43,450 bases of DNA from a virus. The first letter of the stretch is position 1. Every line of letters starts with the position of its first letter. The stretch is taken from the IMG/VR virus record IMGVR_UViG_3300020446_000020, positions 1 through 43,450 of that record. One strand, 5' to 3'. Shown here one piece after another: positions 1 to 43,450 of the stretch. The position numbers and the translations under genes are program-made. The notes under the pieces are model-generated. The model was not told where the DNA came from. It was given only the letters and a program-made list of their open reading frames with translations, and ran no database searches.

Positions 1-225
1 GAAAACGAATACAGAGATTGGGATTACGATACCAATTTCTCTAAAGCTGATTACGACAATGGCAAGGTGAAAGACTTTGATCTTTTACATAATACATATT
101 GTGTATGGGAAGAAGATGATCTTGATGACAATAATAGTTATTGGGACGGCGATAGGTTGATATCAGTTTATAGTGTTCAAGATATCGACCAAGAAACCCT
201 AGATATTCTAAGGAGATATGTCTAA
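1..225 (+). CDS. Hypothetical acidic protein, 5' truncated
   Basis: Frame 1 is open from the first base of the window to a TAA at 223-225, giving 74 residues of the C-terminal part of a protein whose start lies upstream. The visible part is rich in Asp, Glu, Tyr and Trp and ends in IDQETLDILRRYV. I recognise no domain. The stop codon overlaps the next start in a TAATG junction, the same translational coupling used across the left-hand genes, which supports it as real coding sequence. Function unknown. Confidence 0.7.
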   Translation, partial: ENEYRDWDYDTNFSKADYDNGKVKDFDLLHNTYCVWEEDDLDDNNSYWDGDRLISVYSVQDIDQETLDILRRYV

Positions 226-830
226 TGAGTAATATCAATACAATCATTTATGAAATGCTTACTGAATCTACAGGTACGCATATGCTAGATAGTGGCGGTG
301 ATAACAACCGCCATTGGCAACGCAATCAACAAAAGTCTTTAGAGGACTTTGAGAATGAGCCTAGAATGATCTTATTAGATGAAGATACGGATTATCCTTA
401 TTATGTAAAATCTACTTTTCATCATTTAATAGATTCTTGTACTTATTTTCCGCAAGAACAACAAAAACTTATAGATTGGGTGAATGAGGACAAATATCAC
501 TATTCTGATAATCCTGAAGGGAGATCATTAAGTTGTACGGAAGATGTAGAAAAATATATGCAGGACACATTTTATAATGATAAGCATATTTTATATCTTC
601 AAAGAGGTACGGAAGTGACTAATACTTTTAATCACGAATGTAGCCTTGATCAAACACTTCAATATATAACGATAGGTGATACTTACGAATGCGATATTAT
701 TGCTTTATCTATTCATAACGGGGCAGATGTTAGAGGTGGATATACTGACTATAAGATATTCAAAATAGATGCAGATTTATTTTATTCTTGGTATGAGGAA
801 TATGATGAGGATAATTTGGTCAATTTTTAA
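225..830 (+). CDS. Conserved phage hypothetical protein (201 aa)
   Basis: The 201-residue acidic protein begins at the ATG of a TAATG overlap with the upstream gene, preceded by AAGGAGAT. Its N-terminal stretch around residues 11-35 (TESTGTHMLDSGG then RHWQRNQ) is a signature I know from uncharacterised accessory proteins of diverse phages. No catalytic motif, signal peptide or membrane segment is visible. It is the last gene before the strong terminator at 851-877, so it closes a small early-type cassette. Its role is unknown; moderate similarity of the N-terminus to known phage orphans is from memory of the family, not a search. Confidence 0.85.
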   Translation: MSNINTIIYEMLTESTGTHMLDSGGDNNRHWQRNQQKSLEDFENEPRMILLDEDTDYPYYVKSTFHHLIDSCTYFPQEQQKLIDWVNEDKYHYSDNPEGRSLSCTEDVEKYMQDTFYNDKHILYLQRGTEVTNTFNHECSLDQTLQYITIGDTYECDIIALSIHNGADVRGGYTDYKIFKIDADLFYSWYEEYDEDNLVNF

Positions 831-850
831 CTGTATCTCCGTTGCAGTTA

Positions 851-877
851 GGGGCTACTTAGGTAGCCCTTTTTTTT
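851..877 (+). terminator. Rho-independent terminator
   Basis: A perfect 7-bp stem, GGGCTAC (852-858) and GTAGCCC (863-869), closes a TTAG loop and is followed by eight T residues (870-877). It lies 20 bases after the stop at 830, so it should end the transcript carrying the genes upstream. Confidence 0.92.
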
Positions 878-972
878 ACCTACTGTCCCCAACAAAATTA
901 TATAGACTTCTTTAATAGGGTGATTAATAGCATTTCCCTTGTTAATCGGCTTTCCCTTTTAAAAATTTGATC

Positions 973-1020
973 AAGTCGGGACTATATAAAGTCGGGATTA
1001 TATAAAGTCGGGGTTATATA
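973..1020 (+). repeat. Three tandem 16-bp direct repeats (iteron-like)
   Basis: Three contiguous units at 973-988, 989-1004 and 1005-1020 follow the consensus AAGTCGGGRYTATATA, differing only at positions 9-10. The exact 16-bp period is visible directly. The GTCGGG core recurs outside the tandem block. Confidence 0.92.
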
Positions 1021-1045
1021 TGTTGAATTGTATAAAAATAGTAAA

Positions 1046-1067
1046 GTCGGGATAGTCGGGAGTCGGG
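1046..1067 (+). repeat. Three closely spaced GTCGGG motifs
   Basis: GTCGGG occurs at 1046-1051, 1055-1060 and 1062-1067, downstream of the 16-bp repeats and next to the AT-rich tract. Together with the tandem block this makes six same-strand copies within 93 bases. Confidence 0.85.
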
Positions 1068-1136
1068 ATAAATAAAAGGAATGTATATAAAAAGTTAAAA
1101 TTTTAAAAAAATATATATAAGCAATTTAAATTTAAC

Positions 1137-1164
1137 TTGTTACCTTGGATACAAAGTGTATAAT
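1137..1164 (+). promoter_or_regulatory. Sigma70-like promoter for the 1194-1759 cassette
   Basis: TTGTTA (1137-1142) and a perfect TATAAT (1159-1164) are separated by 16 bases. Transcription would begin near 1171, giving a leader of about 23 bases that contains the GGAG ribosome site before the ATG at 1194. The upstream AT-rich tract could act as an UP-like element. Confidence 0.65.
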
Positions 1165-1193
1165 TAGGTTATAACTTAACGGAGAATTAAATT

Positions 1194-1442
1194 ATGAATA
1201 GTATGACTTTAAATCAAGCTAAACAAAATGTGCTTGATATGAATAATGAAACGCTGGAAAACTTTGTAAACCAGAGGAAAGACAGCGAAAGCGAACTAGC
1301 CATATTTGCAAGAAGTGAATTAGCTAACCGGAAAGGATTAAAAAGCTGGCAAGATGGCAGCTTAATAAATACTGACGCGATTAATAAGCTATCTCTAAAG
1401 GATCTAAACAGAGTAGCTAAAATTTTAGAGGGGGTAAAGTAA
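1194..1442 (+). CDS. Small phage hypothetical protein (82 aa)
   Basis: The 82-residue product starts at an ATG with CGGAG about 10 bases upstream, directly behind the TTGTTA/TATAAT promoter. Predicted to be mostly helical: two helix-rich blocks (residues 7-47 and 57-82) flank a WQDG turn. The C-terminal segment LSLKDLNRVAKILEG looks like an amphipathic helix that could support binding to a partner, but no known domain is recognised. It overlaps the next gene at TAATG, so the pair is probably co-translated. Function unknown. Confidence 0.8.
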   Translation: MNSMTLNQAKQNVLDMNNETLENFVNQRKDSESELAIFARSELANRKGLKSWQDGSLINTDAINKLSLKDLNRVAKILEGVK

Positions 1443-1759
1443 TGAAGTCTTACCCTATCTGGAATATTATTACCGCGTGCATCTATAAAGGATCTAAATC
1501 CTACGGGGTCAAAGAAACGGGCGAAGTTGAAGTAAGAATAGGAACAAGCGCGAGCAATTCATATACATTCTTAAGACATTCGACAACGCATCGCCAATTA
1601 GATAATGGCGATAGAGAATATCGTTTTTATATTGACGGGAAATGCGTCCGCCGGGCCCTACTAAAAAAGGGTGCAAATAAAATTGAATACTTGCAACCAG
1701 ACTATATAAGCGTAAGTACAAAATATCAAAGCCTTTATTTGCCAGAAAAAACCGCTTAA
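1442..1759 (+). CDS. Conserved phage hypothetical protein (105 aa)
   Basis: The 105-residue product begins at the TAATG overlap and is followed 20 bases later by an intrinsic terminator. The segments KSYPIWNIITACIYKGSKSYG and DREYRFYIDG resemble a small orphan family found in marine and cyanobacterial phages (recalled, not searched). The predicted fold is mainly beta, with no catalytic motif and no membrane segment. It is an early or accessory protein of unknown role. Confidence 0.82.
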   Translation: MKSYPIWNIITACIYKGSKSYGVKETGEVEVRIGTSASNSYTFLRHSTTHRQLDNGDREYRFYIDGKCVRRALLKKGANKIEYLQPDYISVSTKYQSLYLPEKTA

Positions 1760-1779
1760 TCTCTCTATCTCCGAGAGTG

Positions 1780-1804
1780 CCCCCGCTTGTCGGGGGTTTT
1801 TTTT
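1780..1804 (+). terminator. Rho-independent terminator
   Basis: A 6-bp GC stem, CCCCCG (1780-1785) and CGGGGG (1791-1796), with loop CTTGT, is followed by eight T residues (1797-1804). It ends the 1194-1759 cassette. The loop and 3' arm contain a GTCGGG, the motif clustered just downstream. Confidence 0.9.
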
Positions 1805-1808
1805 GTCT

Positions 1809-1827
1809 GTCGGGTGTCGGGGTCGGG
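1809..1827 (+). repeat. Second GTCGGG cluster (three copies)
   Basis: GTCGGG occurs at 1809-1814, 1816-1821 and 1822-1827, immediately after the terminator and before an A-rich, ATATA-containing stretch. The arrangement is the same as in the first cluster: terminator, GTCGGG motifs, AT-rich DNA, next cassette. Confidence 0.85.
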
Positions 1828-1939
1828 ATATAAAAAAAGCATATAAGCAAAGCCAACATTATATATATTATTAATATATGATACTGGATCCAAACTGGTT
1901 GAGCTCAATTAAAAAACCCCTTTAATTTCTACAAAATGT

Positions 1940-1950
1940 ATCAAATTGAT
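1940..1950. promoter_or_regulatory. Small palindrome, possible operator
   Basis: ATCAAATTGAT is a perfect 11-bp palindrome (5-bp arms about one central base) in the leader of the 2022-3150 cassette. Its location suits an operator, but a palindrome this short in AT-rich DNA could be chance. Confidence 0.25.
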
Positions 1951-1990
1951 GTAAAATTTACTTACTGGCGCAATAAAGCGGCAGCATTTA

Positions 1991-2012
1991 CGGGGGCTCT
2001 GCCCCCGAGGAG
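1991..2012 (+). promoter_or_regulatory. GC hairpin abutting the Shine-Dalgarno of the next gene
   Basis: CGGGGGC (1991-1997), loop TCT, GCCCCCG (2001-2007) form a perfect 7-bp stem whose last base is also the first base of the GAGGAG ribosome site (2007-2012). The ATG follows at 2022. No T-run follows, so this is not an intrinsic terminator. A stable hairpin touching the Shine-Dalgarno could restrain ribosome entry, protect the mRNA 5' side, or be a protein-binding site. Confidence 0.6.
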
Positions 2013-2021
2013 ATAAAAAGT

Positions 2022-2357
2022 ATGCTAGAAGTAGACTTTAGAGATTGCTCGGAAGAGTGCAAAGAAAAGCTGAATGAGTTCCAGTTCTATATTGGTTCTT
2101 ACATGATGGCGATTGGTATCGGTGAAATCACCGAGAAAAATGTAAATGAAGTATATGCAAGATTGCTTATTCTTCACACATCATCTGATGTTCACTTAGA
2201 GGGCGAGCCTTGGATGACTTACGATATGGTTAAGCTGCTCATTGGCGCTAAGTTCAACGTGGCTTATGAGAAAGCATCCGTATGGTCCACAAGAATGTAT
2301 ATGTGCGTTCTTAGAGAAGTTGAGAGAAATCTTGGTAATCAAAAAGAGGTGGCGTAA
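2022..2357 (+). CDS. Hypothetical phage protein (111 aa)
   Basis: The 111-residue product starts at an ATG 9 bases after GAGGAG. It looks wholly helical, with a Cys pair near the N-terminus (residues 9 and 13) and aromatic/Met-rich helices. I recognise no domain. It leads a four-gene cassette (2022-3150) whose members overlap or abut one another, so they are probably made together. The GC hairpin at 1991-2007 sits directly against its ribosome site. Function unknown. Confidence 0.8.
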   Translation: MLEVDFRDCSEECKEKLNEFQFYIGSYMMAIGIGEITEKNVNEVYARLLILHTSSDVHLEGEPWMTYDMVKLLIGAKFNVAYEKASVWSTRMYMCVLREVERNLGNQKEVA

Positions 2358-2647
2358 TGGATAAGGTAAAAATAGCTTTAATGAATGGCGATGTCGTAGA
2401 GTGCTACGACATCAAGCCTAGAATATTCAACACTTACTTGATTGATGATCTTGACATGCCAGCGACCAGGGCGAAGAGTTTAGGCGAGGCTGTTAGCGAT
2501 CTTCATTATGCACTTAGTTATTGCGACTCTTGGCATGCCAAGAAGCTAACCAAAATGACTGTCGGCGAATTGGTTAACATCTTCGGTAAATGCGAAGAGT
2601 TCAGACATGACTTTGATGAGGGGGGTAGAGAAAATGACAGATCATAA
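2357..2647 (+). CDS. Hypothetical phage protein (96 aa)
   Basis: The 96-residue product starts at the ATG of a TAATG overlap with the upstream gene, preceded by AAAGAGG. It has a short beta N-terminus (VKIALMNGDVVECYDI) followed by helices and a charged C-terminal tail. It is not recognised as a known family and has no catalytic or membrane motif. Its last 14 bases overlap the start of the next gene. Confidence 0.75.
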   Translation: MDKVKIALMNGDVVECYDIKPRIFNTYLIDDLDMPATRAKSLGEAVSDLHYALSYCDSWHAKKLTKMTVGELVNIFGKCEEFRHDFDEGGRENDRS

Positions 2648-2957
2648 TTATGGTAGGTATAGAAATAAAGTTTCAGCGATCAATCAGATCGCTGAGCTTG
2701 TAGCAACCATTGAGGATATTGATTTCAGATTTGAGGAATCAAAGATTAAAGGCATGTCTGAATTTGTTGATCTGTTGGTCGAAATTCTAGCTCAATTTGA
2801 TATAGAAATTTCAGACCAGTACAGACGCATGGATCCCGAAGTCGCAAAAGAATTTATATCTAAATGTGGTTTTGGTTTTGCCGATCATGGCGGACTGTAC
2901 TATCAGGATACTCATACTTACGATTGCCACACTTTTAAGTGGGTGCGAGATGAATAG
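2634..2957 (+). CDS. Hypothetical phage protein (107 aa)
   Basis: The same frame is open from 2607, but I choose the ATG at 2634 because a purine-rich GAGGGGGGTAGAG lies just before it and the overlap with the upstream gene shrinks to 14 bases. The 107-residue product is helical over residues 10-65, followed by a Gly/His/Tyr-rich C-terminus (CGFGFADHGGLYY then DTHTYDCHTFKW) with several His and Cys residues that could bind metal. No family is recognised. Confidence 0.72.
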   Translation: MTDHNYGRYRNKVSAINQIAELVATIEDIDFRFEESKIKGMSEFVDLLVEILAQFDIEISDQYRRMDPEVAKEFISKCGFGFADHGGLYYQDTHTYDCHTFKWVRDE

Positions 2958-3150
2958 ACCTTGGAGAGAGTATAGCTACTGGGAGGGCAACATCTGTACG
3001 TGTGGATCCGGCAAGGAAACCAGCGTCTGCAAAGATGCTCAAGGCGATTACGTTGCTAGTTTCTGCGACGATTGCGAAGATTATAGACTATCAGGATATA
3101 GTCCTGACATTTGGAAAAGGGGGTACAGGTATGAAGAATTAGAATGGTAG
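2950..3150 (+). CDS. Small Cys-rich protein, possible zinc binder (66 aa)
   Basis: I start this gene at the ATG at 2950, which overlaps the previous stop by 8 bases; the longer open frame from 2866 runs through the upstream gene and is unlikely. The 66-residue product has CTCGSGKETSVC near residues 17-28 and CDDC near residues 43-46. The first resembles the start of SEC-C-type zinc motifs (CxCGSG then Cys), and the pair of clusters suggests one four-Cys metal site. It ends the cassette just before a strong terminator. Function unknown; a small zinc-stabilised adaptor is an inference. Confidence 0.65.
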   Translation: MNRPWREYSYWEGNICTCGSGKETSVCKDAQGDYVASFCDDCEDYRLSGYSPDIWKRGYRYEELEW

Positions 3151-3169
3151 TTAGGTCCAACTGGATCGA

Positions 3170-3194
3170 GGGGGCAATATGCCCCCTTTTTTTT
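3170..3194 (+). terminator. Rho-independent terminator
   Basis: A perfect 6-bp GC stem, GGGGGC (3170-3175) and GCCCCC (3181-3186), with loop AATAT, is followed by eight T residues. It closes the 2022-3150 cassette. Confidence 0.93.
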
Positions 3195-3257
3195 ACGAAT
3201 TACTGCAATTTGTCAGCTCACAAAACTTAAACTTTGCGTAATTAAATCTTTTTTTTG

Positions 3258-3277
3258 GTCGGGTTAGTCGGGTCGGG
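3258..3277 (+). repeat. Third GTCGGG cluster (three copies)
   Basis: GTCGGG occurs at 3258-3263, 3267-3272 and 3272-3277; the last two share one base. As with the other clusters it lies downstream of a terminator and is followed by AT-rich sequence (CATATTATTTG). Confidence 0.85.
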
Positions 3278-3544
3278 TCATATTATTTGCTCTAGCTTGT
3301 TATTAATAAATAGATCTAAATAGAAAATATTGATTTATCTTCCTGATGCACTGGGTCTATACCTTAAGGAAAAGACACCCTTAGGTCCGGGGGATCCGGG
3401 ACTCTTTTCTCTGAAAAAAACAAAAATGAGCTCATTTTGTAAAAGAAAGCGGGCCCCCAAAATAAAAACTAGGTACTTAGCAACAGGTTATATGACAATA
3501 ATACACATACTAATTCTGGTATTTTTCAACTTTTGAATCTTTGC

Positions 3545-3573
3545 TTGTAAAGGATCCCTTAGTCGGCTATTAT
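3545..3573 (+). promoter_or_regulatory. Candidate late-operon promoter
   Basis: TTGTAA (3545-3550) and TATTAT (3568-3573) are separated by 17 bases, a good sigma70-like arrangement. Transcription would start near 3580, about 90 bases before the first virion gene. An inverted repeat, GCTTGTA (3543-3549) and TACAAGC (3577-3583), brackets the promoter from the -35 box to the start site and could be an operator. Confidence 0.5.
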
Positions 3574-3579
3574 TTCTAC

Positions 3580-3644
3580 AAGCGAGTAAGGTATTTAGCA
3601 CTTCGTTCATACTATCTTCTCCAAGACTTTTGCTTTGCTCGCTT
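3580..3644 (+). promoter_or_regulatory. Structured 5' leader (13-bp stem) of the late operon mRNA
   Basis: Bases 3580-3592 can pair with 3632-3644 as an uninterrupted 13-bp RNA stem: ten Watson-Crick pairs and three G-U pairs, with AAGCGAG against CTCGCTT at the base. The stem begins at the predicted transcription start, so the mRNA would open with a terminal stem-loop, and the AGGA ribosome site (3661-3664) lies just beyond it. Base 3580-3583 is shared with the inverted repeat 3543-3549/3577-3583, so the two pairings exclude each other if transcription starts further upstream. Confidence 0.5.
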
Positions 3645-3671
3645 ACTAAAAAATATATGTAGGAAAAAAAT

Positions 3672-5012
3672 ATGGGCTTATTTAGTAAATTAAGAAGAGG
3701 AAAAGGTAAAGTTAAATTTTCAGATAATTTTTTTTATAATCCTCGAAGAGAAAAATTAAGAGCATTTTTTGACAAAAAAATCCAAGCAGATTTAGCAAGA
3801 GCTCGAAAAAACCCACTTGGCTTGGGCGCACTTCTACCAAGTGTTCAAAACAAGGTACCCTTGGCGCCAGTTTTTGCTGGTATGCCGATGCCTCAAATGG
3901 TAGGTCAACCCAGCATATTTCCGCAACCGATTCCTAGAGTCCCAGTCGAGGAAAATATTTCTCAAATTTCTACCCCTGGCTTTGCGATGCGTGACATGCA
4001 AATGAATATGATGGAACCAAGAATGATGATGGCAGATGGAGATGTTGCGCTTTCAGAAGAAGCTGCAACTGATAGTTTAGATAGTTTCTTAAATGCTGAT
4101 CCAGAGCAAGTTGAATTTGGAATGGAGTCCAGACTTAGGAATGTAACTTTAGAAATGATGGATGCTTTGAGCAGAGGCGATCTTGATGCAGTTAAAAAAC
4201 TTGAAGCAGAAAAAATAATGCTTGAAAAAATGCTTAGAGATAAAAAAATGCCTAAATACGGACCTCCTCCGCGAAGACCAGAAGGTATGGCATTTGGAGA
4301 TGTTCCTTTGTCAGAGGATGATATCGGAAATATAGAAATGTTAGCAGATATGTTTGTTGATCAAAAAGGTAACGTTTTAGGAAAACCAAATAGCGAATAT
4401 GGTTCATTTTTAATTTCTAAGCTAACTAAAAAGCTAGGACAAGAAAAATTTAATAAAATTATTGCCGATAAAGTTAATGAAGTTAAGGCAATAAAAAGTC
4501 AAGATTACGCAGAATTTTTATCTTCTGCCCCAGAAGCTGCTAATTTGCTTAAAGAATTTAAGGTCCTTCAATCGGTTAGAGGCTACGAAGATGGCGACGA
4601 AGTAAACGTCGATAAACTCCCTAAAGGTTTAAAAGCGATGTATGAATCTGGACCTAAAGGCAGAGAAGGGGTCAAAAATATTGCAGCTAAAACCGATAAA
4701 TTTGCCGAAGGCGACGAAGTCAGTATGATGATGATGGAAATGGATCAACCGTCTGAAATGCCAGAAGAAGGTATGGAAGACATTGATATGCTAATGGACG
4801 AAGTTGCAGATGTTGCGCCCGCCGCGCAGATGCTCGACCAATATGTCAATATGGTTATCGAAATGGTTCAAGCCGGAGCAAGTGAAGCAGAAATTATTCA
4901 AATGTTACAAGAAGCCGGTCTTGATGAAGCGGATATCAACGCAGTTTTTCAAGCCGTTATTGAGGCGTTAGAGGGACCAAGTATTGATTCTGAGCTAGCC
5001 GCTCTCGGCTAA
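3672..5012 (+). CDS. Phage hypothetical protein at the head of the virion operon (446 aa)
   Basis: This 446-residue protein begins at an ATG with AGGA seven bases upstream. It has a basic N-terminus (residues 1-47), a Met/Pro-rich linker (about 60-125), a charged helical centre and an acidic, Met/Glu-rich C-terminus with a helical hairpin-like end (about 395-446). It carries two copies of an F/Y-x-x-G-D-E-V motif (YEDGDEV and FAEGDEV), a short motif also seen in other virion-region proteins here. It lies two genes before TerL and may be a virion or assembly protein; related proteins occur in marine phage contigs, to my knowledge without assigned function. Confidence 0.82.
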   Translation: MGLFSKLRRGKGKVKFSDNFFYNPRREKLRAFFDKKIQADLARARKNPLGLGALLPSVQNKVPLAPVFAGMPMPQMVGQPSIFPQPIPRVPVEENISQISTPGFAMRDMQMNMMEPRMMMADGDVALSEEAATDSLDSFLNADPEQVEFGMESRLRNVTLEMMDALSRGDLDAVKKLEAEKIMLEKMLRDKKMPKYGPPPRRPEGMAFGDVPLSEDDIGNIEMLADMFVDQKGNVLGKPNSEYGSFLISKLTKKLGQEKFNKIIADKVNEVKAIKSQDYAEFLSSAPEAANLLKEFKVLQSVRGYEDGDEVNVDKLPKGLKAMYESGPKGREGVKNIAAKTDKFAEGDEVSMMMMEMDQPSEMPEEGMEDIDMLMDEVADVAPAAQMLDQYVNMVIEMVQAGASEAEIIQMLQEAGLDEADINAVFQAVIEALEGPSIDSELAALG

Positions 5013-5013
5013 A

Positions 5014-5355
5014 ATGCAAGATATTGATAAGGCTATAGAAGAACTAAACGTTCTTGGTCCTATCTCCGACGATCCTTTATATGCAATCAGTATGGCGGTT
5101 TTTGGCCCAACCGGTAAATTAAAACTTGCCGAACTTGCTAGCGACCTAGCCAAACATTCAAGAGTCAAATCCTTAATTAATTCTGGAACTGCTGGAGATC
5201 GAGCAGAAGCAAAAAGAATTTATCAAACAATTAAAATTAAAGATGAAAGTAAAGCCAACGAGCTTTATACCAATATGTTAAATGAAGGCAAAAAGATTGT
5301 CGGAACCGAAGATATTGCCAAGATGGCTAAAGAGTACGGTTTTAAAATAAAGTAA
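5014..5355 (+). CDS. Hypothetical protein upstream of TerL (113 aa)
   Basis: The 113-residue product begins one base after the previous stop and ends six bases before TerL, so it is tightly inside the packaging operon. Sequence is helical and charged, with no recognised domain. By position it is where many phages encode the small terminase, and no other small-terminase candidate is visible, but there is no helix-turn-helix or other feature that would prove it. The C-terminal part (EDIAKMAKEYGFKIK) is Lys-rich. Confidence 0.78.
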   Translation: MQDIDKAIEELNVLGPISDDPLYAISMAVFGPTGKLKLAELASDLAKHSRVKSLINSGTAGDRAEAKRIYQTIKIKDESKANELYTNMLNEGKKIVGTEDIAKMAKEYGFKIK

Positions 5356-5360
5356 AAAGT

Positions 5361-6821
5361 ATGGACCTGTCACATTTGACAGAATCAGAGCTCAAAGAAG
5401 CTCTGCTGTTAGTAGAGAAACAACAAGGCTTCGCCGTTCAGGAGGAGTGTCAACAATCGTTTTTAAAATACATCAATCAGATGTGGCCCGAGTTTATCTG
5501 CGGTCGCCATCATCAAATCTTTGCCGAGAAACTTGAACAGGTTGCGCAAGGCAAACTTAATCGTTTGATTATCAACATGCCACCTCGTCATACCAAGTCT
5601 GAATTTGCGTCAACGTATTTTCCGTCTTGGATAATGGGCTTAAAACCTAAGATGAAGATAATGCAGACCACCCATACCGGCGAACTAGCAGTTAGGTTTG
5701 GTAGGAAAGTTAGAAACTTGATGGAGCAAAAAGAATATAAGCAAGTATTTCCAGATGTAAAGCTGCAAGCCGATAACAAATCAGCCGGTCGTTGGGAGAC
5801 TAATAAGGGGGGCGAATACTTTGCAGCGGGTGTTGGCGGAGCCGTAACCGGAAGGGGTGCGGATTTATTGATTATTGATGACCCGCATTCAGAACAAGAT
5901 GCGCTATCGCCGAATGCGTTGGAGAGTGCTTATGAATGGTACACCTCTGGCCCTCGTCAGCGTTTGCAACCCAAAGGTGCGATTGTCATTGTAATGACGC
6001 GTTGGTCTTCAATCGACTTGACCGCCAAATTACTTGAAGCGCAAAAAGAACCTTTGGCAGATCAATGGGAAGTAATAGAGTTTCCTGCTATTTTCCCCGA
6101 TACCGAAAAACCTTTATGGCCTGAGTTTTGGTCGCAAGATGAATTGTTAAAGGTTAAGGCTTCATTGCCTGGCATGAAATGGAATGCTCAGTGGATGCAA
6201 CAACCAACTGCTGAAGAGGGATCAATCATCAAACGTGAGTGGTGGCAAAGGTGGGAAAATGATTCTTTGCCCGGCGTAAAATATATTATGCAAAGTTACG
6301 ATACTGCGTTTTCTAAAAAGCAAACTGCGGACTATTCTGCGATTTCAACTTGGGGTGTATTTAAGCCAACCGAAGATTCACCCGACTGTATTATCTTATT
6401 GGATTCGCAAAAAGGTCGCTGGGACTTTCCAGAACTCAAAGAAATCGCGATGCGCGAATACCAATATTGGCAATCGGATATGGTTTTGATTGAAGCAAAA
6501 GCATCCGGAACTCCGTTGACGCATGAACTGCGGCGGATGGGAATACCGGTGGTTAATTATTCGCCAACGCGTGGCCATGATAAACATTCAAGAATGCACT
6601 CGGTTGCGCCGATATTTGAAGCCGGTATGGTTTGGGCACCCAATCGTATGTTTGCAGAAGATATGATTGAAGAATGTGCTGCATTTCCATTTGGAGCTAA
6701 TGACGATTTATGTGATACTATGACCCAAGCGTTAATGCGATTCCGCGAAGGTGGATTTGTTTACTTAGATAGCGATTACGAAGACGAAGAACGCGAACCA
6801 AGAAAGAGGGTTTATTACTAA
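5361..6821 (+). CDS. terL: Terminase large subunit (TerL)
   Basis: TerL is the ATP-driven motor and nuclease that cuts concatemeric DNA and packs it through the portal. This 486-residue protein shows the complete two-domain plan. The ATPase has a Walker A-like MPPRHTKS (73-80), a Walker B LLIIDDPH (169-176) and motif III VIVMTRWS (209-216). The RNase H-like nuclease has acidic residues in YDTAFS (Asp314), LIEAK (Glu378) and NDDLCD (448-453). Its length is normal for the family. It is joined to the portal gene at 6821 by a TAATG overlap. The INMPPRHTKSEF form of Walker A is typical of the psiM2/GTA-like TerL branch. The packaging mode cannot be told from the sequence. Confidence 0.95.
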   Translation: MDLSHLTESELKEALLLVEKQQGFAVQEECQQSFLKYINQMWPEFICGRHHQIFAEKLEQVAQGKLNRLIINMPPRHTKSEFASTYFPSWIMGLKPKMKIMQTTHTGELAVRFGRKVRNLMEQKEYKQVFPDVKLQADNKSAGRWETNKGGEYFAAGVGGAVTGRGADLLIIDDPHSEQDALSPNALESAYEWYTSGPRQRLQPKGAIVIVMTRWSSIDLTAKLLEAQKEPLADQWEVIEFPAIFPDTEKPLWPEFWSQDELLKVKASLPGMKWNAQWMQQPTAEEGSIIKREWWQRWENDSLPGVKYIMQSYDTAFSKKQTADYSAISTWGVFKPTEDSPDCIILLDSQKGRWDFPELKEIAMREYQYWQSDMVLIEAKASGTPLTHELRRMGIPVVNYSPTRGHDKHSRMHSVAPIFEAGMVWAPNRMFAEDMIEECAAFPFGANDDLCDTMTQALMRFREGGFVYLDSDYEDEEREPRKRVYY

Positions 6822-9316
6822 TGGCAATTGAAAGACAGGTACCCGATCCAGCGCAAACAGCTGAGCCCGTACAAGATTTAACAACCGAAAGATCAGCCGA
6901 TGATCTTGATGAACAAATTATTGAAGTTTTAGAAGGTCTAGACGAAGAAGGCATTCAAGTACAAGAGGACGGTTCTGTCATCTTGGGAGAGCCTGAAGTC
7001 GAAATGCCTGGACTAGGTTTTGGAGAAAACTTAGCCGAAGTCGTTTCTGAGAATGAACTTGACAAAATATATGTTGAGTTGATGTCTGCAATTGAAAACG
7101 ACAAGTCTGCTCGCGAAGACTGGGAGAAAACTTATACCGATGGATTGAAATACCTAGGTATGAAATTTGATGACGAAAGATCAGAGCCGTTTGAAGGAGC
7201 GAGTGGCGTGATCCATCCTTTGCTTGGAGAGAGTGTCACTCAATTCCAAGCGCAAGCTTATAAAGAATTATTGCCACCTCAAGGCCCTGTTAAAACTCAG
7301 GTCGTAGGTGAATACAATTCAGCGGTCGAAGAACAAGCGCAACGCGTAAAAGAATTTATGAATTATCAGATTACTCACGTTATGGAAGAGTATGACGAAG
7401 ATTTAGATCAAATGCTTTTTTATCTGCCCCTTGCAGGAAGTGCATTTAAGAAAGTTTATTATGATGAAAATCTAGGCAGAGCAGTTTCTAAGTTTGTAGC
7501 CCCAGAAGATTTAATCGTTCCTTACTACACTACAGATTTAGAAAACTGTCCTAGAATTACGCATCTAATTAAAATGCCTGAAAATGAAGTTAAAAAACTT
7601 CAAGCGATTGGTTTTTACAGAAACGTAAAAGTTGATACCGGCGATGATAGTACTGTTGATGCTGGATTAGAAAGCGAACAAGAAAAACTAGAAGGCATAA
7701 AACCATCATATGATACCGGTGAAGTATGCAATCTTTACGAGATTCATTGCAACTTAGACCTCGAAGGTTTTGAGGATACTGATGAAGACGGTGACTTTAC
7801 TGAAGTCAAACTGCCTTACATCGTAACTATTGATACCAATTCAGACAACATTCTTTCAATCAGAAGAAACTTTGCTGAAGACGATCCAATGAAAAACAAA
7901 ATTGAATATTTTGTTCACTTTAAATTTTTGCCTGGACTAGGTTTTTACGGATTCGGTTTAACGCATATGATTGGCGGCTTATCAAAAGCCTCAACTTCAA
8001 TTGTTAGACAATTGATTGATGCTGGAACTTTATCAAACTTACCCGCTGGTTTTAAAACTAGAGGTATTAGAATTAGAGATGAAGATTCTCCGATTCAACC
8101 GGGTGAGTTCAGAGATGTAGATGCTCCAGCAGGAAGTCTTAGAGATGCAATTCAACCGTTGCCGTTCAAAGAGCCAAGCGGAACCTTATTAAATTTATTA
8201 GGATTATTGGTTCAATCAGGACAACGTTTTGCTTCAATCGCTGAAATTAATGTAGGCGAAGGTAACGCTCAAGCTCCAGTTGGAACCACGTTAGCCTTAC
8301 TAGAAAGGTCAACCAAAGTTTTATCTGCGATTCATAAACGATTACATTCAGCACAGAAAAAAGAATTTGATTTGCTTGCAGATATTTTTGCTAAAAGTCT
8401 TCCAGATGTTTATCCGTATGCGATAGCTGGTGGAATGATGCAAGTCAAACAAGCTGACTTTGATGAAAGGGTGGATGTATTCCCTGTATCAAACCCAGAT
8501 ATTTTTTCAACCAGCCAAAGAATTGTAATGGCTCAAGAAATGATGCAGTTGGTTCAATCCAATCCGCAGATACATGGGCCTAACGGTGTGTATGAAGCTT
8601 ATCGAAGAATGTATGCTTCTTTGGGCGTGGATAATATTGACGCTTTATTGGTACCACCCCCTGATACAGAGCCTAAGCCTATTGAGGCTGGTTTTGAAAA
8701 CTCTGTATTACTAGCAGGTGGAGTAGCGCAAGCATTCCCAGAACAAGACCATGATGCTCATATAGCGGTTCATGTTAATTTATTAAACATGCAGCCGGTC
8801 CAAATGAATGCTCAGGTACAAGCTAACATCTATGCACACATTATGCAGCATTTGCAAATGAAGGCTGATATTATTGCGCAACAACAAATGCCGCCTGAAG
8901 CTTTACAACAGTATCAAGGTTTGTTGCAACAAAGCCAAGCGGTTAGCCCTGTTGAAGCTAGCCAGATGACTCAACAAGCAAATTCTATTTTGGCTCAGTT
9001 TAGTGCGCCGATTATGAACGAATTAATGATGCAGTTTTCTCAACAGGTAGCTGCTCCACCGCAAGAGGATCCTTTAGTATCTATTAGAAAACAAGAGCTA
9101 GCTCTAAAAGGTCAAGAGTTACAACAAGACAGAGAGCAGTTTGCAGTTAAAGAACAAATTAGAGCTGAAGAAAAAGCAAGACAAGATCAAATAGATCGAG
9201 AAAGAATTGACGCGCAACGAGATATCGCTAGAATGAGAGATGGTACTGCTCAAGATAGACTTGATCAGCAAAAAGAACTAAAATTAATCGACTTAGGATT
9301 AAACCAACTTAATTAA
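6821..9316 (+). CDS. Portal protein
   Basis: The portal is the dodecameric ring at the capsid vertex through which DNA enters and leaves. This 831-residue protein is long, in the range of P22-like portals. After an acidic N-terminus (1-70) comes the conserved region with GVIHPLLGESVTQFQAQAYK (about residues 128-147), the membrane-less alpha/beta core with YLPLAGSAFKKVYYD, and a GVAQAF... to Gln-rich helical C-terminus. Residues from about 750 to 815 are a charged coiled coil (rich in EQIRAEEKARQDQ-type heptads), as in the barrel of P22 gp1. The TerL-portal order is normal. Identification rests on these patterns and context, not on alignment. Confidence 0.88.
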   Translation: MAIERQVPDPAQTAEPVQDLTTERSADDLDEQIIEVLEGLDEEGIQVQEDGSVILGEPEVEMPGLGFGENLAEVVSENELDKIYVELMSAIENDKSAREDWEKTYTDGLKYLGMKFDDERSEPFEGASGVIHPLLGESVTQFQAQAYKELLPPQGPVKTQVVGEYNSAVEEQAQRVKEFMNYQITHVMEEYDEDLDQMLFYLPLAGSAFKKVYYDENLGRAVSKFVAPEDLIVPYYTTDLENCPRITHLIKMPENEVKKLQAIGFYRNVKVDTGDDSTVDAGLESEQEKLEGIKPSYDTGEVCNLYEIHCNLDLEGFEDTDEDGDFTEVKLPYIVTIDTNSDNILSIRRNFAEDDPMKNKIEYFVHFKFLPGLGFYGFGLTHMIGGLSKASTSIVRQLIDAGTLSNLPAGFKTRGIRIRDEDSPIQPGEFRDVDAPAGSLRDAIQPLPFKEPSGTLLNLLGLLVQSGQRFASIAEINVGEGNAQAPVGTTLALLERSTKVLSAIHKRLHSAQKKEFDLLADIFAKSLPDVYPYAIAGGMMQVKQADFDERVDVFPVSNPDIFSTSQRIVMAQEMMQLVQSNPQIHGPNGVYEAYRRMYASLGVDNIDALLVPPPDTEPKPIEAGFENSVLLAGGVAQAFPEQDHDAHIAVHVNLLNMQPVQMNAQVQANIYAHIMQHLQMKADIIAQQQMPPEALQQYQGLLQQSQAVSPVEASQMTQQANSILAQFSAPIMNELMMQFSQQVAAPPQEDPLVSIRKQELALKGQELQQDREQFAVKEQIRAEEKARQDQIDRERIDAQRDIARMRDGTAQDRLDQQKELKLIDLGLNQLN

Positions 9317-9324
9317 ATAACAAA

Positions 9325-9525
9325 ATGATAAAAAGAACTGAAATCAAAGATTTAGAAACTCCTAAAATATTGAAAAAGCAACCTTATACTAATAAAGGTA
9401 ATGTTGCTTTTAACGATATGAAGAACGTAAGCGCTGACGCTACACCTAAGCCAGGAATGGGTAAAGGTAAAGCAAGGGGTGTGGGCGCAGCTGAGTTCGG
9501 CGGTAAGTTTTCTGGCGTTTATTAA
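9325..9525 (+). CDS. Small basic hypothetical protein (66 aa)
   Basis: The 66-residue protein starts eight bases after the portal stop. It is Lys/Gly-rich, with KPGMGKGKARGVGAAEFGGKF at the C-terminus, likely disordered and able to contact nucleic acid or the capsid interior. It overlaps the next gene through TAATG. No family is recognised. Confidence 0.75.
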   Translation: MIKRTEIKDLETPKILKKQPYTNKGNVAFNDMKNVSADATPKPGMGKGKARGVGAAEFGGKFSGVY

Positions 9526-9734
9526 TGTCAGTTATTTGGATAGCTGACCAACTTAAAAAACAGCTAAAGGAGAAGAAGGAAGATATTAACGCTCAGTTAT
9601 TAAACGGCGTTAAATCTTTTGAAGATTATCAATATTTACGTGGTCGCTACAATTCTCTCGACGACGTAGAAAATGAACTTAGAGAATTGCTAAAAAGGAT
9701 AGTTGAAGATGACGGAGAAGATATTAGTCCCTGA
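9525..9734 (+). CDS. Small helical hypothetical protein (69 aa)
   Basis: The 69-residue protein begins at a TAATG overlap. It is predicted to be a helical hairpin: a first helix (residues 5-25), the turn SFEDYQYLRGRYNSLDD and a second helix (43-62). Proteins of this size and pattern are common between portal and scaffold genes of marine phages, without known function. Its end overlaps the start of the GroES-like gene. Confidence 0.75.
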   Translation: MSVIWIADQLKKQLKEKKEDINAQLLNGVKSFEDYQYLRGRYNSLDDVENELRELLKRIVEDDGEDISP

Positions 9735-10194
9735 TCACGTAGCGGCAGAAGTCGAAGCGGAAGCTAAAAAAGAAACAGCAAAAGAATCTGAAACAGATAC
9801 TGCTTTTGTTAATCCAGAAGATAGAGTCCTTGATCCGACTCTAATGTCAAAATCACTTGTAGAACGAATGCCTAATCCTGCGGGATGGCGGATGTTAATC
9901 CTTCCATATAAAGGAAGAGGTGTTTCTAAAGGTGGTATTACCCTAGTAAAAGATACAGTTGACAGAGAAGCGCTAGCTTCAGTTGTTGCGTATGTGGTAA
10001 AAATGGGCCCGCTTTGTTATAAAGACAAAGACAAGTTTGGTGACATCCCTTGGTGTGAGGAAAAACAATGGGTGCTTATAGGAAGGTATGCAGGAGCTCG
10101 CTTTAAATTAGGCGATGATGCTGAATGCCGAATAATTAACGATGATGAAGTTATCGCTACGATCTCTGATCCCGATGACATTGTCACGCTGTAA
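9709..10194 (+). CDS. GroES-like co-chaperonin
   Basis: I choose the ATG at 9709 (AAGGA nine bases upstream) over the in-frame TTG at 9703. The 161-residue product has an acidic N-terminal extension of about 58 residues and then a GroES fold. Beta strands GWRMLILPYKG lead to a mobile loop, GGITLV (75-80), that parallels the GGIVL loop by which GroES docks on GroEL. They are followed by a VLIGRYAGARFKL strand pair (122-134) that matches the GroES FGKYAGTEVKL region, and the C-terminal DDEVIATI. It would cap the host GroEL for folding capsid or tail proteins, as T4 gp31 does. It lies next to the scaffold and capsid genes, which fits. Main doubt: the N-terminal extension and a variable insert after YVVKMGPLCY. 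Confidence 0.78.
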   Translation: MTEKILVPDHVAAEVEAEAKKETAKESETDTAFVNPEDRVLDPTLMSKSLVERMPNPAGWRMLILPYKGRGVSKGGITLVKDTVDREALASVVAYVVKMGPLCYKDKDKFGDIPWCEEKQWVLIGRYAGARFKLGDDAECRIINDDEVIATISDPDDIVTL

Positions 10195-10206
10195 CGTGAG
10201 GAAATC

Positions 10207-11121
10207 ATGCAAGAAGAAGAAAAAAACTTAGTAGAAGAACAAGTAGAAGATGGTGAGGTTGTCGAAGTTGAAATGCCTGAAGAGGAAGCAGATGAATCGG
10301 CACCTGTAGAAGATGTTTCTGAAGAGGAGCAAGCAAAGGACGAAGACAAGGACGAATTAGAAAATTATTCTAAAAACGTTCAAAAGCGGATTGCTACGCT
10401 TACTAAAAAAATGCGCGAGCAGGAACGAGCTGCTCAATCAGCGTATGAATACGCAAGATCTTTGCAAGAAGAAAATAATAATTTAAAAACCTCTAACTCA
10501 GAGGCTCATCAAAATTATTATTCTGAAGCAGAGAACAGATTAAAGTCGCAAAGAGCTCAAGCAAATTCAGTTTTGAAATCAGCTTATCAAGAACAAGATT
10601 GGGACAAAGTAACAAAAGCCCAAGAAATACTAGATAAGATTACGGTTGAAGAAAGCAAATTGGTTAATACTAAAATGAAGGTTGAGGAAGCTCCTCGAAC
10701 CCCTGTTTCAGTTCAAGACTTTCAACAACAATACCAACAACCAGCTCAACAAGCAGCTCCTGATCCTGATCCTGCAGCGCAGGATTGGGCAGAAAAAAAC
10801 AAGTGGTTTGGTGAAGATGAAACCATGACGTTAGCTGCTTTTAATATTCATCGCAAATTAATTGAAGAAGAAGGGTTTGATCCTGCGGACTCAATGTATT
10901 ATGATGAAATAGATAAACGTATCAGAGTTGAGTTTCCTCACAAGTTTGAAGACGGTGGGGAAGTCAAACCGAAACAGAAGATGCAACAAACTGTTGCCCC
11001 GGCTGTAAGGTCTGAAGGCTCTGGACGCAAACGACAAGTTAGACTTACCAAAAGCGAAGTTGAAATGGCGCGTCGTTTGAATGTACCGGTTCAAGAATAC
11101 GCTAAACATATTAAAAGGTAA
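10207..11121 (+). CDS. Scaffolding-like protein
   Basis: This 304-residue protein starts behind GTGAGGAAATC and lies three genes before the major capsid protein, the usual scaffold position. The first 55 residues are almost all acidic. A coiled coil follows (about 55-160, with KKMREQERAAQSAYEYARSL), then a Gln/Pro-rich linker, a WAEKNKWFGEDETMTLAAF segment and a basic C-terminus (about 265-304) of the sort that binds capsid protein in other scaffolds. It contains FEDGGEV, one of the recurring short motifs of this phage. Function is inferred from shape and position, not from homology. Confidence 0.68.
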   Translation: MQEEEKNLVEEQVEDGEVVEVEMPEEEADESAPVEDVSEEEQAKDEDKDELENYSKNVQKRIATLTKKMREQERAAQSAYEYARSLQEENNNLKTSNSEAHQNYYSEAENRLKSQRAQANSVLKSAYQEQDWDKVTKAQEILDKITVEESKLVNTKMKVEEAPRTPVSVQDFQQQYQQPAQQAAPDPDPAAQDWAEKNKWFGEDETMTLAAFNIHRKLIEEEGFDPADSMYYDEIDKRIRVEFPHKFEDGGEVKPKQKMQQTVAPAVRSEGSGRKRQVRLTKSEVEMARRLNVPVQEYAKHIKR

Positions 11122-11127
11122 GAAACT

Positions 11128-11604
11128 ATGACAAAAGAGAACAAAAAAACAAACAACAGAACACCACGTTCTGCAGATACTCGAGCTGATATGAACGCTC
11201 GCAAACCTTGGCGTCCCCCATCTATGTTGGAGACTCCACCAGCACCTGAAGGTTATTCCTACAGGTGGATAAGAGCCGAAATTGTCGGTCAGGAAGATAA
11301 GAAAAATGTTATGTCAAGATTACGTGAAGGCTTTGAGCTAGTGCGTAAAGAAGAGATAGGAGATTTCGAGCTTCCAACGATGGACGATGGAAAGCACGCT
11401 GGTGTAGTAGCCGTGGGTGGTTTGCTTTTGGCTAAGATTCCCAATGAAACGCGTGATGAAAGAAACGCCTACTATTCTGATCGTGCGCAATCCCAACAGG
11501 ATGCAATTGATAATGATTTGATGAAGGAATCTGACCCGTCTTCTCCGATATTAAAACCTCAGAGAAGTTCAAGCGTTACTTTTGGTGGTGGCAAAAGAGA
11601 TTAA
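11128..11604 (+). CDS. Capsid-associated hypothetical protein (158 aa)
   Basis: The 158-residue product lies between the scaffold-like gene and the head protein genes. Its N-terminus is basic and disordered, then comes GYSYRWIRAEIVG, a small beta/helix domain (about residues 45-110) with GGLLLAKIP, and a Gln/Ser-rich tail. Such proteins recur at this place in marine phage genomes (recalled). It may be a minor head component; nothing in it points to an enzyme. Confidence 0.78.
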   Translation: MTKENKKTNNRTPRSADTRADMNARKPWRPPSMLETPPAPEGYSYRWIRAEIVGQEDKKNVMSRLREGFELVRKEEIGDFELPTMDDGKHAGVVAVGGLLLAKIPNETRDERNAYYSDRAQSQQDAIDNDLMKESDPSSPILKPQRSSSVTFGGGKRD

Positions 11605-11646
11605 TTTTTTGCTGCTTAAAACAACTTTTTAGATAAAGGTAAAATT

Positions 11647-12225
11647 ATGGCTAATAAAAATGCACCTTTCGGTCTAAGACCAGTTGGCGAATTAGGTTCG
11701 AGTTATAACACAAGCGGAACAACCGAATACTCAATTGCCTCTGGCGCGTCCGGAAACATTTTTTCAGGCGACCTAGTAAAAATGGCTAACACAGGTACTA
11801 TTCTAGTAGCTGCTGCTGGCGATCAAGCGCTAGGTGTCTTTAGGGGATGTAAATATACCGACTCAAATGGCGATGTAATCTATTCAGCTTACTGGCCAAA
11901 CGGTACTGTTTCATCAGATGCGGTGGCATTCGTAGTTGACGACCCAAATGCCTTGTTTGAAGTCCAAAGTGCTGCTACTGGCTCAGTTGTTCAAACTGTA
12001 GTTGGTAACAACGCTGATATTGTTTATTCAACTGGATCAACTCAAACTGGTATTTCTGCTGTTAAAATCAGCGGAACAACTGCAGCAACTTCAGCACAAT
12101 TAAGAATTGTTGGTTTTTCAGGAGATCCTGACAACAATGCTTTAGGTACTGGAACGTTGTCTACAAACGTTAACATGATTGTCAAAATTAACGAGCACTT
12201 CTATGCTCAAACTACAGGAGTCTAA
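11647..12225 (+). CDS. Head decoration-like protein
   Basis: This 192-residue, Gly/Ser/Thr-rich, all-beta protein begins MANKNAPFGLRPVGELG. That opening, with the short strands after it, is a pattern I associate with capsid decoration proteins placed just before the capsid gene. It ends in VNMIVKINEHFY. Low charge and regular beta content fit a surface protein. It is two bases from the major capsid gene. The specific function (capsid cement or spike) is inferred. Confidence 0.65.
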   Translation: MANKNAPFGLRPVGELGSSYNTSGTTEYSIASGASGNIFSGDLVKMANTGTILVAAAGDQALGVFRGCKYTDSNGDVIYSAYWPNGTVSSDAVAFVVDDPNALFEVQSAATGSVVQTVVGNNADIVYSTGSTQTGISAVKISGTTAATSAQLRIVGFSGDPDNNALGTGTLSTNVNMIVKINEHFYAQTTGV

Positions 12226-12227
12226 TC

Positions 12228-13136
12228 ATGGCAATTAATCGTTCACAATTAGCAAAGGAACTCGAGCCTGGTTTGAATGCCTTGTTTGGCATGGAATACG
12301 CTAGGTACGATAACGAACATGCAGAAATCTTTGATACTGAAACTTCAGATAGAGCTTTTGAAGAAGAGGTACTAATCGTTGGCTTTGGGAATGCCCAAAC
12401 TAAAGCTGAAGGATCTGGTGTTGCATTTGATAATGCAACTGAAGGATATACTTCAAGATACAGCCACGAAACAGTTGCTCTTGCTTTTGCTCTAACAGAA
12501 GAAGCTGTTGAAGACAATCTGTACGACAGACTTGGTTCAAGGTATACAAAAGCCTTGGCTAGATCTATGGCAAATACAAAGCAGATTAAAGCTGCTTCAG
12601 TATTAAATAACGCGTTTAGTAGCAGCCATACAGGCGGCGACGGTCAACCTCTTGTTTCTAGCTCTCACCCTCTCGGTGGCGGCGGAACTGCAAGTAACAG
12701 ACCATCAACTTATACTGACCTTAATGAAACTTCATTAGAAGATGCTCTTATTTCTATCTCAACTTTTACTGATGACAGAAATTTAGCAATTGCATTGCAA
12801 GGTACAAAGTTGATTGTTCCACCTCAGTTGCAATTTGTTGCTGACAGATTACTAGAAACTCCTGGAAGAGTTAGTACATCTGACAACGACATCAACGCTA
12901 TTAAGAATATGGGCATGGTTCCTGAAGGATACGTGGTTAACCACTATCTAACAGATACTGACGCTTGGTTCTTAAAAACTGATTGTCCTGACGGATTTAA
13001 ACATTTCCAAAGAAGCCCAATGCAAACTGCACTAGAAGGTGATTTTGATACTGGTAATATGAGATATAAAGCCAGAGAAAGATACAGCTTCGGATTCTCC
13101 AACTGGAGAGCAGTATTTGCATCTCAAGGTGCTTAA
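12228..13136 (+). CDS. Major capsid protein
   Basis: The 302-residue product forms the icosahedral shell, with an HK97-type fold. The N-terminus MAINRSQLAKELEPGLN and the central TEEAVEDNLYDRL and LARSMANTKQIKAASVLNNA match the pattern of Mu gpT-like and marine phage capsid proteins. P-domain-like helices precede a beta-rich A-domain region (LIVPPQLQFVADRLL) and a C-terminal RYKARERYSFGFSNWR. Length is normal. It is preceded by decoration and scaffold genes and followed by a strong terminator, as expected for a highly expressed gene. No prohead protease was found nearby. Confidence 0.88.
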   Translation: MAINRSQLAKELEPGLNALFGMEYARYDNEHAEIFDTETSDRAFEEEVLIVGFGNAQTKAEGSGVAFDNATEGYTSRYSHETVALAFALTEEAVEDNLYDRLGSRYTKALARSMANTKQIKAASVLNNAFSSSHTGGDGQPLVSSSHPLGGGGTASNRPSTYTDLNETSLEDALISISTFTDDRNLAIALQGTKLIVPPQLQFVADRLLETPGRVSTSDNDINAIKNMGMVPEGYVVNHYLTDTDAWFLKTDCPDGFKHFQRSPMQTALEGDFDTGNMRYKARERYSFGFSNWRAVFASQGA

Positions 13137-13172
13137 TACCCGTTACTCGGGGTGGGTTGTTTAAACCTACTG

Positions 13173-13201
13173 AAAGGGAGCTTAGGCTCCCTTTCTTTTT
13201 T
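13173..13201 (+). terminator. Rho-independent terminator after the capsid gene
   Basis: AAAGGGAGC (13173-13181) and GCTCCCTTT (13186-13194) form a perfect 9-bp stem with a TTAG loop, followed by C and six T residues. It lies 37 bases after the capsid stop and should end or reduce transcription of the head module. Confidence 0.93.
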
Positions 13202-13254
13202 GTAAAATAAATTTACAAAAAGGTACCTTAAATAAGATTCTTATTGTAGAATCT
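13201..13254. promoter_or_regulatory. Two inverted repeats upstream of the DUF1289 gene
   Basis: TGTAAA (13201-13206) and TTTACA (13212-13217) form a 6-bp inverted repeat. AGATTCT (13235-13241) and AGAATCT (13248-13254) form a perfect 7-bp one with a 6-base centre. Both lie directly upstream of the 13277 start, in positions that suit operators. The second overlaps the putative -35 box. Confidence 0.45.
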
Positions 13255-13273
13255 CAGTAAACCAATTATAAAT
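13244..13273 (+). promoter_or_regulatory. Candidate promoter of the DUF1289 gene
   Basis: TTGTAG (13244-13249) and TATAAA (13267-13272) are 17 bases apart. Transcription would start near 13279, at or just after the ATG at 13277, so the message would be leaderless or the true promoter lies elsewhere. The lack of a ribosome site before 13277 fits a leaderless start but does not prove it. Confidence 0.35.
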
Positions 13274-13276
13274 ACT

Positions 13277-13693
13277 ATGAATACTGGTTTACATTCGAGT
13301 TTATCTTTAGCAAACTCACCCTGCACTGGTCGTTGTACTACGTCTATGGCCCCCTTTGACGAAAGATGTCAAGGATGCGGCAGAAATATTGAACAAATAC
13401 GCGATTGGGAGTCATATTCTGACTATGATAAGAAAATAGTTAATGTAAAAAACTGGCTAGAAGGTTATGATATAAGGCAGAAAATTGAGGCAGAAATGAG
13501 TTCAAAAGATCCCAAAAAAATACAAAATATTCAAGGCAGAATGACTACTGTTATTTCTTTGGTAGAGATGATAGGTCAAGATATGTTAGATGAGTTTGGT
13601 AAAGACCCATCAATAAAAGAATCTTATCAAGCTTTATTTAGCTGTAGAGAGCAAATACTCAAGTCAAAAGAAAACTTCCCTCAAGACTGCTAA
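13277..13693 (+). CDS. DUF1289-domain protein
   Basis: The N-terminal 60 residues match the DUF1289 pattern: SPCTGRC (14-20), RCQGCGRNIEQIRDW (30-44) and a short helix, with Cys16, Cys20, Cys31 and Cys34 as probable metal ligands. DUF1289 proteins are small bacterial proteins of unknown function; here the domain is followed by a helical extension of about 75 residues, so the 138-residue protein is longer than usual. There is no Shine-Dalgarno before the ATG. It lies alone between the capsid terminator and the next virion gene, as a moron-type cargo gene would. Whether it is in the virion is unknown. Confidence 0.75.
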   Translation: MNTGLHSSLSLANSPCTGRCTTSMAPFDERCQGCGRNIEQIRDWESYSDYDKKIVNVKNWLEGYDIRQKIEAEMSSKDPKKIQNIQGRMTTVISLVEMIGQDMLDEFGKDPSIKESYQALFSCREQILKSKENFPQDC

Positions 13694-13789
13694 AGTAGTA
13701 TAGTTATCTAAACCGAGGTAACTTGTTGCTCCAACTGACTCGGCAGACTTACTCCAAAGATGGCGCAACTAATTTAGCAGGAGAAAACA

Positions 13790-14296
13790 ATGGCTAAATC
13801 AACTTTTTCAGGTCCAGTCAAATCTTTGGCAGGATTTATTTCAGCAGGGACTAACGCAACCGTAAGTCTTACAGCTGACACATCCTTAACTGTAGACGCA
13901 CATGCAGGTAAGATACTTCTATGTAATGACGCTGATGGTAAATTTACATTACCCTCAATTGTCACTACTACACCAAGCGATCCAACAGATCCAAATCAAA
14001 CCAATAATTTAGGTGCATCATTCACCTTTGTTATTGTTACCGCAGCTACTGATTTAGATATCAAAACAGACGGTACTGATAAGTTTGTTGGTGGTCTATA
14101 TACTGGTGTTAACAACGCAACAGGTAAAACCTTTATTTCAGGTGCATCTAATGACGTTATTACACTTAACGGATCAACCAAAGGCGGATTAGCAGGAAGT
14201 ATTATTAAAGTTCACGCTATAGCAAGCGCTAAGTATGCTGTAGAAGGAATCACTTTAGGTTCAGGAACTCTAGTAACTCCATTTGCTGACGCTTAA
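13790..14296 (+). CDS. Virion surface-like protein, all-beta (168 aa)
   Basis: The ATG is preceded by AGCAGGAGAAAAC, one of the strongest ribosome sites in the window, suggesting high expression. The 168-residue product is Gly/Thr/Ala-rich, lacks Cys apart from one, and has alternating beta strands (TNATVSLTADTSLTVDA, SFTFVIVTAATDLDIKT). Such composition fits a decoration or minor capsid protein. It lies with the next, similar small gene between the capsid module and the basic mini-proteins. Function inferred from composition and place. Confidence 0.68.
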   Translation: MAKSTFSGPVKSLAGFISAGTNATVSLTADTSLTVDAHAGKILLCNDADGKFTLPSIVTTTPSDPTDPNQTNNLGASFTFVIVTAATDLDIKTDGTDKFVGGLYTGVNNATGKTFISGASNDVITLNGSTKGGLAGSIIKVHAIASAKYAVEGITLGSGTLVTPFADA

Positions 14297-14311
14297 TATT
14301 AGGAGATAATT

Positions 14312-14611
14312 ATGGCAGGTAGAATTGTAGGATCAGATGTAAAGACAGCTACAACCACTTCTTCTGCTACCGGTGGTGCAGTTTTGCAAAACGGTAGAGC
14401 AAGATTAAGAGGATACATCATAGCTGGCGGATCTTCTGACGGTACTGTTACTTTCAGAGATGGAACTGTTACAGGCTCTACCATATTAATTGCTCCTTGC
14501 AACGCTAATGATACTGAAACAATGAACATTCCAGATTCTGGTGTTCTATTTGAAGACGGTATTCATGTTGTATTAAGTAATATAGATAGAGTAACTGTTT
14601 TTCACTCTTAG
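14312..14611 (+). CDS. Virion surface-like protein, all-beta (99 aa)
   Basis: The 99-residue product starts behind TAGGAGATAATT. It is all-beta, with DGTVTFRDGTVTGSTILIAPC and a C-terminal HVVLSNIDRVTVFHS. That is a pattern of small phage proteins that coat the capsid or sit in the tail hub. It ends just before a 10-bp hairpin. I assign it as a virion protein by context only. Confidence 0.65.
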   Translation: MAGRIVGSDVKTATTTSSATGGAVLQNGRARLRGYIIAGGSSDGTVTFRDGTVTGSTILIAPCNANDTETMNIPDSGVLFEDGIHVVLSNIDRVTVFHS

Positions 14612-14626
14612 TATTTGAATCTTTTT

Positions 14627-14659
14627 GTAGTAGCACTTATTATGGTGCTACTACATTTT
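14627..14659 (+). terminator. Stem-loop, possible weak terminator or attenuator
   Basis: GTAGTAGCAC (14627-14636) and GTGCTACTAC (14645-14654) form a perfect 10-bp stem around TTATTATG, followed by ATTTTAATT. The T-run is broken, so termination may be partial. It lies nine bases before the ATG at 14664, which lacks a Shine-Dalgarno, so it may also affect translation of the basic protein genes. Confidence 0.6.
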
Positions 14660-14663
14660 AATT

Positions 14664-14963
14664 ATGGCAGCTAAGAGAAAATCAAAACCCATACGCAGAA
14701 CCGTAGGTAAAGGCGGTAATTATCGTCCTACCAAAAAAGGTGCTGGTATGACAAGAAAAGGTATTAAAGAATATCGCAAAAAAAATCCAGGCTCAAAACT
14801 TAAAGGAGCAGTCACTGGTAAAGTCAAGAAAGGATCTAAAGCTGCAAAAAGAAGAAAATCTTATTGCGCTAGATCTCTTGGTCAACTAAAACGTAGTTCG
14901 GCTAAAACTAGAAATAATCCTAATTCAAGAATACGTCAAGCAAGGAGAAGATGGAAATGTTAA
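14664..14963 (+). CDS. Highly basic phage protein (99 aa)
   Basis: About 40 percent of the 99 residues are Lys or Arg. Recognisable blocks are KKGAGMTRKGIKEYRKKNPG, KAAKRRKSYCARSLGQLKRS and NSRIRQARRRWKC. This layout resembles a basic family seen in marine phages that I know as DUF6321-like; the number is from memory. A DNA- or RNA-binding role is likely from charge alone. It is the first of six small basic proteins in a row and has no ribosome site before its ATG. Packaging into the virion with the DNA is possible but unproven. Confidence 0.72.
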   Translation: MAAKRKSKPIRRTVGKGGNYRPTKKGAGMTRKGIKEYRKKNPGSKLKGAVTGKVKKGSKAAKRRKSYCARSLGQLKRSSAKTRNNPNSRIRQARRRWKC

Positions 14964-15103
14964 GAAAAATTAAAAAAGTTTCTAGAGAGCTAAACAAAGC
15001 CTCTAAAATGCACAAAAAACAATCTAACACTTTAAAAAAATTAGTTAAAGATGCCAAGAAAAAAAGACCCCAAAAAGGGAACAGGAAAAAAACCAAAAGG
15101 TAG
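14957..15103 (+). CDS. Tiny basic protein, paralog of the 16827 product (48 aa)
   Basis: The 48-codon frame (ATG 14957 to TAG 15103) overlaps the previous stop by 7 bases and the next gene by 53. Residues 9-22 (SRELNKASKMHKKQ) match residues 14-26 of the 41-residue protein at 16827 (KELKGASKLHAKQ) at several positions: E-L-x-x-A-S-K-hydrophobic-H-x-K-Q. That shared pattern is the main reason to accept it. Both are all-helical and Lys-rich, suggestive of nucleic-acid binding. Confidence 0.6.
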   Translation: MLRKIKKVSRELNKASKMHKKQSNTLKKLVKDAKKKRPQKGNRKKTKR

Positions 15104-15344
15104 CGGTCGTCGTCTATATACTGACGAAAATCCAAAAGATACTGTTTCGATTAAATATGCAACTTTGCAAGACGCAAGAGATACAGTTGCTAAAGTAAAA
15201 AGAATTAGGAAGCCTTTTGCTAGAAAAATACAGATATTAACCGTAGGCGAGCAAAGGTCTAAATATGGGGGCAAACCTAGACAGGCAGAAATATTTAGAC
15301 GTGGCAAAGATGCAATTAGAAAAAAATTTGGTAGAATAAAGTAA
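15051..15344 (+). CDS. Basic phage protein with KKDPKKGTGKKPKGS start (97 aa)
   Basis: The 97-residue product starts MPRKKDPKKGTGKKPKGSG then RRLYTDENPKDTVSIKYA, a pattern I know from marine phage proteins without assigned function. The rest alternates strands and helices with clusters of Arg/Lys (KRIRKPFARK). It shares its start region with the upstream tiny gene in another frame. Likely nucleic-acid-binding by charge; no catalytic motif. Confidence 0.75.
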   Translation: MPRKKDPKKGTGKKPKGSGRRLYTDENPKDTVSIKYATLQDARDTVAKVKRIRKPFARKIQILTVGEQRSKYGGKPRQAEIFRRGKDAIRKKFGRIK

Positions 15345-15577
15345 TGGCTAAAAAAGTAAAAAGCGGCGGTAAAATTTGTCCAGCAGGAAAAGCTTGGGCA
15401 AAACGCACATTTGATACATACCCAAGTGCGTATGCAAATATGGCTGCTTCAAAATACTGTAAAGATCCTAATTACGCAAAAGGTTCTAAGAAAAAGAAAA
15501 AATCAGGCAAAAGAAGAAAGTTTGCGGGTGGTGGTGTAGCAAACGCCGGCTTCGGTGCTGTTAGGCAGTATAGGTAA
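15344..15577 (+). CDS. Basic protein with ICPAGKAWAKRTF / YPSAYAN signature (77 aa)
   Basis: The 77-residue protein begins at a TAATG overlap. It contains the signature GGKICPAGKAWAKRTF followed by YPSAYANMAASKYC (residues 8-38), which recurs in small proteins of many marine phages and, as I recall, in some large DNA viruses. It has two Cys in the signature, then a poly-Lys stretch and FAGGGV near the C-terminus, a variant of the recurring short motif. No function is known for the family. Its position, in a run of basic proteins, favours binding of nucleic acid. Confidence 0.72.
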   Translation: MAKKVKSGGKICPAGKAWAKRTFDTYPSAYANMAASKYCKDPNYAKGSKKKKKSGKRRKFAGGGVANAGFGAVRQYR

Positions 15578-15580
15578 TAT

Positions 15581-15907
15581 ATGGGCCAGTTAAAACAATG
15601 GAGAGAGCAAAAATGGGTTCGTATTGGAACCGATGGATCTATTAAAGGGCCATGCGGCACCAGCAAAAATAAAAAAAATCCAGATCGATGCTTACCTCTT
15701 GCAAAAGCCAAAAGCTTATCAAAAGCAGAACGTGCAAAAACCGCAAGAAAAAAGAAAGCAGCAGGCAGAAAAGGTAAAACCGTTGTTGCAAATACCAAAA
15801 AAGCAAAAGTAAGAGTTAAAAAATCAAAAGGCGATGTCGTGATTAAAATTGCCAAAGGATGTGGTAAAGTAATGAACGACAGGAGAAAGAAAACTAAATT
15901 TTATTAG
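15581..15907 (+). CDS. Basic protein with KWVRIGTDGSIKGPCG signature (108 aa)
   Basis: The 108-residue protein has an N-terminal signature QKWVRIGTDGSIKGPCGTSK then NPDRCLPLAKAKSLSKAERA (residues 10-51), known to me from small basic proteins of marine phages, often adjacent to the YPSAYAN type. Two Cys lie in the signature. The remainder is Lys/Arg-rich and probably disordered with a short beta segment near KVRVKKSKGDVVIKIAKG. Function unknown. Confidence 0.72.
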   Translation: MGQLKQWREQKWVRIGTDGSIKGPCGTSKNKKNPDRCLPLAKAKSLSKAERAKTARKKKAAGRKGKTVVANTKKAKVRVKKSKGDVVIKIAKGCGKVMNDRRKKTKFY

Positions 15908-15915
15908 GAAATAAT

Positions 15916-16143
15916 ATGTATAAGAAAACTAAAGGTTACTCTAAAGGCGGTAAAAAAGGCGGCGTAAAAAAAATGTCTAAAGGCGGTATGGCTAAAGGTT
16001 ATAAAGCTGGCGGTAAAGTTAAAGGATATAAAGCCGGTGGAAAAGTAAAAGGTTATAAAGCTGGCGGTAAAGTTAAAGGATACAAGGTCGGCGGAAAAGT
16101 AAAAGGAAATAAGAAAGGCGGCAAAAAGGGCGGAAAAAAGTAA
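15916..16143 (+). CDS. Lys/Gly tandem-repeat protein (75 aa)
   Basis: The 75-residue protein is almost all Lys, Gly and Tyr. Residues 27-62 are four tandem 9-residue units KGYKAGGKV (the last with V for A), flanked by KGG and KGYS blocks. Only Lys provides charge, so the protein is extremely basic and surely disordered. KGYKAGGKV belongs to the wider Y/F-x-x-G-G-x-V motif class found elsewhere in this phage. A role in DNA condensation, or as an adhesive linker, is a guess from composition. Confidence 0.72.
   Translation: MYKKTKGYSKGGKKGGVKKMSKGGMAKGYKAGGKVKGYKAGGKVKGYKAGGKVKGYKVGGKVKGNKKGGKKGGKK
15994..16101 (+). repeat. Four tandem 27-bp units in an A-B-A-B pattern
   Basis: Units at 15994-16020, 16021-16047, 16048-16074 and 16075-16101 encode KGYKAGGKV-type nonapeptides. 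Units 1 and 3 are identical base for base; units 2 and 4 share their own synonymous pattern. The true period is therefore 54 bp, meaning a dimer was duplicated. Confidence 0.9.
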
Positions 16144-16149
16144 GTAGTA

Positions 16150-16827
16150 GTGGCTTATCTTTATAGCAATATACCTCACTTTAAGTGCTGGGTAAGAAAA
16201 GAATATACTCATAACCATGACAAATATCATGGTGATTTTTTGCATGCTATGGCAGTTGGCGTCACCACGATGCCAAATCGCTGTCTTAGCTTTCATATGA
16301 TATTTACCGGAGTTGAGGCTGAAGGCGAGCCAGAAGACACAGTGCATGGCGGTGCTATGTGGGCTAGAATGCCAATTACAGCTTTAGTAGGCGATACGCC
16401 TTTTGAAGAGTGGCCCGAGCCTATGCAAGTGCATGATGCGCAGCCTTGGGACTGTTCATCACACCATAATTCAGTTTACGTTATTGATAGAGCTACACCA
16501 TGCCCTTGGTTAGCCAAAATAGATGGTCAAATGTTTCCTGCAAAATATTACTTTACAGTTGATTATGCTGAAAGTGAGATCGCAGATGATCCAGCTCAAC
16601 ATAAAAGTAGTCACGTTTTAGAGCTTTTAGACGCAGGAGAATGGACAGGCAATATAGTTGCGTTACCAAACAATAGAGTTAGAGTTACACACCCTGCTTG
16701 GTTTCAAACAGGTGAAGGTGCACCCGACTTCAGGCCATCTCAACATATACATTATTCTAAATCTGATTTAGACTATACCTTAGATGTAAATCGAGTTTTC
16801 GATAATTTATATAACGAGGATGAATAA
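16150..16827 (+). CDS. Conserved virion-region protein, His/Trp-rich (225 aa)
   Basis: The 225-residue product has a GTG start and is the first gene after the basic mini-proteins. The N-terminal 30 residues are rich in His (KEYTHNHDKYHGDFLHAM). Later blocks are HDAQPWDCSSHHNSVYVID and QHIHYSKSDLDYT. The overall pattern is beta-rich with Trp and Pro, similar to uncharacterised proteins often found at this location in marine phage contigs. The repeated His clusters could bind metal. There is no clear ribosome site, so the start is tentative. Function unknown. Confidence 0.75.
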   Translation: MAYLYSNIPHFKCWVRKEYTHNHDKYHGDFLHAMAVGVTTMPNRCLSFHMIFTGVEAEGEPEDTVHGGAMWARMPITALVGDTPFEEWPEPMQVHDAQPWDCSSHHNSVYVIDRATPCPWLAKIDGQMFPAKYYFTVDYAESEIADDPAQHKSSHVLELLDAGEWTGNIVALPNNRVRVTHPAWFQTGEGAPDFRPSQHIHYSKSDLDYTLDVNRVFDNLYNEDE

Positions 16828-16952
16828 TGGCTGATCTATCAGTTGCTCAAAAAAGAAAATTAATAAAAGAACTTAAAGGCGCTTCTAAGCTTCATGCAAA
16901 GCAAGCCGCTCAAATAGAAAGATCTTTAAAAAAAACTAAAAAGAAAAAATAA
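16827..16952 (+). CDS. Tiny basic protein, paralog of the 14957 product (41 aa)
   Basis: The 41-codon frame fits exactly between its neighbours, with TAATG overlaps at both ends (16825-16829 and 16950-16954), which strongly supports it. The product is one Lys-rich helix, with KELKGASKLHAKQ near residues 14-26 matching the 48-residue protein at 14957. Function unknown. Confidence 0.78.
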   Translation: MADLSVAQKRKLIKELKGASKLHAKQAAQIERSLKKTKKKK

Positions 16953-17623
16953 TGTCAGTTTCAGGCAGTACAGATTTTGAACCAAATGTAGCTGAGTTCG
17001 TCGAAGAAGCATTTGAAAGATGCGGACTTGAAATGCGTACTGGCTATGATTTAAAAACTGCAAAAAGATCTATAAATTTAATGTTAGCCGAGTGGGCTAA
17101 TCGTGGTCTAAATCAGTGGACTATTGAACAATCAACTACAACAGTTATTGAAGGAACAACTGATTATAATTTAAACGCTAATATTATTGATATTCTTGAT
17201 GTTGTTTGCAGAAGAACTGTTAGTGGAACTCAAACCGACATATCAATGGACAGGTTAAGTAGAAGTGAATATATAAATATTCCGAATAAAGATACAAAAG
17301 CAAGACCATCGCAATTCTTTTTTAACAAACAAAACAACCCTGTTTTACAAGTATGGCCAGCTCCTGAAAACTCAACCGATATTCTTGTTTATAACAAGTT
17401 AGTAAGAATGGATGACGCTGATAAAGCAACAAACACCATGGATATGCCTTTTAGGTTTTATCCTTGTTTTGCTGCCGGTCTTGCATACTATATTTCAGTA
17501 AAAAGAGCGCCTGAAAAAACAACTTTACTTAAACAGCTTTACGAAGAAGAGTTTAATAGAGCAATGTCGCAAGATGAAGATAGAGCATCTTTTAGAATTA
17601 GACCTTTTAGAAGTGTGGTTTAA
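16952..17623 (+). CDS. Head-tail connector, P22 gp4-like
   Basis: The 223-residue product has the pattern of the P22 gp4-type tail accessory or connector family. An early FVEEAFERCGLEMRTGYDL block is followed by KTAKRSINLMLAEWANRGLNQW (residues 35-56), a hallmark of that family. LSRSEYINIPNK (about 103-114) and the QVWPAPE strand come next, then MPFRFYPCFAAGLAYYIS in the C-terminal helical part. It would form the ring below the portal that closes the filled head and joins the tail. It abuts the next gene directly, in a connector/adaptor cassette. Family length is normal. Confidence 0.8.
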   Translation: MSVSGSTDFEPNVAEFVEEAFERCGLEMRTGYDLKTAKRSINLMLAEWANRGLNQWTIEQSTTTVIEGTTDYNLNANIIDILDVVCRRTVSGTQTDISMDRLSRSEYINIPNKDTKARPSQFFFNKQNNPVLQVWPAPENSTDILVYNKLVRMDDADKATNTMDMPFRFYPCFAAGLAYYISVKRAPEKTTLLKQLYEEEFNRAMSQDEDRASFRIRPFRSVV

Positions 17624-18346
17624 ATGGCTTACGCAAGTGGAAAATTTGCTGTAGGTTTATGCGATAAGTGTGGATTTAGATATAAGTTAAATTCTTTAAA
17701 AAAAGAATGGAATGGCTTAAAAACATGTAGATCTTGTTATGAACCAAAACACCCGCAATTAGACCCTCATACTGCTCCTGCAGATCCTCAAGCCATTTAT
17801 CAACCTAGACCAAATACTGATAAAGAGGTAGGAGAGGGATACGTGGTTGTTTTATATAACTCAATTACAAGTTCAAACTCTATGAATCCAAATATAATAG
17901 GATCAAACTTTTCTTTATCTAGGCTTGATGGGGAAGTTGGTAGCGTAACTGTTTCTGTAGACGGATCTGTAACTCCAACACCATCTCCAACTCCAGCACC
18001 AACTCCAAGCCCATCTGTTACAACTTATACAGTGACGGTAGCAAGTTATTATGGATCTAATTATTTTTATATTGATGGCTCAAGAGCTCCAACACTTAGT
18101 TTAACAGAAGGTCAAACTTATAAATTTGACCAGTCAGATAGCACTAATTCAAATCACCCCTTGAGATTTTCAACTACCGCAAATGGTACGCATGGTGGTG
18201 GAACAGAATACACCACTGGAGTTACTACCTCTGGCACTCCTGGAAGCTCAGGTGCATATACTCAGATAGAAGTTGCATCAGGAGCACCAACACTTTACTA
18301 TTACTGTACTAACCACTCGGGTATGGGTGGGCAAATTAATACATAA
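17624..18346 (+). CDS. Zinc-ribbon plus cupredoxin-like domain protein
   Basis: This 240-residue protein has three parts. Residues 10-45 form a zinc-ribbon-like knuckle with Cys13, Cys16, Cys35 and Cys38. After a short domain comes a Pro/Thr/Ser linker (about 117-131). Residues 133-240 look like a cupredoxin beta barrel: strand-rich, with EGQTYKFDQSD, NHPLRFS and the C-terminal YYYCTNHSGMGG. His178, Cys228, His231 and Met234 have the spacing and order of a type-1 copper site (His, then Cys-x2-His-x2-Met), as in plastocyanin and azurin. No signal peptide is present. It sits between the connector and adaptor genes and is likely a virion protein. Copper binding is inferred from the motif only. 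Confidence 0.75.
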   Translation: MAYASGKFAVGLCDKCGFRYKLNSLKKEWNGLKTCRSCYEPKHPQLDPHTAPADPQAIYQPRPNTDKEVGEGYVVVLYNSITSSNSMNPNIIGSNFSLSRLDGEVGSVTVSVDGSVTPTPSPTPAPTPSPSVTTYTVTVASYYGSNYFYIDGSRAPTLSLTEGQTYKFDQSDSTNSNHPLRFSTTANGTHGGGTEYTTGVTTSGTPGSSGAYTQIEVASGAPTLYYYCTNHSGMGGQINT

Positions 18347-18348
18347 AA

Positions 18349-19032
18349 ATGAGCAGTCCAATAACATTATCAGAACTTAAAACATTAATTCAGAACTATG
18401 TAGAGAATGATGAAACAACTTTTGTTAACACTCTTGATGACATAATTAAAAACACTGAAGAAAGAATTTTTGAACTAATTCAATTTGATTACTTTAGAAA
18501 AAATGTAAAAGGACTTTTATCAGCTGGATCTAGATTTCTAACAGCCCCAGATGATTTTGAATTATCTTTTTCTTTAGCTGTAATAAATACAAACGGAGAT
18601 TACAGTTTTTTAGATAAAAAGCATACAAGTTTTATGCAAGAATATTGTCCTGATCCAACCGATTCAGGTGAGAGAGCTTTACCACTTTATTACGGTGATT
18701 TTGATAAAGATTTGCATACTGGGTTAAAAGAATCAACAATTATTATAGCCCCAGTTCCCGACCAAAATTATGAAGTAGAGCTTCACTATTTATATAAACC
18801 AAATTCATTAGTTACAGATACTACTGGCACTTGGATATCCGAACATGCAAGAAACGCTTTACTTTATGGATGTTTAGTAGAGGCTTATACCTACATGAAA
18901 GGCGAGCCCGATTTATTAACATTGTATGAGAATAGATTTCAACAAGAGGTTGCAAGGCTAAAAAATAAAGCTGAGGCAAGAGGGAGAAGAGATGAATATA
19001 GATATGATTCATTAAGAACACAAGTCACTTAA
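18349..19032 (+). CDS. Head-tail adaptor-like virion protein (227 aa)
   Basis: The 227-residue product starts two bases after the previous stop. It contains ITLSELKTLIQNYVENDE at the N-terminus and a Phe/Tyr-rich alpha/beta body with RFLTAPDDFE, ending in a helix LYGCLVEAYTYMKGEP and a basic, Arg-rich coiled tail. This order of N-terminal helix, beta body and C-terminal helical bundle resembles adaptor proteins that sit near the connector in podovirus-like marine phages. Function is inferred from place and pattern. Confidence 0.62.
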   Translation: MSSPITLSELKTLIQNYVENDETTFVNTLDDIIKNTEERIFELIQFDYFRKNVKGLLSAGSRFLTAPDDFELSFSLAVINTNGDYSFLDKKHTSFMQEYCPDPTDSGERALPLYYGDFDKDLHTGLKESTIIIAPVPDQNYEVELHYLYKPNSLVTDTTGTWISEHARNALLYGCLVEAYTYMKGEPDLLTLYENRFQQEVARLKNKAEARGRRDEYRYDSLRTQVT

Positions 19033-19051
19033 ATTTTTAAAAGGAGAAGAT

Positions 19052-19795
19052 ATGAAGAGAATCAAGAAACTTGAAGGTAAAACTGTAGCTATTGTCGGTA
19101 TGGGCAAAAGCTGGTTTGATTACAATTTAGCAAAATCACATGGATCACACTTTGATGAAGTATGGGCTATTAATTCAGTAGCATCCGTTATTTATCACGA
19201 CAGAGTTTTTATGCTTGATCCACCATCAAGGTTTTTAGACACCGATGATGCTGGAGGGCAAACCGAAAGCATGTCAAAACTCCTTCAAGAGCATCAAGGG
19301 CCAATATATACATGTGAATTAGATGATAGATGTCCTGGATTAGTGGAATATCCCGTGCAAGAAGTATTATCAGCCACTGGATGTCATTATTTAAACAATA
19401 CAGTTTCTTTTGCAGTTGCTTTCGCAGTTTGGAATAAAGTTGGAAAAATAAAATTATTTGGTATTGATTTTAGTTATAGAGGCAATCTTCATTTTGCTGA
19501 GGCTGGAAGGGCTTCAGTAGAGTTTTGGTTGGGAAAAGCCATGCACTTAGGAATACAGGTTGAAGTAGCGTCAAGTAGCGGTCTTCTTGATACTGATGTT
19601 CCTGCAGATGAAAAACTTTACGGTTATCATAGATTGGCTGATCCTCTTGTTGTCATAACTAATGAGAAAGGCGAGTTGATAGCAAGAAAAAAAAGTGAGG
19701 TAATTCAATACAAACAAGAAAAAGATCCTGTTTTGATTGACAAACATGACAGTCATTTGGAAAAAAATAAACCAGGAGATCCGAAAGTATGGTAA
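19052..19795 (+). CDS. Rossmann-type protein, MptE/DUF115-like
   Basis: The 247-residue product has a strong ribosome site, AAAAGGAGAAG. Its N-terminus, TVAIVGMGKSWFDYN (residues 10-24), is a nucleotide- or sugar-binding Rossmann start. The centre has LNNTVSFAVAFAVWNKVGKIKLFGIDFSY (central His/Asp-rich region), and then HFAEAGRASVEFWLGKAMHL. The last two resemble the MptE-like (DUF115) family, which includes 6-hydroxymethylpterin diphosphokinase and flagellin/LPS glycosyl-transfer proteins. I cannot tell the reaction. An enzyme inside a virion operon is unusual; it may modify a virion protein or glycan. The C-terminal 45 residues are Lys-rich and unlike the family. Confidence 0.6.
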   Translation: MKRIKKLEGKTVAIVGMGKSWFDYNLAKSHGSHFDEVWAINSVASVIYHDRVFMLDPPSRFLDTDDAGGQTESMSKLLQEHQGPIYTCELDDRCPGLVEYPVQEVLSATGCHYLNNTVSFAVAFAVWNKVGKIKLFGIDFSYRGNLHFAEAGRASVEFWLGKAMHLGIQVEVASSSGLLDTDVPADEKLYGYHRLADPLVVITNEKGELIARKKSEVIQYKQEKDPVLIDKHDSHLEKNKPGDPKVW

Positions 19796-20082
19796 TAAGT
19801 TATAAAGCTGGGCCAGAGCTTGGCATGATTGAAGTTCATACAACAAGTGAAGGCGGACACCCTATAGAATTTTGGTCTGATCTTTGCATTAAAAGAATTA
19901 TTTCTGTTAGCGAGGAAGCGCCTGAAGAAATACAACAACAGATAAAATCATTCCAAGACAACATTCAAAAAGTGATTGAACAATATATGCAAAATGCTAT
20001 AAAATCTGATAGGATTACAATTAATAATGAATTAGAAAAAGCAGGTTTTAAAGAAGCTGCTGATTTAATTAGGAAACTTTAA
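19789..20082 (+). CDS. Hypothetical virion-region protein (97 aa)
   Basis: The 97-residue product overlaps the previous gene by 7 bases. It has a beta N-terminus (MVISYKAGPELGMIEVHTT) and a long C-terminal helix with many Gln and Glu, which may form a coiled coil. No family recognised; probably translated with the upstream enzyme. Confidence 0.72.
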   Translation: MVISYKAGPELGMIEVHTTSEGGHPIEFWSDLCIKRIISVSEEAPEEIQQQIKSFQDNIQKVIEQYMQNAIKSDRITINNELEKAGFKEAADLIRKL

Positions 20083-20084
20083 CT

Positions 20085-20513
20085 ATGGCAATATCATCAA
20101 CACTTACAACAAGCTTTAAAAAAGAATTGTTGCTTGGCAATCATAATTTTACTAACTCAAGTGGAGACACTTTTAAATTAGCTTTATATACTTCATCTGC
20201 TACTTTAGGAGCAACCACCACTTCGTTTACTACTACAGGTCAAGCATCTGGAACCAACTACACTTCAGGTGGAGCTAACTTAACTAACGTTACTCCAACA
20301 AGTTCAGGTACCACTGCTTTTACTGACTTTGCAGATTTAACATTTAGTACAGCAACAATTACCGCAAGAGGTTGTATGATTTACAACTCAAGTGATAGTA
20401 ATAAATCAGTTGCTACTATTGATTTTGGTGGAGATAAAACATCAACTGCTGGGGACTTTACAATTGTATTCCCTGCTGCAGCAGCCTCTACAGCGATTAT
20501 CAGAATCGCCTAG
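20085..20513 (+). CDS. Virion structural protein, all-beta (142 aa)
   Basis: The 142-residue product begins MAISSTLTTSFKKELLLGNHNFTNSSGD and continues TFKLALYTSSATL, an all-beta, Thr/Ser-rich pattern shared by many phage proteins of the tail or head surface. I recognise this start from marine phage virion protein families. It contains a single Cys (in ARGCMIYN). Likely part of the tail or capsid surface; exact role unknown. Confidence 0.7.
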   Translation: MAISSTLTTSFKKELLLGNHNFTNSSGDTFKLALYTSSATLGATTTSFTTTGQASGTNYTSGGANLTNVTPTSSGTTAFTDFADLTFSTATITARGCMIYNSSDSNKSVATIDFGGDKTSTAGDFTIVFPAAAASTAIIRIA

Positions 20514-20519
20514 CCTTAA

Positions 20520-21170
20520 ATGGCTATCATAAACGGTTGGGGTCGAGGCACTTGGGGTGAAGGTGCTTGGGGTGAGGCTTTATCCGTAACACTTACTGCT
20601 CCTTCAGCAGCAACTGCATCCACCTTTGACCCAAGTACAGGAAATATAGTAGTTGCTAAAGCCAATGTAACTCTTACAGGATTATCAATAACATCTACTA
20701 ATGGTGGGGTTGCGGTAGATGCACCTGGCGTTGTTGGCGTAAACGGTTTAGCTGCAACAGGTGGTTTGGGAACTGTTATAACGCCATCTACAAATGTTTT
20801 ATCAATTTCAGGTTTAGCTGGAACTTCAGCTTTAGGAACAGCTTCTACAGACGCTGAAGCGAATGTTACTCTAACTGGGTTAGAAGCAACTGGATCAGTT
20901 GGCTCAACTACGCAAATAGCCAAAGCCAATCAAACTCCTACAGGACAAGTAGGAACCTCAGCTTTAGGAACCGCAACGACACAAACAGATAATAGATTTG
21001 AAATTGTTATTCCTGTTAATGCAGTAGCTTCAGTAGGAACTTTAAGTTTTGATGCTAAAGCTACAGTCACACTTACTGGTGTTTCAGCTACAGGAGAATT
21101 AGGTAAACCATTTAAATGGCAAGAAATAGATGACAATCAAACTCCTAATTGGAGTGAAGTCGCTGCTTAA
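20520..21170 (+). CDS. Repeat-containing fibre-like protein (216 aa)
   Basis: The 216-residue protein opens with a Trp-Gly-rich tag NGWGRGTWGEGAWGE (residues 5-19). Then come several imperfect repeats of about 30-45 residues around VTLTGLxATG and GTSALGTA (near residues 50-185). Such repeats form beta structure in phage fibres and spikes. The tag resembles TGWGVGSWSSGAWG in the 27219 product. Lacks Cys. Likely a host-facing tail protein; receptor unknown. Confidence 0.65.
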   Translation: MAIINGWGRGTWGEGAWGEALSVTLTAPSAATASTFDPSTGNIVVAKANVTLTGLSITSTNGGVAVDAPGVVGVNGLAATGGLGTVITPSTNVLSISGLAGTSALGTASTDAEANVTLTGLEATGSVGSTTQIAKANQTPTGQVGTSALGTATTQTDNRFEIVIPVNAVASVGTLSFDAKATVTLTGVSATGELGKPFKWQEIDDNQTPNWSEVAA

Positions 21171-21221
21171 TAGTGTAAAATTATTATTTATGATTTAATA
21201 TATCAAATATAGGATTTAGTT

Positions 21222-22202
21222 ATGGCAACTTATGTAAACAACTTACGACTTAAAGAAATAGCAACTGGTGATGAGTCAGGTACTTGGGGAACAAGCACGA
21301 ATACCAATTTATCGCTTATTGGAGAAGCTCTTGGTGTAGGAACCGAGGCGATTACCACTAATGCTGATACGCACACTACAACCGTAGCAGACGGTAGTTC
21401 AGATGCTGGTCGAGCTTTCTACCTAAAATATACAGGTACACTAGATTCAGCTTGCACGATTACGATTGGCCCAAACACCATGAAGCGTGTGCAAATAATT
21501 GAAAACGCTACCAGTGGTTCTCAAAATATTATTATTTCTCAAGGCTCTGGCGCTAACGTAACAATTGCACCGGGCAAAGTAGCAGTCGTACAACTAGACG
21601 GAGCAGGTTCTGGGGCCGCAGTTTTAGATGCGCTTACAGATCTAGCTGTTACTGATAGTTTATCTATCAACGGTACCACCTTAACGATTGGCGATGCTAC
21701 AGCAGAAGATACTAAAATAGTATTTGATGGTAACGCTCAAGATTTTTATATTGGTTTAGATGATTCAGCCGATGATTTAGTAATCGGTTTAGGATCAGCA
21801 GTAGGTACAACACCTGCTATTTCGGTGGATGAAAACCAAAATGTGACGATGCCACAAATTGTTACTGCGTCCACTTCAGCAAATATAACTCAAGTATCTT
21901 TAACAGACGGTACAGTATCTTGGGATGCAAAAGCAGCAGCAAACGCATTTTTATTGTTAGAAGAAAATTCAACTATATCAGCTCCAACTAATGCAGTAGA
22001 GGGGGCAATTATAAGTATTGAAGTAGCACAACATGCTTCAAGCGGACCGTATACTTTAGCTTGGAATGCAATTTTTGAGTTTGTTGGCGATGAAACTCCA
22101 ACACAAACAGCAACCGATGCTAAAACTGATATTTATGCATTCCGTTATAACGGTTCAAAATGGCAAAATATAGGTATTAGTCAAAACTTAACACAAAGCT
22201 AA
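21222..22202 (+). CDS. Tail fibre-like protein (326 aa)
   Basis: The 326-residue product starts MATYVNNLRLKEIATGDESG and continues through TWGTSTNTNLSLIGEAL, a beginning I know from marine phage tail fibre-like proteins. The middle is beta-rich with DGSSDAGRAFYLKYTG. The C-terminal 100 residues (with YTLAWNAIFEFVGDETP) look like an independent beta domain. A receptor-binding or fibre role is inferred. The gene ends three bases before the LamG gene. Confidence 0.68.
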   Translation: MATYVNNLRLKEIATGDESGTWGTSTNTNLSLIGEALGVGTEAITTNADTHTTTVADGSSDAGRAFYLKYTGTLDSACTITIGPNTMKRVQIIENATSGSQNIIISQGSGANVTIAPGKVAVVQLDGAGSGAAVLDALTDLAVTDSLSINGTTLTIGDATAEDTKIVFDGNAQDFYIGLDDSADDLVIGLGSAVGTTPAISVDENQNVTMPQIVTASTSANITQVSLTDGTVSWDAKAAANAFLLLEENSTISAPTNAVEGAIISIEVAQHASSGPYTLAWNAIFEFVGDETPTQTATDAKTDIYAFRYNGSKWQNIGISQNLTQS

Positions 22203-22203
22203 T

Positions 22204-23643
22204 ATGGAAACCCTCCAAAGGACAGCAAATCGTGGAAGCGTATCGACTGGCTATGATATTGATAACTCTTTGAAGTTAGAAGCTGATAACTCTGAAACCT
22301 TATACAAAAATAATGTAGATGGTAATAGAAGAACTTTTACTTCTTCTTTATGGGTAAAGCTATCAGAGCTAAGTAACAACTCTTTGATTTATCATGGTGT
22401 AGTGTCTAACGCTACAAGACTATTTACAAATAGCAATGAGATTTACATTGATTTAGCTGATAACACTTCCACTTTCTATAGATGGAGAACCAATGCACTT
22501 TTTAGAGATACTGCTGCTTGGTATCATTTTGTTTGGCGAGTAGATACAACAGATTCTACTGCTGCTAACAGGATGCGATTTTATATAAATGGTGAAGAAT
22601 ATACCGATTGGCAAGAATCAGCTACAGTACCACAAAATTTTGATACTTTAGCAAACTTTGCACATAGCTCAACAAGTGATGATGTGCAATTTAGTTATAA
22701 AGAAGCAAGTTTATATTCTAATCTTTATCTTGCTGAAGTTCATCATGTTGATGGTCAAACATTAGCACCAACAGAGTTTGGTGAGTTTGATGATGATAGT
22801 GGTATTTGGAAACCTAAAGAATACACAGGCACTTATGGTACTAATGGATTTTATTTAGACTTTGAAGATTCTTCAAATTTAGGTAATGATGCAAACGGCG
22901 GTACAGATTTTACATTATCAAACATAACAGCAGCAGACCAAGCTACTGATACACCTACGAATAATTTTTGTACTTTAAATATTTTACACCGTTTTTATAG
23001 TGAAGTTTCAAGAATTACTGTAACAGAAGGTGCAACAAAAGTTGCTGGCTCTACTTCAAGTTTTTTATGGAGGGGCGTGCCTTCAACCTTTGCTGTTTCA
23101 AGAGGGAAGTGGTATTTTGAGTTATTGGGTGATGGTTCTTATATGTTGCTTGGAACTGGTGCAGCAAATGATGGTCAATCTGAATGGGCAACACTTACAT
23201 CAATAGCTAATCCTAGTACAAAAGCTAAGATGATGTATAACCTTAATGGGAATATTTATGGCTATGATTCTTCAACAGATGCTTGGCAATATGGTTTTGG
23301 TTTTGGTTTTGGTACATCATTTAATGTAGGTGTTGCTGTAGATTTAGACAATGGTTATATGTATTTTAGAAAAGATGGAGCGGCATGGACAGACAGCGGC
23401 GATCCTTCGAGTGGATCAAGTGGGACAGGTGGTATATACCTTCCTTGGTATACTTCTGATAGCACAGTATTTATAGTATCTGTTGTAAATAATAATAGCA
23501 CATCTTTGCTTAATTTTGGTGGTTTCACAGCAGGTACAATTTCAAGTGGAGTAAGCGATGCTAATGGCTACGGAAACTTTGAATACACACCGCCATCTAA
23601 TTACTACTCTTTGTGTTCAAAAAATTTAGCGGAGTACGGATAA
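22204..23643 (+). CDS. Tail protein with LamG and SPRY-like domains (479 aa)
   Basis: The 479-residue product has two lectin-type folds. Residues about 40-195 form a LamG/concanavalin-like domain with RTFTSSLWVKLSEL, AAWYHFVWRVD and a RMRFYINGEEYTDW strand. A linker is followed by an SPRY-like domain at about 300-440: GKWYFELLGDGSYMLLG, FNVGVAVDLDNGYMYFRKDGAAW and SGGIYLPWY-type strands. Such domains bind carbohydrate or protein and are typical of receptor-binding phage fibres. It follows the fibre-like gene and precedes a protein with another beta domain, so these form a host-recognition cassette. Ligand unknown. Confidence 0.75.
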   Translation: METLQRTANRGSVSTGYDIDNSLKLEADNSETLYKNNVDGNRRTFTSSLWVKLSELSNNSLIYHGVVSNATRLFTNSNEIYIDLADNTSTFYRWRTNALFRDTAAWYHFVWRVDTTDSTAANRMRFYINGEEYTDWQESATVPQNFDTLANFAHSSTSDDVQFSYKEASLYSNLYLAEVHHVDGQTLAPTEFGEFDDDSGIWKPKEYTGTYGTNGFYLDFEDSSNLGNDANGGTDFTLSNITAADQATDTPTNNFCTLNILHRFYSEVSRITVTEGATKVAGSTSSFLWRGVPSTFAVSRGKWYFELLGDGSYMLLGTGAANDGQSEWATLTSIANPSTKAKMMYNLNGNIYGYDSSTDAWQYGFGFGFGTSFNVGVAVDLDNGYMYFRKDGAAWTDSGDPSSGSSGTGGIYLPWYTSDSTVFIVSVVNNNSTSLLNFGGFTAGTISSGVSDANGYGNFEYTPPSNYYSLCSKNLAEYG

Positions 23644-24686
23644 TGGCTTATACAACAATAGACGACCCTTCAGCGCATTTTCAGACCACTCTTTATACAG
23701 GCGATGGTAATAGTGGTCGTACTGTAACCAACAGCGGTAATTCTGACATGCAACCTGATTGGATTTGGATTAAATATAGAACAGCAGGGGTAAGTCATGT
23801 TACTTATGACAGTTCAAGAGGAGCAACCAAACGATTATACATAGATTTTGATGGTCAAGAAGCAACGCAATCTGAAGGAGTGCAAGCCTTTAATAGTGAT
23901 GGTTTTACGCTAGGAAATGCAGGCGCATCAAATGCGAACTCAATTCCTTTTGTAGCTTGGCAATGGAAGGCTAATGGAGGAACAACAAGCACTAATTCAG
24001 ACGGAGATATAAATTCAACAGTACAAGTAAATTCTGATGCAGGATTTAGTATTATTACAGATAGCCCAAGCAATAACACCGCTAGAAATATTGGTCATGG
24101 ACTAGGAAAAACACCTACATTTATAATTAGAAGAGCAAGAAATAGAACTGAAAATTGGCGTGTTTTATTTCAGGGTTTTGGAACAACAGGAGCTATTAAT
24201 TTAGATCAGGAAGGAACTTACAACAGTAGCACAGTCTTATTTAATGGGGTTAGTTCTACAACTTTTGGAGTAGGAACAGATCTTTCAGTAAATGGTGCTT
24301 ATAATTATGTGACCTATTGTTTTACCGATATACAAGGGTTTTCAAAATCAGGTAAGTATACTGGAAATCAAAATGCAGAAGGACCGTTTATTTATACTGG
24401 ATTCAAACCTGCTTTTATCATATTTAAAGCTAATTCAAATTATAAATATTGGTATCAGTTTGATAATCAAAGAAGTCCTGCAAATCCAGTTCAAAAGGGT
24501 ATAGTGGCATCATTAAGTGATGCAGAATACAATACCGCTGATATAGCAATAGATTTTTTAAGTAATGGTTTTAAGATTAGGAATAATTCAACCACTTTGA
24601 ATGAAAGTGGTACAACTATAGCTTACATGGCATTTGCAGATAATCCATTCGTAACATCAACAGGCATCCCAACAACAGCTAGGTAA
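23643..24686 (+). CDS. Tail surface protein, DUF7483-like (347 aa)
   Basis: I take the ATG at 23643 (TAATG overlap, GGAG eight bases upstream) rather than the GTG at 23613. The 347-residue product begins MAYTTIDDPSAHFQTTLYTGDG, followed by QPDWIWIKYR and GLGKTPTFIIRR and a second IYTGFKPAFIIFK. That repeat of WIWIK/PxFIIxK strands is the mark of phage tail domains I know as DUF7483-like (name from memory). A receptor-binding or fibre-tip role is inferred from the cassette. Confidence 0.72.
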   Translation: MAYTTIDDPSAHFQTTLYTGDGNSGRTVTNSGNSDMQPDWIWIKYRTAGVSHVTYDSSRGATKRLYIDFDGQEATQSEGVQAFNSDGFTLGNAGASNANSIPFVAWQWKANGGTTSTNSDGDINSTVQVNSDAGFSIITDSPSNNTARNIGHGLGKTPTFIIRRARNRTENWRVLFQGFGTTGAINLDQEGTYNSSTVLFNGVSSTTFGVGTDLSVNGAYNYVTYCFTDIQGFSKSGKYTGNQNAEGPFIYTGFKPAFIIFKANSNYKYWYQFDNQRSPANPVQKGIVASLSDAEYNTADIAIDFLSNGFKIRNNSTTLNESGTTIAYMAFADNPFVTSTGIPTTAR

Positions 24687-24714
24687 AATAATTAATTTGA
24701 GGTAATATAAAATA

Positions 24715-25254
24715 ATGTGGGCATTAGTAGAAAACAACAAAGTAAGCAAGGTTTATAATAAACCTAGACAACTAACCATAGGAGATATTAAATATCCTAG
24801 TAATATTCATAGCCTTTGGTCTGAAGAAGAGCTGAAAGCCATAGGTATTTATGAAGTTATAATAGATAACACAAATTATAAAGACCCTAAATATTATATT
24901 AATACAGATCAGTCTTTCGCATTTGGTAGTAATAAAGTAACAGCTTCTTATGGCACAGCTACTGCAAGAGATTTAGATACATTAAAAACAAACCATTGTG
25001 AAACAATAGATAATCAGGCTTATGGCTTATTACAACCTAACGATTGGATGGTGGTTAGAAATGCAGAAAGCTCAAAAGCCATACCGTCTGATTGGTTAGA
25101 TTTTAGAGTAAATGTAAGATCAACAGCCTCTAGTATGAAAACAAAGGTAAATGCTGTAAGTGATGTAGACGCATTAGCGGCTTTGTATGTATATAATGAT
25201 CAAGATCCACCTACCAGACCTCTTGGTGAGTGGCCAACGCAACCAACATCATAG
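24715..25254 (+). CDS. Tail fibre assembly-like protein (179 aa)
   Basis: The 179-residue product begins MWALVENNKVSKVYNKPRQL and ends with a PSDWLDFRVNVRST...TRPLGEWPT block (about 125-178). Proteins of this kind, with an N-terminal strand region naming an expected quantity and a C-terminal helix, often follow fibre genes and act as chaperones or tail-fibre assembly factors. It sits at the end of the fibre cassette, just before the lysis genes. Function is inferred by location and pattern. Confidence 0.6.
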   Translation: MWALVENNKVSKVYNKPRQLTIGDIKYPSNIHSLWSEEELKAIGIYEVIIDNTNYKDPKYYINTDQSFAFGSNKVTASYGTATARDLDTLKTNHCETIDNQAYGLLQPNDWMVVRNAESSKAIPSDWLDFRVNVRSTASSMKTKVNAVSDVDALAALYVYNDQDPPTRPLGEWPTQPTS

Positions 25255-25263
25255 GAGAAGTAT

Positions 25264-25536
25264 ATGAAACATATTAAAAGTTATTTATTACTAATTATAT
25301 CTGGTGCTTATTTGGCATCATGTGCAACAGTTGGAGCTGTTATAGATGGCGGTATTGATTTAGGCTCAAGTGTCATTGATAGCACAGTTTCTACCGCAGG
25401 CAATGTAACAGCGGCGGCACTTAATGATGTGAGTGATGTGGTTGGCACAGTGGCAGACGCTACTCAAGATGTTGTTGATGTTGTAGTAGAAAATGTCGAT
25501 AAGCAAACAGACGAAATTCAAACAAAAGAGGAATAA
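25264..25536 (+). CDS. Lipoprotein in the lysis cassette (90 aa)
   Basis: The 90-residue product has a Lys N-terminus, a hydrophobic signal peptide and a lipobox LASC (17-20), with Cys20 the lipidation site, so the mature form has 71 residues. It is rich in Val, Asp and Thr in short amphipathic repeats (VADATQDVVDVVVENVD). It starts behind AGGAGAAG and opens a run of lysis genes. An outer-membrane spanin-type role is possible, although typical Rz1 proteins are Pro-rich and this one is not; no separate i-spanin is obvious. Confidence 0.72.
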   Translation: MKHIKSYLLLIISGAYLASCATVGAVIDGGIDLGSSVIDSTVSTAGNVTAAALNDVSDVVGTVADATQDVVDVVVENVDKQTDEIQTKEE

Positions 25537-25538
25537 CA

Positions 25539-25646
25539 ATGGAAACATTTTTAGGAATATTATTAGTTTTAGTAATCGCTGGTGCGGTTATTTGGAAAAA
25601 CAAACCTGAATGGGTAAGCAAAGTTAAGTCTTGGTTTGTTGAGTAA
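25539..25646 (+). CDS. Tiny single-TM protein in the lysis cassette (35 aa)
   Basis: The ATG (25539) follows AGAGGAATAACA and the TAA overlaps the next start in TAATG, which supports this 35-codon gene. The product is one hydrophobic segment (ETFLGILLVLVIAGAVIW, residues 2-19), then a short basic/aromatic tail. It may help lysis (holin accessory, antiholin or pinholin-like) or anchor in the membrane. Its size prevents family assignment. Confidence 0.7.
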   Translation: METFLGILLVLVIAGAVIWKNKPEWVSKVKSWFVE

Positions 25647-25840
25647 TGTCTAAGCCAACCGCAGCAACTGTTCATTCTGAATTAATCAGGCATGAAACTG
25701 AGTGTGCTGAACGTTGGAAAACTTGTTTTAATCAATTAGAAAAACTAGATAAAGATATACACTTTGTAAGAAATCTACTTTTAGGTGGTACAGGTACTTT
25801 AGCTTTAACTTTTTTAGGATTTATACTGACTCAGATATGA
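25646..25840 (+). CDS. XhlA-like membrane protein (64 aa)
   Basis: The 64-residue product has a charged helical N-terminus (residues 8-44, with heptad character) and one C-terminal membrane segment (45-63, LLLGGTGTLALTFLGFILT). That layout matches haemolysin XhlA-type proteins that assist phage lysis. It lies between the tiny TM gene and the holin. Function inferred from architecture. Confidence 0.7.
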   Translation: MSKPTAATVHSELIRHETECAERWKTCFNQLEKLDKDIHFVRNLLLGGTGTLALTFLGFILTQI

Positions 25841-26301
25841 AACAACTTAAATCAATTTTAGGTGCTTTAGCTCCAACATTAGGAGCGGCTATAGGTGGTC
25901 CACTTGGCGGCCAAGCCGGGTCAATACTTAGTTCTGTACTGGGTGTGCCTAACAATCCAAAATCTATAGAATCAGCGATGAACAACATCACCTCTGAACA
26001 GATGATGGCGTTAAAGAAAGCTGAAAAAGAGTTTGAAGTTCAAATGAAAGAACTTGATGTTGATATCTATAAATTAGAAACTAAAGATGTTCAAGATGCT
26101 AGAGAAAAGTTTAGCTCTGATTGGACTCCTAAATTTTTAGGTGTTCTTTGTCTCGTAGGTTTCTTTGGCTATATAGGTATGGTCACACTTTATCCTCAAC
26201 CAGACTCAAGTGATGATATTGTCATGCTGGTAATTGGATCTATTACTGGTATAGCTACCGCAGTTATATCATTCTACTTTGGATCGTCCAACAAAAAATA
26301 A
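25837..26301 (+). CDS. Holin, 3-TM GTA-type
   Basis: The 154-residue product overlaps the upstream gene by 4 bases (ATGA). A Gly/Ala-rich N-terminal membrane segment with AAIGGPLGGQAGS comes first. Next is an amphipathic charged middle containing the DVQDAREKFSSDWTPKFL block (about residues 87-105) of the Holin_3TMs family, as in gene-transfer agents. Two further membrane segments (about 105-123 and 129-150) complete the fold. Holins open the inner membrane to release the lysozyme encoded next door. The family assignment is by motif; the holin function is a reasonable inference. Confidence 0.8.
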   Translation: MKQLKSILGALAPTLGAAIGGPLGGQAGSILSSVLGVPNNPKSIESAMNNITSEQMMALKKAEKEFEVQMKELDVDIYKLETKDVQDAREKFSSDWTPKFLGVLCLVGFFGYIGMVTLYPQPDSSDDIVMLVIGSITGIATAVISFYFGSSNKK

Positions 26302-26303
26302 TT

Positions 26304-26768
26304 ATGCACATCTCTGACGAAGGGCTCGAACTTATCAAGCATTTTGAAGGTTGCCCAACAGATGAGGAAGGCAACGCTGTTGCTTATCAAGATGCAGTTG
26401 ATGTATGGACGATTGGCTATGGCCATACCAAAGATGTTCAAGAAGGCGATAAGTGGACTAAAGAAAAAGCAGACTTCATGTTATGGCGTGAACTAGAAGA
26501 TGAGTACGAGGATTACATCAATAATTACGTGCATGTACCTTTAAATCAACAACAATTTGATGCTTTGTGTTCTTGGGTGTATAACCTTGGACCGGCAAAC
26601 TTAAAAAAATCAACATTACTTAGAAAATTAAATAACGGTGAATACGAAGAAACGTCAAATCAAATAAAAAGATGGAATAAAGCTGGGGGAAAAGTTCTCG
26701 AAGGTCTAGTGCGAAGAAGAGAAGCAGAGGCTCTGCTTTTTGAAGGCAAAGACTGGCGACATATATAG
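26304..26768 (+). CDS. Endolysin, GH24 lysozyme
   Basis: This 154-residue muramidase hydrolyses peptidoglycan at the end of infection. The GH24 catalytic triad is visible: Glu15 (HFEG), Asp30 (YQD) and Thr36 in WTIGYGHT, matching Glu11, Asp20 and Thr26 of T4 lysozyme. Further family marks are PLNQQQFDALCSWVYNLG and ending GLVRRREAEALLFEG. It is of normal length and carries no signal peptide or SAR segment, so it would depend on the holin just upstream. Strong assignment. Confidence 0.95.
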   Translation: MHISDEGLELIKHFEGCPTDEEGNAVAYQDAVDVWTIGYGHTKDVQEGDKWTKEKADFMLWRELEDEYEDYINNYVHVPLNQQQFDALCSWVYNLGPANLKKSTLLRKLNNGEYEETSNQIKRWNKAGGKVLEGLVRRREAEALLFEGKDWRHI

Positions 26769-26776
26769 GAGTTTAA

Positions 26777-27244
26777 ATGTCACACGTTTCTGCAAGAATA
26801 GCGCTTGCAGGTGAATATTTAGCAGCATCATATTTGATGCGATTTTGTGACTCTGTAATAATTGCGCCCGAGGGTCATAAGTCAGATTTAATACTTGACC
26901 ACCAAGGTCAACTTTATAAAGTTCAAGTAAAAACAACCAATAGCATTTATAAAAAACGTGATAATGATTACTATCGCTGGGATTTTAGATCTAACGCAGA
27001 TAACAAAAGAAAAAATAAAATGCTAAGATATGGGAGTGGGCAAGTAGACATTTTTTGTTTAGTTGCTTTACCTATAGATAAAGTTTTCTTTTTATCTTTT
27101 GATAAAGTAGAAAATTCTATTGCTAAAACTATAAGTAGTTTAAATGAAATTAATTCAGAAGAATCTTTGATAAATAGTTTATTAGAGATAAATAAAATAC
27201 CAAATTTGGAACCGATAGATGCCACTACAGAAAGCGATATTTAG
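26777..27244 (+). CDS. Free-standing PD-(D/E)XK endonuclease, homing-type
   Basis: The 155-residue product begins behind AGGAGTTTAA. It has a compact nuclease core: AGEYLAASYL (Glu13), PEGHKSDLIL (Asp37) and LYKVQVKTT (Gln50, Lys52), the layout of the PD-(D/E)XK endonucleases related to intron-encoded I-SspI. No intron is visible here, so it is a free-standing gene. Such genes move between phage genomes by homing. It lies between the lysozyme and a virion gene and overlaps the latter by 26 bases. Alternatively it may be a domesticated repair enzyme. Confidence 0.75.
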   Translation: MSHVSARIALAGEYLAASYLMRFCDSVIIAPEGHKSDLILDHQGQLYKVQVKTTNSIYKKRDNDYYRWDFRSNADNKRKNKMLRYGSGQVDIFCLVALPIDKVFFLSFDKVENSIAKTISSLNEINSEESLINSLLEINKIPNLEPIDATTESDI

Positions 27245-29093
27245 ACCAGGGGTAAACAGAGAAGGAACCGACTACGATAACGAGGGCGGTTGGTTTGATG
27301 TAAACTTGGTAAGATTTAGAAAGGGTAGACCTGAAAAATTTGGTGGATGGGCAAAACTTTTAACCAATACTTTTTTGGGAACTTGCAGAGCTCTACATGC
27401 TTGGATTGCTAATTCAGGTGAAAAATATTTAGGTCTTGGAACGCATCTTAAATATTACATTCAAGAAGGTACAACTTTTAACGATGTTACACCTCTTAGG
27501 CTTACAACTGCTGCAGGTGATGTAACTTTCTCTGCGTCAAATGGTGATGCGACAATCACTGTCGCTGATACCGCACATGGCGCAGTACAAAACGACTTTG
27601 TTACTTTTTCAGGCGCAGCAAGTCTAGGTGGCAATATTACTGCCGCTGTTTTAAACCAAGAATATCAAATCGCTACGATTGTAAACGCAAACTCATATAC
27701 TGTTGAGGCAAAAGATACAAGCGGTTCAACCGTAACTGCAAACTCTTCAGATACAGGGAACGGCGGTAGCTCTATTGTTGGTAAGTACCAAATCAATACA
27801 GGATTAGATGTTTTCGTTCCTTCAACAGGTTGGGGTGTTGGTTCTTGGAGTTCAGGAGCTTGGGGTTCATCCACCTCTTTGTCTGCCTCAAATCAGCTTA
27901 GATTATGGACACATGATAACTTTGGCGAAAATTTAATCATCAATCCTAGAGGTGGTGGTATTTTTGAGTGGATTCAAAATGACGGTCTTAATACTAGGGC
28001 TGTTGAGTTGTCAGGCAGAACAGGAGCAAATTTAGTTCCAACCGTAGGACTACAAACAATTACCTCTGAAAAAGATAGGCATCTTATTGTTCTCGGCGCT
28101 GATCCTTTAAATGTAGGTGGTACAGCCAGAACAGGCACCATAGATCCAATGTTTATAGCTTTTTCTGACCAAGAAAACGAGTTAGAGTTTGAGCCTTTAA
28201 TTACCAATACTGCAGGTTCTTTACGATTATCTGCTGGTTCAGAAATTATCGGCGCGTGTAAAGCTAGACAAGAAATACTTATTTGGACTGATACTTCACT
28301 TTATAGCATGCAATTTGTTGGACCGCCTTTTACATTTGCTGTTAACTTAATAAACCAAAATACAGGAATGATAAGTCCTAAAGCGTGTGTTTCTGCTCCG
28401 GGTGGCGTGTATTGGATGGATACTAATAGCTTTTACATATATAACGGATCAGTAAGAGAGGTTCCTTGTTCTGTTTTGAATTATGTTTTTTCAGATATAA
28501 ACAAAGATCAAGCATTTAAAATTCACGCTTTTACAATAATGGATAAAAATGAAGTAGGTTGGTTCTATCCGTCCTCTTCATCCAGCGAGGTAGACAGATA
28601 CGTTTTATATAATTATGAAGAAAAAGTTTGGACTTATGGCCAGTTAGAAAGAACCGCTTGGTTGGATTCAGGTATTGAGCCATATCCAAGAGCTGTAGCT
28701 AATAATTATTTGTATCAACAAGAATTTGGTTTTGACGATGACGGTTCGCCGATGACAAATGTTTTTATTGAAAGTTCAGACTTTGATATTGGCGATGGCG
28801 AAAGTTTTCAGTTTATTCGACGTATGATTCCAGATATTAAGTTTTTACAAAACAGTAACGACTGTTCCGTTAACGTTGTTCTTAAAACTAGAAATAATCC
28901 AGGACAGTCTTTGTCAGCCAGCTCTACAAATGCAATTCAAAGCAATACTGGTCAAGTTAATATTAGGGCTAGAGGTCGTCAAGTTGCTCTTAGAATTGAA
29001 TCAGATGATGATGCAAGCAACGACGGTAATTTAGGAATAGGTTGGAGATTAGGGGCAACCAGATTAGATATTAGACAAGACGGTAGAAGATGA
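27219..29093 (+). CDS. Virion protein, possibly P22 gp10-like tail stabilisation protein (624 aa)
   Basis: The 624-residue product opens AIFRPGVNREGTDYDNEGGW then FDVNLVRFRKGRPEKFGGWAK (about residues 6-46) and is beta-rich throughout, with many GlyThr turns. This start and length recall the P22 gp10-type tail-stabilisation proteins in podovirus-like marine phages. The central tag TGWGVGSWSSGAWG echoes the start of the 20520 product. C-terminal LGIGWRLGATRLDIRQDG ends the protein. The gp10-like role is a moderate inference; a tail-needle or fibre role is possible. Confidence 0.55.
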   Translation: MPLQKAIFRPGVNREGTDYDNEGGWFDVNLVRFRKGRPEKFGGWAKLLTNTFLGTCRALHAWIANSGEKYLGLGTHLKYYIQEGTTFNDVTPLRLTTAAGDVTFSASNGDATITVADTAHGAVQNDFVTFSGAASLGGNITAAVLNQEYQIATIVNANSYTVEAKDTSGSTVTANSSDTGNGGSSIVGKYQINTGLDVFVPSTGWGVGSWSSGAWGSSTSLSASNQLRLWTHDNFGENLIINPRGGGIFEWIQNDGLNTRAVELSGRTGANLVPTVGLQTITSEKDRHLIVLGADPLNVGGTARTGTIDPMFIAFSDQENELEFEPLITNTAGSLRLSAGSEIIGACKARQEILIWTDTSLYSMQFVGPPFTFAVNLINQNTGMISPKACVSAPGGVYWMDTNSFYIYNGSVREVPCSVLNYVFSDINKDQAFKIHAFTIMDKNEVGWFYPSSSSSEVDRYVLYNYEEKVWTYGQLERTAWLDSGIEPYPRAVANNYLYQQEFGFDDDGSPMTNVFIESSDFDIGDGESFQFIRRMIPDIKFLQNSNDCSVNVVLKTRNNPGQSLSASSTNAIQSNTGQVNIRARGRQVALRIESDDDASNDGNLGIGWRLGATRLDIRQDGRR

Positions 29094-29401
29094 GCAAAAT
29101 ACTGCCAACTCAACTGCCTTTAGCGCAAGGTGAGTATGTTTCTGCTGACCTTTTTAATAGACTTGTACGTATTTTAGAGATAAACTTAGGAGCAGTAGAC
29201 CCCGATAATACTTTACAATTATCGACTACTGAACGTGATCAATTAAACTTTAATGTTGGCACGCTAATATTCAATACGACTACAGAAGTATTGCAGGTAT
29301 TTGACGGTACAGAGTTTATTGATTTAACGACTCATCGCACCTACCTGACAGGATTTTCTGCTACAACTGGATTAGGCTCAGTTACTGTATCGACGCCTTA
29401 A
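29090..29401 (+). CDS. Small virion-region protein (103 aa)
   Basis: The 103-residue product overlaps the previous stop by 4 bases (ATGA). N-terminal helices (ADLFNRLVRILEINLG) precede a beta strand block GTLIFNTTTEVLQVFDGTEF, which resembles trimerising or repeat pieces of tail fibres. No family assignment. Probably a tail component. Confidence 0.65.
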   Translation: MSKILPTQLPLAQGEYVSADLFNRLVRILEINLGAVDPDNTLQLSTTERDQLNFNVGTLIFNTTTEVLQVFDGTEFIDLTTHRTYLTGFSATTGLGSVTVSTP

Positions 29402-29428
29402 AAATGCTAACATATAGGTTATATTAAT

Positions 29429-31078
29429 ATGCTAAACGAAATACAAAAACAAGACTTACAAGGGATTGCTGCTTTGGGGAGAAATGAAGATACTATTCTT
29501 GCACACGTTGCGCCAGATGAAATGGTCATTCCTGCAGAAGTTTTACGTAACGATCCATTTTTAAACACTTATATTTACAATTCTATTTCCAAGTATGGGG
29601 TTGATCCAAATCAATTTATAGTTGGAAGTGGCGATATGGATTTGAACCCACTTACGGGTTTACCTGAGTTTGGATTTTTATCTAAAGTATTCAAAAAAAT
29701 CAAAAAAGTTGTTAAAAAAGTTGCTCCTGTAGCAGTAAACTTTATACCTGGCGTTGGGCCTGTAGCAAAAGCAGCCCTTACAGCAGCAGCTGGTAAGGCT
29801 TCTGGCTTATCAACAAGAGACGCTCTATTAGCGGGAGCTACATCTTTTGCTGGTAATAAAATGTTTGGTGGGGTAAGTCCAACAGGCGGATCAGCAACAA
29901 CGAGCAATATATTTCAAAGAGCAAAAGAATACATTTTACCTGGTCAAGATAAAGTTGGTTTATTTGGCAATATTAGAAAAGGCATCGGTAGTTTTTTTGG
30001 CGGGGATACTACTGTTGTTCAACAAGGAGATACTTTATCAAGTATTGCTGCAAAAGAAGGAACAACCGTTGCAGAATTATTAAAAGCCAATCCTCAAATA
30101 ACCAATCCTAATTTAATACAAGCAGGAGCTACTATTAACTTGCCTGGAGGAGGCGTTTTATCAAAAATTGGTGGTGGCTTACGGGGAATAGGAGAAGGTA
30201 TTGGCGGATTGATGCCAAGCACTGACGGTCAAAGTCGAATTGGAATGATCGAAGATATGATTAAAGGTAGACCATCTGATCCCGTCAGAGAAGGCGGAGG
30301 ATTTTTAGGTGGAATGATGGGCGGCGGTCAACAGCAAGGCGGCGGCGGATTCTTGCAATCTTTAGGTGGAGCGATGACAAGCCCAGCAGGTCTTGCAGGC
30401 TTGTACGGATTAGCAACTTATTTAGGCGCTAAAGAAAGAGAAGGTGGATTAGCAGAAACTCCAGCAGTAACAATGGATTCTTTAGGAAGGTATCAGCTTT
30501 CTAAAACTTTAGGTACAGGCGGAACTAGAGAAGAGTTTGGTTTGGGTCCGGCACCTAAAGCACTTAAATTTGCGCAAGGAAATGTAGTGCCATCATCTAG
30601 TGAAATAAATTTAGTAATTGACGCTCTTGATGGAACAATACCTCAATATGAAAATGAGAAAATAATTCAAGATTTTATTAAAAAATATGGAATCGATATG
30701 TTTCAACAAATTAGCAGCAATGTAAGCTCAAGAACTTTTTATGACAACAATAATGATTTTTACAAAGAGGGAAGAGCTATAAACCCATCAAATGTTGTTA
30801 GGCCAGGATTTAATACTGGCGGCGCTGTAATGATGGAAGAGTTAGATATGCGTCAAGGCGGAGAATCTATTGGTCCAGGAACTGGAACTTCCGATGATAT
30901 TCCAGCGATGTTAAGTGACGGCGAGTTTGTAATGACTGCTAAAGCGACACGCGGAGCAGGCGCATACGAAACCAAAAAAACTCCAAAAGGAATTGAGCTA
31001 ATTCAAAGCGGAGATCCTTCAAGAGAAGCAGGCGTAGAAAATATGCGCGAGCTAATGAAAATGTTTGAGGCAGTATAA
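29429..31078 (+). CDS. LysM-containing virion protein (549 aa)
   Basis: The 549-residue product contains a peptidoglycan-binding LysM domain (about residues 196-238), with VVQQGDTLSSIAAKEG and INLPGGG. A cationic, amphipathic Val/Lys/Ala stretch lies at 84-125, with GPVAKAALTAAAGKASG. Two ends look alike: HVAPDEMVIPAEVL at 26-39 and AMLSDGEFVMTAKATRG near 500. It also carries FNTGGAV and FAQGNVV motifs. It lies before the Gln-rich and giant ejection-type genes, so it may help the tail cross the cell wall. Inferred as virion-associated peptidoglycan-contacting protein. Confidence 0.72.
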   Translation: MLNEIQKQDLQGIAALGRNEDTILAHVAPDEMVIPAEVLRNDPFLNTYIYNSISKYGVDPNQFIVGSGDMDLNPLTGLPEFGFLSKVFKKIKKVVKKVAPVAVNFIPGVGPVAKAALTAAAGKASGLSTRDALLAGATSFAGNKMFGGVSPTGGSATTSNIFQRAKEYILPGQDKVGLFGNIRKGIGSFFGGDTTVVQQGDTLSSIAAKEGTTVAELLKANPQITNPNLIQAGATINLPGGGVLSKIGGGLRGIGEGIGGLMPSTDGQSRIGMIEDMIKGRPSDPVREGGGFLGGMMGGGQQQGGGGFLQSLGGAMTSPAGLAGLYGLATYLGAKEREGGLAETPAVTMDSLGRYQLSKTLGTGGTREEFGLGPAPKALKFAQGNVVPSSSEINLVIDALDGTIPQYENEKIIQDFIKKYGIDMFQQISSNVSSRTFYDNNNDFYKEGRAINPSNVVRPGFNTGGAVMMEELDMRQGGESIGPGTGTSDDIPAMLSDGEFVMTAKATRGAGAYETKKTPKGIELIQSGDPSREAGVENMRELMKMFEAV

Positions 31079-32316
31079 TGGCTACAGTAAATCCAGTTTT
31101 ACAAGGTCTTGATAGAAGAGAACTTTTAACTGACGCAAATGTACGCGAGCTTTATTTTGGATCTCCTGATACCCCAGGATTAATTAGACAGGCGACTGAT
31201 GCTGCACAAAAAGCATTTTTAGATCAGCCAGCTATTTTACAACAAACTGCAGGACTTACTCCTGATCAGATTAGAGCAAGAGAAATAGCTAGAGCCGGTA
31301 TTGGCTCTTTCCAACCATTTTTAAATAGAGCAGAACAAGCATACGCTGGTGGTTTAGGGCAATTACAATCAAGTTTGGGTTTTGGCGGTCCGTCAGCTAG
31401 GCAGTTACTTGGATTATCTTTGCAACAATATGATCCAACAATGGCAGGACGATTTTATAATCCGTTTGAAGAACAGGTTGTTCAACAAACCATACAAGAC
31501 ACTTTAAAAGCAGCCGCTCAACAAGATATACAACAAAGAGCTGCTGATATAGCTAGGGGCGGAGAGTCCGCTTTTGGGTCAAGAGCTCGATTAACGGCCG
31601 GCGAAAGGCAAGCAGCTATAGGTAGAGGATTAGGAGAAGTTCTTGGCAGGATAAGATCCGGAGGATTCCAAACCGCTCAAGATAGAGCCATACAAGAATT
31701 AGAAAGGCAAAGAGCTGGAGCTAGATCTGCTGCTCAATTAGAGGCAGGCTTTGGAGGAACTTTATCATCTGCATTAAGAGGATTCGGCGGTGATTTGATT
31801 GGACTAGGTCAAACCGGCCAAAGATTAACATCTCAAGATATTGCTCAACTTGAAAGTTTGGGTGGAGCTGAGAGAGGAATACAAGAACAAATCTTAGCTA
31901 GAGAATATGCGCAACAACAAGCTCAAAGACAGGCCCCGCTACAAGCAACAAGATTTGTTCAAGGCTTTGCGCCTAAGTATGTTGCAGGATCGACTCAAAT
32001 AGATAAAACCTATGGAATGCCTAGAGATTCACTTGGATTAGGTATAGGTGCTGCTTTAGGAGCTTACAGAGGATTAAGGCAAGAGCCTCAACAAGCTCAA
32101 CCTGACTATAATCAATTGATGCTAGAGATAGAAAGGTTAAGAAATCAAGGAGGATCTACTAACCAACCCGCAGTTAATCAGCCTCCAGCAAATCAAGCGC
32201 CTTCAGTTGCGACTGGGCAAGCTGGATACGGTGCTCCAGGAGCAGGACAAGGATTTGCCCCTCAAGGGACAAACTCAGCTTACTATAACCAATTTGGATT
32301 TGGTGGAGGGCCTTAA
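31078..32316 (+). CDS. Gln/Ala-rich internal virion protein (412 aa)
   Basis: The 412-residue product is dominated by Gln, Ala, Gly and Arg in long helices (for instance LKAAAQQDIQQRAADIARGG), with a low-complexity Gln/Pro/Gly-rich C-terminus. This pattern matches DNA-ejection proteins of P22-like phages, which travel with the genome into the host. No catalytic motif is seen. It begins at an overlap with the LysM gene and ends with GGAGGG, which acts as the ribosome site of the next gene. Confidence 0.6.
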   Translation: MATVNPVLQGLDRRELLTDANVRELYFGSPDTPGLIRQATDAAQKAFLDQPAILQQTAGLTPDQIRAREIARAGIGSFQPFLNRAEQAYAGGLGQLQSSLGFGGPSARQLLGLSLQQYDPTMAGRFYNPFEEQVVQQTIQDTLKAAAQQDIQQRAADIARGGESAFGSRARLTAGERQAAIGRGLGEVLGRIRSGGFQTAQDRAIQELERQRAGARSAAQLEAGFGGTLSSALRGFGGDLIGLGQTGQRLTSQDIAQLESLGGAERGIQEQILAREYAQQQAQRQAPLQATRFVQGFAPKYVAGSTQIDKTYGMPRDSLGLGIGAALGAYRGLRQEPQQAQPDYNQLMLEIERLRNQGGSTNQPAVNQPPANQAPSVATGQAGYGAPGAGQGFAPQGTNSAYYNQFGFGGGP

Positions 32317-32317
32317 G

Positions 32318-33796
32318 TTGAATGTTTTACAAAGAAAAATGTTTAAAGCTGGAGATGTTGTTACAACAGGATTGGACGCAGAAACAATATCTTTACTTGA
32401 AGATTTTGGCGTAGATAATCCATCTAATTTAAGCGCAGATGAGCTTGAATCTGAAATAATTAGAATAGAAAACGAATTAAACAATCCTGCTCTTATTGGT
32501 AAAGGAGGATTGCTTTTTGACTATACTAACCCTCTTGACTATCTGGCGGGCGCAGCGACTCTTACAGGAATAGGGGCAGTTGGGGCAGGTGCTATTAAAT
32601 CTGCTTCAACAGCGGCAAAGGGAACTAAAATAGCAAATACGCTTGCTAAACTAAAAAAACTTAAAAAAAGCTTATCGGTTATAAAAGGTAAAAAACCAGG
32701 GGTTACTAAGCCAGGGGTAAAAGGTTTTCAGCCAAGACCTCGCTTTGATCCAAGGTCTTATCAATACGATACTGGTAAATTAGGACTTTATGGCACCTCT
32801 GGCGGATTGGCTTTGGGCTTATCTCAAAATGAATATGAAAGTTTACCAGAGGAAATTCAAGAAGCTTTAAATGAATTACAAGAACAAAAAGATGAAGCAG
32901 AGTTTGATGTTGAAACTGGCAGCGAAGGTAAAAGTAAAGATTCAGAAGGTATAACAGACAGCGAAATTGCAAAACTTCAAGATTTATACCTAGAGGCTCA
33001 AACAAAAGCTTCTGAAGATTATAAAAAACAAAAGAAAACCTTTGATAAACAAAATGTTTTCTTAGAAGAGGTATCTGATGCTCTAGCTGAGGGCGGAGGT
33101 GATATTGGATATGGCCTTTCTACCGGAGCAGCAAAAGCCGCAAAAAGACTTAGCGAAGAAGAAGCTGCCGCAGCAGAGCTAGAGGCAAAGTTGCTTGAAG
33201 ATGCGAAAGATAAAAATACTTTAAGCACAACAGATAAGACAAAGATTGCAGCGGATTATTCCGAAGCAATTACACATTTAGATAACATGGGCTTCATTTC
33301 ATCTCAAATTGACGAACTTGAAGAAGCTGTAAAAACAGGACAAGTAACTGGTTTTAAAGGAATAACAGGAAGAGTTCTAAGTCAAATTAAAGGTTTTACA
33401 GGGTTTGGCGACCAAGACATAAATGATGCTGCTAAATCCAAACAAATATTAGAGTTTGTTAGGGCTCAATTAATTAGAGAACTTTTAAATGAATCTGGAA
33501 GAACTATTTCTAACTTAGACAGACAGCTAATTAGAGATATAACAGGAGATATAGAAAATCTAGGAGCTGGTAGAGGTGTTTTACTAGAAGCACTAAAAAG
33601 AATAAAAGATAGAATAAGAACAGCTGTTAACAAATCAAGAAATCAAGTAGCATTTATAGATGCAGAGTTTGGATCTCAATTACCCAATTTAGCTATATAT
33701 AGAGAAGGGTTTGGTCAAAGAGCCCAAACAAATCAAAGCGAAGAGGAAGTTGTCGTCACTCAAGAAGACGTTATAGATGTAACAGAGGAGACTTAA
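32318..33796 (+). CDS. Internal virion/ejection-type protein (492 aa, TTG start)
   Basis: The frame is open from 32207, inside the previous gene. I choose the TTG at 32318, which has GGAGGG seven bases upstream; the ATG at 32339 is the alternative. The product has an early hydrophobic block around DYLAGAATLTGIGAVGAGAI, a basic stretch with KLKKLKKS, then charged helices (a likely coiled coil near residues 200-330) and an acidic C-terminus. FKAGDVV, the recurring motif, lies at its start. Position among ejection-type genes suggests an internal virion protein; no family recognised. Confidence 0.66.
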   Translation: MNVLQRKMFKAGDVVTTGLDAETISLLEDFGVDNPSNLSADELESEIIRIENELNNPALIGKGGLLFDYTNPLDYLAGAATLTGIGAVGAGAIKSASTAAKGTKIANTLAKLKKLKKSLSVIKGKKPGVTKPGVKGFQPRPRFDPRSYQYDTGKLGLYGTSGGLALGLSQNEYESLPEEIQEALNELQEQKDEAEFDVETGSEGKSKDSEGITDSEIAKLQDLYLEAQTKASEDYKKQKKTFDKQNVFLEEVSDALAEGGGDIGYGLSTGAAKAAKRLSEEEAAAAELEAKLLEDAKDKNTLSTTDKTKIAADYSEAITHLDNMGFISSQIDELEEAVKTGQVTGFKGITGRVLSQIKGFTGFGDQDINDAAKSKQILEFVRAQLIRELLNESGRTISNLDRQLIRDITGDIENLGAGRGVLLEALKRIKDRIRTAVNKSRNQVAFIDAEFGSQLPNLAIYREGFGQRAQTNQSEEEVVVTQEDVIDVTEET

Positions 33797-36700
33797 GTGG
33801 CTCTAAAAGTAAGATTACCCAACGGTAGATATATCAAAGTAAATACCGACGACCCAAACATAGCAAAACAGCAAGCTATTAATTACTACAATAGAGGTAA
33901 CGCTGGTTTTGTAGATTCAACCACCCAAGAATTAGGCTTGGAGTTCGATAAAAAATTTGATTACGATACAGGAGTAGACGCACTTTGGCTACGTACCAAG
34001 CTAGGTGCGATGGAAACTTTAGCTGGAAAAGAAAAAGTTTTAGAAAATGCTGTAGGATCAAAAGGATTTACTAGGGATAGTAGTGGTAATTTAGCTTTAA
34101 CCCCAGCAGGATTAAGAACTTTAGGCATTGTCCCAAAAGACCAAAGATATGTTGTTATAGATGAAAGTGGGTTTTCAGGATTAAACGACTTTGCAGATTT
34201 TGCTGGTTTAATTGGACCTATAGCTGGTTCAATAGCAGGCAGTATTATTACTAGAGGCAAAATAAAGCCAAAAGTAAAAAATATTAAAACTATTAACCTT
34301 TTAGATTTAGGAAAAATATCTCTTGGTACCGGTACGGGTGCGGCTACAGGTAAGGCTGCTGAAGAAGCCTTTGAATACACTCTTGGACTACAAGACAACA
34401 CTCCAGAAGAATTAGCAAAAATAGCTGCTCAAGAATTTGCGATTGGAGCCGGAGCAGAATTTGGCTTAGGAGTTGCTGGAAAACTTTTAAAACACACTTT
34501 TGGTAACAGGGTTTTAGCGAGAGCAAAAGAAGAGCCTGAAGCAGGAAGAAAGTTGTTATTAGAGGCTTCGGCAGCATCTAAAGGTGTTTTCGATCCGGTT
34601 ACGGGTAAAACTTATAAGGGAGCAGTTGCTTTGGCAGCTTTAGAAAGTCCCATTATCGGTAGGCTTCAGCCAATTATTGAAACTATAGGTGATTACAAAG
34701 GAAGAACAGACGCTCTTACAAACTTACTCTTTACTGATCTAAAAAATCTTTATAGATCAACCAACGATCTATCTACAAAATTTAATCAATCGTTTGAGGA
34801 TTTACAAAAACTTGGTTTTTCAGACGCATCCGGAGATGTAGCAACAGGAAGAGCAATACAAGAAAAGCTAAGAACTTCTTTTAACGCAGCAACAAAAAAA
34901 TCAGAAGAAGCAATTGCAGATGTTAACCAGTCTGTAAATAAAATTATAGGTAATTTTGACGCATTTAAAGATCCTGCAACAAAAGAGGCTGGGGCTGCAA
35001 TAAGATCTTTTACAGAACAGGCTTACAACAGTTGGAAAAAAACCTCAGATGAGCTGTATGCTCCTTTAAAAACAGCATTTACTAGAACATTAACCCCTGA
35101 AGATGTTGCTAAAAAACTAAATCTTACAGCAGAACAAGTTGAACTTCTTCCTAAAAGCGCTTTTTTTGAACCGATCAGATTTATAAACGCATCTCCTATT
35201 AAAGCTTTTGCAAAACAACTTCAAGATAGCAAAATTGTTGGAGGGTTAACAGATGACGACGAATTAATAAGAGACTTAGCTTATTTGACTAGGATAGGAG
35301 GAAGAGAGGCAGAAGTCTCTTTGGATGAGCTTTTAAAAATTAGAGAAGAGCTTGCTGGAAAATTAAGAATAACTCCGGATGGTAAAGCTAAATTTGCAGA
35401 TTTAAAAGACAAAGAAAGATCTGAATTTTTAGAAGTTATAGATAATGTTTTAAAAGATTTAGAAGATGTCAATGGTGGTTCTTTAGTACAAGCTCTGTTA
35501 AAAGAAAGCGTTGAAAAAAGAGCAAAAAGAGAGGCTTCGGATGCGTTTTTAACATCTGAATATCGAGATGAATATGTAATGAGTGAGATTGCTAATGCAT
35601 TTCGAGAAGGACGAGCCATCAATCCTACAGAAGTTTCACAATTTTTAAAGCTTACAAGACTTGCTAATAATTTTTATTCAAAAGGATTACAAGCTTTTGA
35701 TAGAGGCATCACCAAAAAGGCATTTGCTGATGCAGAGGCTGGCGGTTGGAATATAGATCAAATTTTAACAAATATTTTAAAAAAGAATAACGGTGAGGAG
35801 CTTACTAGATATTTAGATACATTAGACGCTTCGACTGCTGGGTTAAGAAAAGCAAGAAAAGAAGGAACTAAAATTGTTGCAAGATCGAGAGCACCAGAAA
35901 GAGTGCCTCTTATGATAGGAAGAGAAGAAAGAAGACTTTTAAAAGACTTAGACCTCAGTATTGACGACCCAGATTTTATTTTAAAAGAACAAGCTCGAAA
36001 TACCTTACAAAAAGAATTTATCAGAAACATAGTAAACAGCGTTTCTGATCCAACAAAGCCAATTAATTTTACAAAAATAGCAAATTCGATAGACTCTTAC
36101 GGAACCACTGCAGACGTTTTATTTGGCAGCGCAGGCAAAAAGAAACAAATATTACAAACCTTAAGAGATGCTGATATGTTGCTTGACACAGGAAGTGTTA
36201 AACAGTTTGATGATTTGCTTACAAAGTCAGTTGATGCAGAAGATTTAGCAGAGTCTCTCAGAAACAGAGTTGTTTCTTCTGAAGCTATTTCTGATATTGA
36301 AAAATTAGATGTATTTAAAAGAATAGATGCTGGAACAATTGATCCAGAGGAAATTACCTCAGCCATATTTAAACCAGCTAATGCTGACGAAATAGCAAGG
36401 GTAAAACAACTGGTTGGAGAAAACAGCGAAACTTATAAACAGTTTCAGCTTTCTGCTATGCGTAAAATATTAGACAATGTTGTAAATCCTGGAGAAAGCG
36501 AGATCACTAAATTATTTAATGAAGGAGCTTTTGCTAAAGCTTTAGACAACTATGGTGATGCGACATTAAAAGAAACTTTTGGAGAAGAACAATTTAGGCT
36601 TTTATCCAAAGCAAGAGATAGATTTAGATTTATAGTTGGTGGAGAAAAAAGAGCTGGAGGTGGAAGTCTTTTTACTACAGGATTTATTTTTAATTTTATA

Positions 36701-37168
36701 TTTAGACCTTTGCAGGCAGTTAGAGTCTTCACTCCAATACAAGCCTTAGCTTTTTTCATGGCTAGACCAACTTTTGTTAGGTGGCTAGCTGGAGAAGTAT
36801 CTGATAAAGCAATGCTAAAAGAAGCACCGAGCCTAATAGATTATGGAGCAAAATTCCTAGGAGTTCCTAGGACGCCTGTACTCAAACAAACCGGGCAGGT
36901 AATACCTAGAGGAATAGCTGCTGGTGAAGAAGAGGCTAGAGAAATAATTGAAAATCAGGGAATATCTCCAGATGCGCCGCTCCTTGAAGCTTTACCAAGT
37001 TTACAAGAAGCAAAATCTAAAAAAGTTGGCGCCTCATCTTTAGAACTACCGAATGTATTGCCGCCATTGCCATCAAGCATGACAAGGCAAAGAAGACCCG
37101 GACAGGTGCCAGCTTCTTTAATATCAGATCCAATAACAAGAGATTTGGCTAATCTGCTGGGTCAGTAG
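33797..37168 (+). CDS. Giant internal virion / DNA-ejection protein (1123 aa)
   Basis: The start is a GTG at 33797 with AGAGGAGAC six bases before. The 1123-residue product is helical and Lys/Glu-rich for most of its length. It has an N-terminal GRYIKVNTDDPNIAKQQAINYY (about residues 10-31), a GLIGPIAGSIAGSIIT hydrophobic stretch (about 137-152) and a membrane-active-looking aromatic patch near FRPLQAVRVFTPIQALAFF (about 970). Size and place at the end of the virion operon match podovirus ejection proteins such as T7 gp16-type or P22 gp16-type, though no transglycosylase motif is evident. Function inferred. Confidence 0.7.
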   Translation: MALKVRLPNGRYIKVNTDDPNIAKQQAINYYNRGNAGFVDSTTQELGLEFDKKFDYDTGVDALWLRTKLGAMETLAGKEKVLENAVGSKGFTRDSSGNLALTPAGLRTLGIVPKDQRYVVIDESGFSGLNDFADFAGLIGPIAGSIAGSIITRGKIKPKVKNIKTINLLDLGKISLGTGTGAATGKAAEEAFEYTLGLQDNTPEELAKIAAQEFAIGAGAEFGLGVAGKLLKHTFGNRVLARAKEEPEAGRKLLLEASAASKGVFDPVTGKTYKGAVALAALESPIIGRLQPIIETIGDYKGRTDALTNLLFTDLKNLYRSTNDLSTKFNQSFEDLQKLGFSDASGDVATGRAIQEKLRTSFNAATKKSEEAIADVNQSVNKIIGNFDAFKDPATKEAGAAIRSFTEQAYNSWKKTSDELYAPLKTAFTRTLTPEDVAKKLNLTAEQVELLPKSAFFEPIRFINASPIKAFAKQLQDSKIVGGLTDDDELIRDLAYLTRIGGREAEVSLDELLKIREELAGKLRITPDGKAKFADLKDKERSEFLEVIDNVLKDLEDVNGGSLVQALLKESVEKRAKREASDAFLTSEYRDEYVMSEIANAFREGRAINPTEVSQFLKLTRLANNFYSKGLQAFDRGITKKAFADAEAGGWNIDQILTNILKKNNGEELTRYLDTLDASTAGLRKARKEGTKIVARSRAPERVPLMIGREERRLLKDLDLSIDDPDFILKEQARNTLQKEFIRNIVNSVSDPTKPINFTKIANSIDSYGTTADVLFGSAGKKKQILQTLRDADMLLDTGSVKQFDDLLTKSVDAEDLAESLRNRVVSSEAISDIEKLDVFKRIDAGTIDPEEITSAIFKPANADEIARVKQLVGENSETYKQFQLSAMRKILDNVVNPGESEITKLFNEGAFAKALDNYGDATLKETFGEEQFRLLSKARDRFRFIVGGEKRAGGGSLFTTGFIFNFIFRPLQAVRVFTPIQALAFFMARPTFVRWLAGEVSDKAMLKEAPSLIDYGAKFLGVPRTPVLKQTGQVIPRGIAAGEEEAREIIENQGISPDAPLLEALPSLQEAKSKKVGASSLELPNVLPPLPSSMTRQRRPGQVPASLISDPITRDLANLLGQ

Positions 37169-37577
37169 ATTTTTCTTCGTAAATCTTCCAATTTCTTTTA
37201 AGAACATCTAGCCACTTATCCATATCCATAACAGTAACAGCATCATTATTAACGGGCCACTCAGGATTAATTGCATGTAACGGAACGCACACGCGAATCG
37301 GTTTTCTATTGTATTTAAAGACTAAAACGGGAATTCTTTGGTCAGCCGCTGCACATACCTGCTCCCACCATCCTGACTGGTACCAATCGCCTGACTTATA
37401 GAATTTACATTCCACAGCATGATAAGGAATATTGATATCGCATAAATTGTTCGTCTGGTATTGATCAAGATTCCTCTTACAAATGTAGTTAATTTTTTCT
37501 GAATCGAAAAAAGAATTGAGTATTTTAGCAACCTCTCGCTCAAAGGTCGCTCCCTTGTTCCTAGAATTCACAGACAT
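37149..37577 (-). CDS. Holliday-junction resolvase-like PD-(D/E)XK nuclease (142 aa)
   Basis: The product starts SVNSRNKGATFEREVAKIL, with Glu13, then CDINIP (Asp47) and HAVECKFY (Glu56-x-Lys58), the ordered PD-(D/E)XK site of Hjc/archaeal-type and phage resolvases. It would resolve branched DNA before packaging. Its 3' end overlaps the 3' end of the giant virion gene by 20 bases, the two running toward each other. It is the last gene of the minus-strand replication operon. Whether it cuts junctions or other branched DNA is unknown. Confidence 0.75.
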   Translation of the reverse strand: MSVNSRNKGATFEREVAKILNSFFDSEKINYICKRNLDQYQTNNLCDINIPYHAVECKFYKSGDWYQSGWWEQVCAAADQRIPVLVFKYNRKPIRVCVPLHAINPEWPVNNDAVTVMDMDKWLDVLKRNWKIYEEKSTDPAD

Positions 37578-37588
37578 GTTACTTTTGT

Positions 37589-37747
37589 TTAGCTAGATAA
37601 GCTAATTGGTTTATCGTCTTCGGTTGTAAAATCATTATCTTCTTCCTTCCTACGTTCATTTATTAATTTCTTCCATTCATCATATCGATAATATGTTTTA
37701 TCGACATCATCCCAAATTAATCCTAAATATACCCAATCTTTTTCCAT
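37589..37747 (-). CDS. Small acidic/basic hypothetical protein (52 aa)
   Basis: This 52-codon frame (ATG at 37747, TAA at 37589) fills the gap between two nuclease genes on the minus strand. It begins EKDWVYLGLIWDDVDKTYYR then DEWKKLINER, a compact amphipathic pattern, and ends in an Asp-rich tail. The ribosome site is weak (only ACCTT-like purine-poor sequence). Kept because the spacing fits an operon and composition is protein-like. Confidence 0.5.
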   Translation of the reverse strand: MEKDWVYLGLIWDDVDKTYYRYDEWKKLINERRKEEDNDFTTEDDKPISLSS

Positions 37748-37762
37748 AAGGTTAATTTAACA

Positions 37763-38245
37763 TTATTTCTTCTTCTTCACCAATCCCATCTCTTCTCGAT
37801 CAAATCCAAGAGGATGAGGTGAGAGGCATTCAAGCTCGTCTTTGTTGAAATGTATGTACGGCTCTGAATCCTCTTCATAGACAGGCTCTGCGACCGTTCC
37901 AAAACGTACATCGTAAGGATAGTCAGCTCTCCAAGTGTGGCTATAAACGCTATCAGTCATTGCATAAACAATTACAAAAGGATAATTGGTAGCCTGGGAC
38001 AAAGCTGCGCCCATACGTAATTTACTTGCTGACAAAATGATCGTATCGTACTTATCAATCGAAAACGTTCTGCATTTGACTTCCATCCAAAATGAAACTT
38101 CCTTTGACTCACACCAGTAATCTAGACCATAACTAACTGGCAATTTATTACATCTAACATTCCAGAGGCCCTCAATAAAACCAGCCACACGCTCTTCACG
38201 CTTTTGGTCGTTAACTGTCTCCATCTTTGGTTTAGGTGTTTCCAT
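37763..38245 (-). CDS. PD-(D/E)XK-like nuclease (160 aa)
   Basis: The ATG follows AAAGGAGAGTTAG. The 160-residue product has a nuclease-like core: GLDYWCESKEVSFWMEVKCRTF, where Asp42 and Glu55-x-Lys57 are the probable metal ligands, plus an upstream helix with Glu18 and Glu25. A Trp-rich beta stretch follows. It lies with the resolvase and primase-helicase, so a role in replication or recombination is likely. A restriction or nicking function cannot be excluded. The family is not identified exactly. Confidence 0.65.
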   Translation of the reverse strand: METPKPKMETVNDQKREERVAGFIEGLWNVRCNKLPVSYGLDYWCESKEVSFWMEVKCRTFSIDKYDTIILSASKLRMGAALSQATNYPFVIVYAMTDSVYSHTWRADYPYDVRFGTVAEPVYEEDSEPYIHFNKDELECLSPHPLGFDREEMGLVKKKK

Positions 38246-38459
38246 CTAACTCTCCTTTTTTAAAAGTAATTCTGACAATATATTTACGAATGATAGCAAT
38301 CAAAGTAAATACAGTCGTTTGGATTATCGAGGTGGTCAGCAAAGTAACTTCTAAATAGTTGCAGACATTTAAAACAATATAAGATACCGGCAAAGCAATT
38401 ATTATACCCACGGCAACATCGCTGAGGCTTTCCTTCATCGCGTATCGATCAATCTTCAT
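38232..38459 (-). CDS. Small two-TM membrane protein (75 aa)
   Basis: I choose the ATG at 38459, which overlaps the primase stop by 11 bases; other starts are a TTG at 38486 and an ATG at 38438. None has a clear ribosome site. The product has two membrane segments (about 15-33 and 40-58) with the final TLIAIIRKYIVRITFKKGE. That pattern resembles small phage membrane proteins (DUF7220-like, from memory). Its function is not known. Confidence 0.62.
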   Translation of the reverse strand: MKIDRYAMKESLSDVAVGIIIALPVSYIVLNVCNYLEVTLLTTSIIQTTVFTLIAIIRKYIVRITFKKGELDGNT

Positions 38460-40572
38460 CAAAAAATTCAGGATCAATCGCAACAATACGTTTTGTTGGT
38501 CGACCTGTTCCTTTGGCTCGCATATCCTTTTCTTGTATTTCGCCTGAGTTCTTCAAGCGTTCAATAATTTCTTTGACCTCATAGGACTTCATTGATCTAA
38601 ATATCTCACGTCGATCAATATCTCTCTTTGAGATACCCCAATCGCCTTGACTACGGATGAAGTTAAGTATTTGTTTGATACGTCCTTCCATTTCTGAACC
38701 TGCAACTTTATCTCTACAGTTTTCTATCAAGACTTGATCGTAATAATTCACGTAATCAATTGCCCAACGAGTCACATCTACGTTGATTTGTTTTGCGTTG
38801 CGATCATCAGCTAACGCACATATCAAAGCTAAACGCATCGACTTCTCACGCGTTCTTGATAACAACACTTCCAAACCTTCTTTTTCTAGTTTGTTTTGTT
38901 GATCAACAAGATCATAAGCTAGACGCTCAAGTAAGCTTTTACTTTCATCTGAGAATGAAACGACGCGTTGTTTGAAATCGATCTCTGCATTGTTCATTGA
39001 TATTTGTTCCATTTCATTCTTAGCTTGGCGAACGTGTTGCACCCAATCCGTTGTTGATCTTGGAGGTTCTACAAATGGCTTCATCTTGCCTACAGTTCTT
39101 GGCAAATGTGATTCAGTTACGATAAATCTATTAAGGAATCCGTCAACGATACGACCGGTTGAGAGCGCACCGTAAAAATTCTTTGGCACGCTCATACCGA
39201 CCAACGTTATTGCAGGTTTGATAGTTGACCTATCTAGCACTTCTTTTTGTTGTTTCTGCGTTAACGTCATCATCGAATAGTTGTCAGGGCGTAGGACACC
39301 ATGACATCTTCCCCATGTCTCCATAAGAACTTGTAAAGCATCTTCTTTGTTTGAATTACTTGCATTAGAAATACTTTCAAGTCTTTTACCAAATTCGTCC
39401 ATAACCGTTATATGTGCTGGTTTATGTCTAAGCAAAGAATAAATAGCACCGCTTGATGTATATCCATCTCCTGCTAATAAATCTATTTGCTCAGCTTTAT
39501 CAAGAATGGCTTCTATAACTGTTTTAACATTTTCTTTTCCTTGTCCTGATTTAGCGATACACATGAAAAACAAAGATGAAAAGTTGTTCATATCTGTCTT
39601 GTATATTCTTCCTAAAGCGACAGATGCTAATGCAATTGATGCTTGTAAATTAATTGCAGGCTGTGATATTTGAGCTATGTCTTCTGCGTAATTATAAACG
39701 TCACTTATAATCCCTGGTGGCTTATATAAGTCATTAGGCTCAACGATATCAATTTGTTTTGATATGTATGCAGGAGCTTGTTGGTTTTTCCTTTCATGCG
39801 TTTTTTGAATACTATTAACGGTGGTTTGTATTTCTGATTGCGGAAGTGGTGGATTGTTTTGTTCGTTCCAAGAATTTACAAAGAAGTGAACGAAATCTAG
39901 GTTAAGGTTTTTAGCAATTAAATATCCAGCTAGTCTAGCGGCTTGGTCGTTTCTTGATCCTTCAGTTACGCCGTCAAGCGAAAGGGGAGTTGATATAGGC
40001 TTTCCATTTACTTTCTCTGCCCCCGTGATCTTTACCCAAAGATCTTTAGTAAAGTCAGGAAGGTCTTCTATCTCATTGAGTTCCCAATCATGTATGATTG
40101 TGGGTTCATAAATGGCTCCTGTTGCATGTATATTATGTGGTGCAACGATTAGCCCGCCAACTCCCCTAATATCAATTAATTTATCAGGATCGTGATCTTG
40201 GCCTCTTCTAGCTACATAAGTAGTAAAGTTTTCAGGGTTATTGTAATAGTAATGAACGCCTTTACCAGTGGCTACCTTAAAAGGTGTTACAGGTAAATTA
40301 TTATCTGCCCAATTAACCGCTTCAGGTGTATCAGCATCCACTACAATAAATTTTCCGGTAACAAGAGCTACTACTAAATCATCTCTCCCCTTGAACCATT
40401 TCTCAATTTCTGCGGTCGTTGGCTGGGTCTGTTGAAATCTTTGCCAACCGCCTAACTCTTTAGGTGGTACTTTATTTGCTCTTAATAAAGGTACAACACT
40501 GATGCCTTCTTCATGGTAGGCAAGAGCTAAGTCCAACGCAGAATCTTGCGCTGTTACGTTTATATGAAACAC
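38449..40572 (-). CDS. Bifunctional primase-helicase (prim-pol + DUF3987)
   Basis: The 707-residue product starts two bases after the HTH gene. Residues 10-160 are a prim-pol domain (archaeo-eukaryotic primase type): VVDADTPEA with Asp79 and Asp81, TGKGVHYYY (102-110) and DIRGVGGLIVAPHN (134-147). A PriCT-like helical linker (about 205-260) comes next. Residues 285-560 are a DUF3987-type helicase with Walker A-like IAKSGQGKEN (339-348) and Walker B ITVMDE (388-393). A winged-helix C-terminus (about 640-700) is likely. It primes and unwinds DNA at the replication fork. No polymerase gene is seen in the window. Confidence 0.85.
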   Translation of the reverse strand: MFHINVTAQDSALDLALAYHEEGISVVPLLRANKVPPKELGGWQRFQQTQPTTAEIEKWFKGRDDLVVALVTGKFIVVDADTPEAVNWADNNLPVTPFKVATGKGVHYYYNNPENFTTYVARRGQDHDPDKLIDIRGVGGLIVAPHNIHATGAIYEPTIIHDWELNEIEDLPDFTKDLWVKITGAEKVNGKPISTPLSLDGVTEGSRNDQAARLAGYLIAKNLNLDFVHFFVNSWNEQNNPPLPQSEIQTTVNSIQKTHERKNQQAPAYISKQIDIVEPNDLYKPPGIISDVYNYAEDIAQISQPAINLQASIALASVALGRIYKTDMNNFSSLFFMCIAKSGQGKENVKTVIEAILDKAEQIDLLAGDGYTSSGAIYSLLRHKPAHITVMDEFGKRLESISNASNSNKEDALQVLMETWGRCHGVLRPDNYSMMTLTQKQQKEVLDRSTIKPAITLVGMSVPKNFYGALSTGRIVDGFLNRFIVTESHLPRTVGKMKPFVEPPRSTTDWVQHVRQAKNEMEQISMNNAEIDFKQRVVSFSDESKSLLERLAYDLVDQQNKLEKEGLEVLLSRTREKSMRLALICALADDRNAKQINVDVTRWAIDYVNYYDQVLIENCRDKVAGSEMEGRIKQILNFIRSQGDWGISKRDIDRREIFRSMKSYEVKEIIERLKNSGEIQEKDMRAKGTGRPTKRIVAIDPEFFDED

Positions 40573-40574
40573 TA

Positions 40575-40904
40575 CTAACTCGTTTCTTCAAGTGGTCCAT
40601 AGATAGATTCAAAGTCAAGCTTACCTCCAGACGCTTGTATTATTTTTTTTGCTTGTTTGATAGAAGGTTGACGTAAACCATACCTCCACGATTTTGTTGT
40701 TGCTGGTGAGCAACCGAATAATTCAGCCGCTGGCTCAGTGCCAATGAACTCAATATATTCTTTAAGAGTATATCTCTTCACTTCTCTCTCCTTGTATTGT
40801 GGTTCTAATTTATTACTTAGAAATACTGAAAGCTCTTTTTCTGATAGAGTAATTGTTCTCCATAGATAGTTTACTTTCCATTGATCTTTATGTACTTCGT
40901 TCAT
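40575..40904 (-). CDS. Cro/CI-like HTH regulator (109 aa)
   Basis: I use the ATG at 40904; an in-frame TTG lies at 40913. The C-terminal half has a helix-turn-helix, PAAELFGCSPATTKSWRYGL (with RQPSIKQAKKII as the following helix), typical of Cro/CI-family DNA-binding proteins. It is the first gene of the minus-strand replication operon and divergent from the Sak4-like gene, so it is well placed to regulate both through the shared 92-base region. Without a lysogeny module it is more likely an early-gene regulator. Confidence 0.72.
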   Translation of the reverse strand: MNEVHKDQWKVNYLWRTITLSEKELSVFLSNKLEPQYKEREVKRYTLKEYIEFIGTEPAAELFGCSPATTKSWRYGLRQPSIKQAKKIIQASGGKLDFESIYGPLEETS

Positions 40905-40939
40905 ATGATACAACCCGTTAATTATTTTGTTGTGACATA

Positions 40940-40968
40940 TTGTAATTGTAAAAAATATAAAATAAAAT
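40940..40968 (+). promoter_or_regulatory. Candidate promoter of the recombination genes
   Basis: TTGTAA (40940-40945) and TAAAAT (40963-40968) are 17 bases apart, in the gap between the divergent HTH and Sak4-like genes. The -35 hexamer is the same as in the candidate late promoter at 3545. The AT-richness of the gap makes chance matches common. An ACAAC...GTTGT repeat at 40910-40933 could be an operator. Confidence 0.35.
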
Positions 40969-40996
40969 ACCTTTTATAAAAAAAAGGAGAAGATAT

Positions 40997-41704
40997 ATGT
41001 CAAATATATTAGATAGAATTGCCTCTCCAGGTGATCTTGTTCAAATGCAAGGAGCTAAGATTCTTGTATATGGAGCATCTGGAGCAGGTAAAACCACGCT
41101 TTGCGCAACCGCGCCAGGCAAAACTCTCATCATTAGTATGGAAGCAGGTCTTCTATCCATTAAGGATAAAGACAATGTGACCGCTATTGAGGTAAAAGAA
41201 GCATCAGAGATCGAGGAGATCGCCCAACTATTGGAGAGCGGTAAACTTGATTATGATACTGTCTGCCTAGATAGTCTTACTGAGATGTCAGAAATACTTT
41301 TGGCTTCTGAAAAAGCTAGAAGTAAAGACCCAAGACGTGCATATGGAGAGGTCATTGAAGTAATGACTCGAACCATGCGTAGGTTCAGGGATCTTAAAAT
41401 TCACGTAATCTTTGTAGCTAAAGAAGATAAGATTCGTGATGAGCAAACCGGTGTGTTTCATCATCAACCAATGATGGTAGGTGCGAAGTTACCGCAGCAA
41501 ATTCCTTACTTCTTTGATGAGGTATTGGCCTTAAGAACCTTTACTGAAGAAAACGAAGAGGGTAAAAAAATTATCAATAGATGGTTGCAAACCACTATTG
41601 GTGATAATTATACCGCTAAGGATAGGAGTGGTAAGTTAGAAACTTTTGAAGAGCCTAACTTAACACATGTCATTAATAAACTTGGATTTACATTAGGAGA
41701 GTAA
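40997..41704 (+). CDS. Sak4-like RecA-fold ATPase (recombinase)
   Basis: The ATG follows AAAAAGGAGAAGATAT. The 235-residue product has Walker A GASGAGKT (26-33), a Walker B-like DTVCLDSLTEM (Asp92) and a Gln/His-containing motif near HVIFVAKEDK. That is a RecA-like core of the AAA_24/Sak4 type, small ATPases that promote single-strand annealing in phages. The DUF669 gene overlaps closely (stop at 41704, next start 41706), and a RecE-type exonuclease lies nearby, completing a recombination set. Activity as annealing protein is inferred from family and context. Confidence 0.78.
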   Translation: MSNILDRIASPGDLVQMQGAKILVYGASGAGKTTLCATAPGKTLIISMEAGLLSIKDKDNVTAIEVKEASEIEEIAQLLESGKLDYDTVCLDSLTEMSEILLASEKARSKDPRRAYGEVIEVMTRTMRRFRDLKIHVIFVAKEDKIRDEQTGVFHHQPMMVGAKLPQQIPYFFDEVLALRTFTEENEEGKKIINRWLQTTIGDNYTAKDRSGKLETFEEPNLTHVINKLGFTLGE

Positions 41705-41705
41705 T

Positions 41706-42209
41706 ATGAGCGATTTTGCAGATGTCAAGTTTGATTTCAGTGATGATAATAGCAACACATATATACCCGAGGGCGATTATACGACTGAGATAATTAAATG
41801 CGAAAAGACTAGATCTAAAGCAGGTAATGATTATCTCGCACTTGAAGTTAAAGTTGTTGGTGAAAAATACAACGGCTGGATAGCAAGGAATAATTTCAAC
41901 CTTTGGTATACCAATAGCGATGCTGAAAAGCAGGATGTAGTTAGAGAGATTGCTGCAAAGCAATTTTCAAAACTACTTAAAGCTTTGAACATGGATACAA
42001 ATCCACCGTCAAACGCTAACGAGCTTGTTGGTCTGAAGGTTGTTTCTTCACTTGGTATTGAGGAAAGCAATAACGAGGAGTACCCTGATAGAAATAATAT
42101 CACTGGGTTTTCATCCGTTACTGGCGAATCTTCAACACCCCCTAAAGTTGCAGAGGATGCACCTGATTGGGTTGAGGAATCAAAGCCAGCTAAACCTAGC
42201 TTAGGTTAA
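41706..42209 (+). CDS. DUF669-like ssDNA-binding protein
   Basis: The 167-residue product has the DUF669 layout: YIPEGDYTTEIIKCEKTRSKAGNDYLALEV with NFNLWYTN and a C-terminal acidic, Pro-containing tail (AEDAPDWVEESKPAKPS). The pattern of an OB-like beta domain plus acidic tail is that of single-strand binding proteins. Phage Sak4-type recombinases are known to work with SSB proteins, which fits its place one base after the Sak4-like gene. Function is inferred. Confidence 0.72.
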   Translation: MSDFADVKFDFSDDNSNTYIPEGDYTTEIIKCEKTRSKAGNDYLALEVKVVGEKYNGWIARNNFNLWYTNSDAEKQDVVREIAAKQFSKLLKALNMDTNPPSNANELVGLKVVSSLGIEESNNEEYPDRNNITGFSSVTGESSTPPKVAEDAPDWVEESKPAKPSLG

Positions 42210-42272
42210 ACGAGAAGGTGCGCTAGGGTGCCTTAAGAGTCTTTTCCCCCTGTTAATGACTCACCTAGACTT
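42210..42272. other. Convergent gap, no clear terminator
   Basis: The 63-base gap lies between the + strand DUF669 gene and the - strand orphan. Only a 5-bp inverted repeat, GAGTC with GACTC, is seen, with no T-run. I see no clear terminator or promoter. Confidence 0.3.
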
Positions 42273-42479
42273 CTAATGAATTGTTAAACTAACTAATTGA
42301 AGTGGATCGTATTCAGATATGTCTACGACTTTGGCTGGATAATAACTGTCACTATCTTCCATTGATTTTAGTGCGGTAAAAAACTTTGCGGTATCTTTAT
42401 CTGGAGCTTTCATTATTATGGCTTTCAGCTCATCATCTGTTTCGTAACAGCATATATATCTTTTTAAATTTTCAAACAT
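42273..42479 (-). CDS. Hypothetical protein (68 aa)
   Basis: The ATG is preceded by AAGGAAGATAATTA. The 68-residue product has an N-terminal aromatic/Cys segment (RYICCYETDDELKAIIM) and a PDKDTAKFFTALKS helix. No family is recognised. It overlaps the stop of the DUF3310-like gene, in the same operon, so it is probably an early gene. Confidence 0.7.
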   Translation of the reverse strand: MFENLKRYICCYETDDELKAIIMKAPDKDTAKFFTALKSMEDSDSYYPAKVVDISEYDPLQLVSLTIH

Positions 42480-42754
42480 TAATTATCTTCCTTAATAAAT
42501 CCATTTACATATAAAGCAATAATTGCATAATGAATGATCTTCATCAGATCCTCGTCTGCTTTGCCTTTCTTTTTACCAAAACGCATTGCGTATTTTATTA
42601 TATTGCCAACAGCAAATCCTTCTCCGTGACCGCTATCGATTATCATATCAGTTGCCTGATACTTACCGTTGGCATAATGTTGGTTATAAGTTTGGTTGAT
42701 GTAGTTTTCAACGGCTTTAAGAATCTCGTCTTCTTTAAACTTATAATTGATCAT
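42479..42754 (-). CDS. DUF3310-like protein (91 aa)
   Basis: The 91-residue product has an N-terminal helix, then ATDMIIDSGHGEGFAVGNIIK followed by YAMRFGKKKGKADEDLMKIIHYAI (about residues 55-80). The G-N-x-x-K-Y-x-x-R-x-G-K block followed by a D-L-x-K helix matches DUF3310, a small family of phage proteins placed near replication genes and possibly related to nucleotide metabolism. The gene overlaps the exonuclease stop by ATGA. Function unknown. Confidence 0.7.
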   Translation of the reverse strand: MINYKFKEDEILKAVENYINQTYNQHYANGKYQATDMIIDSGHGEGFAVGNIIKYAMRFGKKKGKADEDLMKIIHYAIIALYVNGFIKEDN

Positions 42755-43450
42755 AGCACTAAATCTACAATATTGGGGCTGTTGTAGATAGATAAGTGAC
42801 CGCCTTTTCCATGATTGGCGTATTCCTCAAGAAATCCGGACATTTTATCCCAGCCTTGTTCCATAAGTTCTTCAGTCATTCTAAATACTTTTGAAGCATA
42901 CGGCGGTTTCTTTTCTTGAGCTACAAAAACAAATTCTTTTACTTTGAATCCAGCTTTTTCCATACCTCTTTTGTACCAAGCCGCTTGCATATCATAGCCA
43001 TACTTACGCACTGATCCTGCAAATTCTTTTGGATGACAGCTTTGAGTTGTCTTGTAATCAACAACAACAACCTCATTAGCAGAATATGGCTTTTGCACCG
43101 GCGGGCATATAACGTCTGGACGACACTTGCAAAGCACATCGCCCTCGTACCAATAGAAACTAGCCTCTGCGACTTTACCTTCTGCATCTAAATACATACG
43201 GCCCTCTTCAATCATATTGTTATTCATCGCTTTGATGTCATTCATCTCTGCTTCTTTAATAACAGTTAGACCCCTTTCTTCGTATTCTTTTTTAAGTTCT
43301 TTGTTTGCGTTGGTATAAGGCGATCCAGTAATTACCGCAACGGTATTATTAAACTCATCTTCACCCTCCACTAATAACGCATGAGCTGCCGTACCAAAGT
43401 TCATAGCAGGCGTCGTTTCTTGTACGTGCTCAACAGCGTGTAATTGAGAT
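42751..43450 (-). CDS. RecE-type PD-(D/E)XK exonuclease, 5' truncated
   Basis: The open frame continues upstream of the first in-window ATG (43404) to the window edge, encoding SQLHAVEHVQETTPA before MNFGTAAHALLVEG, so the true start lies outside. The conserved exonuclease VIII-type motifs are present: His in GTAAHALL, CRPDVI (Asp), VVVDYKTTQ (Asp and Lys) and YDMQAAWY (Gln and Tyr). It would resect DNA ends for the Sak4-like recombinase. The visible part (232 residues) covers the whole nuclease core. It lies with DUF3310 and the orphan in a minus-strand operon. Confidence 0.85.
   Translation of the reverse strand, partial: SQLHAVEHVQETTPAMNFGTAAHALLVEGEDEFNNTVAVITGSPYTNANKELKKEYEERGLTVIKEAEMNDIKAMNNNMIEEGRMYLDAEGKVAEASFYWYEGDVLCKCRPDVICPPVQKPYSANEVVVVDYKTTQSCHPKEFAGSVRKYGYDMQAAWYKRGMEKAGFKVKEFVFVAQEKKPPYASKVFRMTEELMEQGWDKMSGFLEEYANHGKGGHLSIYNSPNIVDLVL

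Follow-up and report, generated by a model that had tools for sequence, protein, structure and literature searches.

Our analysis of the 43,450-base stretch of DNA referred to here as the window (a single IMG/VR virus record) reveals that a small protein encoded among the neck genes of a phage carries a C-terminal domain with the predicted fold and the conserved ligand set of a type-1 copper protein. The first-pass annotation, made from the sequence alone, had proposed a blue-copper-type domain on a protein of the virion operon, and the predicted fold, the ligand topology, the ligand conservation, a profile alignment and the gene context all support that proposal. In particular, we put at about even the chance that the domain is a displayed, optional and mobile cupredoxin with an intact type-1 ligand set, tethered to an anchor in the neck and serving as an accessory module for binding the host surface.

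The protein comprises an N-terminal anchor domain, a variable linker and the cupredoxin domain (Table 1). Its ORF starts at the base right after the stop codon of the upstream gene, and the next gene begins three bases downstream. As the first-pass annotation had described, the N-terminus contains a four-Cys motif, consisting of the two C-x2-C pairs of a zinc ribbon (C13, C16, C35, and C38), and is joined by a Pro-rich linker. The ribbon cysteines are retained in most close relatives and are less firmly kept across the family, where alignments show one to all four of them gone (loci L042, L052, L426, L427, and L084), unlike the family-wide conservation expected of a zinc ribbon. The anchor domain occurs alone, with no cupredoxin, in DSL-LC04.

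Table 1. Features of the cupredoxin-bearing ORF and of head and neck genes in the window.
Feature	Position	Strand	Basis or remark
ORF, ribbon anchor + linker + cupredoxin domain	17624..18346	+	240 aa; full-length IMG/VR relatives 51-85% identical
N-terminal anchor domain, residues 1-70, four-Cys ribbon	17624..17833	+	phrog_28581 match; alignments
Variable linker, residues 71-132	17834..18019	+	pLDDT mostly <50; least conserved part; dN/dS higher than in cupredoxin domain
Pro-rich stretch TPTPSPTPAPTPSPS, residues 117-131, inside linker	17972-18016	+	sequence
Cupredoxin domain, residues 133-240	18020..18343	+	AlphaFold2 model; solved-structure matches; hhalign to cupredoxins
His178, putative first His ligand	18155..18157	+	just before model strand 52-55; hhalign; conservation
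Cys228, putative thiolate ligand	18305..18307	+	last residue of model strand 96-100; hhalign; conservation
His231, putative second His ligand	18314..18316	+	loop preceding last strand; hhalign; conservation
Met234, putative axial ligand; a few copies have His or Leu	18323..18325	+	model; hhalign; conservation
Adaptor 1	16952..17623	+	Pfam SU10_adaptor
Adaptor 2	18349..19032	+	Pfam SU10_adaptor
Terminase	5361-6821		
Portal	6821-9316		
Major head protein	12228-13136		

Both genes flanking the ORF match the Pfam family SU10_adaptor (PF24175; E-values of 9.6e-14 and 3.8e-18), confirming the placement beside the head-tail connector that had been claimed for it. In phage SU10, the adaptor ring connects the portal with the nozzle and provides a dock for the long tail fibres (PMC9509320). 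Both neighbours belong to the SU10-type adaptors, and adaptors of relatives carry the cupredoxin domain, whereas the protein of ORF 17624-18346 is itself no adaptor. The position of the gene and the annotation of its relatives suggest that the protein is incorporated into virions. A promoter search gave no evidence for a promoter near the ORF (3 found versus 8.6 expected), and a search of the window for tRNAs found none. Three other parts of the window drew our attention: a group of three short ORFs, Lys-rich and very basic, lying between head and adaptor genes (15344-16143; one with KGYKAGGKV repeats), which perhaps encode DNA-condensing or internal proteins; a 247-aa protein with a Rossmann-like start (TVAIVGMGKSW) directly after adaptor 2 (19052-19795), which has no Pfam or PHROG match and is odd in a virion gene cluster; and a 549-aa protein (29429-31078) in which a LysM domain is clearly recognised (E-value of 4.2e-12) and which likely contacts the cell wall.

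An AlphaFold2 model of the domain, computed from an alignment of 79 domain copies, has a mean pLDDT of 96.6 over 112 residues (model residue i corresponds to protein residue 128+i); in a model of the full-length protein, the cupredoxin domain is confidently predicted, the ribbon moderately so, and the linker is disordered. The predicted domain is a Greek-key beta-sandwich of the cupredoxin superfamily. All 50 of the solved structures among the matches listed for the model are cupredoxin-fold copper proteins: the top match is the N-terminal domain of Hyphomicrobium nitrite reductase (Z-score of 9.4; 2.5 Å over 96 residues), and further matches include rusticyanin (Z-score of 8.5) and laccases (Z-scores of about 8). 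A Foldseek search with the same model returned copper proteins as its best 13 matches, at modest E-values (best 1.4e-3). The model also resembles a giant-virus beta-sandwich protein (BFVD A0A481Z6J5, Pithovirus LCPAC302; TM-score of 0.72, 25% identity).

The secondary structure assigned to the model by DSSP has the topology of a type-1 site, with a His before a strand, a Cys ending the penultimate strand, and a His and a Met in the next loop. Specifically, H178, C228, H231, and M234, found at the positions given by the first-pass annotation, are predicted to lie where the topology of a type-1 copper site places its ligands; the structure prediction suggested there as a check yields the fold and, by topology, the ligand positions. 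Copper would be the metal expected from such a ligand set. The loop from C228 through H231 to M234 has the spacing C-x2-H-x2-M, the same as in amicyanin (CTPHPFM). The residue following His178 is Pro, which we count against type-1 identity because small blue copper proteins usually carry Asn after the ligand His; laccases also have His-Pro. The phage domain is thus like amicyanin, plastocyanin, rusticyanin, and the N-terminal domain of Hyphomicrobium nitrite reductase in predicted fold and in the order and topology of His, Cys, His, and Met, and differs from them in having no Pfam match above cut-off, in the Pro after the His, and in being carried on phage structural proteins.

Conventional searches did not connect the protein with known cupredoxins. 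The 240-aa protein matched no Pfam or NCBIfam family; the curated cut-off of the Copper-bind family (PF00127) was not reached, with no match for the protein itself and weak matches for 5 of 79 relatives (best E-value of 0.016); and phmmer and profile searches of PDB sequences gave chance matches only. The phage domain was also aligned by hhalign to a reference profile built from Pfam-detected cupredoxins of cyanobacterial and archaeal genomes. The unconstrained alignment scored 38 and brought all four ligands into register; the highest score among 150 column shuffles was 19.6, and the reversed profile scored 20.9. With the four ligand columns masked, the score was 20, which is the background level, indicating that the sequence evidence for common descent resides mainly in the ligand site. 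We therefore dropped the view that descent from plastocyanin is proven by profile similarity alone; the fold, as predicted, lends support to cupredoxin identity that is independent of ligand-site sequence. The ligand loop reads CTNHSGM in the window and CTNHASM in a cupredoxin of a marine archaeal genome.

We gathered 445 copies of the domain, 384 of them readable at the ligand columns. All four ligands are present in 49 of 56 clusters at 70% identity and in 165 of 174 clusters at 90% identity, which answers the check on conservation in homologs that the first-pass annotation had set. Among 99 alignment columns (56 clusters, 70% identity), the four ligands rank second to fifth in conservation, behind the single column F168; by our own arithmetic, four named columns would fall within the top five of 99 with a probability of about 1e-6. 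In the five clusters in which the site has decayed, C228 and H231 are lost jointly in every case and never singly (YAT-, HNTM, EGTL, HSNM, and DATM). Given these counts, we reject a chance spacing of His, Cys, His, and Met in a low-complexity protein, and the linked loss is what should be seen for a metal site that is under selection or has been released from it. The invariant residues of the alignment gather in the loops surrounding the metal site.

Comparison of the window with seven relatives gave dN/dS values of 0.01-0.10 for the cupredoxin domain, 0.11-0.23 for the anchor, and 0.18-0.71 for the linker, values that are rough because synonymous sites are near saturation. The cupredoxin domain has the lowest value of the three parts in every comparison, and thus appears to be under strong purifying selection and to be the most constrained part of the protein.

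The pattern of conservation bears directly on the possibility that the domain is only a stable spacer or display fold, Ig-like in its use, with ligands retained because they pack the fold or bind a structural metal, whether copper or another. The fold does resemble other beta-sandwich display modules, and some members that have lost ligands are still recognisable as copies of it (PSS2 gp080, one P-SSM7 copy, and loci L170, L183, and L189). However, packing does not predict four ligands among the five most conserved columns, nor the exclusively joint loss of C228 and H231, and a packing role is disfavoured for that reason; we regard the spacer reading as rather unlikely. The suggestion of the first-pass annotation that the fold might be used only structurally, one of three functions that it offered beside redox sensing and the binding of a host metal protein, fares no better, since the ligands are kept as a set in copies only 43-60% identical and are lost jointly. 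The PSS2 gp080 copy (locus L088, 3992-4330) is a stand-alone domain lacking three of the four ligands, and provides a natural ligand-free control.

Relatives of the anchor were counted from a search in which the ribbon domain was the sole query, which keeps the cupredoxin from influencing the outcome. Of the best 80 relatives, 63 lack the cupredoxin and 17 have it. The anchors lacking it, among those listed, stop at about 111-116 residues, and the 17 that bear it keep the gene order adaptor 1, anchor, adaptor 2. Since most anchor relatives do without the cupredoxin, we conclude that the domain is dispensable for assembly, and we rule out that it is an integral part of the connector.

The domain also occurs elsewhere in the neck, as judged from a census based on fragments and on searches seeded with this cupredoxin family. 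In particular, three loci (L009, L017, and L076) have a second copy inserted in the middle of adaptor 2; phage 023Pt_psg01 has the cupredoxin fused to the N-terminus of adaptor 1 and has an anchor protein with none; and two loci (L056 and L205) have two cupredoxin domains in tandem. In a tree of the copies, those inserted in adaptors nest among anchor-borne copies with a support of 0.90. Part of the anchor-borne copies, in turn, branch among those collected by the tail-fibre search, at nodes that are in places less well supported. The nesting, together with the neck locations, indicates that the domain has been transferred from gene to gene within one neck, and the sequences suggest that it has probably moved between neck genes and fibre genes as well. 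Another kind of insert, marked by GTFxxGETITGGTSGATxT-like repeats, is present in adaptor 2 of three loci (L071, L078, and L080) and in adaptor 1 of another (L073), indicating that the adaptors accept several kinds of extra domain.

The domain is found in marine phages of several host groups. A tblastn search with the domain matched 292 of 50,697 phage records, all with marine hosts or sources, at a limit of E 10 at which the weakest matches are to be judged by the coherence of the list and not by their E-values. The matching phages are those of Synechococcus, Prochlorococcus, Pelagibacter, and Methylophilales, and uncultured phages from seawater; the products at the matches listed are tail fibre, baseplate wedge, virion structural, and hypothetical proteins; and the domain is also present in tail fibres of pelagiphages and in baseplate and tail proteins of cyanophages. 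Most genomes searched have one copy. Four to six matches each were obtained for P-HM1, P-SSM2, P-SSM7, and ACG-2014j, where one domain may split into two matches. A search of plasmids with the domain gave no match, and among 121 genomes of the Prochlorococcus family the domain was found in 2, in large proteins (L423, Prochlorococcus, a 2543-aa frame; L425, a 621-aa frame). These two copies possibly reflect exchange between phage and host. The capture of a host gene by one phage was rejected as the origin of the domain, given 2 of 121 such genomes against hundreds of phage loci, and no plasmid match. In some large phage proteins, cupredoxin-like domains flank or follow a subtilase domain (Peptidase_S8; L085, which is P-HM1 gene PHM1_104, and L333, 824-4231), and cupredoxin-bearing loci similar to these are present in many marine contigs.

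That the domain is optional, moves between neck genes, and is common to many marine phages, none of which the first-pass annotation had seen, points to a displayed accessory module and not to a part of the connector. It occurs on the anchor, adaptor 1, adaptor 2, tail fibres, and baseplate proteins, a set of unrelated virion carriers. The closest parallel is provided by the Ig-like domains that phages carry on structural proteins such as T4 Hoc, which are modular and, in the account of Fraser 2006 as cited in PMC10385173, are thought to give weak adhesion. Both are optional beta-sandwich modules that sit on exposed virion proteins and move between unrelated hosts; the cupredoxin-type fold differs in having a conserved set of metal ligands and in its location on neck and tail proteins of marine phages. 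The domain is most likely a binding module displayed at the surface, retaining a metal site and used as phage Ig-like domains are.

We propose that the flexible linker tethers the cupredoxin to the anchor protein of the neck, in the portal-adaptor region, and that phages add the module to, or insert it in, any exposed protein available in the neck, tail fibre, or baseplate. The module would work on the exterior of the particle, where, as an accessory domain for binding, it would help to keep the virion attached to its marine host's surface. Copper would be taken up at the Cys-His-His-Met site, and the conserved loops around it would form the functional face, the metal end being taken as the working face because the invariant residues gather there. 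The cytoplasm, in which virions assemble, is poor in free copper, and for that reason loading presumably follows release of the virion. Of these steps, the loading of the site with copper is probable in our judgement, and adhesion by the domain is a tentative proposal to which we give slightly less than an even chance.

A stronger proposal would make the bound copper itself the means of finding or holding the host, with a dedicated, horizontally shared copper module on marine phage particles, common to phages of cyanobacteria, Pelagibacter, and methylotrophs, as the counterpart of the proposed iron Trojan Horse; this we consider unlikely. A copper lure, following the Ferrojan or Trojan Horse idea proposed for iron on tail fibres, is a little more doubtful still; here the domain, once loaded with copper, would dock on a surface protein of the host whose normal task is to handle copper or a copper protein. 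The restriction of all 292 matching records to marine phages and the position of the most conserved loops around the metal site are consistent with such docking, as is the precedent of iron-binding HxH motifs proposed for tail fibres (T4 gp37 and those of the marine Alteromonas phage R22Y; PMC11705849). There, as here, metal ligands are placed on phage host-recognition proteins, and importance in metal-poor seawater has been proposed; those sites, however, are octahedral iron sites in trimeric fibres, whereas here the site is predicted to be a mononuclear copper-type site in a globular domain. Against docking, no host receptor is known, the carriers infect cyanobacteria, Pelagibacter, and Methylophilales, hosts to which a copper receptor need not be common, and a position in the neck suits contact with a receptor less than does the tip of a fibre.

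A redox or electron-transfer device would detect oxidation, either upon release or on the surface of the host, through its copper or its Cys thiolate and so set off a change in the neck. In its favour, the type-1 ligand set is that of electron-transfer proteins. However, no redox partner protein was seen among the neighbour genes examined, and the domain is optional, flexibly tethered, and present on unrelated proteins, indicating that it is not coupled to one machine; we consider such a device very unlikely. Buffering of copper by many copies, protecting virions or infected cells from toxicity, is the least probable reading of all: several copies per genome occur in the cyanophages with multiple matches, but most genomes have one, the copy here is on a low-copy neck protein, and sequestration would favour a capsid protein or a free protein.

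The preferred reading, an accessory binding module that retains a metal site, concerns a known fold and a site of a known kind. The virion-borne family of such domains across marine phages appears to be undescribed; no description of it was found in the literature searched, which covered few subscription journals and preprints, and an earlier mention is possible. The identity of the domain allows the label 'hypothetical protein' to be replaced in many marine phage genome annotations, and the domain itself, about 110 residues long, defined, and expressible, would be a test object for the role of such accessory domains. Even with no copper bound, a mobile cupredoxin-type module that hops among genes for neck, fibre, and baseplate proteins would give phages a second widespread display fold beside the Ig-like one. 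Should the site be loaded, certain abundant phages of the ocean would bear copper proteins on their surface, their adsorption would be linked to trace-metal chemistry, and viruses would join the list of copper ligands in seawater. Marine phage particles may carry surface copper for a reason not described so far.
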